Source of the DNA: Spirochaetota bacterium
GTDB taxonomy: Bacteria > Spirochaetota > UBA4802 > JAFGDQ01
Assembly (NCBI GenBank): GCA_034190085.1
Contig: JAXHTS010000053.1
Coordinates: forward strand, 1-42,859
Reading direction: 5' to 3'
Length of the DNA stretch: 42,859 nucleotides
Part shown: in pieces, positions 1 through 42,859 of the stretch
Position numbering within the stretch: the first letter of the stretch is position 1
How the letters are laid out: each line of letters begins with the position of its first letter
The notes under the pieces: generated by a model
Database searches by the model: none
Seen by the model: the letters and a program-made list of their open reading frames with translations, nothing else
Told to the model about the DNA's origin: nothing
Made by a program: the position numbers and the translations under genes

Positions 1-570
1 CTCAGCTGTATATCTCCGTCTAACTCGCTTCTCTTGCATCTTGTCCTACTGGTTATTACTCTCGGAGGATTTACCAACTTAATTTCTCGGTATTATTGTC
101 CCATTTCATTGAAGCGAGACACTTATACAAAGGTTGCTTTTGCTAAACTCTACACTACTAAAACTGCTATTACAGCTGCGGATATTTTAGACGATAGAGT
201 GTTGCCATTTTTTGAGGAGCAAGGGATTCCCCTTTTGAGGATATTAACAGATAGAGGGACTGAGTATTGTGGGAAAATGGAAAACCATGAATATCAGTTG
301 TATTTAGCAGTTGAAAATATTGATCATTCTAAAACAAAAGCCTGAAGTCCTCAATCGAATGGCATTTGTGAAAGATTTCATAAGACTGTGTTGAATGAAT
401 TTTATCGCGTTGCTTTTAGAAAAAAGATTTACAGAGATTTAGAGGAGTTATAAGAAGATCTTGACGATTGGATAAAAGAATATAATGATGAGAGGACACA
501 TACTGGCAAGTATTGTTACGGAAAAACGCTCATGCAAACATTTCTATATTCGAAGAATATTGCTCTATAA
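1..570 (+). pseudogene. IS481-like transposase remnant (DDE integrase core, decayed)
   Basis: Reading frame 1 encodes the C-terminal half of a DDE/integrase-core transposase, open at the left window edge. Visible hallmarks are LTDRGTEYCG (second catalytic Asp region), then SPQSNGICERFHKT, which carries the catalytic Glu, and a tail like DDWIKEYNDERTH. This arrangement is typical of IS481-type transposases. The frame is broken by stops at 343-345 (TGA), 451-453 (TAA) and 568-570 (TAA), while the surrounding protein stays well conserved. At least the second lies where the family usually has Gln (LEEL-stop-EDL), so a single C-to-T change explains it. The N-terminal part lies outside the window or is lost. 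The gene cannot make a working transposase. Family assignment is by motif reading and is fairly sure at the DDE level, less so at the IS481 level. Confidence 0.8.
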
Positions 571-612
571 AAAATGCTGGATAATAACTTACAGACAACA
601 AAAGAAAACGAG

Positions 613-640
613 AGTGTCAGATTAAATGCTGGCTAGTACA
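613..640 (+). repeat. possible right terminal inverted repeat of the IS remnant
   Basis: The stretch ending GCTGGCTAGTACA lies about 45-70 bases after the transposase frame ends. Read from outside on the other strand it begins TGTACTAGCC, matching the usual 5'-TG end of IS3/IS481-like elements. The left end is not in the window, so the inverted repeat and any target duplication cannot be confirmed. Confidence 0.3.
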
Positions 641-692
641 TTGAAGTGCGCCCACATATTATGTGTAATAATTTTGAAAAATATATTTTACC

Positions 693-721
693 TTGACTTA
701 TTCAAACCTTATTTGTAAGTT
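693..721 (+). promoter_or_regulatory. possible promoter for the RiPP-like cluster
   Basis: TTGACT at 693-698 is a good -35-like hexamer. A weak TAAGTT at 716-721 follows after 17 bases. It lies about 50 bases before the radical SAM start and after the IS remnant end. The -10 match is poor, so this is only a candidate. Confidence 0.25.
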
Positions 722-771
722 TTCTATGTTTTGCCAAATTATTACTTCTAATATATTTTAGAGTATTGATA

Positions 772-2835
772 ATGAAGATTGTTTTAGTCTTCCCCCCATT
801 TTATTTAGAACCCATGTACAGTTTGCCGCCATTGGGCTTGGTTAATATAGCCACTACAGTAGCAGAAACAGAGCATCAGGTAGTGATTATCGACTTTGTC
901 CTCTCTCTACGCAATGGTGAGTTGAGTTTTGGAAAGAGTATATATAATGATTGCGCTGATATAATACTCAAAGAAAAACCTGATCTGGTTGGATTCTCAG
1001 CCCAGTGTACTACCTACCCCCCAGTTATCCAAATTGCCAAATTGATTAAAACCAAAAGTCCGGAAATTCTTACTATCATTGGAGGTCATAATGCCTCCTT
1101 TGTTGATCATTTGACTCTTGAGCAATACCCCTGGATTGACTCTATTATCCGCGGTGAAGGGGAGATGACTTTTAAGGAATTAACTGATGTCTATAGTAAG
1201 CTTTATAATCTGGATGGGGTAGCTGGTGTAACCTATCGAAGGGGGGATGAAATTATTAGAAATACGAATAGGGATCTTATTCAGAATTTAGATTCATTAT
1301 CTCTTCCAGATTATAGCTTTATTCCACCACTCTCGGTATATAGAGACGCCTATGAACTGCCTCGTAGCATCGCTATTTTAGAGGTTGGAAGAGGATGCCC
1401 TCATAAATGCATCTATTGTTCTGAATCTATATTTTGGAGGCGAAGCCCCAGACACTTCTCTGTGGATCGATTGACTCAAGAGATGCACAATCTTCATGAA
1501 AACTATGGAGCAGAGTGCTTTCTACTTGCATATGATCAATTCACTGCCCAAAAAGAATTCGTACAAGCATTCTGCCAAAGAGTGATAGAGGAGGGATTAA
1601 ATCATATACCTTGGTATTGCATATCAAGGCTTGACACAGTGAATGCATCTCTCCTTGCATTGATGAGGGATGCAGGATGTGAATCTATGTGTTATGGGAT
1701 TGATTCTGGCTCACAAAAGACACTGACTAATATTTGTAAAAAAATAGACAAGGATTTGCTCTACACACGCGTGAATGAGACTACAACCCCAGGAATCATT
1801 CCTACATTAAGCTTTGTTGTGGGTTTCCCATGGGAAAAGAGGTCGGATATTGACGATACATTGATCCTTTCGCTGAAAACAGGCGCATTGGGAAACATAA
1901 ATCCCCTAATTCAGATGCCTACTATACTGCCGGGTACTGAATTGTATCATAAATATAGAGATCGTCTTGTACGTGAGGTTGACACCTATTTTTCCCTAGG
2001 AATTGAGTTCTACAATGGACAACGTCTTCTTGATGATGAAGAGATAATTAATAAAAACTCCCAGATATATAGCAGCTTCTATAACCTTCAATGTGAGGGC
2101 TGTTCTCTATCAGAACTGAACCTCATCGTTACATATTTCCCCTTAATGATAACTTTATATCCAAAAACCCTTTTGTTATTGACAATTGAGTTTTCACAAT
2201 CGATTTCGATCTTCTTTACAGAATGGCTCTCCTGGATTACTCAACGATTGAAAAGGGATAAACCTATTCTCACTGCACAGGATTGCTATCAGCATTTTAC
2301 ATCCTTTGTTTATGAAAAATTTTATAATGACAGGAATATACATTTAAAACATCTTACTAATATTCTTAAGTATGAAACCTACAGCCTTGAGGTTGGGAAG
2401 TATAGCACTTCGCAAAGCTATTTTCAAATAGATCTCAATAATGTCCAAGAATTTATACCCCAAAGAAGCAATGATGTCCTTATTGGGAAATTTGATTTTG
2501 ATATTCCAATGATCATAAAAGATATAAAGAAAGGCCTTTATACAAAGGACTACCCACTCCAGGAGATATTACTTGTATTCCGACAGCAAGATGACAGGTT
2601 GACTGTAACAGAGATAAACGAATTTGGTAATATGTTTTTAAGCATGTGTGACGGAGAAAGTACATTATCATCCATATCGGATAAGCTCTATATTCATTAT
2701 AGCGCTGACATGAATCCAGAGGAGTTCTTTGAATCCTGTTTAGAGGCAGCTCAAGTATTAGGGGAGATGGGCTTACTTGTAATCAACCAATTTACCAATG
2801 ATAATAATCAGTTAATTGATGAAAAGATATTATAG
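772..2835 (+). CDS. cobalamin-binding-type radical SAM RiPP maturase with C-terminal PqqD-like domain
   Basis: This 687-residue protein has three parts. Residues 1 to about 140 form a Rossmann-like B12-binding domain (MKIVLVFPP, PLGLVNIA, IIGGHNASF), without a DxHxxG motif. A radical SAM core follows, with the [4Fe-4S] cluster motif CPHKCIYC (Cys209, Cys213, Cys216). After a helical extension, residues about 600-685 resemble PqqD, the RiPP recognition element: a hydrophobic strand, then FLSMCDGEST, an Ile-Ser-x-x-Leu helix, and a closing GEMGLLVI. B12 radical SAM enzymes commonly methylate unreactive carbons, and PqqD-like domains bind leader peptides. The next gene encodes a repetitive Cys-rich peptide, so peptide modification is the natural role. 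I chose ATG 772 over TTG 766; no strong Shine-Dalgarno site is visible. The exact reaction is unknown. Confidence 0.88.
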   Translation: MKIVLVFPPFYLEPMYSLPPLGLVNIATTVAETEHQVVIIDFVLSLRNGELSFGKSIYNDCADIILKEKPDLVGFSAQCTTYPPVIQIAKLIKTKSPEILTIIGGHNASFVDHLTLEQYPWIDSIIRGEGEMTFKELTDVYSKLYNLDGVAGVTYRRGDEIIRNTNRDLIQNLDSLSLPDYSFIPPLSVYRDAYELPRSIAILEVGRGCPHKCIYCSESIFWRRSPRHFSVDRLTQEMHNLHENYGAECFLLAYDQFTAQKEFVQAFCQRVIEEGLNHIPWYCISRLDTVNASLLALMRDAGCESMCYGIDSGSQKTLTNICKKIDKDLLYTRVNETTTPGIIPTLSFVVGFPWEKRSDIDDTLILSLKTGALGNINPLIQMPTILPGTELYHKYRDRLVREVDTYFSLGIEFYNGQRLLDDEEIINKNSQIYSSFYNLQCEGCSLSELNLIVTYFPLMITLYPKTLLLLTIEFSQSISIFFTEWLSWITQRLKRDKPILTAQDCYQHFTSFVYEKFYNDRNIHLKHLTNILKYETYSLEVGKYSTSQSYFQIDLNNVQEFIPQRSNDVLIGKFDFDIPMIIKDIKKGLYTKDYPLQEILLVFRQQDDRLTVTEINEFGNMFLSMCDGESTLSSISDKLYIHYSADMNPEEFFESCLEAAQVLGEMGLLVINQFTNDNNQLIDEKIL

Positions 2836-2848
2836 TAAATCCTCCCTC

Positions 2849-2876
2849 TTAGTTGATTATTAAGGGTTAGGATAAT
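2849..2876 (+). promoter_or_regulatory. possible internal promoter for the precursor peptide
   Basis: GATAAT at 2871-2876 matches the -10 consensus at five of six bases. A weak TTAGTT lies at 2849-2854, 16 bases upstream. An internal promoter would let the precursor be made in excess of its enzyme. The weak -35 keeps this tentative. Confidence 0.25.
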
Positions 2877-2905
2877 TCTCATTTAGTTGAGAAGCTCAAT
2901 GAGAA
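2876..2905 (+). promoter_or_regulatory. inverted repeat in the leader of the precursor gene
   Basis: TTCTCATT at 2876-2883 pairs exactly with AATGAGAA at 2898-2905. An inner TTGAG/CTCAA pair (2887-2891 and 2895-2899) can compete or stack. The structure ends about 20 bases before the Shine-Dalgarno site of the peptide gene, so it could influence mRNA stability or translation. No T-run follows, so it is not a normal terminator. Confidence 0.35.
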
Positions 2906-2940
2906 AAAGATATTTTAGTATAAAAGGAGGTGAAAGGGAT

Positions 2941-3081
2941 ATGCTAAAGGTTAAGAAAGTCGAAGAGAAGGTATCATATGCAAGCAATTGTCATGCGCCA
3001 TCGTGTCATGCTCCATCATGCCATGCGCCTTCTTGTCATGCGCCAGCTTGTCATGCTCCAGCCTGCCATGCTCCAGCATAA
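2941..3081 (+). CDS. RiPP-like precursor peptide with six Cys-His-Ala-Pro-(Ser/Ala) repeats
   Basis: This 46-residue peptide has a 16-residue charged leader (MLKVKKVEEKVSYASN) and then six perfect five-residue units: three CHAPS followed by three CHAPA. The core is therefore 30 residues with six Cys, six His and six Pro, and no linker. I chose ATG 2941 because an excellent Shine-Dalgarno site (AAGGAGGTG, ending at 2932) sits eight bases upstream; the longer upstream reading has no such site. It lies 105 bases after the radical SAM gene and just before a strong hairpin. A tiny, repetitive, Cys-rich product beside a radical SAM/PqqD-like enzyme is the classic picture of a RiPP precursor. The repeats could be cores for several identical small products, or one polydentate metal-binding chain. 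I do not recognise a described family with this exact repeat. Confidence 0.85.
   Translation: MLKVKKVEEKVSYASNCHAPSCHAPSCHAPSCHAPACHAPACHAPA
2989..3078 (+). repeat. six tandem 15-bp coding repeats
   Basis: Six in-frame 15-base units encode the repeat core. Units differ only at third codon positions, plus Ser to Ala in the fifth codon of units 4-6. The Cys codon pattern TGT, TGT, TGC occurs twice, in units 1-3 and 4-6. That suggests a 45-bp triplet was duplicated as a block. Confidence 0.9.
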
Positions 3082-3090
3082 TCAGACAGT

Positions 3091-3126
3091 CTAAGAAGGG
3101 GGAAGTTACTGCTTCCCCCTTCTTAG
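3091..3126 (+). terminator. perfect 15-bp hairpin after the precursor gene (partial terminator or mRNA end)
   Basis: CTAAGAAGGGGGAAG (3091-3105) is the exact reverse complement of 3112-3126, with a six-base loop TTACTG. It starts ten bases after the precursor stop. No long T-run follows, so it may act as a leaky terminator or 3' stabiliser that keeps precursor mRNA more abundant than the downstream enzyme mRNA. It is the strongest hairpin in the cluster. Confidence 0.7.
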
Positions 3127-3191
3127 TTGAAGTTAGAAATGAAAATATTATTAAAACAGCGGTTATCAAAAACCGAATTGATTATTTATCA

Positions 3192-4130
3192 ATGAAAGAG
3201 AGATTAATCGATTTACTAATTTGTCCAACCTGCCTCCCTCAGGAGAAGAGTTTAACGCCAGATGTCTTTGAGAGGATGGATGAGGACATCATAAAGGGAG
3301 AGTTAAAATGCCAAGGTTGCGGATTACGCTACCCCATCAAAGAGGGTATAGCCTCTTTATTGCCACATACACATAAACAACAGGTACATTCTTCACAATA
3401 TGAAGACTCATTGATGATATCATCCTATCTCTGGAGTCACTATGCTGACATCCTCGATGATGTCGAAGCTAGCCAAGCATATGTAAAATGGGCTGCTCTA
3501 ATCTCAAATAACCCTGGCCCTTCTCTTGATATAGGATGCGCTGTGGGTAGAATGACCTTTGAGATGGGTATGAAAAGCGACTATGCAATTGGGATTGACA
3601 GATCGGAAGGATTGATCCGAATGGCGAGAATGCTTATGTTGAATAGAGAACTAGAATTTACTTTGCTCAAGGAGGGTAAACTAATGGAAAATCGATTTAT
3701 TCATATTCCCGAAATATGGAAGAATAAAAATGTTGAGTTCATCATTGGTGACGCTCATAACCTTCCCTTTGCATCAAATACTTTTTCTACCATTGCATCC
3801 CTGAATATTATTGATAAAATTGCTTTGCCGATATCACACTTGAAAGAGATAAATAGAATAGCTATGAACCAGGGTACTCAATTCCTATTTTCTGATCCTT
3901 TCTCATGGTCACCAGAGGTCACTGATGAGATAAATTGGTTAGGAGGAAAGACAGAAGGACCCTTTGCTGGCGAAGGATTGGATAATTTGTTACAGATACT
4001 ACGAGGAAAAAATAATTATTTTTATCCATCATGGCAGATTGAGGATAAGGGACATATATTATGGAAAATACGCAAGCATCAAAATCTTTTTGAGATAATA
4101 AATAGCTCCTTTATCAAGGCCAGGAGGTAA
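3192..4130 (+). CDS. class I SAM methyltransferase with N-terminal Trm112-like zinc module
   Basis: The protein is 312 residues long. It opens with MKERLIDLLICPTC and a second CQGC pair near residue 40, the four-Cys pattern of Trm112-like zinc modules. The methyltransferase fold follows: motif I SLDIGCAVGRMTFEMG, an acidic ribose-binding strand ending GIDRSEG, and GDAHNLPFASNTFSTIASLN as the later core motif. An extra stretch with FTLLKEG lies between the second strand and the GDAHNLPF motif. I chose ATG 3192 because it begins the zinc module exactly; the longer open frame runs backwards through the hairpin and the peptide repeats out of frame. No clear Shine-Dalgarno site is seen. The stop lies three bases before the next start, so the two are an operon. 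A role in modifying the peptide, for example N-, S- or carboxyl-methylation, is inferred from context. Confidence 0.8.
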   Translation: MKERLIDLLICPTCLPQEKSLTPDVFERMDEDIIKGELKCQGCGLRYPIKEGIASLLPHTHKQQVHSSQYEDSLMISSYLWSHYADILDDVEASQAYVKWAALISNNPGPSLDIGCAVGRMTFEMGMKSDYAIGIDRSEGLIRMARMLMLNRELEFTLLKEGKLMENRFIHIPEIWKNKNVEFIIGDAHNLPFASNTFSTIASLNIIDKIALPISHLKEINRIAMNQGTQFLFSDPFSWSPEVTDEINWLGGKTEGPFAGEGLDNLLQILRGKNNYFYPSWQIEDKGHILWKIRKHQNLFEIINSSFIKARR

Positions 4131-4133
4131 GGG

Positions 4134-5087
4134 ATGATTGAGTCGTACTCTAATACTTCAATCATCGACGGGCATGTGGACCTCCTTTATGAGATGACTC
4201 GTAATCATAATGGCATACCCTTTGATAGGATAACAGATAGCCCTGTGACTATAGAGAGGTTGAAAAGGGGAAATGTGCGTATCATTGTGTCAGCCTATTA
4301 CTGTCCGGATGAATATAATGGAGGCTATTCTGCGGCTGAATATTTGGAAAATCTTTTCAATATATCAGAGTTATATCTAACAGGGCTCAAGCATGTGAAA
4401 TCTGCAAATGAGTTTGTTTTATGTTTCAATGGCGGGGAAGAGACAGGGATCATTTCTCTTATAGAGAACGCTGATGCCCTATTAGAGATGGGTATAGAAA
4501 AACTCGAAAAAAAGGGGATCAAGGTTGTTGGGCTTACTCATTCAGGGAGGAACAGAATCGGGGATGGCAATAGCATAAAATATCCAAATAAAATAACAAA
4601 TGATGGAAAAGCTCTTGTAAAATCATTAGATGATAGTGGGTTTGCCATAGATTTAGCGCATCTCTCAGAGACATGCTTCATGGAACTTTGTGATATATTC
4701 AAAGGCCCTATCATTTCCTCTCATACAGGGCTTCGTAAATTTTATGATATTCCTAGAAATCTCTCTCAAAAACAGACTGACATTATTTTGCACCGTGGTG
4801 GTCTGATTGGAATTACAATAAATCCGGAGATGCTTTCAGGTGATAAAATCGCTGATATAATAGATGTATTCCAGAACATCGATTTTATTGTTCAAAAATA
4901 TAATGCGAACAGCGTTGCATTGGGTAGTGACTTATGCGGTTTTGATTTTGTTAATCAGGGAATACCAGATATATCATATCTCAATGATTTAGCTGAAATT
5001 TTTGACAAACACGGATACACCAGCGAATCAATTAGGAAAATTATGGGTGAGAATTGGCTTCGATTCTATTGCTCTCTCCTTTCATAA
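4134..5087 (+). CDS. M19 family (renal/membrane-type) dipeptidase
   Basis: The 317-residue protein carries the zinc ligands of M19 dipeptidases in order: IDGHVDLLYEM (His-x-Asp), the bridging Glu in SLIENADAL, the LTHSGRNRIGDG block, IDLAHLSE (His), SSHTGLRKF (His), PRNLS and ALGSDLCGFD (Asp). These enzymes are di-zinc hydrolases of dipeptides, some tolerating D-residues at the C-terminal position. There is no signal peptide, so it should act in the cytoplasm. A strong AGGAGG at 4122-4127 overlaps the end of the methyltransferase gene, so translation is coupled. In this cluster the likely job is trimming or recycling peptide fragments, or releasing a very short final product. A general peptide-scavenging role is possible but less likely, given the tight operon. 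Confidence 0.85.
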   Translation: MIESYSNTSIIDGHVDLLYEMTRNHNGIPFDRITDSPVTIERLKRGNVRIIVSAYYCPDEYNGGYSAAEYLENLFNISELYLTGLKHVKSANEFVLCFNGGEETGIISLIENADALLEMGIEKLEKKGIKVVGLTHSGRNRIGDGNSIKYPNKITNDGKALVKSLDDSGFAIDLAHLSETCFMELCDIFKGPIISSHTGLRKFYDIPRNLSQKQTDIILHRGGLIGITINPEMLSGDKIADIIDVFQNIDFIVQKYNANSVALGSDLCGFDFVNQGIPDISYLNDLAEIFDKHGYTSESIRKIMGENWLRFYCSLLS

Positions 5088-5219
5088 TATGAACCTCTTC
5101 CGTATTAATCTACCACATTAAAATTAGCAAATAATAAGGAGCATATATGTAATAGCGACCGTATATTTCAAATATGAAAAAATAGCCAATTTTGTTATTT
5201 ACTTTAATATATAAACATT

Positions 5220-6137
5220 CTAACTAGACACAATATATTCATAAGCGCTCAATCCAGCTGTGGCTCCATCCGCAGCGGCCATTACTATCTGTCTCCTTGA
5301 ATTCTCTCTCATATCACCTGCGGCAAATAAACCCTCAATCGGTGTCCTCATTTGCATATCCACAATCACTTCCCCTTTTTCATTTAGTATTTCATTTGGT
5401 AAAAAGGCTGTATTAGGCTCAAATCCTACTAAGACAAACACACCATCAACTTTTAGCTCACTTGACTCATTTGTTTTCTTGTTAATCAAGGATAGTGATT
5501 CAACCCCATTATCCCCATTTATGGAATGGACCACGGTATCATAAACTGGATCAATTTTATTGTTACTTAAAACCCGATTCTGTAGAATCTTAGCTCCCCT
5601 AAATTGATCCCGTCTATGGATAAGGTAGACCCTGCTTGCAAAGCGTGTTAAATAGTCAGCATCCTCTAAAGCGGTATTACCCCCTCCGATAACCGCTGTG
5701 ATCTTATCTTTATAGAAAGCCCCATCGCATGTAGCACAAAAAGATACACCCCTACCAAGTAATTCACTCTCTCCAGGAATATTTAATTTCTTATGATTAG
5801 TGCCAGTGGCAACCAAAACGGATTTGCAATCCAATGTTCGGCCCTCTGACAGGATAACATGAAAACTACCGCTGTTATTGTCTTTCCTGATTTCATTGAT
5901 TACGCCGGATTGTATCTCAGCTCCAAGTCTTCTGGCCTGATTTTCCATTGCAGACATTAGTTCCCATCCAGGGATTGGATCAACAAATCCAGGATAGTTC
6001 TCAACTTCATTTGTGTTAATTACCTGCCCTCCAGGTGATAACTTCTCGATAACAACTAAACTCAAACCTGCTCTTATACCATAAATGGCCGCTGTAAGAC
6101 CAGCAGGTCCTGCTCCAATGATAATTAAATCATGCAT
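5220..6137 (-). CDS. trxB: thioredoxin reductase (NADPH)
   Basis: The 305-residue length is typical. The N-terminal FAD motif is GAGPAGLTAAIYG, and the redox-active CATCDG has Cys134 and Cys137. NADPH binding is shown by GGGNTALEDA and the HRRDQFR phosphate-binding stretch. The C-terminal FAD contact is AAGDMRE. The enzyme passes electrons from NADPH through FAD and the Cys pair to thioredoxin in the cytoplasm. An AAGGGGAG Shine-Dalgarno site precedes ATG 6137. It converges on the dipeptidase gene across a 132-base gap. Its own upstream gap suggests its own promoter. No thioredoxin gene is in the window. Confidence 0.95.
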   Translation of the reverse strand: MHDLIIIGAGPAGLTAAIYGIRAGLSLVVIEKLSPGGQVINTNEVENYPGFVDPIPGWELMSAMENQARRLGAEIQSGVINEIRKDNNSGSFHVILSEGRTLDCKSVLVATGTNHKKLNIPGESELLGRGVSFCATCDGAFYKDKITAVIGGGNTALEDADYLTRFASRVYLIHRRDQFRGAKILQNRVLSNNKIDPVYDTVVHSINGDNGVESLSLINKKTNESSELKVDGVFVLVGFEPNTAFLPNEILNEKGEVIVDMQMRTPIEGLFAAGDMRENSRRQIVMAAADGATAGLSAYEYIVSS

Positions 6138-6362
6138 AATTGTCTCCCCTTAACTATAATATTCTATCATCACAAAACAAAAACAATATTTAATACAATT
6201 TCATCTTTATAAAGTCTATCCGAACAGATCCATTCACTGAATGTGACATTTACTCAACTGTTAATGATAATCGATTGCAACTATTTACTGTCAATGATGT
6301 TTTTATATTCTCTAACAATGCACTCCTCATGATAAAATGAAAAAAATCATTCCTGAGCACAT
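6138..6362. other. intergenic region upstream of trxB
   Basis: This 225-base AT-rich gap holds the presumed trxB promoter on the minus strand. An AATGATAATCGATT segment near 6262 resembles half of a Fur/PerR-type operator but lacks full symmetry. No reading frame or strong hairpin is seen. Confidence 0.3.
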
Positions 6363-7040
6363 TTACTTAGCTCTATTAATCGCTATAGTAAATTCTCCCA
6401 ATTCTCTTATATTTTGAATGTTGCTGAAAATATCCTTAGCTTTACCTATGATAAATTCTTCATGTAACTTAGTCATCTCTCTTCCAATAACGATATCGCA
6501 TTCAGGGAACACATCGCTGATTGTCTTTAATGACTTTTTAATTCGATAAGGTGATTCAAAGATTACTATCACGCCCTTATAATCCATTAACCTCTCTAAC
6601 TCTTTTTTTCTTTTGCCTTCCTTTTTACTTAAAAATCCGGCAAAAAAAATATTCTGTCCGGGAAAACCAGATACTGAAATAATTGAGGTAAGGGCAGATG
6701 CTCCTGGAATAGGAACAATTTGAATTTTATTTTCTCGCGCCCTACTCACCAGCTTGCCTCCAGGATCTGATAAACCAGGTGTTCCTGAATCTGTTAAATA
6801 TGCTATTGAATTGCCATTTCTAAGCAACTTTATTGCATACTCAATTTTTGTTGCTAAGGAATGTTCGTGAATAGAATATGTTTTAATTCTTATGTTATAG
6901 TGATGAAGTAGTTTTTTTGTTCTCCTCGTGTCCTCGCAAAAGATGTATTGCACTTCCCCCTGTAATATCTTTATTGCTCTAATTGTAATGTCTTCCATAT
7001 TGCCGATTGGGGAGGAAATGATATATAAAATGCCACTCAT
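6363..7040 (-). CDS. rsmI: 16S rRNA (cytidine1402-2'-O)-methyltransferase, short form
   Basis: RsmI methylates the ribose 2'-OH of C1402 in the ribosomal decoding centre using SAM. The N-terminal SPIGNMEDITIRAI, CEDTRRTKKLLHHY, YLTDSGTPGLSDPG and PIPGASALTS blocks are all characteristic of the tetrapyrrole-methylase fold of this family. At 225 residues it is shorter than the usual 270-290: it stops right after the core fold (GEFTIAINRAK) and lacks the usual C-terminal helical extension. The frame shows no break that would restore the extension, so this is a natural short form. The next gene upstream on this strand starts at 8212, with about 80 bases between. Confidence 0.9.
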   Translation of the reverse strand: MSGILYIISSPIGNMEDITIRAIKILQGEVQYIFCEDTRRTKKLLHHYNIRIKTYSIHEHSLATKIEYAIKLLRNGNSIAYLTDSGTPGLSDPGGKLVSRARENKIQIVPIPGASALTSIISVSGFPGQNIFFAGFLSKKEGKRKKELERLMDYKGVIVIFESPYRIKKSLKTISDVFPECDIVIGREMTKLHEEFIIGKAKDIFSNIQNIRELGEFTIAINRAK

Positions 7041-7123
7041 CTACATATCCTATTTTAGGGCTATAATAAAAAGGATGAACTTTGAAGGTAAATATTGACA
7101 ACTACTTGGGAACAAACTTTCTC

Positions 7124-8212
7124 CTATCGCTTTATTCTTAATGCTATTATGCCAGTTAACGCGCACAATAAATTTGCCAGCCATGCAGCCATTACAGGAT
7201 CTAATCTACCGGCCTTTCCAAATGCAAGCCCAACCGCAAGTATGCCATAATAGACGAATGAAATAATTATTGATAGAAAGAATGAGAGGACTAAAACCGC
7301 TCTGTGAATATAACTTCCAACAATGCTTCCTACCAGTACCACAATTATTATGGAGAATGGGAAAGCAAACCTCCAGTGAAATTCTACAATGTGCTCTTTA
7401 TAATTATCCCCTGCCCTCTTTTTAGCTTCAATAAATTTTAAGGCATCTGCCATTCGCATCTGCATAAAAGTCTTTGTAGTCTTCAAAAAACTCCCTGGCG
7501 ATTCATTTAGGGCCATGGTATGCGATGCTTTTCTCTCTTCACTAAACTTACCCTCTTTATTAAATCGAATTATCACCACATCACTAAAATTCCATACATT
7601 ATTTTGTCTATCATATTGGCCTATGTTAGCATATAATTGAAATGAAAGAATATTCCATTTATCAAATTTAAATATTACTGGTTTTACCATTATGCCGCTT
7701 TCAGAATCGATGATCTCAATGTAATAAAAAGACTTATCTTCCCCAAGAAAAAACAACTCCGATTGAGTATACATATAATTCAAGTGCTTTCCGGTTAACT
7801 TCTTTATCTTGTTCCTTATCTCATAGGCCCTATAGCTACTGTCAACTGAGACAAATTCAAAGAAAAGAAATGAAAGGATTGATAGCATTAATCCCATTAA
7901 TAAAAGAGGTACAATTAGACGTATAAATCCGATCTTACCGTTATATATTGCTATTGTTTCATTATTTACATTCAGATTGCCAAATACAAATAGACAAGAA
8001 AAAAGGGCTGCAACGGGTAGAACCTGTACTGATATACCTGGAAGCACATTCAAAATATATTGTGCAACAAACCTGAGAGGTACATTTGGATTTGAAAAAT
8101 ATTTGAGATTATCAATGCAAATAGAAATAATATATAGGCCCATCATAATAATAAGAGAGGTTAGGATGGCAATTAGAAACTGCGAGATTAAATACGTATC
8201 TAATTTTTTCAT
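7124..8212 (-). CDS. LptF/LptG (YjgP/YjgQ) family permease
   Basis: The 362-residue protein has the family layout: three N-terminal membrane helices (LISQFLIAILTSLIIMMGLY, ILNVLPGISVQVLPVAALF, IRLIVPLLLMGLM), a large periplasmic beta-rich domain (residues about 120-260), and three C-terminal helices (FPFSIIIVVLVGSIVG and two more). It would be a membrane subunit of the Lpt ABC exporter that lifts lipopolysaccharide out of the inner membrane. I cannot tell LptF from LptG. It begins 12 bases after the PHP gene stop, with an AGGTGGGG site before ATG 8212, so the two are co-transcribed. No LptB ATPase is in the window, though an LptE-like gene lies near 14.5 kb. Confidence 0.85.
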   Translation of the reverse strand: MKKLDTYLISQFLIAILTSLIIMMGLYIISICIDNLKYFSNPNVPLRFVAQYILNVLPGISVQVLPVAALFSCLFVFGNLNVNNETIAIYNGKIGFIRLIVPLLLMGLMLSILSFLFFEFVSVDSSYRAYEIRNKIKKLTGKHLNYMYTQSELFFLGEDKSFYYIEIIDSESGIMVKPVIFKFDKWNILSFQLYANIGQYDRQNNVWNFSDVVIIRFNKEGKFSEERKASHTMALNESPGSFLKTTKTFMQMRMADALKFIEAKKRAGDNYKEHIVEFHWRFAFPFSIIIVVLVGSIVGSYIHRAVLVLSFFLSIIISFVYYGILAVGLAFGKAGRLDPVMAAWLANLLCALTGIIALRIKR

Positions 8213-8224
8213 GCCCCACCTTGG

Positions 8225-9076
8225 TTAATCTCGTTTGTTCTTATATTCTTCTATATCATGCAATAAATCTTCAGGAATATTTCTGTCATTGATATAATAG
8301 CCCATCTCTTCATCCTTATCGCCATGAAAATCGCTTCCCCCAGAAATCAGAAGATCATATTTCCTCGCTATTCTATGAAACTCTCGCACCTCCTCCATAT
8401 TATGCATAGATGAATATACCTCAATCCCCTCAATACCCAATCCCTTATAGCGCTCCATCCTGCACTCGAACTCTATAAAGGATCCAAAATTCAATGAAAT
8501 TGGATGCGCAATAATCGTTATTCCACCAGATTTTCCAATAACCGAAATCGCCTCCTCAAGGGATATCCTTTCACGCTTCACATAACCGGGCTGTCCCCTA
8601 TTCATATAATTTCGAAAGACCTCTCTTATATCCTTACAGTACCCCATCCTAACCATTACTCTTGCAATATGTGGTTTCCCGATAGTACCACCCATTGCCT
8701 CATTCCTCACCTCATCAAAAGCTATCATTATGCCATGATCCCTCAAAATTTCTACTATTCTATTTGCCCTCCATTCCCTAAGTCTCTGAAGTCTATCAAT
8801 TGTATGTAGCAGTTCAGGATTCTTATGATCAATATATAGTCCAAGTAGATGAAATGAACCACCAGAATAATCAATGCTGAATTCTATTCCAGAAATTAAA
8901 TTATAATTTATCATCCTAGCATAATCAACCCCCTCCTTAAGACCATCAACCGTATCATGATCAGTAATAGCTAAAGCAACAATGTTCTTGCTCACTGCAA
9001 GTTCAATCAATTCTTTAGGGGTATATATTCCATCCGAAGCAGTTGTGTGAGTATGTAAATCTATTCCTCTCATCAT
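8225..9076 (-). CDS. PHP domain phosphoesterase (YciV/RNase AM-like)
   Basis: The 283-residue protein starts with IDLHTHTTASDG, the first PHP motif, followed by ALAITDHDTVDG (second metal motif), the ISGIEFSIDY Glu, IIAHPIS and a closing SGGSDFHGDK. All metal ligands of the polymerase-and-histidinol-phosphatase fold are present. Members of this branch act as 5'-3' exoribonucleases or 3',5'-nucleoside bisphosphate phosphatases. AGGA seven bases before ATG 9076 supports the start. It leads the permease gene in an apparent operon, an arrangement with no obvious functional logic. Confidence 0.85.
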   Translation of the reverse strand: MMRGIDLHTHTTASDGIYTPKELIELAVSKNIVALAITDHDTVDGLKEGVDYARMINYNLISGIEFSIDYSGGSFHLLGLYIDHKNPELLHTIDRLQRLREWRANRIVEILRDHGIMIAFDEVRNEAMGGTIGKPHIARVMVRMGYCKDIREVFRNYMNRGQPGYVKRERISLEEAISVIGKSGGITIIAHPISLNFGSFIEFECRMERYKGLGIEGIEVYSSMHNMEEVREFHRIARKYDLLISGGSDFHGDKDEEMGYYINDRNIPEDLLHDIEEYKNKRD

Positions 9077-9383
9077 ATTTCTATCCTATTTCTCAACCAT
9101 ATTTTCCTAACAGATTACCATCAATCTGTAAAGCTAAAATATACATTCTCCTTCATTAGTGATAAAACTCCTCAAGAAGTGGTTGACGACCTGGAAATAA
9201 TTGAAACCTTCACTATATATTATCATATAAAGATATGTATTCAAATAAATTCGTATTTTTAAATAAGATAATTGACTTAAACAAATATATATAATTAGTA
9301 TATCCACAGTTTAATCTTATTAAAGATATAATAAACTCTGCACATTCAATCCATTAAACATCAACATAAATCAGGGGAGAGAG
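9077..9383. other. divergent intergenic region
   Basis: This 307-base AT-rich gap separates divergent genes and should hold promoters for both. TTGACT at 9272-9277 with a TATAAT-like run at 9290-9295 points toward the plus-strand gene, but their spacing is too short for an ideal promoter. Nothing else was seen. Confidence 0.3.
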
Positions 9384-9962
9384 ATGAAGGTTATTCACAT
9401 ATTAAAAAAAATTGAAATGCTGGATCAAGACATCAAGGATCTCAGAAAGCTTGAGAAATCACTAACAAAGAATAAATCATTTACTACACCTATATATATG
9501 TCCATTGAAAAGCAGATTAACATAATACTTGGCAACAGAATTAAGCTACTTGAATTAAAAATTGAGAATCCACCAGAAGATTTATTATTGGAGATTGATG
9601 GAACTGTAGACAAAGAGGAGATTAAACCTATTCAGAAGACTCCTGAGAAGAAAAAGGCCAAGAGAGCAAAGGCAAAAGTGAAGAAAGAGCCAGTATTGGT
9701 GAAGGACGAGATAGAAGAACAAGAAATACCAATGCTATTGCAGGATGATATTGACGAAAAGATTCAGTTACTTGAAAAGGGAAGAGAAAATAATAATACA
9801 ACTATCAAGGTGAAGGGGGAAAAAGAAAAAGTTGAAGATGAGGAGAATATAAAGATTCTTGATGTCGCTTTAGAAAAAGGAACCCTTAACAAGCAGGAGC
9901 TAGAGAAAGAGAAGAAAAGAGTAAAATTTTTTAAAGACAATTTCCCCAGAAGTGAATACTAA
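9384..9962 (+). CDS. hypothetical Lys/Glu-rich, probably coiled-coil protein
   Basis: I do not recognise this 192-residue protein. It has no signal peptide or membrane helix. Residues 1-75 look helical with heptad-like hydrophobics (HILKKIEMLDQDIKDLRKLE). Residues about 80-115 are strongly basic (EKKKAKRAKAKVKKEP) and the rest is acidic and low in complexity (Glu, Lys, Asp). It could be a nucleic-acid-binding or scaffold protein. A GGGGAGAG site precedes ATG 9384. Its stop overlaps the stop of the convergent cyclase gene by a few bases, so the two transcripts overlap tail to tail. Confidence 0.65.
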   Translation: MKVIHILKKIEMLDQDIKDLRKLEKSLTKNKSFTTPIYMSIEKQINIILGNRIKLLELKIENPPEDLLLEIDGTVDKEEIKPIQKTPEKKKAKRAKAKVKKEPVLVKDEIEEQEIPMLLQDDIDEKIQLLEKGRENNNTTIKVKGEKEKVEDEENIKILDVALEKGTLNKQELEKEKKRVKFFKDNFPRSEY

Positions 9963-12703
9963 TTCTTTCTCATCGCCTTTTCAATCAACAATTCAAGTTT
10001 ATACTTCTCAAGGAAATAGAGTGTGCTTCCCAGTACCGCTTCCTCCTTACGCAAATCGGTAAATACTAAATCCCTAATTATATTTACATGAATAGCATTA
10101 TCTCTCAACTCATTTAGCATGCCTGACAAGCTATGAAAATTGCCAGCAGCAATAAAATCAGATGAGACATCACCAGGTCCTACGATGTTATATAAGGTCT
10201 CCTTACCTTTATGTTTGGAGATTGAAGCGACCAATGTGCTCCTAGTGTTATATTTTAACAGATGTTGTCCCTGAAGGAAATTACTCTCATCAATTATAGA
10301 TAGTTTACCAAATCTATCGGTCCTCAGGCAATATACATTGACCATATCTGTCTTCAGATTGGAAAACATACTCACTTGTTTAACGCGCTTAATTATGTTA
10401 AGGCAAAAGCCATATAGAAAGACCAAAAATTCATCCTTTGCCTTCAGTGGATAGAAATAAACGAAGATATTCCCACTCTCATTAATGATATATGCAAAAA
10501 CAAAATCACCCCTCTCTTCATAAGCGATGGATATTGAATCCCTTTGAAACAAGTCATAATACCTGTTAAGGGCACTCAGTAGGCTCTCATCGCCATAAAA
10601 TTTATAAACGATCTCCCTTTTAGGCCTTAAAGTGAGCGTAGATATTAGACTGATAATATTCGGATATATAGCCTCATCAATCTTTTCCCCATCCCTTGTT
10701 ATTACAATATATTTACCATTCATATTGGTTACATATCTGGCGGCAGTATTTATCTTTTTTTCAACTATAAAAGAATAGGCCTCTTTAAACATATTAGTGA
10801 TTCTCTTATATAACTTCTTGTGTGGTTCAGGTGTATTTATGGCGCAATAATCATCAAAACCCCTCTTTAATTTAAGCCCATCCCTTAAAATCATAAAGAG
10901 AATCTTTGATAAGACCTCATCAGAATAATATTCCTTTAAAAATGATTCTCCCCAGCTTGTATGATAGAGATAATGTATTGTCTTAATAGAATCACCCACC
11001 TCATTATCATAATTTATTATGATAAAATTCAATAGGTTGAATGCAGGGTTGAAAAAATATTCATTCTTTAAATAAATACGTTCCCCAGTGAAAAAAAGGG
11101 ACATCTGATTTAATAGTTCCATTATTCGGGATTGGTCTATTCTACTATACCCAGATTGGATGTTCAGTCTAGTGAAAAGATGATCATATATCTGATTTAG
11201 AACTGTCCATACCAGCAACCTCAATATACTCTTCTCAGTCCTTATTGTTGTTGATACGAAGGTATCCTCTTCACTCGTATTTCTCTTATACAACCTCCAT
11301 TCACTCTCATTAAGGCCCTTATTAACCGGCTCCACATAGAGTATCGCTTCAAAGGGTGTATCCTTGAAAGTAATAAATTGCTCTATCTTATCCTTCTCAC
11401 GGGAAAAATGGGTCTTTATTTTTCTACTAAGGAGCATAAAATCAGTTTCGGAAATCTTTTTTGCTAAATTGAGCGAAGGTAACTGCATAGAAATCCTCTG
11501 ATAACTTAACAGCATAAACCTCTTAACCAGATCCCAAAACTTCATTATTTTATTAAAATCCCAATTATCGAAGTTATCAAGTTCTTGAATGACATTATCA
11601 TCCCATCCCCATTCCTTAACATAGCGGAACATAACTTCCACTTTATATGGAATACTCTTCTTCGCCTTTACACCCATATATTTGGATAATTGAGGAGCTA
11701 TCTTCAAATAGAGATTTTGCTTTAGTATATTAAGTAAAGTTTTATCCTCCATTGATGAATTATAGTAATCATATACCTCTTGAAACATCAGCAGATAAGA
11801 ATCGAGAATAGTATCATTCAGTTGTTCTCTCTGAATATTTATTTTCACTCTCTGACTCAATAGTGGTGAGTCATCACTTCCAAAAAGATATTTTTCCAAT
11901 ACACCGATCTTTATAATTGACTTAAAGGGATTCCCAAGAGATTTGATAATTTGAAAGAGTGCAGCGCCAAGAAAATCCTCTCTGGAAATCTCATATAGAT
12001 TTCCCAAATCAATAAAATCCTTCTGTCTCTTTTCTTCAGGCAACCTTTGATATAATTTCTCATATTCATCATCCCTAACAAAACGAGGTATTACCCACCA
12101 GAATGGGACCTTCCCTGTGATTATAATTGAACTTCTGAAGAATTCATCCTTTAATACAGCTCCAGTAGTTGAACCGAATGCCTCTTCAGTATCCTCTGCA
12201 AATATATTCTGTTTGATATTCTCTACATCGTTTATGAATAGATGTACCGATGCATCTATCTCAGTAGCAATCCATTTTTGTATTGCCTCCACCTTTTCCC
12301 TGAATCTCTCAAGCGATTCCTTTGAAACATTTCTGCTATTAATGCATATCCAATAATCAAAATCCGACTTTTTATTATATGCAATTGTTCCAATGCTCCC
12401 CATTACAGCCACCATCTCAATAAAGGGTTGATCCTTATTGATTTCAAACTTGACCACTGGGAACTTAGAACGAATAAACCTCTTTGTATCCTCATCAACC
12501 TCATAATTTACAATTCCAAAAGGAGTTTCCCCCTCTACATATCCAGGCAATTTCTTATTGTTTAAGCTTAACAAAAACGGAATGGAATTTATTATCCTCT
12601 TGGTGTTAAGGTTTGTTAGAAGCTGCTGAAAACGCTGAAATTTGATCTCATTAAAAAAGAGATATTTTTGTTTATTATTCTCTATTAGCTCAAGAAACTC
12701 CAT
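9959..12703 (-). CDS. class I (CyaA-type) adenylate cyclase family protein
   Basis: The 914-residue protein matches enterobacterial-type class I cyclases in its N-terminal catalytic half. MGSIGTIAYNKKSDFDYW contains the nucleotidyltransferase Gly-Ser (102-103) and Asp114-x-Asp116 metal ligands. It is followed by a Trp-rich WIATEIDASVHLF strand, a GSTTGAVLKDEFFRS block and GKVPFWWVIP. These correspond to the GS-DLD, EFYR and WWxxP blocks of E. coli CyaA. The protein is somewhat longer than the roughly 850 residues of CyaA, and its C-terminal half is divergent. It should make cAMP in the cytoplasm. No cAMP receptor, PTS component or phosphodiesterase is nearby. The catalytic residues are intact, so activity is likely but unproven. 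Confidence 0.85.
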   Translation of the reverse strand: MEFLELIENNKQKYLFFNEIKFQRFQQLLTNLNTKRIINSIPFLLSLNNKKLPGYVEGETPFGIVNYEVDEDTKRFIRSKFPVVKFEINKDQPFIEMVAVMGSIGTIAYNKKSDFDYWICINSRNVSKESLERFREKVEAIQKWIATEIDASVHLFINDVENIKQNIFAEDTEEAFGSTTGAVLKDEFFRSSIIITGKVPFWWVIPRFVRDDEYEKLYQRLPEEKRQKDFIDLGNLYEISREDFLGAALFQIIKSLGNPFKSIIKIGVLEKYLFGSDDSPLLSQRVKINIQREQLNDTILDSYLLMFQEVYDYYNSSMEDKTLLNILKQNLYLKIAPQLSKYMGVKAKKSIPYKVEVMFRYVKEWGWDDNVIQELDNFDNWDFNKIMKFWDLVKRFMLLSYQRISMQLPSLNLAKKISETDFMLLSRKIKTHFSREKDKIEQFITFKDTPFEAILYVEPVNKGLNESEWRLYKRNTSEEDTFVSTTIRTEKSILRLLVWTVLNQIYDHLFTRLNIQSGYSRIDQSRIMELLNQMSLFFTGERIYLKNEYFFNPAFNLLNFIIINYDNEVGDSIKTIHYLYHTSWGESFLKEYYSDEVLSKILFMILRDGLKLKRGFDDYCAINTPEPHKKLYKRITNMFKEAYSFIVEKKINTAARYVTNMNGKYIVITRDGEKIDEAIYPNIISLISTLTLRPKREIVYKFYGDESLLSALNRYYDLFQRDSISIAYEERGDFVFAYIINESGNIFVYFYPLKAKDEFLVFLYGFCLNIIKRVKQVSMFSNLKTDMVNVYCLRTDRFGKLSIIDESNFLQGQHLLKYNTRSTLVASISKHKGKETLYNIVGPGDVSSDFIAAGNFHSLSGMLNELRDNAIHVNIIRDLVFTDLRKEEAVLGSTLYFLEKYKLELLIEKAMRKN

Positions 12704-13165
12704 ATTAATCTACTTTTACTTAAATTATCTTTTTCTGGATCATTATAACATTAAAAGGATTATTATAATGGCCTTGTTGGTTTTTCAGTATTCTCATGCC
12801 CTTAGATAATATAATTCTTCATCAAAGATGATAGCATGATCTCTCATCATCAATTACTTCAACAAAGAAACAATATTACTTACATTAAATACACATTTTC
12901 ATCCTTATTCAAGTAAAAAATCCTTTTCTATTATTTTGAATTGGGGATTCAATAACCCTTGGAAAGATCAAGGAGACTGAACCTCTACTAATTCAGGATG
13001 CATTTTTTCTTCAAAAATTTTCTTAGTATTAGCTGAAGACCTATCATTAACTAAATAATCAATGATTAGTTTTTGAATTAAGGCAGCTTCGTATTTGGGG
13101 ACAGATTAATGGAAGCAATAAACTTTTGATCACTGAGGAGATCCACAATTATTCAATTTTTTATA
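12704..13165. other. 462-base intergenic region
   Basis: The gap separates the cyclase start from the holA stop, both on the minus strand, so it should hold the cyclase promoter and the holA transcript end. It includes a possible gene remnant at 12968-13099, listed separately. No clear terminator was found. Confidence 0.4.
12968..13099 (-). pseudogene. possible remnant of a small coding region
   Basis: On the minus strand an open stretch of about 43 codons ends at TGA (12968-12970). It reads like real protein: a helix with ALIQKLIIDYL, then RSSANTKKIFEEKMHPELVE before the stop. There is no start codon with a ribosome site upstream, and the frame is closed just above. It may be the tail of a lost gene. 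I cannot name a family, and chance remains possible. Confidence 0.25.
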
Positions 13166-14200
13166 TTAAACACTAATGATAGTTTTATAGAAAAGAATAT
13201 CAGTTACAAGTTCAAATATTGGATTTGAGAGCATACTCCTTGAATAGTTTTCACTCTTAATACGATAGTCTGATCTAAATATTAAAGTAAATATCCTGGA
13301 GATATCATCAGGCGTATTCCTTTGTACATATTCCAGAAAATTGGCCCTGCTTCTGGGAATGATGCCAAGCTTGTCTATAATTTTTTTTTCCTCAAGTCCC
13401 TCCTTGAGGAGAAAATGATATCTCTCAATCCTCTCAACCTCTCGTGAAATCATTCTCAGAATTACTAACTCATGAACACCATCTTCAATTAGTTTTTTTA
13501 ATAAATTGAACGCCCTCTTCTCTTTTTTAAAAAGGGCGTCAATAAAATCAAAAATTGAGATATCCTTCTCATCATTGATAAAAGATCTTATAAAACTTAA
13601 TGTTATATGATCTTTCTCACCAGAATATATTATCTTTTCAATAGCCTCGTCAATCTTCTTAATATCCCTGCCTACAAGTTCAATCAATAGATGAGTTGCA
13701 CCATCCTCTATATTCAGGCCATGTTCCCTTAAGGATTTAGCAATATAGCCATATAGATTATTCTCAAAATGCTTCCAGAAATGAAAAACCTTTACATCAC
13801 CCATTAATTCCCTATTTAACAATTCCGGCAACCTGTTCTCTGAACTAGTCATAATCAATATATTTGAATCAGGCAGATTATTCAGCAAATCCATCATAAG
13901 AGTTTTATTATATTTAGTTGAATTAAGATGCTGAATGCCAAACATTATGCATATATTCATATTAGAAAATACTGATTGAGAGAGCGCATGCTCAATTGCT
14001 TCAATAAACTCGCCATTCTCTATATGATATCTTCCTACAGAATAATTACCCTCCTCCTTATCTAAAAAAACCATATCGATAATCCTATTTATTATTTTCT
14101 CCTTTTCTCCCTCCTCTTCACCAATAAATAAATATATTTTTTCAATTTTATTCTTGTCTAAATCCCTATTTAGCTCTCTTGATGTAGGAAACTTGGCCAT
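13166..14200 (-). CDS. holA: DNA polymerase III delta subunit
   Basis: Delta opens the sliding clamp in the clamp-loader complex. The 344-residue length fits. The sequence has the family layout: IYLFIGEEEGEKEKIINRI at the N-terminus in place of a true Walker loop, then NICIMFGIQHL, NILIMTSSENRLPELL, LLIELVGRDIKKIDEAIEKI and a helical collar domain with ISIFDFIDALFKKEKR. Longer starts are possible to 14227. I chose ATG 14200 because GAGGG lies about eight bases upstream, inside the end of the LptE-like gene. The overlap region implies translational coupling of the two. Pairing of lptE-like and holA genes is a common bacterial arrangement and supports both calls. Confidence 0.88.
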   Translation of the reverse strand: MAKFPTSRELNRDLDKNKIEKIYLFIGEEEGEKEKIINRIIDMVFLDKEEGNYSVGRYHIENGEFIEAIEHALSQSVFSNMNICIMFGIQHLNSTKYNKTLMMDLLNNLPDSNILIMTSSENRLPELLNRELMGDVKVFHFWKHFENNLYGYIAKSLREHGLNIEDGATHLLIELVGRDIKKIDEAIEKIIYSGEKDHITLSFIRSFINDEKDISIFDFIDALFKKEKRAFNLLKKLIEDGVHELVILRMISREVERIERYHFLLKEGLEEKKIIDKLGIIPRSRANFLEYVQRNTPDDISRIFTLIFRSDYRIKSENYSRSMLSNPIFELVTDILFYKTIISV

Positions 14201-14210
14201 ATTCATACCC

Positions 14211-14852
14211 TCAATTCCCTTTTTCAACAGGGGTCATTAATTTAGTATACCATCCTGAAATAGTCTTTACAGATATCCTTCTTGAGAGATTGTCAATGAC
14301 ACTATCCTGAACGTGAACAATTGATTCAACAGGGGGTATTAAATCGGAATAGACCTTGAAGGATTGGATCTCTCTCTCAAAGAATATTTCCCTAGCCTTT
14401 CTCAAATCCAATAATCTTATCGCCGCCACAATCCTTAATCGCTTTCTAATCGGCTCACCGAAATTTCCATACTGAATGGGCTGTATACGATAATGGACGA
14501 TTCTCCCTATAAGTCTGATATCTGCATCATTATTATCTGCAACAACTGCTAATCTTCCATCCATACTGATCATTTCCCTTACCTTCAATGTCAACCTTTC
14601 CGAAATCGAGGGCTCATCTGTATAATTATAAAAAAAAGGAATGATTATTCTATTAGCGCTTCTGGGGACTACTGGTTCTCCATTGATACTCTTTAACACA
14701 CTGCCGAGGGTAGAATCTTCCTTCTGATTATTGGAGACGCATCCGATAATTAAAACAAAACTGAACAATAAAACCATTAAATTTCCACTTAATATTCCTT
14801 GATTGATGTACATGAAGAAATGAGGTTGATATGATAACATCAATACTCTCAT
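14211..14852 (-). CDS. LptE-like outer-membrane lipoprotein
   Basis: The 213-residue protein has a hydrophobic signal segment (MVLLFSFVLIIGC) ending in a lipobox Cys near residue 38 of this start. The mature part has the LptE pattern: a strand with IIIPFFYNYT, a helix ERLTLKVREMISMDGRLAVV, DADIRLIGRIVHYRI and further paired strands. LptE plugs LptD and helps place lipopolysaccharide in the outer membrane. GTG 14864 is a possible longer start; ATG 14852 has AGGAG eleven bases upstream. It sits directly before holA, as in many diderms. Sequence conservation of LptE is low, so the call leans on signal, size and neighbourhood. Confidence 0.7.
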   Translation of the reverse strand: MRVLMLSYQPHFFMYINQGILSGNLMVLLFSFVLIIGCVSNNQKEDSTLGSVLKSINGEPVVPRSANRIIIPFFYNYTDEPSISERLTLKVREMISMDGRLAVVADNNDADIRLIGRIVHYRIQPIQYGNFGEPIRKRLRIVAAIRLLDLRKAREIFFEREIQSFKVYSDLIPPVESIVHVQDSVIDNLSRRISVKTISGWYTKLMTPVEKGN

Positions 14853-15244
14853 CTTTAAATCCACTCCTATTAAATATTACATTTTATTTTATTAAAACTA
14901 ATTATCCTCCGATACTAAAGATAGATCATTTACACTCCCACTGGTCTTCCTTGAATTCCAGGATTCCAATAATACTTTTATTGAATGGAATGACCAATAT
15001 AACAAACGGGATTTTTACTATCCCGTTTGCTTATTAATAGTTTCGAATTATTAATACTCAATTTTACGATCCAATACTAAATTAAATTACAAATTCTTTA
15101 TACTTTTTGGAAGGAAGAGAGGTGGCATCCCTGCTTATTTAATAGTAAAAATACTTCCTTACTATCTCTTCTTGTCAAAGTTGAAAAAATATACATTCAT
15201 TAACATACCGGGCGTCGTATAGCAGAGATAGGATTAATCTACTT
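14853..15244. other. intergenic region upstream of the LptE-like gene
   Basis: The roughly 390-base gap lies between two minus-strand lipoprotein genes. It contains a clear hairpin at 15003-15029, listed separately, and the presumed promoter of the lptE-holA pair. No other structure was found. Confidence 0.4.
15003..15029 (-). terminator. 10-bp hairpin, probable terminator
   Basis: CAAACGGGAT at 15003-15012 pairs perfectly with ATCCCGTTTG at 15020-15029 around a seven-base loop. On the minus strand it is followed by TTATATT, moderately U-rich. It lies about 215 bases beyond the stop of the lipoprotein gene at 15245, so it may end that transcript. Confidence 0.55.
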
Positions 15245-16024
15245 TTATCTAATCTCTCCCAAATACTTTAGTACTGGATATTTCGATCTGTAAACTGTAA
15301 CAGGGGTATAAACAAAATCCAGCTTTTTATTCGTCCCAATTATACTCCCTATCCTCTTCCCCTTATTTTCTGGAACAATTAGGTATAAACTATATCTACC
15401 GCTCTTTGTCTTTAGTAGAAGAAGCTTTCTGTCTCTCTCAACATACGATCTCAATTCACTCGGAACTTTTGTAAATTTAACTGGATAGAGAGAACCCCTA
15501 AATTTTTCATCCCTCAATGTAGCATACTCCTCAATTAGAAGTTTAAAGGTAGCTCTAGGAAGATTTTCAGCATCCGGTTGGATATCTTCTACAGTCTGAG
15601 ATTCCTCTTCCTCTACACTTTCAAAAAAATCCCTCTCTGGTTCTATTTTACTTACAATATCAACCTTCTTTTCTTCAATCATTTGTTTCTCAGCCTTGGT
15701 TCGCAAAACCAAAAAACTCTGCAATAAAAAACCCCCGCCTATTTTGTTTAATTCATTCTCATCGGTAATTCCCTTAGGCATTATAGCATCACCGCCATTA
15801 TCTCGAGCAATACTCTTTGCTTTTCGAATCCTACTTTCAAGAGATGATTCCCCGATCTCGACTACTCCGATAACCTCATATTTCCCCTGATCGCCCCAGA
15901 CAACAACCTTAACCTCCTCACCTCTAGGTAGAGAGGGGTACACACTGCCAGTTCGAACAAATTTTGCAGTAGAACAAGCAAATAAAGAAACCAATAAAAT
16001 TAAAACAGCATATCTGAACCTCAT
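15245..16024 (-). CDS. hypothetical lipoprotein with GYD/YbjQ-like N-terminal segment
   Basis: This 259-residue protein starts MRFRYAVLILLVSLFACST, a lipoprotein signal with the Cys near residue 17. An AAGGAG site lies seven bases before ATG 16024, so I reject the longer start at 16063. Residues about 35-110 contain VKVVVWGDQGKYEVIGVVEIGE and ARDNGGDAIMPKG. That pattern, a secretory protein with a strand, then a helix with Ala and Gly-Gly-Asp-Ala, recalls small lipoproteins that handle envelope stress, but I cannot name a family. A charged linker rich in Glu follows (EEEESQTVEDI). The C-terminal part is basic with alternating strands. Its function is unknown. Confidence 0.7.
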   Translation of the reverse strand: MRFRYAVLILLVSLFACSTAKFVRTGSVYPSLPRGEEVKVVVWGDQGKYEVIGVVEIGESSLESRIRKAKSIARDNGGDAIMPKGITDENELNKIGGGFLLQSFLVLRTKAEKQMIEEKKVDIVSKIEPERDFFESVEEEESQTVEDIQPDAENLPRATFKLLIEEYATLRDEKFRGSLYPVKFTKVPSELRSYVERDRKLLLLKTKSGRYSLYLIVPENKGKRIGSIIGTNKKLDFVYTPVTVYRSKYPVLKYLGEIR

Positions 16025-16063
16025 ATTTTTACTCCTTATGATAATATAACCACCACTTATCAT

Positions 16064-16474
16064 TATACTCCAACTTAAAAAATTGCCCCCAAATAAAATG
16101 AGACCCAGATGAATAGTGGTATAGAAAAAATGATATCTACCCGCTTTATCGAATCGCTATGCTTTTAAACAAATTATATCCATTCTATCAATTATATTAT
16201 AAAAATAAGTATCCAAAATCAAATGTTATATTCTTGAATAAGTAAAGTTCTAAAACTATGGCAGTTTAGTCTAACATTAAGAATCAATTAGTCAATATAA
16301 AATAGTAACACTACCCAAAAAATACTATCAGTATACTATTTTAATTGCAGTAATGATGGATTAGATATTATGATGATTGAAATTCTTTTAATTAAATGCA
16401 TATTCCAATTATAAGAGACATCATTATCCTTGAATAGGTTAAAATTTTCTCTATAATCATTTACAGGCAGGTGT
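16064..16474. other. divergent intergenic region, 411 bases
   Basis: The gap is very AT-rich and separates divergent genes. It should hold two promoters, but no convincing -35/-10 pair stands out. No reading frame, hairpin or repeat worth naming was found. Confidence 0.35.
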
Positions 16475-17230
16475 ATGGCAATTTCAGTTTCTATAATCTG
16501 TTACAATGAAGAAAAAAATATACGAAGGTGCCTAGAGAGTGTAAAATGGGCAGATGAAATAATTATTTTAGATTCATTCTCCACTGATAGGACTCTTGAC
16601 ATTTGCAGAGAATTTTCAGAGAATATTTTCCAACATGATTTCGATGGTCATGTCCAGCAGAAGAATAGGGCATTACAATCATGCTCCTATAACTGGGTTA
16701 TCTGTTTGGACGCTGATGAGGTGATTAGTAAGGAGCTTAGGGAATCGATACAATCAATAGATACAGAAAAAATTGAGTATAAAGGATTCTATGTTCCGAG
16801 AAGGGTATTCTATTTGGGTAAATGGATTAACTATAGCGGTTGGTATCCAGATTACAAGATGAGATTCTTTGATAAGAGGTTTGGCAGATGGGAAGGGGTT
16901 AATCCCCACGATAAGGTTAACGTCAGAGGTAAGACTGCAACTCTTAGAGGCGACCTGCTACACTATTCTTATGAGAATATTTCTGCTCATCTTATTCAGA
17001 TGGACAGATTCACGGATATACAGGCATGTGAATACGAAAAAATGGGAGAAAAGCCATCAGTAATCAATTTTACCCTTAGACCTCTATATAAATTCATTAA
17101 GTCTTTTATTATAAAGCGGGGATTTATGGATGGGATGAGGGGTTTTATTATTGCATCGATGGGCGCCTTCTATGTATTCATGAAGTTTCTGAAACTCTAC
17201 GAGAGGGGAATAGATTCAGAAAATGATTGA
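16475..17230 (+). CDS. family 2 glycosyltransferase (WaaE/KdtX-like)
   Basis: The 251-residue protein opens with [21 protein letters not shown], the GT-A nucleotide-binding strand and helix, followed by [18 protein letters not shown] and the metal-binding CLDADEVIS (Asp-x-Asp type). The [22 protein letters not shown] block and [15 protein letters not shown] are typical of the lipopolysaccharide core glucosyltransferase branch. A hydrophobic patch at the C-terminus ([19 protein letters not shown]) may anchor it to the inner membrane. An AGGCAGGTG site precedes ATG 16475. It likely adds a sugar to lipopolysaccharide or another surface glycan. It converges on ftsK with about 20 bases between stops. 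Confidence 0.87.
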
Positions 17231-17250
17231 GTATTGAAAATTTTAATAGG

Positions 17251-19860
17251 TTAAACATAGACCTCCCTGGGTTTGCTTCCCTGCTGAGGACCAATGTATC
17301 CCCGATCTTCCATCAATTCTATTATCCTCGCCGCTCTATTATAACCAATAGAGAGCCTTCTCTGTAGATATGAGGCTGATGCCTTCTTTGTCTCCTCAAC
17401 AATCCTCAGAGCCTCAATGAATAATTTATCCTCCACTGTCTCATCATCCGCTATCCCATCCTCATCATAAATGCTATCTTCAATATCAACATAGGATGGC
17501 TTGCTCATCTTATTCAGATGATTTACCATCTTTATAATCTCTTCCTCAGAGATGAAAGTGCCCTGTATCCTAATGGGAAATGAATTAATCGGAGACTGAT
17601 ACAGCATGTCCCCCTTGCCTAACAGCTTTTCCGCTCCATTTTGATCAATTATTGTCCTTGAATCCGTCTTCTGTGCCACTTGAAAGGCTATTCTTGCTGG
17701 GAAATTAGCCTTTATAATTCCAGTGATGATATCAACAGAAGGCCTCTGCGTTGCCAAGACCAGATGCATCCCCACTGCCCTCGCCTTTTGCGCAATCCTT
17801 ATAATGGATCCCTCGATCTCCTTAGCGGCTATCATCATGAGATCAGCCAACTCATCCATAATAATAACTATATAGGGAAGCCTCTCAAATTGATCACCAT
17901 ACATCTTTATCTTATCATTATATTTTTCAATATCTCTCGTATTCAATTCCGAGAGTATCCGGTATCTTCTCTCCATCTCATAAACAGCCCATTTCAGCAC
18001 CTTAGGGGCGACATGAGCCTCTGTAATAACCGGAGAGATCAGATGGGGAAGGCCGTTATAGAGCTGAAGCTCTACCATCTTTGGATCAATGAGAATAAAA
18101 CGAACATGGTTAGGATCATAATTATAGATCAAACCTGAGATTATTGAGTTTACGCATACTGATTTTCCTGATCCAGTGGCTCCGGCAATAAGAAGATGAG
18201 GCAGCTTCTGCAAATCCAACAATATTGGTTTGCCAAGGATATCCTTGCCAAGCACAATCTTCAATTTTCCAGTAGCTGATCGATACTCAGGTTGCTTAAT
18301 AACATCTCCCAAGGTCACCATCTCTCTATTTCTGTTAGGGACCTCCACCCCAATTGCCGACTTGCCAGGAATGGGAGCCACTATTCTAACCCTAAAGGCA
18401 GCCAGGGCCATAGCAATATCATCGGATAAACCAACTATTCTGTTGACCTTGATCCCCGGGGCAATCTGCATCTCATAAAGGGTAATAACTGGCCCCCTCT
18501 GGACATTGATAACCCGTGATTCAATTCCAAACTCTCTAAGAGTATTAATTAGAAGCTCTGAACTCTTCTTAACCTCACTCTTCCAACCCTCAATATCAAT
18601 CGGCCTAGAGGTATTGAGAAAGCTAGTGGGTACTGAATATTCACCATTTATTGATATACTATCAAAAACCCTAATGATTTTCTCGCCACTTACAGCGCTT
18701 CTACCTTTTTCTAAATCATATAACCCACAGGAATCATCATCTAACATACCATCATCAGGGCTAGCCCTTTTTAACGTCGATTCAACCCTTTCACCAACAA
18801 GCACTGCCGAATCGATGTCGCTATCCAACTCGCAGTAACCAATTCTATTTGTCGTTATTCCATCTAAAATATCATCAGCATCCTCCTCATCGGAGATGCC
18901 TTGTTCCTGCCCTTCCCAGTAATGAATAGCATCCTCCTCATTCAAGGATACAGCAGACTGATCGATTACTGAAGAGTCGTTGGTCGGGATATCATCAAGC
19001 TCAATCCCCTCATTCAAATTTTCACTCAATGATAAGGATGTTGAGAATAAACTGTTATTGACATCACCAAAGAGCCCCCCTGATTCATAGGCCATCTTTT
19101 CATCCCTTTCAATAGGATCAGTCCTTAAGGGAACAGGCTCCTTCATCTCTAGCAATTTGGGCAGGCCTAACTTGGTCATCACCTCACTCGCCTGATCATC
19201 TCCAATCCTAAACCTCTTCTTCACTATCCAGGGTATTCTGCTATATATTCGCTCAATCTCCCTATCAATTAGGTTGATTGGCATCCTATTACTCTTCCTA
19301 TGACTAAACACACTCTTCAATAAATCTTTTAATAAAACAAAATATTTCCCACCCGATTTCTCAGTATGTTTAAGGATTGAAGAAAGAGAAACAATACCCA
19401 ATAAAATAAAGCCTATAAGATTCAAGAATAACGTAATAATGTATGATCCAAACCTTCCAAAAAGGCTATCAAGAAGTTTAAATAGATATAAACCGATATA
19501 TCCACCAGAGTAATATGGAATTGATGAATTTGATATCATCGAAACAAGAATAGAAGATGTAATCATAAGAAAGAAGAGTGAGAAAATTCTTTCCAGCATA
19601 TCGGCAATCTCACCCTTTCTTAATATACTCCAACCAGAAATAGCAAATATTATCATTAAAAAAGATGACGAGTATCCGAAGACTCCCCTCAAATAATAGC
19701 TAATGTAGGCCCCTAGAGGACCCATTATGTTATAAACCGATCTATTCTGGGTTAAAAGCTCAAAATCATTAATTCTAAAACTAAACAAGGAAAATGTTAA
19801 AATCAATGAAAAGAGTATTATTATTGTACCCAATATCTCCTGATATCGTCGATCATTCAA
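17251..19860 (-). CDS. ftsK: DNA translocase FtsK/SpoIIIE
   Basis: FtsK pumps chromosome ends through the closing septum. The 869-residue protein has four or five N-terminal membrane helices (residues about 15-165), an acidic linker, and the hexameric motor. The motor has Walker [11 protein letters not shown] (about residue 557), Walker [14 protein letters not shown] and the [14 protein letters not shown] signature. The C-terminal winged-helix gamma domain ([21 protein letters not shown]) is present and would read KOPS-like DNA signals. The start is TTG 19860: AGAGG lies nine bases upstream and no in-frame ATG is better placed. The linker is rich in Asp, Glu and Ser and shorter than in E. coli. 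Nothing is missing from the motor. Confidence 0.95.
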
Positions 19861-20046
19861 TGTGCATTACCTCTGGTAAAGATATAAACAATAAAATTTA
19901 GCCGATCCATTCTCTTCCCAATAACACTGTTACTATGCAGCTTGGCTACTTCATACATGTATTATAGCATTGAGACTATTGACATAGTAAAAATCCGAAA
20001 TTTCATACTGCATGATACAATTAAGGATCAATTGATATCCATATAT

Positions 20047-20886
20047 TTACCTAATTTGAATGTAAATTATACCCAATATGCCAAGCAGTATGGTGTAATA
20101 ACCGAAGATATCAATTCTGATCTTTTTAACTAGAATAAAAAGTACTTTTAGAGAAATCAATCCCACAATCATTGTCACAAACATACTAACAATAAGAGGG
20201 AAAATGAAAGTAAAAGAAACCTCTTTCTGAAACACCTTTAATATTTCAAGTAGTCCAGCGCCTGTTATTACTGGGATCGCCATCAAGAAGGAGAACCGGG
20301 CAGCCTCTCCTGGATTGAGGCCTAGAATAATACCTCCAGCTATTGTTGACCCAGACCTTGAAATCCCAGGTATAATCGCAATAGATTGGCATATACCTAC
20401 TAAAACCGATCTCACTACTCCGATCTCTTCTAATTTTCGGTTTTTTATTGGGACAATTTTAGTAGATAACAGGACTAATCCGTTTATTATAAGCATAAAA
20501 AAAACGATTGTATATGAAGTAAAGAGCCTCTCAAAAAAACCGTGAAAAAGAACTCCCAGTATTCCGGCAGGGATGGATGCAGCAATAATATTTATTATGA
20601 CCCGAATCTCATCTTTTTTATAATTTCTCTGGGAAATACCTGAGATAAGCCCCCCTGATAATCTAATAATATCTCTCCATAAATAAATTACAACTGCCAT
20701 AAGAGTCGCCAGATGCAAAGAGACATTTACAAACAATTCCATATTTTCTCCTGAAGCGTCTAAAGTCTCCCGAAAAAATGGAATGCTTTCAAAAAGCACT
20801 AAATGACCAGATGATGAGATAGGTAAGAATTCAGATATGCCTTGAATTACTCCTAAAGAAAGCAACGATAATAATAAATTATTCAT
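20047..20886 (-). CDS. uppP: undecaprenyl-diphosphatase UppP/BacA
   Basis: The enzyme dephosphorylates undecaprenyl pyrophosphate to recycle the lipid carrier for cell wall and surface glycans. The 279-residue multi-helix membrane protein shows both family signatures: GVIQGISEFLPISSSGHLVL near the N-terminus and IAIIPGISRSGSTIAGGIILG, with the SRSG catalytic block. I chose ATG 20886, with AAGGAA about seven bases upstream, over 20916; it puts the first helix at the very N-terminus as is usual. It stands alone, between ftsK and a divergent hydrolase gene. Confidence 0.95.
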   Translation of the reverse strand: MNNLLLSLLSLGVIQGISEFLPISSSGHLVLFESIPFFRETLDASGENMELFVNVSLHLATLMAVVIYLWRDIIRLSGGLISGISQRNYKKDEIRVIINIIAASIPAGILGVLFHGFFERLFTSYTIVFFMLIINGLVLLSTKIVPIKNRKLEEIGVVRSVLVGICQSIAIIPGISRSGSTIAGGIILGLNPGEAARFSFLMAIPVITGAGLLEILKVFQKEVSFTFIFPLIVSMFVTMIVGLISLKVLFILVKKIRIDIFGYYTILLGILGIIYIQIR

Positions 20887-20958
20887 AAATATTCCTTTTT
20901 CCTTGATTTTTTTCAATTCAAAATAATAAATATCAAAACGCTATATCTATTATTATAA

Positions 20959-21681
20959 ATGAACCAATTTTTATTGAAATTAGTAGTATTATATTGTCTC
21001 ATTATTGCCCAATCTAATCTCAGGGCAGATTACAATCCAATTCCGAATCCAGATCCAACAAGATTACAGGATGAGATTAATCAGTATATCAAATGGGATA
21101 GAAAGAATAGCTCTCCCAAAAATGCTGTATTATTTGTAGGAAGCTCAAGTATTAAAATGTGGCAAACATCTCAGGCATTTCCGGAACATCCAGTAATTAA
21201 CCGTGGATTTGGAGGATCCCATATTTCTGATATAATTTTTTATTATGATATTGTTATAAAAAAATATAAACCCTCCATTATTATTTTTTATGCTGGCGAT
21301 AATGATATCGCTTCTCGTAAATCTGTTAGTCAGGTATTTGAAGATTACAAGGAAATAACAAAAAAAATACTAAAAGACAATCCCATTGTAAAATTCATTT
21401 ATATTCCAATAAAACCCAGTATCAAGCGATGGATGTATTGGGGAAACATGGAAGCCGTAAATAGAATAGTTAAACATTATAACAAACAGAACAATAATCT
21501 ACTATATATAGATTTAGCCACACCTATATTTAATTCAAAAGGTAAACCAGACAATCATTTATTTCTACAAGATAAGTTACATCTTAATAAAAAAGGATAT
21601 AAATTGTGGGAATCGATCCTAAAATCTATATTAAATGAAATCTTTCAACAAAATGCAATTGGGAAAAGATCATCAAGATAA
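20959..21681 (+). CDS. secreted SGNH/GDSL-family hydrolase
   Basis: The 240-residue protein has a signal peptide (MNQFLLKLVVLYCLIIAQSNLRA). Block I reads AVLFVGSSSIKMW, with the nucleophile Ser at residue 63; block II has NRGFGGSHISD; block III is FYAGDNDIASR; block V is DKLHLNKKGYKLW, with the catalytic Asp and His. This is the isoamyl-acetate-esterase/PAF-acetylhydrolase-like branch of SGNH enzymes, which remove acyl groups from carbohydrates, lipids or cell wall. It acts outside the cytoplasm. The start is divergent from uppP, and no clear Shine-Dalgarno site is seen. The substrate is unknown. Confidence 0.85.
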   Translation: MNQFLLKLVVLYCLIIAQSNLRADYNPIPNPDPTRLQDEINQYIKWDRKNSSPKNAVLFVGSSSIKMWQTSQAFPEHPVINRGFGGSHISDIIFYYDIVIKKYKPSIIIFYAGDNDIASRKSVSQVFEDYKEITKKILKDNPIVKFIYIPIKPSIKRWMYWGNMEAVNRIVKHYNKQNNNLLYIDLATPIFNSKGKPDNHLFLQDKLHLNKKGYKLWESILKSILNEIFQQNAIGKRSSR

Positions 21682-22172
21682 ACTCCTCCAGTATTAAAGG
21701 ATTGTATGATTCAAGGTTTCCAGGCCAGTATAGAGACTGAAGAAGCATTAATACAATCAGGACGATTCTCAGATCATTCATTGTTAAGTAATAACCTTAC
21801 ATTCACTAGTAAAATATTGTATCAAGACTCTTGACAACATTAGTAAATAAAATCAACCAATTTTCGTATCATCTTAATAATAGCAGTTAGATATTATTCA
21901 TTATATAACTATAATATTGATGGTACAACCTCAATTGTGCAAAAAATTTATGACTATTTTAAATAATTATTGATATCTTCAGGTGTTAGTAAAAATATTC
22001 AGTTTTACTTAACCTCATTGATTATGAGATTTAATAACCAGAATGTTTTACATTCAACCTCTGATAAGGTCAGCAGTTTTCACATATTTAGACTTTTTTT
22101 ATTACACAATCGTTGTACAATAAATCTATATAGAGTAGTATAATTTATCTGCAAATTACAGAAAAATCGAAT
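21682..22172. other. 491-base intergenic region
   Basis: This is an AT-rich gap between two plus-strand genes. A 42-codon open frame at 21706-21834 lacks a ribosome site and protein-like signals. A perfect -10 hexamer at 22139-22144 is listed separately. No hairpin terminator for the hydrolase gene was recognised. Confidence 0.4.
22139..22144 (+). promoter_or_regulatory. candidate -10 element of the acyltransferase gene
   Basis: TATAAT lies 28 bases before ATG 22173. The only nearby -35-like hexamer, TTGTAC at 22113-22118, is 20 bases away, which is long. Candidate only. Confidence 0.3.
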
Positions 22173-23165
22173 ATGCCCATCAACAAAGACCAAAGAATTG
22201 AAACACTACGTGGAATCGCTATTATCCTTATGGTTGCAGGACACGTAATCGGAAATGTTTCTACAGAGGGATTACGTGTATCTGATGATTCCTTTTATCG
22301 TTATTTTTACTATTCCTTTAAATATCTACGCATGCCACTATTTACAGTAATTTCAGGCTTTGTCTATAGTATGCGTCCTCTTGAAAAGGGGAAACTGGGT
22401 TATTTCCTAAGGGGTAAAGCCAGGCGCCTTATACTACCCCTTTTTACTGTATCAACTATTCATTTTCTTACACAGACAATTGTACCAAACATAAATACTC
22501 CTACCCAACTTATAAACATATGGAAGATATACCTGTTTCCCTTTCAACACTTCTGGTTTCTCCAAGCTATCTTTCTAGTATTTATTATAACTGCTGTAAT
22601 TGACTACTTTGAACTACAAGAAACGATAAAGAAATGGTTATTTTGTCTCTTTATTGTAATCATTCTTTATCTTTTTATTAAACACCCAATAAACTTTTTT
22701 AGCTTTAACAAAGCTCTTTATCTATTACCTTTTTTTATCCTTGGATGTGGATTGTCACGTTTCGGCAATCAGTTAAAAACACCTCTCATTACTACATTTT
22801 CATTGGTATTCTTTTCAGCTACAATCATCACTCAACAGCTCATTTGGTTTAACCAATTTCAATTACAGACATGTTATACTCCTATTTTAAGTATTTCCGT
22901 GGGTCTTTCTGGAACATTTCTTCTGATACAATTTAGAAAAAAAATCAACATCCTGGCTTCACTCGGTTTTTATTCTTATGCTATTTATTTATTTCATGTA
23001 TTCTTTTCCGCTGGAAGTAGAATCGCATTAAAAGGAATAGGTATCACCAATACAGATATTTCGTTTCCATTAGGTTTAACATGTGCGCTTCTTTTCCCAA
23101 TAATAATTGAAAAAATACTATTAAAGGATAAAATTTTAAAGCGTCTCTTTCTCGGATTGAGATAA
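22173..23165 (+). CDS. acyltransferase 3 family membrane protein
   Basis: The 330-residue protein has about ten predicted membrane helices. It begins KDQRIETLRGIAIILMVAGHVIG, where the Arg and the conserved His fit the active site of the acyltransferase 3 (OafA/NodX-like) family. A cluster of aromatic and basic residues follows (FKYLRMPLFTVISGFVYSMR), then PFFILGCGLSRF and YAIYLFHVFFSAG near the end. Such enzymes move acetyl or succinyl groups onto surface sugars from cytoplasmic donors. The neighbouring SGNH hydrolase could remove similar groups, but the gap between them argues against an operon. Confidence 0.85.
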   Translation: MPINKDQRIETLRGIAIILMVAGHVIGNVSTEGLRVSDDSFYRYFYYSFKYLRMPLFTVISGFVYSMRPLEKGKLGYFLRGKARRLILPLFTVSTIHFLTQTIVPNINTPTQLINIWKIYLFPFQHFWFLQAIFLVFIITAVIDYFELQETIKKWLFCLFIVIILYLFIKHPINFFSFNKALYLLPFFILGCGLSRFGNQLKTPLITTFSLVFFSATIITQQLIWFNQFQLQTCYTPILSISVGLSGTFLLIQFRKKINILASLGFYSYAIYLFHVFFSAGSRIALKGIGITNTDISFPLGLTCALLFPIIIEKILLKDKILKRLFLGLR

Positions 23166-23231
23166 CTAGTGAATATAATACAATTAATTGTAAGAATACC
23201 TTATAATAAAAATATACAATCAAACACATAC

Positions 23232-23267
23232 TTGACAAAAATCAAATAACATACAATATAGTATAAT
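23232..23267 (+). promoter_or_regulatory. probable promoter of the protease-propeptide pair
   Basis: A perfect TTGACA lies at 23232-23237. Possible -10 hexamers are TACAAT (23252-23257), TATAGT (23257-23262) and TATAAT (23262-23267); none has the ideal 17-base spacing, so the exact pair is unclear. The region sits 50-90 bases before the protease start. Confidence 0.4.
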
Positions 23268-23319
23268 CGAACAGAATAATCCTATTGTCTTATCTATCAT
23301 TATGATTAAGGATTTAATA

Positions 23320-24927
23320 ATGAACCCTATTGTAAATAAAAAATTGATTATCATATCAATTGGATTCGTCATTCACCTCATTCCCTTTACTGGATGTGAT
23401 AAAGACGATAATGACCCTGATTTTCCCTATTGGTTAATAAATCCACAAACCTGTATATGCAGCGATGATTCATCCCAAGATGATCCCCTTTATGCAGACC
23501 AATGGCATTTAGAAAATAGAGGCCAGGGTGGAGGCACACCTGGAGAGGATGTAAATGTAACTTCAGTATGGGATTCAGGGAACAAGGGCGAGGGGATTGT
23601 AATCGCAGTAGTAGATGATGGGCTTGATGTTGATCATGAAGATCTGTACTATGCCATCTATCCAAATTTAAACTATAACTATCTAACTAACGGCACCAAT
23701 GTAACCCTTGGAAGTCATGGCACCTCAGTAGCTGGAGTACTCGCAGCCAGGGATATGAACGATAGCGGAGGGCGAGGCGTCGCACCATGTGCATGCTTGG
23801 CATGCTATAATCTTTTACAGGCAATTAACAGCGCTAATGAGTTTGATGCGATGATACGTAATAATAATAATATACATATATCTAACAACAGTTGGGGACC
23901 TCCGGATTATACTGGTCAACTAATTCCAGCGGACTCATCCTGGTTAGCTGGTATTGCCGAGGGTCTGGGAACAGGCAGGGATGGCAAGGGCATCATCTAT
24001 CTATGGGCAGCGGGGAATGGCGGCAAACCCACCAGCTCACCCAGCAATGAAATTGACAACTCAAATTATGATGGATATGCCAATTCCTATGGTGTAATGG
24101 CAATTGGCGCCTTGGCAGATAATGGAGAAAGGGCCTATTATTCTGAAAAGGGAGCCAATCTATGGGTATGCACCTACTCAAGCGGAGGCGCCTCCGGTAT
24201 AACCACAACTGATATTACTGGAGAAGAGGGTTATGATCCAGGCGATTATACTGACACATTTGGCGGCACTTCATCGGCTACTCCACTTGCTGCGGGTGTA
24301 GTAGCGCTCATGTTAAATACAAATCCTAACCTTTCCTGGAGAGATGTAAGGCTTATCCTTGCTAAAACCGCTAAAAAGGTAGATGCCAGTGACACCGACT
24401 GGACAACAAATGGAGGGGGTTATAATATAAACCACAAATATGGATTTGGAGGTATAGATGCTGAAGCTGCTGTTAATATGACAAAATCATGGACCAATAT
24501 CCCAGACCAGTCAACCTATTCAACCCCTTCTAAAAGTGTCAACATAACAATCCCAGATAATAACTCAACTGGCATATCGGATACCATTTCAATATCCTCA
24601 GGGATTGACTTTATAAAAATTGAATATGTATCAATTGAAGTTACTATAGACCACTCCTATTCAGGGGATTTAGAAATAATTCTAACCTCTCCGTCAGGAA
24701 CCGATAGCGTGTTATCCGAAAAGCATATATGTTATGAAATATCAGATCAGTCAGCGACACAGACACGATGCAGCTATTTTAATGATGCCGCTTCCTTTAC
24801 ATTTGGCTCTGCGCGTCACCTAGATGAATCTCCTATTGGCGTCTGGACATTAAATATAAAGGATTTGCAACAAGCGGACACAGGAAGTCTAATAGATTGG
24901 AGCATGAAATTCTACGGGAGGGAATAA
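23320..24927 (+). CDS. kexin/furin-like subtilase (S8) lipoprotein with P domain
   Basis: The 535-residue protein begins with a lipoprotein signal (lipobox PFTGC, Cys at about residue 26). A short linker leads into DPLYADQWHLENRG, the usual start of the catalytic domain in kexin-like proteases. The active site is complete: Asp99 (VVDDGLD), His133 (SHGTSVAG), oxyanion Asn233 (WAAGNGG) and Ser318 (GGTSSATPLAAGV). NNSWGPPDYTG matches the SWGPxDDG block of the kexin branch. The C-terminal 140 residues are a P domain (DHSYSGDLEIILTSPSGT, PIGVWTLNIKD, DWSMKFYG). No propeptide fits between signal and catalytic domain. I chose ATG 23320, with AAGGAT upstream, over 23302. The enzyme would sit tethered to an outer face of the cell. 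The next gene begins within its stop codon. Confidence 0.9.
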   Translation: MNPIVNKKLIIISIGFVIHLIPFTGCDKDDNDPDFPYWLINPQTCICSDDSSQDDPLYADQWHLENRGQGGGTPGEDVNVTSVWDSGNKGEGIVIAVVDDGLDVDHEDLYYAIYPNLNYNYLTNGTNVTLGSHGTSVAGVLAARDMNDSGGRGVAPCACLACYNLLQAINSANEFDAMIRNNNNIHISNNSWGPPDYTGQLIPADSSWLAGIAEGLGTGRDGKGIIYLWAAGNGGKPTSSPSNEIDNSNYDGYANSYGVMAIGALADNGERAYYSEKGANLWVCTYSSGGASGITTTDITGEEGYDPGDYTDTFGGTSSATPLAAGVVALMLNTNPNLSWRDVRLILAKTAKKVDASDTDWTTNGGGYNINHKYGFGGIDAEAAVNMTKSWTNIPDQSTYSTPSKSVNITIPDNNSTGISDTISISSGIDFIKIEYVSIEVTIDHSYSGDLEIILTSPSGTDSVLSEKHICYEISDQSATQTRCSYFNDAASFTFGSARHLDESPIGVWTLNIKDLQQADTGSLIDWSMKFYGRE

Positions 24928-25550
24928 TGAAGGTTTCTATTAATTCTACAACAATTCTTATATGTATATATTTATACTTGGTTCTATCTAATGCTCCTCT
25001 GTTCTCACAGAAAAAGGATTATAAAAAAGGTAACAGTAAATGTTGCACCGAGGTTATCTGGCATGATGGGAAAATAAAGAGAAGATTGAAAATTTTGCCA
25101 AGTTTAATAGCGGAATTTATCAATGACACAAACCAGAGGAATAACATAAGTAATTCAGATGCAAATGCAAAGATTGTATATAGCAAGGCTGGCGTTAATC
25201 TCTGGGAAATCACACATAAGAAAATGAAAGATACACTTAAGAAGGGGAGAATTCCATCAAACTTGAATGGTAATTATTCACCTGTATTTAGAGATTCTTC
25301 TGGTCAAAGAAGAGCCTTGCCTGGTAATATAATAGTTTTTATGGAACAGCGTTGGGATCGTAAAAGGGTGAATCGTTGGGCAGAATCTAATAAACTTAAA
25401 ATAATTAAACGTATCTCTTCTCATCATAACGCATATATCATCGAAACACCCCCAGGGATGGCTAGCCTGGATATCTCAAATAATCTAAGAGATGCAAGAG
25501 GGGTTGCTTCGGTTTATCCAAATTGGTGGAAAGAAGTCTCTCCTCGTTAA
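24927..25550 (+). CDS. secreted protein with subtilase-propeptide-like C-terminal domain
   Basis: The 207-residue protein has a signal peptide (residues about 1-28, ending SNAPLFSQ). Its last 75 residues read like an S8 protease propeptide: a strand NIIVFMEQRW, a helix DRKRVNRWAESNKLKIIKRI, HNAYIIETP, a helix with SLDISNNLRDARGV and the closing ASVYPNWWKE, matching the family's usual 'V..V.PN' ending. The middle part is unrecognised. ATG 24927 shares its A with the protease stop codon, so the genes are coupled; longer starts run inside the protease. The protease itself lacks a propeptide, so this gene probably encodes a separate folding chaperone or inhibitor. That pairing is inference. Confidence 0.7.
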   Translation: MKVSINSTTILICIYLYLVLSNAPLFSQKKDYKKGNSKCCTEVIWHDGKIKRRLKILPSLIAEFINDTNQRNNISNSDANAKIVYSKAGVNLWEITHKKMKDTLKKGRIPSNLNGNYSPVFRDSSGQRRALPGNIIVFMEQRWDRKRVNRWAESNKLKIIKRISSHHNAYIIETPPGMASLDISNNLRDARGVASVYPNWWKEVSPR

Positions 25551-25885
25551 TTTCTGTCTATATTGAACGATAGCTGACCTTCTTGTTCAATTGTAATCAT
25601 AGCTAAATTGCAACTTAATCTAATGAGATACACTTACTCGCATTTCTATAAATTCTTAAACCATCCCTCACCTCTTTGATAAATTATACAATACCTTACT
25701 TATTTTTGAATATGCTTAATAATAACTGCATCTATCATTATACTTTTTTATGTTGACTTTTGTATTATTTTGTAGAAAATTCCAACGAATTATTCCTTGG
25801 TCGATATTGAGGGCGTGGGGAGATTTTTATAATTATATAAAATTCAGATTTTCTTGAATTATTTTCAGATAAAGGCGAGATTGAT
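25551..25885. other. 335-base intergenic region
   Basis: The gap lies between two plus-strand genes and presumably holds the promoter for the acyl-CoA dehydrogenase. No strong terminator, repeat or small gene was recognised. Confidence 0.35.
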
Positions 25886-27085
25886 ATGATAGGGATGGAA
25901 TTACCTGAAAAGATGTTACAACTCAAAGCTAATATGCAGAGCATTGCAAAGGATTTGTTCAGACCTATAGCTATAAAATATGATGAAGCAGAGCATGAAT
26001 ACCCTAAAGAGCTGGAAGTGTTACGTAGAACCCAATCTAGGGTAAGGCGTCCCCAAAAGAAGGATAATGAAAAGGAGAAGGGGGATAGACCTAAAGAAGA
26101 AGGTTTAGGCAGGCGTATGAGAGAAGCAATCTCCATTGAAGAGCTAGCATGGGGAGATGTTGGGTTGATGATGTCCATACCAAACGCAGCACCGGGTAAT
26201 CCAGCCCTTATTGCCTTAGCCTCGGATAAACAGTTAGAGAGGTTTGGGAATAAATGGACGGCCTTTTCTATTACTGAGCCTGGCACTGGATCTGATTCAG
26301 GCTCGATCAGCACCACAGCAAAGCTCGATGGTGATGAATGGGTATTGAATGGGGAAAAAATTTTTGTCACAGCCGCTGATCGCTGCGATAATGCAATTAT
26401 TTGGGCAACTGTTGATAGTAAAGCAGGGAAAGCTGGTGTGAAATCCTTTGTAATTGAGAAGGGAACCCCCGGATTTGAACTGGCTAAGCTGGAAAAGAAG
26501 ATGGGACTGAGGGCATCGGATACAGGCAGCTTTACACTCACTGACTGCAGAATCCCAAGGGATAATATCCTTGGCAGCGCTGAGGTAAAAAAAAGATCCA
26601 CTGAAGGATTTAAGGGAGTTATGAAGTCCTTTGATAATGTCAGACCTGCAGTAGGGATCATGGCAACGGGAATATCAAGAGCCGCTGTAGATTTTACTAG
26701 AGAGAAAATGGAAGAGAATGGATTTGTTTTGGATTATAGCAAAAATGTTAACAATGTATCGAGCAAAGAGAAGGAATTTTATCTAATGGAAGCCACTGTA
26801 GACGTCATGCGGCTTTTATCCTGGAGAGCATTTTGGATGGCTGATAATGGGATGCCCAACAGCCTTGAGGCATCGATGTGCAAGGCAAAGGGCGGTCGCT
26901 CTGCCACAATAATCACTCAGAAATGCTGTGAAATCATTGGGCCCCTTGCTTTTTCTCAAAATGAACTAGCTGAGAAATGGATGCGTGACGCTAAGGTGTT
27001 GGACATATTCGAGGGGACAGGACAGATACAGCACCTTATAATTGCAAGACATATCTTGGGATTATCGAGTAATGAATTAATATAA
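25886..27085 (+). CDS. acyl-CoA dehydrogenase
   Basis: The 399-residue flavoprotein has the middle-domain signature AFSITEPGTGSDSGSI, GEKIFVTAADRCDNAI, the GLRASDTGSFTLTDCRIPRDNILG block, and a catalytic-base candidate Glu376 in DIFEGTGQIQ near the C-terminus. It oxidises acyl-CoA thioesters to enoyl-CoA and passes electrons to ETF. An insert of charged residues (about 52-73, KKDNEKEKGDRPKEEG) follows the first helices. I recall the same kind of insert in a bacterial and mycobacterial FadE subfamily with an ISIEELAWGDVGL-like block, so it is not damage. Start 25886 has a weak GGCGAG site; 25895 is an alternative. Its substrate is unknown. No ETF or thiolase gene is in the window. Confidence 0.9.
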   Translation: MIGMELPEKMLQLKANMQSIAKDLFRPIAIKYDEAEHEYPKELEVLRRTQSRVRRPQKKDNEKEKGDRPKEEGLGRRMREAISIEELAWGDVGLMMSIPNAAPGNPALIALASDKQLERFGNKWTAFSITEPGTGSDSGSISTTAKLDGDEWVLNGEKIFVTAADRCDNAIIWATVDSKAGKAGVKSFVIEKGTPGFELAKLEKKMGLRASDTGSFTLTDCRIPRDNILGSAEVKKRSTEGFKGVMKSFDNVRPAVGIMATGISRAAVDFTREKMEENGFVLDYSKNVNNVSSKEKEFYLMEATVDVMRLLSWRAFWMADNGMPNSLEASMCKAKGGRSATIITQKCCEIIGPLAFSQNELAEKWMRDAKVLDIFEGTGQIQHLIIARHILGLSSNELI

Positions 27086-27165
27086 TGCATCCGTTAAACG
27101 ACGCGTATTGCGTCTAAAGTAGACTATTCACTAAGGAGTAAGAAATCAGTATTTTTATAACACAT

Positions 27166-28488
27166 ATGCAAAAAATAATTATGTTAATTAAAAAATATAC
27201 ACTGCCCACTGTTCTTATTCTTTTGTTCGTTGTTGATCTCTATGCAGATACACTTGACAGTACGCTGAAGCAGGATTTTACTGCCCAACAGACTATCAAG
27301 ATTCGTTTTGAAGTTAATAAGAGATTATACTCATTTAAAGCTGGAAGATTTAGATTAGAGAAGATCAAAAAAAACAGGGATAAAATAAATAGGATTACTC
27401 AAAGAATAATACCCTGGGCCATAATGGAACATCTTGAACCTGCTGAGGTTGCACGTATTATTGTTTATATGTATCATGCTGATGAGGCAGGTGCCTCCTT
27501 CCAGGATGCGGAAGATCTGATCCCGCTAATAGCACAAAGGGATATCCCTCTTAAAGATTTTATACTGATGGTACAATATAACCGTGAGACAAAAAAAGCG
27601 CAAATACCTGAGGAGATTCGCCAATCTTTTCTGGGTAAGACGGTATTATTGAAATGGGATGGGGTATCAACGCTTACAGGGGGGCGAGGGCTTGTGCTCG
27701 CTCGCAACTCAAAATTAAATATAAATAAGACTGCTTCATTATTGCTAAAAAGACTCCCTCCAAATGGAGCTAAAATCAGTTCTGAAAATCTGGTATCGAT
27801 TATTGAAGATATTATTGGTCAATCGGTGAAGGAAAAGAAATCTCAGGAAATAATGCATAACCTATCCAAGGCTCACAATGTTGTGAACTCTCAGGTAAGT
27901 TCACCTAAAATGTTGAAGGATATTATTGATCATACATATCATGCAGAACACAACATCCAGCATATCAGCAATATCAGCATCCCTAATGATCCCAAGGTCA
28001 ATAAAAAAATTGACCGGGAAAAGGGGATAATACCTGAATTAGAAGATAAGTACTCCAAACCGTCTTATAAGAACTGGAAAATTCTAAACAGAAAAAAATT
28101 ATATCAAACGATAAAGCCCTGGATAGGAACACCATATAAATTCGGCGAGAAGAAGGGGAGGGGTGGTATTGATTGCTCAGGATTCACGAGGATCATTCTT
28201 ATTGATAAAAAAATTGGGGTACCGTCGGATAAAATTCCTCATGGCACGGCAAAACAATCACGATCAGGCGTATTAGTAAAGAGAAAAAGCTTGAGGGAGG
28301 GGGATCTGGTCTTTTTTTCTGCATCACCAAATAGATCAAAGATTACTCATGTGGGGCTTGTGACATCGGCAAAGACCTTCTCACACGCTTCCTCTAGCAG
28401 GGGAGTGATAAACGATAATCTCAGTGCGAAGTGGTGGAGAAAAAGGTTTGTCAAAGGACGACGTCTATTCATAGAAGTTGCTGATTAA
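27166..28488 (+). CDS. secreted NlpC/P60 cell-wall endopeptidase
   Basis: The 440-residue protein has a signal peptide (LPTVLILLFVVDLYADT). Its C-terminal NlpC/P60 domain (residues about 310-437) has PWIGTPYKFGEKKGRGGIDCSGF with nucleophile Cys337, then ITHVGLV with His395 and SHASSSRGV with His407. It would cut peptide stems of peptidoglycan in the periplasm. The long N-terminal part, rich in Lys and helices, is unrecognised and may locate the enzyme. A small GACGC/GCGTC hairpin at 27100-27114 lies just upstream and could end the dehydrogenase transcript. No strong Shine-Dalgarno site is visible before ATG 27166; ATG 27181 is an alternative start. Confidence 0.88.
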   Translation: MQKIIMLIKKYTLPTVLILLFVVDLYADTLDSTLKQDFTAQQTIKIRFEVNKRLYSFKAGRFRLEKIKKNRDKINRITQRIIPWAIMEHLEPAEVARIIVYMYHADEAGASFQDAEDLIPLIAQRDIPLKDFILMVQYNRETKKAQIPEEIRQSFLGKTVLLKWDGVSTLTGGRGLVLARNSKLNINKTASLLLKRLPPNGAKISSENLVSIIEDIIGQSVKEKKSQEIMHNLSKAHNVVNSQVSSPKMLKDIIDHTYHAEHNIQHISNISIPNDPKVNKKIDREKGIIPELEDKYSKPSYKNWKILNRKKLYQTIKPWIGTPYKFGEKKGRGGIDCSGFTRIILIDKKIGVPSDKIPHGTAKQSRSGVLVKRKSLREGDLVFFSASPNRSKITHVGLVTSAKTFSHASSSRGVINDNLSAKWWRKRFVKGRRLFIEVAD

Positions 28489-28672
28489 ATTACCCTCTTT
28501 CTCTATAAAATCTAAGTCAATTAACACCCTTTAACGCGATGATTTTTATATTTTATTCCAAGGTGTAACCTCTAATAAGGGATTATAACCTGAAGTTTGA
28601 CATCGATGGATTTATACCTCTGCTGAAAGCAGCGGTCTTTAAAACTCTAATGAATAGAAGGAGGATGAATAT

Positions 28673-29674
28673 ATGAGCAACGATGCTGAACTTTCACCCG
28701 GTAATATCATGCAAATGGCATGGTCCTTTCATAGAAGCAGAATACTGCTTACAGCATACGAGTTGGACCTATTTACAACCTTAGGCGAAAGCAGTAAATC
28801 CGCAAAAGACGTTGCAGATTCAATTGGGACAGATGAGCGAGCTACTGAGCGCTTGATGAATGCCTTATGCGCAATAGGCATGCTAAATAAAAATGAATCG
28901 ATGTTCTCGAACACGCCCGAAAGCTCACAGTTTCTTGTTAAAGGGAAAAAAAGCTACATAAATGGATTGATGCATACCACACACCTCTGGGACGCATGGG
29001 GCACCCTCACCGAGGCTGTGCGCAATGGCACATCAGTTATAGCTCAGCATATCAATGATAGGGGTGAGGATTGGTTAACCGCATTTATCGCTGCAATGCA
29101 CGAACGCGCAAGCATGCAGGCAAAGGGCATTGTTTCATTGATTGATTTCACAGATGTTTCAACCATACTGGATGTAGGAGGTGGTTCAGGCGCCTATTCA
29201 ATGGCTTTTGTAAATGTGAAGGATAACATAGTAGCCACCGTGTTTGATCTTCCCAATGTGATATCTCTAACAAGGGATTACATAAAAGGTGAGGGGCTTG
29301 CTGACAAAATTGATACAATTGTTGGTGATTACACTACTGACGATCTTGGAAGCGGTTTTGACCTAATATTTTTATCAGCTATCATCCATAGCAATTCCTA
29401 CAAGGAGAACATGAGTTTAATCGAAAAATGCTTCAAGGCCTTGAATCCTAATGGACAGGTTGTTGTACAGGATTTCATTATGTCTGAAGACAGGACAGCT
29501 CCAACCTTTGGAGCCATATTCTCATTGAACATGCTTGTTGCAACATCGTCTGGAGATACCTATACGGAGTCAGATGTAAAGCGATGGATGGAAGATGCCG
29601 GACTCTCTGGCATCATAAAAGAAGATACAGGTATGGGAACATCACTGATGATAGGCAGAAAAATTGCGCCATAA
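28673..29674 (+). CDS. SAM-dependent O-methyltransferase (acetylserotonin-OMT-like, dimerisation plus catalytic domain)
   Basis: The 333-residue protein has an N-terminal winged-helix dimerisation domain (SFHRSRILLTAYELDLFTTL, DERATERLMNALCAIGML) and a Rossmann methyltransferase domain. SAM binding is shown by TILDVGGGSGAYSMAFV, the ATVFDLPNV strand and DTIVGDYTTDDLGSGFDL. An ideal AGGAGG lies before ATG 28673. This family methylates small phenols, polyketides or similar molecules, so it may serve secondary or quinone metabolism. It stands alone, between an NlpC gene and a convergent CoA-transferase gene. I see no link to the RiPP cluster 24 kb away. Confidence 0.87.
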   Translation: MSNDAELSPGNIMQMAWSFHRSRILLTAYELDLFTTLGESSKSAKDVADSIGTDERATERLMNALCAIGMLNKNESMFSNTPESSQFLVKGKKSYINGLMHTTHLWDAWGTLTEAVRNGTSVIAQHINDRGEDWLTAFIAAMHERASMQAKGIVSLIDFTDVSTILDVGGGSGAYSMAFVNVKDNIVATVFDLPNVISLTRDYIKGEGLADKIDTIVGDYTTDDLGSGFDLIFLSAIIHSNSYKENMSLIEKCFKALNPNGQVVVQDFIMSEDRTAPTFGAIFSLNMLVATSSGDTYTESDVKRWMEDAGLSGIIKEDTGMGTSLMIGRKIAP

Positions 29675-29695
29675 AGCAGGTATAGACCTATTAAA

Positions 29696-29734
29696 ATTGG
29701 ACTTCATTGAAAGTACAAACATGTGAAGTCCAAT
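29696..29734. terminator. 11-bp hairpin between convergent genes
   Basis: ATTGGACTTCA (29696-29706) is the exact reverse complement of TGAAGTCCAAT (29724-29734), with a 17-base loop. It lies 22 bases after the O-methyltransferase stop and 71 bases beyond the stop of the convergent gene. It could end transcription from both sides, although the loop is long and no U-run is obvious. Confidence 0.45.
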
Positions 29735-29804
29735 CAACTGAAAATAAATCAGGGTACTCTTGACTCATAAACATAAATTGGATTAAGCATAAGAAGAATA
29801 GTTA

Positions 29805-31703
29805 TTAGAGCTTGCCCCAAAGCTTGGATTTTTTGGGTTTTGATCCTTCTTCCGATTCCTGTGTTAAGGGGATGGTGAGATGATATACACCATGATCGAC
29901 CTTGGTCTTGTAGGGTATATTAGCCTTTTCCAAAACATGCAGCATGGACTTGTTAGAAGAGAGTATGTCAGCGGTTAGAGCCTCAATATTTCGCTCTTTG
30001 GCTATCTCGATTAAACGCTTGAGAAGATAAGAGGCAATACCTCGATTCTGGTATCCTTCATCAACTACAAAAGCCAAATCAGCACATCTTTTATCAGGCC
30101 ACATAACATATCTCCCCTCTGCTATTATTGTTCCATAACCAGAATCTCCAACCACACCCACTAAAGAGAGTATATCGTGATGATCTACATTAACATAAAG
30201 CTGCATCTTATAATGGGGCATGGCCTTCATTGGAGAAAAATATCTATAATATATGGCCTTATCAGAGAATCTATAGAAGAGCCTGCGCATCTGTTCTTCA
30301 TCCGATGGCAATATGGGACGAAATTTTACCATCAAATCCCCTGGAAACATTTTTGTTTCAATAAGCTCATTGGGATAATGGGTTGCTGACTCAGGAATAT
30401 ATATCTGATCCTTATAAATAAGATTCATATCCTTAGCCTGATTGATCAATTCTTCACGATAATCTGGATGTGCTATATCGATTAGAGCCATTGCCCTCTG
30501 GCGAACTGTGCGTCCCCTAAGGGCTGCAATGCCATTCTCCGTAACAACATAGTCGATTAAATTGCGTCCTGCCAAGGAATCCTGATAGTCCTTTAATATG
30601 GGAAGGATGTTTGATTCAAGGTTTCGATTGCGAGAGGGCAGAGCTATAACTATTTTACCACCCTCAGACATAGATACACCGGATAGATAATCCTGAGACT
30701 CGCCAGGCCCTGCAGAAATGCGCCCTCGTCCTGTATGAAAGGCCACCTCCCCTGTCAGGTCTACCTGACGCGATGGGAATATCATGATAAAATTATCTTG
30801 CTTGGCAATCTCTTTTGGATCCGCAACAACATCAATCCCTTGAAACTCAACTAATGGATTTTTGTGCAACCAGTCATAAAGTTCCCGTGTTCCATATGCA
30901 TAGGATACAACGCTTCTCCCAAGGAAGGACCCCTTGCGTTGATTTGTGACAGCCCCACTCTTGATCAGATCCATAATGGCATCAGTAACGAAAGCGGAAT
31001 GTATGCCCAATTCACGCTTGTTTGTAAGCTGCTTAGCCAAAGCCTCATAAAGCGAACCCAAGGAAAATGCAACACAACTCCCATCATTGACCAATTCTGC
31101 GATATTCTTAGCCACTCCATCGAATACAGGATGAATGTTGGGTCTAGAAATCTCAATTACAGGATCACTACTCTCAACAAAGCAATCGAATGCGTCTACC
31201 GGAATCAATGTATTCCCCAATGTATAAGGCACCTCAGGATTGATCTCGCCCACAGAAAAGGACGCTTGTTCGATTGCCTGACGCGCTGCATCAACCGATA
31301 CACCTAAACTAACATAACCCCTGTCATCAGGAAGAGAAATCTGTACAAAAGCTATATCTATCTGCAGGGTTTCTGAACTTATAAGAGACGGGATCTTTGA
31401 AAAACGCGCAGGTATAAGATCCACCCTGCCCTCGGCTATTGCGCTATATGCAACCCAACCAGCAAAAAAGGTTTTGAGACGAAAGGAGTCCGGATACTTC
31501 TCCTCAATGGAAACAGTATCGCCTATACTCACGAGCTGAATGAGTTCAACATCCATGATGTTGCCCTCTTCTGAAGTCAACATGCTCTTTATTAGAGTTC
31601 GAGGCTCACCAGTACCGGTGCTTAAAAACAAGCTATCCCCCGGTTTTATCCTTCTAATCACCTCATCAACATCTACAATTTTTTCTCTCCAACCTTCACT
31701 CAT
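29805..31703 (-). CDS. acetyl-CoA hydrolase/CoA-transferase fused to a GNAT acetyltransferase domain
   Basis: The 632-residue protein has an N-terminal CoA-transferase of the acetyl-CoA hydrolase / 4-hydroxybutyrate CoA-transferase type (residues about 1-430), with the glutamate-bearing motif YVVTENGIAALRG and RAMALIDIAHPDYREEL. A GNAT domain follows (about 455-600), with the acetyl-CoA-binding block YQNRGIASYLLKRL. It probably moves CoA between short acids or hydrolyses acyl-CoA; the GNAT part may acetylate a lysine for control. ATG 31703 is placed best, six bases after GGGGA; TTG 31709 and ATG 31706 are alternatives. This fusion type is known in other bacteria. Confidence 0.87.
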   Translation of the reverse strand: MSEGWREKIVDVDEVIRRIKPGDSLFLSTGTGEPRTLIKSMLTSEEGNIMDVELIQLVSIGDTVSIEEKYPDSFRLKTFFAGWVAYSAIAEGRVDLIPARFSKIPSLISSETLQIDIAFVQISLPDDRGYVSLGVSVDAARQAIEQASFSVGEINPEVPYTLGNTLIPVDAFDCFVESSDPVIEISRPNIHPVFDGVAKNIAELVNDGSCVAFSLGSLYEALAKQLTNKRELGIHSAFVTDAIMDLIKSGAVTNQRKGSFLGRSVVSYAYGTRELYDWLHKNPLVEFQGIDVVADPKEIAKQDNFIMIFPSRQVDLTGEVAFHTGRGRISAGPGESQDYLSGVSMSEGGKIVIALPSRNRNLESNILPILKDYQDSLAGRNLIDYVVTENGIAALRGRTVRQRAMALIDIAHPDYREELINQAKDMNLIYKDQIYIPESATHYPNELIETKMFPGDLMVKFRPILPSDEEQMRRLFYRFSDKAIYYRYFSPMKAMPHYKMQLYVNVDHHDILSLVGVVGDSGYGTIIAEGRYVMWPDKRCADLAFVVDEGYQNRGIASYLLKRLIEIAKERNIEALTADILSSNKSMLHVLEKANIPYKTKVDHGVYHLTIPLTQESEEGSKPKKSKLWGKL

Positions 31704-32107
31704 CATCAATCCCCGAAAAGGATAAGAGTATACTTAACATCACATACAATTCATAATATAATTAAATCCCACCATTTAAGGGTATCACAGTTCTTTCCAT
31801 AAGTCAACTCAACTCTGTTATTCGCCTTACATTTCACATCCTCATTCATCAAAACCAATTTTTATATGATTCATATAATTTTCAAGGTTAGTACTGAGTC
31901 CTTATTGTGGGGCAGGCATCATTATGGTTGATATCAATAATCCTTTATCAAATAATTAAATGTGTAGATGACTATATGTGTTGCAGGAATGCTAAAGTCA
32001 TTAGCAACCTTCAGTTCATGCTCATCCATAGCACCTGAGCATTTTCAAATACCTATCAGGTTCATAATGAAATTTATTACAGCTTTTTATATATCTCATT
32101 ATAATTT
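31704..32107. other. about 400-base intergenic region
   Basis: The gap lies between two minus-strand genes and holds the presumed promoter of the CoA-transferase gene. On the minus strand, 31934-32029 opens a 31-codon frame (MDEHELKVANDF...) with no ribosome site. A stop lies just above it, so it is at best a gene fragment. Confidence 0.35.
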
Positions 32108-32764
32108 TTATAAGCATTGTTTCAGATACTCAAATAGTGTTTCGTGATCTTCAAATACTCTATCTGCTTCACTTAAAAAAGATGCTGAGAGGGAGGTTGC
32201 TATTGCATAACAACAGAGATCGGCTCTCTTGGCTGAAAGGATTCCAAGCGGCGCATTTTCAATTGCTAGAGAATCATCTGGACTAACGCGCAATTTCCCC
32301 ATCGCCTTGATGTATGGCTCTGGATTAGGTTTGCCATTTTTTATATCATCTACTGTTACTATTACGTCAAAATATTTTTCCATCCCTTCGGGTATAACAT
32401 GCGCTACAGATCTTCTCAAGGAACCGGTAACCAAAGAGAGAAGAATTTTCTTGCAGGTTAAATAGTCCAATATTTCCCTAACAAAGGGGAAAACGTCTAT
32501 CTCAAATCCTTCGAATATTCTTAATTTCTCTTCTAGGAGGTTAATGAGTTCATTATTCTTTGGTGGGGTTAATCCATATTGATTAAATATATCCTTGATT
32601 GAATCAATGCCCGGCATCCCCTCCCTTCTGAAAATATCCTTTTCGGATATTGATATGCCATATTCCGCAAATACTGTCTGCCACGATCGTGCATGATATC
32701 TCATGGAATCCACAATAACCCCATCCATATCGAAATGTATAGCCTTATATTTTTTCATTTTCAA
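32108..32764 (-). CDS. HAD-superfamily phosphatase (beta-phosphoglucomutase-like)
   Basis: The 218-residue protein has the HAD nucleophile motif HFDMDGVIVDS (Asp-x-Asp), a helical cap of the phosphoglucomutase type, motif II SLVTGSL, the catalytic Lys region DIKNGKPNPEPYI, and motif IV DSLAIENAPLGI with acidic residues. It dephosphorylates, or isomerises, a small phosphorylated compound; the substrate cannot be told. The second Met of MKMKK could be the real start. It is 74 bases downstream of the ddl gene on the same strand and may share its transcript. Confidence 0.87.
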   Translation of the reverse strand: MKMKKYKAIHFDMDGVIVDSMRYHARSWQTVFAEYGISISEKDIFRREGMPGIDSIKDIFNQYGLTPPKNNELINLLEEKLRIFEGFEIDVFPFVREILDYLTCKKILLSLVTGSLRRSVAHVIPEGMEKYFDVIVTVDDIKNGKPNPEPYIKAMGKLRVSPDDSLAIENAPLGILSAKRADLCCYAIATSLSASFLSEADRVFEDHETLFEYLKQCL

Positions 32765-32838
32765 TAATTTTTCAAATTCTTCCTAAATCTCATCTTCTAC
32801 TAATTCATCCATCAACAGGATTCATACTCAAATCATCT

Positions 32839-33933
32839 CTAATAACTCTTTATTTTCACCCTCTCTTGATGACTCTGAAAGGCTAAAGTAATCAGTTTAT
32901 CAATCAAATCACTATAGCTTAATCCAGCACTCTCCCACAATTTTGGATACATGCTTATGTTTGTAAATCCTGGTATCGTGTTTATCTCATTGATATAATA
33001 TGCGCTCTCATCCTTCTCTACAAAAAAGTCAACCCTTGCCATTCCCCTGCAACATAGAATTCTATAGGCTTCCCCTGCTGTCTGCCTAATTTCATCAGCT
33101 AGCTCTTTGCTAATCTGAGCCGGAATCCTCAATTCTGCCCCATCAGGGTCAATATACTTAGCCTCATATGAATAGAATTCATGATGTGGAATGATTTCAC
33201 CCAACATTGAAACCTCAGGGAAATGATTTCCCAAAACAGCGCACTCTATTTCTCTACAGTTAATACTCTTCTCAATAATAACAGTATTGTCAAAGGTGAA
33301 GGAGTATTTTATAGCCGCTAAAAGCTCATTTTCCTCACTAACCTTCATTACACCAACAGAAGAGCCAGTATTTGAGGGTTTTACAAAAAGTGGCAAACCT
33401 AACTCTTCAACGATCATTTCAACGTTATTGGAATAATTACACCATTCCATACTACTAAGAAAAATCCATGGGACTACGGGGATGTTGGCATCCCTTAATA
33501 GCCTCTTTGTCACATCCTTATCCATTGCCACAACCGAACCCTTGACATCAGCGCCAACATATGGAACCATGGCAAGTTCCAGAAGCCCCTGAATCTTTCC
33601 ATCCTCACAGAAACTCCCATGAATAACTGGAAAAACAACATCCAGTTCTATTTTTTCATTATTATCTAAATTGTATAGGTTAAGTTTCATGTCATCTTCA
33701 AAATGATTGACAAACCATCTTCCTCTCCTCTTTAACGCCAACACTTTACCGAAGTTCTTATCAATTTCAATCACAGGCTCTTCCTGTACATACCACTTGC
33801 CATCCCTATCAATGCCAACCGCAATTATTTCATACTTATCTTTATCAATCGCTGAAACTACTGAAGCGGCAGAACATAGTGAAACATCATGTTCAAGTGA
33901 TCTACCTCCATACAATATTCCAATCCGTATCAT
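32839..33933 (-). CDS. ddl: D-alanine--D-alanine ligase
   Basis: Ddl joins two D-Ala with ATP for peptidoglycan precursors. The 364-residue protein starts MIRIGILYGGRSLEHDVSL, the canonical N-terminus. Further blocks are VVFPVIHGSFCEDGKIQGLLEL, VAMDKDVTKRLL, LPLFVKPSNTGSSVGVMKV (ATP-grasp loop), EIECAVLG, YSYEAKYID with the Tyr seen in D-Ala-D-Ala ligases rather than D-Ala-D-Lac enzymes, and YYINEINTIPGFTNISMYPKLW. The ORF extends to 33963, but 33933 fits the family start. An AGGGG eleven bases upstream or an AAGGGT very close to the ATG may serve as ribosome site. Confidence 0.94.
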   Translation of the reverse strand: MIRIGILYGGRSLEHDVSLCSAASVVSAIDKDKYEIIAVGIDRDGKWYVQEEPVIEIDKNFGKVLALKRRGRWFVNHFEDDMKLNLYNLDNNEKIELDVVFPVIHGSFCEDGKIQGLLELAMVPYVGADVKGSVVAMDKDVTKRLLRDANIPVVPWIFLSSMEWCNYSNNVEMIVEELGLPLFVKPSNTGSSVGVMKVSEENELLAAIKYSFTFDNTVIIEKSINCREIECAVLGNHFPEVSMLGEIIPHHEFYSYEAKYIDPDGAELRIPAQISKELADEIRQTAGEAYRILCCRGMARVDFFVEKDESAYYINEINTIPGFTNISMYPKLWESAGLSYSDLIDKLITLAFQSHQERVKIKSY

Positions 33934-34065
33934 ACCCTTAATGATTCCCCTATGATTATCCACACAAAGGTAGCAATTAATAACACTTATCCATGCTATC
34001 TGTATGAGAACATATGTATGGCGCTATTCTCACACTTATTATGCATATCTTTGCTAATGCAAACG

Positions 34066-35274
34066 TTAGCCGATAAACTCATCATGAATTACCTGTGATG
34101 CCAGCTCAACATGCTTACCATCAATTACACATGAAATCCCAATCTCAGAGGTTGAGATCATTTCAATATTTATGTTATTATTAGACAAAACCTTAAACAT
34201 CCTTCCTGCAATCCCATAAGAAGAAAGCATTCCAACACCAACTGCAGATACAATTGCTATATCCTCTTTATAATCTATCGAGCTTTCCACTAATTCCTTT
34301 CCCAACTTTTCACATAACTCAAGCGTACACTTAAGATCGCTCTTTAATACTGTGAAGGATATTGATGCCATTTCATCAATACCTGTTGACTGTACTATCA
34401 TATTAACATTAATTTTATTTTCGCCTAGCTTTTCAAATAGATCCGCAGCAACTCCAGGTATATCTGGAATATTCCGTAGTGTAACCTTCGCTTCATCTAC
34501 TTTTGAGGTTATGCCACTAATTACATACTTTTCCATTACACCCTCCCTGGGCATGACAATTGTGCCTTCATCATATGATAAACTGGATCGAACATGTAAC
34601 CTCACATTATACTTTTTTGCAAACTCAACAGCCCTGGAATGCAAAACATTGGCCCCAAGCCTTGCAAGCTCCAACATCTCATCATAGCTGATCTCTTTCA
34701 GCTTTTTGGGTTTAGAGATGATTCTTGGATCAGCTGTATATATACCATCAACATCAGTATATATCTCACAATCCGATATTCCTAGAACAGACGCAAAAGC
34801 GACAGCAGATGTATCTGTTCCCCCCCTTCCCAAGGTGGTAATATTCTCCTCTTCATCAATGCCTTGGAATCCCGCTACAATAACAACCCTATTATTTTGG
34901 AGTGAATTTTCAATCCTCTCAGTAGAGATTCTCTGTATCCGAGCATTGGAAAAATTTCCATCAGTAATTACCCTCACTTGGGAACCTGTATATGATATTG
35001 CATCAATACCAATTTCATGAAGAGCCATAGCCAACAAGGCGACAGAGACCTGTTCGCCTGTTGAGAGAAGCATATCCATTTCCCGTTTGCTAGGGTTCTC
35101 ACTGATCTCATATGCGAGTTCAACCAGAGAATCGGTAGTCTTCCCCATTGCAGACACAACTGTAACTACAGAATAATCATTAACAACATAATCCTTTATC
35201 CTTTTAGCAACAGCCTTAATCCTCTCTGCTGATCCTACAGAGGTTCCTCCATATTTCTGCACAACCTTTTTCAT
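34066..35274 (-). CDS. lysC: aspartate kinase
   Basis: Aspartate kinase makes aspartyl phosphate, the first step to lysine, threonine, methionine and meso-diaminopimelate. The 402-residue protein has the N-terminal QKYGGTSVGS signature, GFQGIDEEENITTLGRGGTDTSAV, and EIYTDVDGIYTADPRII as the kinase domain. Two ACT domains follow (residues about 260-400: GITSKVDEAKVTLRNIPDIPGVA and IVSAVGVGMLSSYGIAGRMF), which bind amino-acid inhibitors. Its length equals the monofunctional class with internal regulatory start sites. It is a separate gene about 130 bases upstream of ddl on the same strand. Confidence 0.94.
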   Translation of the reverse strand: MKKVVQKYGGTSVGSAERIKAVAKRIKDYVVNDYSVVTVVSAMGKTTDSLVELAYEISENPSKREMDMLLSTGEQVSVALLAMALHEIGIDAISYTGSQVRVITDGNFSNARIQRISTERIENSLQNNRVVIVAGFQGIDEEENITTLGRGGTDTSAVAFASVLGISDCEIYTDVDGIYTADPRIISKPKKLKEISYDEMLELARLGANVLHSRAVEFAKKYNVRLHVRSSLSYDEGTIVMPREGVMEKYVISGITSKVDEAKVTLRNIPDIPGVAADLFEKLGENKINVNMIVQSTGIDEMASISFTVLKSDLKCTLELCEKLGKELVESSIDYKEDIAIVSAVGVGMLSSYGIAGRMFKVLSNNNINIEMISTSEIGISCVIDGKHVELASQVIHDEFIG

Positions 35275-35311
35275 TCTATATATCTTATAGATAAACTTTC
35301 TGTTCTATATA

Positions 35312-36898
35312 TCAAATTCCTGGCACACTCAACGTCTGACCTGCATGCTCCAATCCAATGGTTATTTGTCCAATTAGTTCAAAATCTCCCGGCAATTCTC
35401 CTGACTCATTGCCATTAACTGAGCGATAAATACTATAGGTTTTCCCAACAGGGACATTTTCCAGAATAAAGGTATTGTCAGAATCCTCTACCCATGTTGC
35501 TAATGTTGGAATCTTATAACTACTTAGTCTGAAATTATAATCTTTCCATCCTTCTTCATAACCGATATACTCCTTTTCCTCGCTGCTATTACAGACATCA
35601 CAATTTACACAAGCTTCAGAGTCATCACATTCAACACAATCTACACAATCCACAAAATTGTTATAATCTTCCTTATATTTCTCAAATTTGAGATGATATT
35701 CTAAAATGGATTCAAGGTCACTCGATATACCTTGATTAGGTAGCTTTGGTTCATTGACACCCAACCCGTCCGATCCCGGTCTAGTCCTATCAGCAGCAAT
35801 ATATTCGCCAATATCATGATCACCATCAATTGCAACGACATAGCAATTGTTTATTCCAGCGTCCCCAGTCAATGTGGCGGTCTTGCCTATAACATAGGTT
35901 CTGGCAACCGCTAACACATTCCCTCCAATTACTAACTCATCCCTTTTCACGTCTCTAAGCCAATCAGAGAGCGCATAATAATGTCTTACATAGTGAAGAC
36001 CATCCTCACTACCATAATAATCATATTCATACTTCTTAAGAAAATTTTTAATAACAATCCGAATCTCAAGCACTGTGGCTTCATTGTTAATATCGAAAAT
36101 TAAACCATCCTCAATAGATATAACCATAGGGAATACTCTGTTTATGCTATTGTAATAATTGAGAAGGCTATCATAATATGTATTAACCTGTAACCAATTA
36201 AAATCAAATCCGATAACGGTCTCTTCACGAAAAATTGATTCAAGATTTTTATTAAATATCCATTCGCCCATATTGTTAAATTCATCATCATCATCCACGA
36301 GATAATATTCCTTACTACCGTCAAATATCATCTTTCGGATATATAATTTAATATACTGCCATGGAAACATCGGTCTAATATCATCGTTCTCATACAACAC
36401 GCCAGTGCCATTAAAAAAGGATTCAACATCATTCAAAGGAAAGGTGTAAGTTTTTCTATAATTGGCAAACAATTGTTGATGATTCCCAGTAGTGTCAACA
36501 ATTTTCAGTTCAGCAATATCAAGCATAAATACGTCTGGCCTTACCATTGGTGAGGGATGAGTTTGATCTGAGGAATCGATAAAGTCATCAACGGAATCAT
36601 CTTGGGGATAATTCCCATTCCATGGACGTGGATTGTTCGATTCATAAGTTCCCTTTAATACAACCTTAAGCCTATTTGTCGCCAACTCATCGAATAATGG
36701 TTTCTCGCCGCACCCGATGATACCAACAATCACAACAAAATGAACAAAAATCAGTATAATAAGGCATTTAAGCGTTGCAGCTTTCCATGGAGTAAATAAT
36801 TTGCTATGTAAAATTAGTATTTTCAATAATTTAAACATATTTAAATATTTAAAAAATTCAAGCAAAAAGATTATACCTTTGAATACGTATCTTACCAT
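35312..36898 (-). CDS. hypothetical lipoprotein with a Cys cluster
   Basis: I do not recognise this 528-residue protein. Its N-terminus has a long signal region ending in a lipobox (VVIVGIIGC, Cys near residue 63), unusually late; an internal Met at residue 21 would shorten it. The mature part has several beta-rich segments (TYKVVLKGTYES-like strand, FMLDIAELKIVDT). Near residue 420 there is a Cys cluster of the form CxxCxxCx5CxxCxxC (VDCVDCVECDDSEACVNC...). The C-terminus contains DNTFILENVPVGKTYSIY, resembling Cna-B/SpaA-type surface modules. ATG 36898 overlaps the stop of the barrel-like gene by one base, so the two are translationally coupled. Confidence 0.65.
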   Translation of the reverse strand: MVRYVFKGIIFLLEFFKYLNMFKLLKILILHSKLFTPWKAATLKCLIILIFVHFVVIVGIIGCGEKPLFDELATNRLKVVLKGTYESNNPRPWNGNYPQDDSVDDFIDSSDQTHPSPMVRPDVFMLDIAELKIVDTTGNHQQLFANYRKTYTFPLNDVESFFNGTGVLYENDDIRPMFPWQYIKLYIRKMIFDGSKEYYLVDDDDEFNNMGEWIFNKNLESIFREETVIGFDFNWLQVNTYYDSLLNYYNSINRVFPMVISIEDGLIFDINNEATVLEIRIVIKNFLKKYEYDYYGSEDGLHYVRHYYALSDWLRDVKRDELVIGGNVLAVARTYVIGKTATLTGDAGINNCYVVAIDGDHDIGEYIAADRTRPGSDGLGVNEPKLPNQGISSDLESILEYHLKFEKYKEDYNNFVDCVDCVECDDSEACVNCDVCNSSEEKEYIGYEEGWKDYNFRLSSYKIPTLATWVEDSDNTFILENVPVGKTYSIYRSVNGNESGELPGDFELIGQITIGLEHAGQTLSVPGI

Positions 36899-37467
36899 TA
36901 TATATTGAAATACACTGTAATACCAGTATTTAGAATATGCCCATTTCTACTTGCTCCATCAATATGCTCTTCATATATAAGTAAATAATCAACTCGCAAT
37001 CCAATATTTAAAATCTTCCCCGCTGGGAAGGAACCCTCAAAGCCCAGCATGCCAACAGGATCCCATTGGTGATCCCTATCGGGTCTAATCTTAACATAAC
37101 TAGTTCCAGCACCAACCTTAAATTGAAATTTTAATGGAAATTGCTTTATTACCGGCGCTCGATAAATCAAACTGCCATACACAGGCCATAAGGAAAGGGT
37201 ATTTACGCCTTTGGATTCAAAATATTGATATGATCCATCAATTCCATATTTTAATGATTTAATAGGAGAATTATAACGAAAAAAAATTCCACCGCCAAGA
37301 TTGGTATCCACATACTTTCTCGTTGTATAGACTGGAGTTATTGGTCCAAACCATAAACCCAACTGAGGTTTAAGGAAATAGTCAACACCTCTTCTCCTAC
37401 GGGAATAAGCACCTGTTGCTATAATTAAAATTAATATTATGATGGAAATTATCCTAATAATTTTCAT
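36898..37467 (-). CDS. probable outer-membrane beta-barrel protein
   Basis: The 189-residue protein has a signal peptide (IIRIISIIILILIIATGAYS) followed by an Arg-rich start (RRRRG). The mature part is a run of amphipathic strands with alternating aromatic residues: KPQLGLWFGPITPVY, NLGGGIFFRYNSP, YGIDGSYQYFES, LWPVYGSLIYRAP, FQFKVGAGTSYVK, and an ending NTGITVYFNI with a terminal aromatic-x-hydrophobic pattern. About eight strands fit a small OmpA/OmpW-like barrel. It is coupled to the lipoprotein gene downstream and leads that operon. Its function is unknown. Confidence 0.65.
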   Translation of the reverse strand: MKIIRIISIIILILIIATGAYSRRRRGVDYFLKPQLGLWFGPITPVYTTRKYVDTNLGGGIFFRYNSPIKSLKYGIDGSYQYFESKGVNTLSLWPVYGSLIYRAPVIKQFPLKFQFKVGAGTSYVKIRPDRDHQWDPVGMLGFEGSFPAGKILNIGLRVDYLLIYEEHIDGASRNGHILNTGITVYFNI

Positions 37468-38140
37468 CGCCTTTTCTCAAAATATCTCATATAGTAATTG
37501 CGCTGCGGATCAGTAGCAAGAATAGAGGCAGACCAAAAATACAGTAAGTCGAATCTGTAACATCTGCTTGTTGTTACGCGAAGCACTGAATAATTAATGT
37601 ATGACATTTTCGAGCATATTAAGCATTCTCGAAAATTTTCAGACTAATAACTCCTTGTATAGGTTTACCTGTTAAATAATAACCTTTTAAAAAAGTACAG
37701 ATAACAATACCTTAATTATCAACCAATGGTTTAGATATAAGGGTATATCATTAACTTATACATATCCATCGAAAGTTCTACTCAATATTCATCAGTTGAT
37801 ATTTTTGTCAATAAAATAAATCATAGATAGAATATTTACAAGTATTTAGGAATAATTTCAATGTTCGAAAATGAACCTCTGTATAAAAGGCGGTGTCTAA
37901 TTTTATTAAGAATATTATTTCTGATGCCATTCCAGCGAATGCTGGAATCTATAATCTTCTAACATAAAAAAAAGATTCTGGCACTCAGGCTGGAATGACA
38001 AAGGATATATTTTCATACCAAAAAGAATTATCATTCTTGTGTTAAAAATTATTCACATCATTCATGGAGGTGAGATGTCATACATAAAGGGGTAAACTAA
38101 CAAAAATATCCCTACACTAAAGCAGGAGGTTCATCAATAG
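37468..38140. other. 673-base intergenic region
   Basis: The gap upstream of the barrel gene holds its promoter and a palindromic repeat (37928-37997, listed separately). TTCATGGAGGTGAGATGTC at 38062-38080 looks like a ribosome site plus ATG, but only a short frame follows. No other gene was supported. Confidence 0.4.
37928..37997. repeat. small palindromic intergenic repeat
   Basis: CATTCCAGC (37928-37936) is the exact reverse complement of GCTGGAATG (37989-37997). Inside the left arm ATTCCAGC also pairs with GCTGGAAT at 37941-37948. The pattern, ends near CATTCCAGCGAATGCTGG and GGCTGGAATGAC, looks like a dispersed palindromic element or MITE found in many bacterial genomes. Only one copy is in this window. 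Confidence 0.6.
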
Positions 38141-38356
38141 TTAGACAAGATAATAAGGCATTTTACATTCAGGACACTCCATGAATTCACCATCCTCATC
38201 TTGCTTTGTACAGCCACCACCAATACATGTTACCTCATTTTTTTGATCATCAATTTTCGTTTCATTCATCTGTGGAGAATAAATCCAGGTTCCACATTGA
38301 CAATAAAAATCCTTCTTTAATACTTCATCATAGGATACTGTTTTTCTCTTTACCAT
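38141..38356 (-). CDS. small Cys-rich (zinc-ribbon-like) protein
   Basis: The 71-residue protein has six Cys in pairs: YCQCGTW, TCIGGGC and ECPECKMPYY. This could bind zinc or a Fe-S cluster, although the pair spacing is irregular. GTG 38371 would give a longer form; ATG 38356 has GAGG about nine bases upstream and is preferred. I do not recognise the family. It sits alone, 213 bases downstream of the MeaB-type GTPase start on the same strand and after an intergenic repeat. Confidence 0.6.
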   Translation of the reverse strand: MVKRKTVSYDEVLKKDFYCQCGTWIYSPQMNETKIDDQKNEVTCIGGGCTKQDEDGEFMECPECKMPYYLV

Positions 38357-38584
38357 TTTAAAGTTCCTCACTTTTCATTAGTCAAATTCAACCTTAAGTA
38401 ATGACGAGATGATGAATTCATAGGATTTTATATAGCGAAATTGACAAATATTGAATCCTGCAATTGATATCTGGAATCATATGGTGCATCTTTTGGTTTT
38501 CTGTAGTCTTTGAATATCTACTTGAATCATAGTATTCCTATAATGCAAATACCTGAGAGTTGTTAATCACTTTAAATTAAAATG

Positions 38585-39535
38585 TTAGGGATGAATAAGA
38601 TTATCCATCATCATCTGCACTATAGAGTATGGATCATCTTCTCGTGCAAGAACATGCTCAACATGGCTTTCAAGTTTAGAATCTTTTTCAAACTGATTGC
38701 GAAGATGCCGTGCAACCTCCTTTTCTAATAGACCAAGGATTTCCTCCCTTAACCGATCTTTATACCAGTCCTTTTTCCGTTCTTTCTCATTTAATCCTTG
38801 AAAAAACGCGTCAGCAAGCGCTGATATGCCCTCGCCAGTGGAAGCTATTGTTTTTAATATGGGGATATTCCTTCCTTCAGATACCTCGGAATCGAAGTTG
38901 AGCATATTCTGGATATCCAAAACAACTTGATCAGCGTCCTTTCTATCGGCCTTATTGACAACAAAAATATCCGCTATTTCCATTATTCCAGCCTTAATCG
39001 CCTGAATACTATCTCCCATTCCTGGGACACAAACAACTATCACAATATCAGCAGCTCTTACCACATCCACCTCATCCTGTCCTACTCCAACAGTCTCAAC
39101 CAGAATAATGTCCTTGCCTGATGCATCCATAATTTTTATTACATCACGCGCGGCTAGACTCAACCCCCCCAAAGCCCCGCGAGTTGCCATGGAACGAATA
39201 AATACGCCTTCTATTGAGCTAATTTTGTTCATTCGAAGGCGGTCACCTAACAAAGCTCCACCAGAAAAAGGGCTGGAAGGATCAACAGCTATTATACCAA
39301 CATTATGGCCCCTATCTACAAAAACTTGGATCAACTGATCAGTTAGTGTGCTTTTACCAGCTCCAGGCGAGCCGGTAATCCCTAAAACTTGCGCCCTTCC
39401 TGTTTTAGGGTATATATCTTTCATTATATCCAACCATCCATGTTCACGATTCTCCACTCGAGTTATCAGCTTAGCCATAGCTCGCATTGATCCCTCTTCC
39501 ATTTCCCTTATCAAGTCTTTATAATCACTGTTCAT
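38585..39535 (-). CDS. meaB: MeaB/ArgK-type GTPase chaperone
   Basis: MeaB guards and reloads the adenosylcobalamin-dependent methylmalonyl-CoA mutase (or a relative). The 316-residue protein has Walker A GSPGAGKS (residues 55-62), IIAVDPSSPFSGGALLGDR, the VETVGVGQDEVDVV switch region, VCVPGMGDSIQAIKAGIMEI and FVVNKADR as the GTP base-specific motif. The C-terminal dimerisation arm is present. No mutase subunit is in the window, so the partner lies elsewhere. Its presence suggests the cell uses cobalamin, which fits the B12 radical SAM enzyme at 0.8-2.8 kb. Confidence 0.92.
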   Translation of the reverse strand: MNSDYKDLIREMEEGSMRAMAKLITRVENREHGWLDIMKDIYPKTGRAQVLGITGSPGAGKSTLTDQLIQVFVDRGHNVGIIAVDPSSPFSGGALLGDRLRMNKISSIEGVFIRSMATRGALGGLSLAARDVIKIMDASGKDIILVETVGVGQDEVDVVRAADIVIVVCVPGMGDSIQAIKAGIMEIADIFVVNKADRKDADQVVLDIQNMLNFDSEVSEGRNIPILKTIASTGEGISALADAFFQGLNEKERKKDWYKDRLREEILGLLEKEVARHLRNQFEKDSKLESHVEHVLAREDDPYSIVQMMMDNLIHP

Positions 39536-39837
39536 CCCATACTCTCCTTTTATATTGATTGAAGCATTATTTAATAATTGAGACCTCCCTAATTGCCTCC
39601 TTATGTTCCTACTTCCGATTTACTCATTCCCTACCTTGAGTAGGAAGTCTGTTATTAATGATGTTTTGAAATTATACCATAATGTAATGGTGGCTACTAT
39701 TTTTCAACTTATTATTATATAAATATCTCCTGTACTTTTTATAATGTAGTTGGATTTTTTTGTGAACCTTAACGAGGAGTCCTGTTTGTTCAAATTATAT
39801 ATTTTTTCTAAACATTATGTATATTTATTTTTTTTTA

Positions 39838-39865
39838 TTGACAGAAAGTATAGGCGATATATTTT
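39838..39865 (+). promoter_or_regulatory. possible promoter in the gene-free region
   Basis: TTGACA (39838-39843) is followed 16 bases later by TATTTT (39860-39865). Nothing codes close downstream; the next gene is 800 bases away. It could drive a small RNA or an unseen leader. Confidence 0.25.
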
Positions 39866-40433
39866 TCCAAAAAAAGTACAGACGGTTGGCAAATTCTATA
39901 ACATATACACATAGAATTCAAAGTACATCCGTTTAACTACATTTTGTTATCGCTAGGGTATAAATTAGTATCCTCCAGTAGCAAAATATTTAAGGGAAAG
40001 ACTGACATAAACTATGATATTGTATTTAATAAATACATTATCATAAAATGTCAATGATTTAGATCATTCAGGTGGGAGAAATATCTTAATTGCATACCAT
40101 CAAATTTATTTTACAAACACAATTGCCTCTTAATGAAGTAGAGTAGTTGTCATAGAATTCAAATCTATATCTCTTAATTATAACAGAAACGCTATCAACC
40201 GGTAATTCTATTGTAGTTAACGAAATTGATCATAGACTATAGATTTAATACAGATAAAAGTATTACCAGTGAATAAAAGCTAAGATTGCATCAGCACATT
40301 AAAGGTATGCACTTAATTTAATTCTGCGTCAACTGATGAATTCAGTTAATAGTAGAATATTATCAAAAGAACAACAAACAAATAATATCTAATAATAACG
40401 ATCCTGTAAAAGTGACGATTCCCATAATATTGC

Positions 40434-40451
40434 TATTGATGAACATCAATA
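40434..40451. promoter_or_regulatory. 18-bp palindrome, candidate operator
   Basis: TATTGATG-AA-CATCAATA is an exact 8-bp inverted repeat with a 2-base spacer, the size and symmetry of a dimeric repressor site. It lies upstream of the orphan TRAP substrate-binding gene. No regulator gene is close. Confidence 0.35.
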
Positions 40452-40663
40452 ATAGACGATAGGAGCATAATACGGGAATTATAATTTTACAAAAGTATTT
40501 TTACAGTAATGCTAACAATAATTCAATATAATTTATTGTGCATGGTAGTGATGGGAACTTAACAAGTTTTTTTCTTGGAAGGGAATAGGGATTAAGATGC
40601 TCCAATGAACAACCAATGGAGTTTAAGAGATATCTATTTCATCAAATAATAAGGAGATTAAGA

Positions 40664-41698
40664 ATGAGATCAAGAAGACGCTATTTGGCAGCCTTTGTTT
40701 TGTTGGTATTTATTTTTACAGGAATCTGTTTGTCGAATTTATTAGCAGGAAAAAAACCTAAGCATATTTGGAAATTTGCAACATTAGGGCAGGACTCAAT
40801 TAAAATGGTAAGCACTTTAACAGTTGATCTTACACAAGATATTCTAAATACAACTAATGGAGATGTTAAATGTGTATGGTATCTTGGGGGCGTAATGGGA
40901 GACGAAGAGGACTATGTAACAAAAATGCGGATTGATCAACTCCAGGGGGCAATGATTACCGGAACAGCTAATGCTATGGTATGCCCTGGTATATCTGTAT
41001 TGGAACTCCCCTTTCTCTTCAACAATTGGGATGAGGTGCATTATGTGAGAAAAAAATTAAGACCAACGGTAGATAAACTTGCTGAGAAAAATGGATTTAA
41101 GGTTCTAACAATGGTTGATGTGGATTTTGAGCATTTCTATTCTTCGAAATATCCAATGAAAACAATTGAGGACTTCAAAAAGAGTAAGGTATTAACTTGG
41201 CATGGCCCTCTAGAGGTTGAAGTATTAAAAGCTCTTGGGGCTAGCCCTATTCCAGTTAATGTACCAGAGGTCGTTCCTTCTATGAGATCAGGAGTGGTTG
41301 ATGGGGCAATATCTCCAGCAGTCTGGTGGTTAGCCGCTCAACTCTATACAATAACTCTTTATATTAATCCCATTCCAATAAGAATGGATCCTGGTTTGGT
41401 GATAGTATCGATGAAATCATGGAATAAGATACCTCCTAATTATCAGAAAGGCATTATGAAATTGGGAAAGAAATTAGAGGACTTTATAAATCCAGAAATA
41501 CGAAAGATTAATAGGGATTCTCTCAATGGAATGCTGAAATATGGCTGTAAGGAAGTGAAAATGACCCCTCAGGAGATCGAGGTATTTAAGAAAAGGACTA
41601 GGCCAGTATGGGATAAGATGGTTGGGAAGGTATACTCTAGGGAGATGCTAGATAAAGTTCTAGGTTTATTAAAGAAATTCAGATCAACTAAGTCTTAG
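40664..41698 (+). CDS. TRAP-type substrate-binding protein (DctP family)
   Basis: DctP-like proteins catch organic acids or similar ligands in the periplasm for a TRAP transporter. The 344-residue protein has a signal peptide (RRRYLAAFVLLVFIFTGICLSNLLAG). The mature part shows WKFATLGQDSIKMVSTL, AMITGTANAMVCPGISVLELPFLFNNWDEVHYV, KVLTWHGPLEVEVLKALGASPIPVNVPEVVPSMRSGVVDGAISP, the ligand- and fold-defining blocks, and a helical C-terminus. I chose ATG 40664 because AAGGAG lies seven bases upstream; the longer frame to 40616 adds 16 residues with no site. No DctQ or DctM membrane subunit is near, so it is an orphan binder in this window. A strong terminator follows. Confidence 0.87.
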   Translation: MRSRRRYLAAFVLLVFIFTGICLSNLLAGKKPKHIWKFATLGQDSIKMVSTLTVDLTQDILNTTNGDVKCVWYLGGVMGDEEDYVTKMRIDQLQGAMITGTANAMVCPGISVLELPFLFNNWDEVHYVRKKLRPTVDKLAEKNGFKVLTMVDVDFEHFYSSKYPMKTIEDFKKSKVLTWHGPLEVEVLKALGASPIPVNVPEVVPSMRSGVVDGAISPAVWWLAAQLYTITLYINPIPIRMDPGLVIVSMKSWNKIPPNYQKGIMKLGKKLEDFINPEIRKINRDSLNGMLKYGCKEVKMTPQEIEVFKKRTRPVWDKMVGKVYSREMLDKVLGLLKKFRSTKS

Positions 41699-41741
41699 GT
41701 TGTTAATATTTATCAATTGAAGGAGCATAATTGATTCTGTA

Positions 41742-41783
41742 AAAATTCGTGAATATATATACTGCTATATATTCACGAATTTT
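41742..41783 (+). terminator. strong rho-independent terminator of the TRAP gene
   Basis: AAAATTCGTGAATATATA (41742-41759) pairs perfectly with 41766-41783 over 18 bp around the loop TACTGC. The descending arm ends TTTTC, a U-run as expected. It lies 43 bases after the stop at 41698. Confidence 0.8.
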
Positions 41784-41912
41784 CTGAATTAGTCAAAAAT
41801 GATATAGCTACTCTACTTCCTTTGTATTTTATCAAGATAGCGTTGATTTGATCACAATAGCGTGAATCAATAAAACTTGAAAAATCAATTTATATGATTA
41901 TTCTAGATAGCA

Positions 41913-42446
41913 TTATTCATGTAGTGGTTGATTTGTCACCCTTATCCACTTTATATTATACTTTTTGCCCTTGATCTCAACTATACCCTTAAAGAGTTCA
42001 TCGGTTGAAGTAATTCTTCCAAGTCTCCAAGAACCTTTTCTATACAAGTCTTGTTTCATATCCTTTCGATATCCATATCCATGAAAGAGAACAATTTTAT
42101 TTAATCCCAGTTCAGACTTCTGTGCCTTGTGTGATGGGAGAACAGTTTTTATCCACTTCTTTTCTCCTTTTACGAAGAGGACCTCAGCCTGATTCTTCGT
42201 GGCAGGTGTCGCTGGTGTTAAAATTTTTGCAGCATAATAGCTGTTATTCATTAGTGAAGAATCTTCATACCAGCCACATAAAACTTCTCCTCTTTTAAAA
42301 TCCACTCCCCCAATTGATGTTGTAGCTGGTATATTGCTTGCTAAACCCTTCATGCTATTAGTATCACTCATTAGACCCTCTACTGTTGAGCATGTTACAC
42401 TACCGAAAAGAGAAAAAGCGACAATAATTACTGACAATTTCTTCAT
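41913..42446 (-). CDS. hypothetical lipoprotein with two related beta modules
   Basis: The 177-residue protein begins MKKLSVIIVAFSLFGSVTCS, a lipoprotein signal with Cys near residue 20. A GGAGGAG site lies before ATG 42446. The mature part seems to hold two similar segments: one with VLCGWYEDS, YYAAKIL and VLFVKGEKKWI, and one with HGYGYRKD, SWRLGRIT and IVEIKGKKYNIKWIRV. Each resembles a small Tudor/SH3-like barrel (a W/Y strand, then I-x-x, then a basic closing strand). The function is unknown; it is probably anchored to the outer membrane. It stands alone between gene-free gaps. Confidence 0.6.
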   Translation of the reverse strand: MKKLSVIIVAFSLFGSVTCSTVEGLMSDTNSMKGLASNIPATTSIGGVDFKRGEVLCGWYEDSSLMNNSYYAAKILTPATPATKNQAEVLFVKGEKKWIKTVLPSHKAQKSELGLNKIVLFHGYGYRKDMKQDLYRKGSWRLGRITSTDELFKGIVEIKGKKYNIKWIRVTNQPLHE

Positions 42447-42769
42447 CCGTCTCCTCCTTATACATTCTGTTGAATATTACAAAATATTATTTTGATATTT
42501 TTCAAGTAAAATTTTATAGCAAACTAATAAATATTGTAACTTCTTAAAACGAACCATAATTTCCGTATTAATGAGATTACTCTAATTCTCATAATATTTG
42601 TTGAGAACTTACTTGATATTATGCTTATTTGTTATTTTGCAGGAAATTTGGATTAATGTTGATAGAAGTATTGTAGAATAATATAGGGCTCAAGAAGAGC
42701 GATTTGCACAGGTAGCTAAAATTGGCACAAGCTGTATTTATACTCATTCTAAATAGGTTTGCGAATAAA
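42447..42769. other. 323-base intergenic region
   Basis: This is an AT-rich gap upstream of the lipoprotein gene, between it and the partial gene at the window end. It probably contains the lipoprotein promoter. Nothing else stood out. Confidence 0.35.
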
Positions 42770-42859
42770 TTAGATAACGGATTTCCCAATAATTTCAAAT
42801 TTTTCAGTTAGTATAGATCTTAACTCCTTTTCATAATCTTGAAGATTATTTAGAAAATG
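42770..42859 (-). CDS. C-terminal end of an unknown gene, cut by the window edge
   Basis: On the minus strand the last 29 codons before a TAA stop (42770-42772) read as a helical tail: NNLQDYEKELRSILTEKFEIIGKSV. The composition looks like real coding sequence and the frame stays open to the window end. Too little is present to name it. Confidence 0.4.
   Translation of the reverse strand, partial: HFLNNLQDYEKELRSILTEKFEIIGKSVI

What the first reader, a model, noticed from the sequence alone, without database searches (positions are those of the whole stretch)
772..5087. Candidate undescribed RiPP system: B12 radical SAM/PqqD-like fusion, Cys-His-Ala-Pro hexarepeat precursor, methyltransferase and M19 dipeptidase
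Four plus-strand genes sit together and alone. Seen: CPHKCIYC radical SAM motif, a PqqD-like C-terminal domain, a 46-residue precursor of six CHAP(S/A) units, a class I methyltransferase and an M19 dipeptidase, with the last two in a tight operon. Known: PqqD-like domains bind leaders, and B12 radical SAM enzymes often methylate carbon. Inferred: the cluster makes a modified Cys-His-rich peptide, perhaps a metal-binding molecule or several small repeat-derived products. I do not recognise a described RiPP class with this precursor.
Basis: partly seen in the sequence, partly recalled or inferred. Interest (0 to 1): 0.92.

Follow-up and report, generated by a model that had tools for sequence, protein, structure and literature searches.

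The report
Peptide-templated thio/seleno-histidine pathway (candidate)
Four neighbouring genes make a small peptide of repeated Cys-His-Ala-Pro units and the enzymes to alter it; in 14 related clusters the cysteine is encoded instead as selenocysteine, and the genes stand in for the oxygen-dependent enzyme of ovothiol synthesis, so this is probably an undescribed anaerobic route to sulfur- or selenium-bearing histidine antioxidants.

Summary
A B12-radical SAM enzyme with a C-terminal leader-binding (RRE) fold, a 46-residue (CHAPx)6 peptide, a methyltransferase and an M19 dipeptidase lie on one strand at 772-5087. I found the same enzyme in 35 other genomes; 35 of the 36 loci have the peptide. 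(1) The methyltransferase is related to OvoM/OvoA-C, which methylates 5-thiohistidine to ovothiol. (2) In Geobacterales, genomes with the cluster carry a stand-alone OvoM and no OvoA sulfoxide synthase, while 49 other OvoM-bearing genomes keep OvoA and lack the cluster. (3) In 14 clusters the peptide is a single core, ...[UGA]-His-Ala-Pro..., with a conserved SECIS-like hairpin 18 nt downstream (SelB present in both such genomes tested): a selenocysteine-histidine core. A PLP lyase relative sits beside eight clusters. Best explanation: an O2-independent, peptide-templated transfer of S (or Se) from Cys (Sec) to the next His, released by proteolysis and M19, cleaved by a C-S/C-Se lyase and N-methylated to ovothiol A or ovoselenol. 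The genetic system is near certain; the product is inferred (about 0.6). A metal-binding peptide is not supported.

The parts
772..2835 (+). B12-binding radical SAM enzyme with C-terminal RRE-like domain (687 aa)
   Evidence: Pfam B12-binding 1.2e-16 and Radical_SAM 7.7e-15; AF2 model pLDDT 89.4; Foldseek TokK/TsrM/MgmA/CysS/OxsB/AprD4; 46-58% identical homologues in 35 other genomes
1396..1419 (+). CPHKCIYC: CX3CX2C radical SAM cluster motif (residues 209-216)
   Evidence: translation; all three Cys invariant in 32 homologues
2434..2784 (+). RiPP recognition element-like domain (about residues 555-671)
   Evidence: PqqD hit in 4 of 10 homologues, best 2.2e-4; ApyI RiPP-binding model hits 27 of 32; fold matches 3dee, TglHI, PqqD 5sxy, TbiB1 5v1u, lasso B1 6jx3
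2925..2932 (+). Shine-Dalgarno AGGAGGTG of the peptide gene; GGAGGTG is found before almost all homologous peptide genes
   Evidence: sequence; homologues
2941..3081 (+). Precursor peptide, 46 aa: leader MLKVKKVEEKVSYASN (2941-2988) and core (CHAPS)3(CHAPA)3 (2989-3078), stop TAA
   Evidence: leader and core conserved in 9 aligned peptides; profile finds it only in genomes with the radical SAM gene, apart from two weak hits
3091..3126 (+). 15-bp hairpin after the peptide gene; terminator- or attenuator-like, without a T tract here
   Evidence: fold -30.7 kcal/mol; comparable hairpin-like sequence, often with a T tract, in many Cys-type relatives
3192..4130 (+). Trm112-OvoM-like methyltransferase, 312 aa (Trm112 3195-3347; ovoA_Cterm-like 3399-4106)
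   Evidence: TIGR04345 100 bits, below its 170-bit cutoff; nearest solved structures OvoA 6e-20, OvsM 4e-19, OvoM 3e-14
4134..5087 (+). M19 membrane-dipeptidase-family peptidase, 317 aa
   Evidence: Pfam PF01244 5.7e-54; metal ligands H14, D16, E111, H176, H197 and D266 invariant in 7 homologues; GliJ among its relatives

Best explanation
This is a RiPP-type, O2-independent route to a chalcogen-bearing histidine. The leader (MLKxxKVExK) docks on the RRE domain of the B12-radical SAM enzyme (predicted fold). The enzyme joins the S of each Cys (Se of Sec in the selenium variants) to the imidazole, probably C5, of the His that follows it (inferred). Proteolysis of the Ala-Pro spacers and the M19 dipeptidase release the crosslinked Cys-His unit (inferred). 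A PLP-dependent class-V lyase, encoded beside eight related clusters but not in this window, would cleave the Cys moiety off, leaving 5-thiohistidine or 5-selenohistidine (inferred). The OvoM-type methyltransferase then N-methylates it to ovothiol A or ovoselenol (inferred from family). One peptide thus yields several small molecules in the Cys type. The Sec type has a single core, probably because one SECIS hairpin serves one UGA. Shown here: the genes, their conservation, the peptide motif and its Cys/Sec exchange, the SECIS-like element, the RRE-like fold and the replacement of OvoA. Not shown: any chemical step.
For: Conserved unit: 36 radical SAM loci, 35 with the peptide, 27 of 33 with M19. 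Replacement of OvoA: among 59 Geobacterales genomes with a canonical OvoM domain or clear OvoA sequence, 8 of 8 cluster-bearing genomes have a stand-alone OvoM and no TIGR04344, while 49 genomes with OvoA have no cluster (Fisher p=2e-8). Stand-alone OvoM arose in separate places in the OvoM tree, one of them (G419) nested among fused OvoA. An OvoM-like methyltransferase is present in 12/12 cluster genomes against 6/68 others (p=3e-10) and in 15/16 against 10/40 (p=2.5e-6). Cys/Sec exchange: 14 peptides read ...UGA-H-A-P-(T/S)-(E/Q)-SPVRR with a hairpin 18 nt after UGA and GU in its loop; Ser TCT, Arg CGG and Arg AGA are invariant 14/14 while the His and Ala codons vary. SelB is over cutoff in both Sec-type genomes tested. 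One peptide carries CHAPS and UHAPT together, and one locus has both a Cys-type and a Sec-type peptide. PLP class-V enzyme adjacent in 8 loci. EgtE, a relative, turns a thioether directly into the thiol (PMC4493562).
Against: No chemistry is shown. The radical SAM enzyme's best-named relative, ApyD, C-methylates Tyr, and many B12-radical SAM enzymes methylate. The window's Trm112-OvoM subfamily scores below the OvoM cutoff and also occurs in genomes without the cluster, some with full OvoA. G321 and G359 have stand-alone OvoM with neither OvoA nor cluster. M19 is missing in six loci with room. No lyase gene was identified in the window's genome. The co-occurrence tests are not corrected for phylogeny. 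No ovothiol report from these bacteria was found.
Confidence: 0.6

Rival explanations
1. A RiPP whose B12-radical SAM enzyme C-methylates the core (His, Ala or Pro carbons), with the methyltransferase adding another methyl group, giving methylated peptides or fragments of unknown role.
For: B12-radical SAM enzymes are mostly methylases; nearest named model ApyD (253 bits, cutoff 750) makes beta-methyltyrosine; fold matches TokK, TsrM, MgmA and CysS.
Against: Does not explain the exact Cys-to-Sec exchange in front of His, the OvoM-family partner, the mutual exclusion with OvoA, or the adjacent PLP lyase relatives. Non-methylating B12-radical SAM enzymes (OxsB, AprD4, BchE) are also among the matches.
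Confidence: 0.2
2. A metal-binding Cys/His peptide (metallophore or metal buffer).
For: Cys-His-rich repeats; RRE-like domain related to that of MNIO partner proteins (HvfC, ApyI) which serve metal-binding RiPPs.
Against: Sec-type peptides have one Sec-His and mostly no other Cys; a dipeptidase is conserved; no metal transporter or MNIO is conserved in the cluster; OvoA exclusion is unexplained.
Confidence: 0.08
3. Same logic, different product: S/Se is placed on C2 of imidazole, or another chalcogen-histidine is the end product, or the crosslinked peptide itself is the product.
For: Chemistry is not determined by sequence; the window's methyltransferase is a divergent OvoM relative also found outside the cluster.
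Against: The partner methyltransferase family acts on 5-thio- or 5-selenohistidine; the excluded enzyme is OvoA, not an ergothioneine enzyme.
Confidence: 0.1
4. The repeat ORF is a chance or low-complexity reading frame.
For: Most loci from the CHxxx pattern scan were such accidents.
Against: Shuffles give none; synonymous variation inside the repeats; conserved leader, ribosome site and position in 35 of 36 loci.
Confidence: 0.01

Closest known systems
Ovothiol pathway (OvoA, OvoB, OvoC/OvoM) and ovoselenol pathway (OvsM)
   Same: Related methyltransferase family; a PLP beta-lyase step; net transfer of S/Se onto histidine (PMC12631010; ovoselenol cited in PMC13188914).
   Different: Known routes couple free His and Cys with an O2-dependent iron enzyme; here a ribosomal peptide and a radical SAM enzyme replace it.
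ApyD and aminopyruvatide RiPPs
   Same: B12-radical SAM with RRE; best NCBIfam match of the window's enzyme and matched by all 32 homologues.
   Different: 253 of the required 750 bits; no MNIO, P450 or ApyS; different precursor; ApyD makes beta-methyltyrosine.
CefA 'Cys-every-fifth' RiPP peptides (NCBIfam NF038108)
   Same: Cys at every fifth residue; weak match E 0.0005-0.03.
   Different: 14-20 bits against a cutoff of 30 in every peptide that matched; may be periodicity only.
Sacti-/ranthipeptides (e.g. PapA/PapB: Cys-Asp thioethers at six CX3D motifs)
   Same: Radical SAM thioether formation on repeated Cys motifs; activity with Sec-substituted peptides reported (PMC10470005).
   Different: PapB is a SPASM radical SAM enzyme without B12 (PMC10470005 and own knowledge); here a B12 domain and no SPASM match.
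3-Thiaglutamate (TglA/TglHI) and other peptide-scaffolded small molecules
   Same: A ribosomal peptide as scaffold for a small S-containing amino acid; TglHI is a fold match of the RRE domain.
   Different: Cys is added from tRNA by another enzyme and modified by an MNIO (PMC9016710, abstract seen; MNIO from own knowledge).
Thio(seleno)oxazole RiPPs (Lewis et al. 2021, cited in PMC13188914; paper not held)
   Same: Precedent, by its title, for selenium in a radical SAM RiPP.
   Different: Different product class; details not checked.

Membership tests
RiPP (general) | Small precursor gene with leader and core beside modifying enzymes | tested here: met
   conserved leader and core in 35 of 36 loci
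RiPP (general) | Leader-binding domain | tested here: met
   by predicted fold: NGO1945, TglHI, PqqD, lasso B1; ApyI model in 27 of 32; binding itself not tested
RiPP (general) | Post-translational modification of the core | not testable with these tools
   needs mass spectrometry
Aminopyruvatide (apy) | MNIO (class-defining) and ApyD above cutoff | tested here: not met
   253 bits vs 750; no MNIO among the four genes of the cluster
CefA family NF038108 | Score above curated cutoff | tested here: not met
   14-20 bits vs 30
OvoA ovothiol pathway | OvoA sulfoxide synthase (TIGR04344) | tested here: not met
   absent from 9 of 9 cluster genomes beside the window's; window genome only a 70-bit off-family hit (cutoff 400)
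5-thiohistidine N-methyltransferase (OvoM, TIGR04345) | Score above curated cutoff | tested here: not met
   window protein 100 bits vs 170; the 8 Geobacterales cluster genomes have a separate canonical OvoM at 305-326 bits
5-thiohistidine N-methyltransferase (OvoM, TIGR04345) | Methylates 5-thiohistidine | not testable with these tools
   needs enzyme assay
M19 dipeptidase | Family profile and metal ligands | tested here: met
   PF01244 5.7e-54; ligands invariant
Bacterial selenoprotein (Sec-type relatives, not the window) | In-frame UGA with Cys homologues, SECIS hairpin downstream, Sec machinery | tested here: met
   14 peptides; Cys homologues; SelB in G701 and G834, not tested in the other 12
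Sactipeptide/ranthipeptide | SPASM-type radical SAM without B12 domain | tested here: not met
   B12-binding domain found in all 10 scanned, no SPASM match

The most novel reading that the evidence does not exclude
A radical SAM RiPP system is the anaerobic, non-homologous replacement for OvoA: it uses ribosomal Cys-His or Sec-His peptides as templates to make 5-thiohistidine or 5-selenohistidine, so that in the Sec type the selenium of a small-molecule antioxidant (ovoselenol) is delivered by the genetic code through UGA.
Probability: 0.5. Interest if true: 0.97.

Novelty: new variant of a known kind. Interest (0 to 1): 0.93.

Why it matters
If right, it answers how anaerobes without OvoA could make ovothiol-type antioxidants, gives a B12-radical SAM enzyme an unexpected C-S or C-Se bond-forming role on imidazole, and shows a natural product whose selenium atom is placed by UGA recoding. 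It also explains a 'RiPP' whose end product is not a peptide. The natural Cys/Sec pair of precursors makes the mechanism directly testable, and the peptide motif ([C/U]HAP behind MLKxxKVExK) gives a simple search handle.

Tried and rejected
Searching the window's phylum for the radical SAM gene found nothing beyond the window's genome at E<=1e-60 in 296 genomes. Rhizobial plasmid hits (27-33% identity, about 70% coverage) belong to other B12-radical SAM families. No SECIS-pattern match in viral contigs. A radical SAM-peptide fusion in G521 was an artefact of my ORF extension: a TAA lies between them. Covariation of the SECIS hairpin could not be tested because its stem is nearly invariant; I used synonymous-codon conservation instead. 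A profile of the RRE domain found no PDB sequence relative, hence the fold search. Metal-peptide and plain-methylation readings were considered and ranked lower.
Full report
CHECK OF THE OBSERVATION. The four genes are present as described. The radical SAM gene (772-2835) carries CPHKCIYC and B12-binding and Radical_SAM domains. The peptide gene (2941-3081) has a strong ribosome site and encodes MLKVKKVEEKVSYASN followed by three CHAPS and three CHAPA units. Two adjacent CHAPx units were found 0 times in 100 dinucleotide shuffles of the window. Within CHAP the six units differ only at third codon positions, so the peptide, not the DNA repeat, is what is kept. The methyltransferase begins at 3192, has a Trm112 domain and ends 3 bp before the M19 gene. 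A perfect 15-bp hairpin follows the peptide gene.

RELATIVES. Three carry a homologous radical SAM gene: Geoalkalibacter sp. (L008), a Geobacteraceae MAG (L109) and a deltaproteobacterial MAG (L057). Profiles of the radical SAM enzyme then found 8 of 141 genomes of the order of L109, 12 of 395 of the phylum of L057 and 16 of 56 of one class, but none besides the window's own genome in 296 genomes of the window's phylum. The window's enzyme groups with that of another genome, G455, among four-gene clusters (96/90 support), and a degraded transposase lies directly upstream, so recent horizontal arrival is likely (inference).

THE UNIT. Of 36 radical SAM loci, 35 have the peptide (G867 has lost it by a deletion; in G358 it lies on another contig). 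M19 is adjacent in 27 of 33 loci with room, and an OvoM-like methyltransferase is in the cluster in 12. Peptide alignment: leader MLKxxKVExK, then 5-8 units of C-H-(A/G)-P-x in nine peptides. M19 metal ligands and the catalytic Asp are invariant.

THE RADICAL SAM ENZYME. AlphaFold2 gives a confident model (pLDDT 89.4) matching cobalamin-dependent radical SAM enzymes and kin (TokK, TsrM, MgmA, CysS, OxsB, AprD4). The C-terminal domain, weakly PqqD-like by sequence and matched by the ApyI RiPP-binding model in 27 of 32 homologues, has as its best fold matches NGO1945, TglHI, PqqD and leader-bound B1 proteins of lasso-type systems. It is an RRE by predicted fold. The best-named relative of the whole enzyme is ApyD, far below its cutoff. 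ApyD is an RRE-bearing B12-radical SAM enzyme that makes beta-methyltyrosine (PMC10635010).

THE METHYLTRANSFERASE AND THE OVOTHIOL LINK. Its closest solved structures are OvoA (C-terminal part), OvsM and OvoM, and its best NCBIfam model is ovoA_Cterm (100 bits, cutoff 170). I therefore profiled OvoA across 80 genomes. In Geobacterales without the cluster, the OvoM domain sits in a frame of about 700-860 aa with the TIGR04344 sulfoxide synthase; 49 genomes have clear OvoA sequence, four of them in pieces. In all eight cluster-bearing Geobacterales genomes the OvoM domain stands alone (frames of 259-405 aa) and TIGR04344 is absent (Fisher p=2e-8; not phylogeny-corrected). In the OvoM tree these stand-alone genes fall in separate places: a seven-row clade, G354/G355, and G419 nested among fused OvoA. 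So the association is unlikely to be a single inheritance. G000 and G296 have no canonical OvoM but carry the Trm112-OvoM in the cluster. In two further sets an OvoM-like gene is present in 12/12 and 15/16 cluster genomes against 6/68 and 10/40 others. Caveats: the Trm112-OvoM subfamily also occurs alone in genomes without the cluster, and G321 and G359 have stand-alone OvoM with neither system.

SELENOCYSTEINE FORM. In 14 clusters the peptide is short and, after the same leader, reads ...V-P-[TGA]-H-A-P-(T/S)-(E/Q)-S-P-V-R-R (the residues before the TGA vary a little), mostly without any other Cys. A hairpin TCTCC(G/A)-GTn-CGGAGA begins 18 nt after the TGA in all 14, with GU in its loop, as in bacterial SECIS elements (comparison with fdhF from own knowledge). 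The codons TCT, CGG and AGA inside it are invariant although Ser and Arg have six codons each, while His splits 7:7 and Ala uses three codons: the constraint is on the RNA. SelB is above cutoff in both Sec-type genomes tested. Sec-type radical SAM enzymes form one clade among Cys types (100/99). One locus (L264) has a Cys-type and a Sec-type peptide side by side; one peptide (L261) carries CHAPS and UHAPT together. The Cys-to-Sec exchange at exactly the residue before His marks the chalcogen as the reactive atom (inference). That Sec peptides are single-core and Cys peptides multi-core fits one SECIS hairpin per UGA (inference).

THE MISSING LYASE. A PLP-dependent class-V enzyme lies convergent beside M19, or beside a partly sequenced cluster, in eight loci (G296, G788, G770, G834, G455, G878, G867, G869). 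It resembles SufS/CsdA, selenocysteine lyase and EgtE, the ergothioneine C-S lyase. By eye it lacks the cysteine loop of desulfurases. EgtE converts a thioether directly to the thiol without a reductant (PMC4493562), which is the step needed here.

MECHANISM. Best-supported scheme: leader docking on the RRE; radical SAM coupling of Cys-S (Sec-Se) to the neighbouring imidazole; proteolysis at the Ala-Pro spacers and cleavage by M19, whose relatives include GliJ of gliotoxin synthesis; C-S lyase; N-methylation to ovothiol A or ovoselenol. The known pathway needs an O2-dependent sulfoxide synthase, a beta-lyase and the same kind of methyltransferase (PMC12631010). Only the genetics is shown here; every chemical step is inferred. 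I put 0.97 on a real RiPP-type system and 0.6 on chalcogen transfer to histidine as its purpose.

NOVELTY. No RiPP class with this precursor was found: the only RiPP-class family model it approaches (CefA, Cys-every-fifth) stays below cutoff. The held literature has no radical SAM or peptide route to ovothiol. The 2026 prokaryotic selenoproteome review, searched by term, mentions RiPPs only through one cited thio(seleno)oxazole paper, which is precedent for selenium in a radical SAM RiPP. Key papers (Kayrouz 2024, Lewis 2021, a 2025 selenoprotein survey) were not held, so prior mention cannot be excluded. It is built from known parts, hence 'new variant of a known kind'; the Sec-encoded small-molecule route would be new in kind if proven.

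Noticed in passing
window 1-520: Degraded IS transposase (TDRGTEYCG ... SPQSNGICERFHKTVLNEFYR across stops) directly upstream of the cluster; fits horizontal arrival. Its first piece had no Pfam match.
   Followed up: partly
window 5220-6137 (-): Thioredoxin-disulfide reductase (TIGR01292, 372 bits) convergent with the M19 gene, about 130 bp away; could be chance or serve a low-mass thiol.
   Followed up: partly
L264 6100-6690: One locus holds both a Cys-type peptide with irregular CHAPG/CHAPA/CHAPT units and a Sec-type peptide.
   Followed up: yes
L262 5934-7970: In G867 a deletion has joined the radical SAM C-terminus to the tail ...ESPVRR of the Sec-type peptide, removing the UHAP core.
   Followed up: partly
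L179 and L178: G321 and G359 have stand-alone OvoM with no OvoA and no radical SAM/CHAP system: incomplete genomes, relics, or another source of 5-thiohistidine.
   Followed up: partly
L185 6408-7346 and L186 6227-7165: Trm112-OvoM-like methyltransferases outside the cluster, each followed by what looks like a molybdopterin oxidoreductase (by eye); their substrate is unknown.
   Followed up: no
L172, L174, L175, L178: Stand-alone OvoM lies beside what look like CbiM/CbiQ/CbiO cobalt-transport genes in four Geobacterales genomes of the cluster-bearing group (recognised by eye).
   Followed up: no
L131, L132, L134, L135, L109: A nitroreductase-family gene lies next to the radical SAM gene, mostly divergent from it, in several Geobacterales loci, and a BadF/DUF2229 activase gene is nearby in some; probably shared synteny.
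   Followed up: partly
window 29805-31709 (-): Acetyl-CoA hydrolase/transferase fused to a GNAT acetyltransferase domain.
   Followed up: no

Follow-up and report, generated by a model that had tools for sequence, protein, structure and literature searches.

A kexin-like lipoprotein protease of Spirochaetota and a candidate external prodomain encoded beside it

The protease gene and its downstream neighbour

The window, by which we mean the whole stretch of 42,859 nucleotides analyzed, carries a kexin-like protease gene followed by a smaller gene that we call ORF2 (Table 1). The in-frame ATG at 23320, which follows AAGGA and is also where the earlier note begins the gene, is a likelier protease start than 23302. 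The N-terminus leads into a lipobox-like LIPFTG-C of the loose spirochaetal type, with Cys32 encoded at 23395–23397, and the protein is predicted to be a lipoprotein. Only 28 residues lie between Cys32 and DPLYADQWHL, the onset of kexin homology. Thus, as far as can be read from the sequence, the protease has no cis propeptide and passes from lipobox to catalytic domain, as the earlier note had described. The same note had credited it with a P domain and a complete triad, and both were recovered: alignment to Kex2 placed the triad at Asp105, His139 and Ser324, the oxyanion residue at Asn239, the S1 aspartates at Asp202 and Asp257 (counterparts of Kex2 D277 and D320) and the S2 aspartate at Asp106.

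These features are shared with the proprotein convertases kexin and furin (S8B), which likewise combine a catalytic and a P domain with the triad and the S1 and S2 aspartates. Among solved structures, Kex2 (E 4e-62) lies nearest, with furin second (6e-58) and ASP of Aeromonas next (1e-33), so that the protease stands nearer to kexin than to ASP. Since a cis N-terminal propeptide is usual, although not strictly defining, for S8B, the enzyme appears to be kexin-like rather than a canonical kexin zymogen. Among spirochaetes, Treponema denticola has dentilisin, PrtP (with PrcA and PrcB), also a subtilisin-like lipoprotein protease with partners encoded by neighbouring genes. In a comparison at the level of the protease only, the PrtP model NCBIfam NF033595 scored 59.8 bits, below its cut-off of 300.

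The base at 24927 is common to the protease stop codon TAA (24925–24927) and the ORF2 start codon ATG (24927–24929), which confirms the overlap reported earlier. ORF2 has a Shine-Dalgarno sequence, GGGAGGG, immediately 5′ of its ATG, and its own signal peptide agrees with the earlier description of a secreted partner, as a prediction. The last residue is Arg207 (codon 25545–25547). No promoter or terminator signals were found clearly above shuffles. The shared base could suggest an artefact, that is, one normal protein split by a sequencing frameshift or gene decay. However, the catalytic domain precedes the prodomain-like part, the reverse of a cis zymogen and an order that no frameshift yields; moreover, ORF2 comes with a signal peptide and a Shine-Dalgarno sequence of its own, and the layout recurs in many genera, which makes this explanation negligibly probable. 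Elsewhere in the window we noted an acetyl-CoA hydrolase/transferase with a fused C-terminal GNAT acetyltransferase domain (29808–31709, minus strand) and, in a spirochaete, a class-I (enterobacterial-type) adenylate cyclase (9962–12703, minus strand).

Table 1. Coordinates of the protease and ORF2 genes and their parts in the window
Feature	Position	Strand	Basis and remarks
Kexin-like (S8B) lipoprotein protease, CDS (lipoprotein predicted)	23302..24927	+	541 aa; probable start at in-frame ATG 23320
Protease signal peptide and lipobox (predicted), ending IPFTG-Cys32	23320..23397	+	Read from sequence; Cys at the corresponding place in relatives
Protease Peptidase_S8 catalytic domain	23587..24450	+	PF00082, E 7e-43, residues 96–383; Kex2 alignment
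Protease P domain (proprotein convertase)	24622..24912	+	PF01483 P_proprotein, E 1.5e-17, residues 441–537
ORF2, secreted trans-prodomain protein (predicted)	24927..25550	+	207 aa; TAATG overlap with protease stop
ORF2 N-terminal beta-rich region	25035..25298	+	Conserved in family (WHDGK-type motif, IAEF, LKKG, YSPVF); alignment and structure model
ORF2 C-terminal S8-prodomain-like domain (~80 residues)	25299..25547	+	PF22148, model topology, VIA-align, C-termini, cis match

Resemblance of ORF2 to subtilase prodomains

The reading of the end of ORF2 as an S8-propeptide-like domain, made in the earlier note, gains support from its relatives. The S8 prodomain model PF22148 gives the window ORF2 18.7 bits, below the cut-off of 21, but matches 9 of 20 ORF2 members at E<0.1, with a best E of 8.6e-7; one of the members checked, L010, lies above the curated cut-off. 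Two spirochaetal subtilases with a fused N-terminal prodomain, L035 (E 2e-5) and L059 (E 2e-4), also match ORF2 in that prodomain. In addition, the ORF2 profile aligns to the cis prodomain of a fused Chloroflexota P-domain protease (L090), through the last ORF2 position. This alignment, whose score was reached by none of 3000 shuffles, ends on Arg208, directly before the mature start VAFDPQWHL, at the predicted cleavage site. No prodomain alignment was obtained between the ORF2 profile and the cis prodomain of L005 (Anaerolineales), which was assigned through its S8_pro-domain PF16470.

A direct sequence search of ORF2 against the PDB returned chance matches and no relative. The predicted topology of the ORF2 structure model, which is weak (pLDDT 65, two sequences), fits an S8 prodomain or I9-type fold. 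VIA-align matched the model to pro-subtilisin E (Z 6.8), to the furin-bound PC1/3 prodomain (6.5 and 6.1) and to the ORF2 partner of ASP (3wqb_B; Z 5.6, rmsd 1.6 over 57). As the fold is common, all Z values lie below 8 and unrelated ferredoxin-like folds stand among the matches, we take these structural similarities as supporting evidence only.

In the closest studied analogue, ASP of Aeromonas sobria, maturation depends on an external chaperone, also named ORF2, which inhibits the enzyme with an IC50 of 84 nM (PMC5638518). The C-terminal Lys of this ORF2 was seen at the catalytic Ser, and asp-orf2 operons are reported for Vibrio, Shewanella, Chromobacterium, Pseudoalteromonas and Aeromonas (PMC5638518). 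The structures 3HJR, 2MK4 and 3WQB (the complex) and the Pfam family PF18492 (ORF_2_N) belong to this system. ASP and the spirochaete pair have in common a propeptide-less P-domain S8 protease with a partner gene just downstream, and both partners are secreted (by prediction here), with a prodomain-like C-terminal part. In ASP-ORF2 a basic C-terminal residue lies at the active site, and the spirochaete ORF2 has a basic C-terminus too. The two proteases also differ in location, ASP being extracellular and the spirochaete enzyme a predicted lipoprotein.

The partners themselves could not be connected. PF18492 did not match the spirochaete ORF2 at E up to 1 (window, L002, L010 and L014), nor any of the 20 at E up to 0.1, whereas the Vibrio and Pseudoalteromonas partners do match it. 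When the spirochaete profile was compared with those of the Vibrio and Pseudoalteromonas ORF2, the similarity was not significant, and the N-terminal region gave no match at all. Over the prodomain register hhalign gave P 0.004, but HMMER scores were hardly better than those of shuffled sequences (equalled by 117 and 773 of 3000), so we do not claim homology to the gammaproteobacterial ORF2. In the protease tree, from which ASP itself is absent, the spirochaete copies and one Chloroflexota sequence form a clade (95/95), and Vibrio and Pseudoalteromonas fall outside it, with alphaproteobacterial enzymes (81/72).

Distribution of the pair and the C-terminus of ORF2

To assess conservation we surveyed 296 Spirochaetota genomes, many of them fragmented and incomplete, and counts were not corrected for phylogeny. 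The close protease clade was detected in 23 genomes and the ORF2 family, by profile search, in 19, all of them within the 23; ORF2 was found in none of the 273 genomes lacking the close protease (Fisher 2e-26, uncorrected for kinship). A twentieth profile match, in G217, was rejected, for it sits in a 677-aa fused protease and not in a separate ORF2. The two genes are adjacent on the same strand in 16 genomes, usually overlapping or no more than tens of bases apart, mostly with ORF2 directly 3′ of the protease; in G116 ORF2 lies between two protease genes. Unlike asp and orf2, the spirochaete genes are sometimes unlinked: in three genomes of one genus (G101, G120, G195) ORF2 is on a different contig with no protease nearby and is still kept, its product ending in LR or KR. 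Distances among proteases and among ORF2 proteins correlate (mirror-tree r 0.59, above all 5000 permutations), to which shared species history contributes. One Chloroflexota genome (G357) also encodes a family member (E 4e-24), as a separate gene ending in Lys, and a plasmid search for ORF2 found none. The conservation of the pair far exceeds chance expectation.

Two observations concern individual loci. The sole close kexin-like protease copy of G195 (L026/L068) matches in two frames, which suggests a frameshift or sequencing error, and its ORF2, located elsewhere, is intact. The G357 homologue (L095, 1498–2241, minus strand) lies immediately upstream of its protease, a large kexin-like enzyme that has a long extension at the N-terminus.

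The C-terminal residue of ORF2 is Lys or Arg in 19 of 20 members, against 29% (68 of 231) of the background long frames (P about 1e-9, assuming independence). In the lone exception, G203, EVGHR occupies the aligned position and a tail follows it. Both S1 aspartates are kept in every spirochaete protease copy with a complete triad; the ASP-type enzymes of Vibrio and Pseudoalteromonas have neither, and the last residue of their ORF2 partners is Q or F. Because basic ends go with the S1 aspartates and Q or F ends with their lack, the ORF2 C-terminus looks like a P1 residue for the S1 pocket of the protease. It might still be argued that ORF2 is an unrelated secreted protein sharing only the operon and a ferredoxin-like fold, given the weak structure model, the common fold and the sub-threshold Pfam score in the window. 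We judge this improbable in view of the strict co-occurrence, the retention of unlinked ORF2, the basic C-termini and the matches to cis prodomains of several enzymes.

With the more sensitive profile, 4 of the 23 protease-bearing genomes (G188, G199, G148, G112) have no ORF2. The proteases of G188 and G199 show Asp to Ser, His to Leu or Ser, Ser to Gly or Arg and oxyanion Asn to Asp replacements, and that of G148 has Gly for the catalytic Asp. G112 is the sole case of the four with an intact triad and an undetectable ORF2. Since G188 and G199 nest beside the ORF2-bearing G185 in the protease tree, their loss of ORF2 is secondary. As an observation in its own right, the G188 (L016) and G199 (L019) proteins are kexin-like P-domain pseudoproteases, well conserved in the remainder of the protein. 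In the related genomes G112 (L063, 3415–4260, minus strand) and G148 (L064, 149–940, plus strand), the protease adjoins a gene for a secreted protein of ~260–280 aa that does not look like a propeptide on visual inspection and could be a substitute partner.

That ORF2 is lost where the enzyme is dead suits an inhibitor no less than a chaperone. ORF2 could accordingly be only an inhibitor, an immunity-like brake on a protease that folds unaided. Such proteins exist: inhibitors that resemble propeptides occur as stand-alone proteins (PMC6993865), and in the stand-alone I9 inhibitors POIA1, yeast IB2 and SUB1-ProM the prodomain fold is encoded by itself and acts on subtilases, as proposed for ORF2. 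Triad-lost genomes without ORF2 are what one expects of a brake, while a dead enzyme might still need a folding helper. Several alphaproteobacterial P-domain proteases begin at the catalytic domain, with neither propeptide nor partner seen, and appear to manage without one; therefore, a need for a chaperone cannot be assumed. Targets of SUB1-ProM-type inhibitors keep their own cis prodomain, whereas the proposed target of ORF2 has none. On the other hand, the protease shows no other propeptide, nearly every active copy keeps ORF2, and ASP requires its ORF2 to mature (PMC5638518). A role restricted to inhibition thus seems rather unlikely to us, although clearly less so than an unrelated protein.

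A probable split subtilase zymogen

We consider it highly probable that the pair is a split subtilase zymogen, with ORF2 as a trans-acting prodomain that serves as chaperone and transient inhibitor. The earlier note had proposed that the propeptide was split off as a trans partner, and the proposal is strengthened by the apparent lack of a cis propeptide, by the conservation of ORF2, also when unlinked (3 genomes), and by a C-terminus that is basic like a kexin P1 residue. In such a system, the lipoprotein protease would be exported without a propeptide, and ORF2 would use a signal peptide of its own to reach the periplasm separately. There, the C-terminal prodomain of ORF2 would pack on the catalytic domain, aid its folding and block autolysis. 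Its terminal Arg would fill the S1 pocket that Asp202 and Asp257 make up, much as the new end of a propeptide does after cleavage. In kexin and furin the prodomain is in cis and is cleaved after a basic residue, whereas here it would be a separate gene product ending at that residue. As ORF2 is already translated with the P1 residue as its end, autocleavage would be unnecessary. Activation would occur when ORF2 dissociates or is degraded, and would yield a membrane-anchored kexin-type processing protease.

The trans-prodomain principle is already known from ASP-ORF2, the sole bacterial system of this kind that we found described in the library searched. What is new are the hosts (Spirochaetota and one Chloroflexota), a partner family that fails PF18492, a protease closer to eukaryotic kexin than to ASP, its predicted lipoprotein anchor, the unlinked pairs and the coupled decay of triad and partner. 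We give about even credence to the broader view that this split and that of the Aeromonas system had separate origins, or that the split is so old that the partners diverged beyond likeness. ORF2 would then represent a second external-prodomain family, unlinked in some genomes, discarded in pseudoenzymes and with a stop codon in place of the autocatalytic cleavage site of kexin.

This second family of partners, apparently unrelated to the first and found in a different phylum, offers unlinked pairs and, in the dead enzymes, natural controls. With these it can be asked if prodomains serve chiefly to assist folding or to restrain the enzyme, and by what route zymogens split in evolution. The pair would also provide a kexin-type processing protease of bacterial origin, with an inhibitor that could be supplied as a separate protein.
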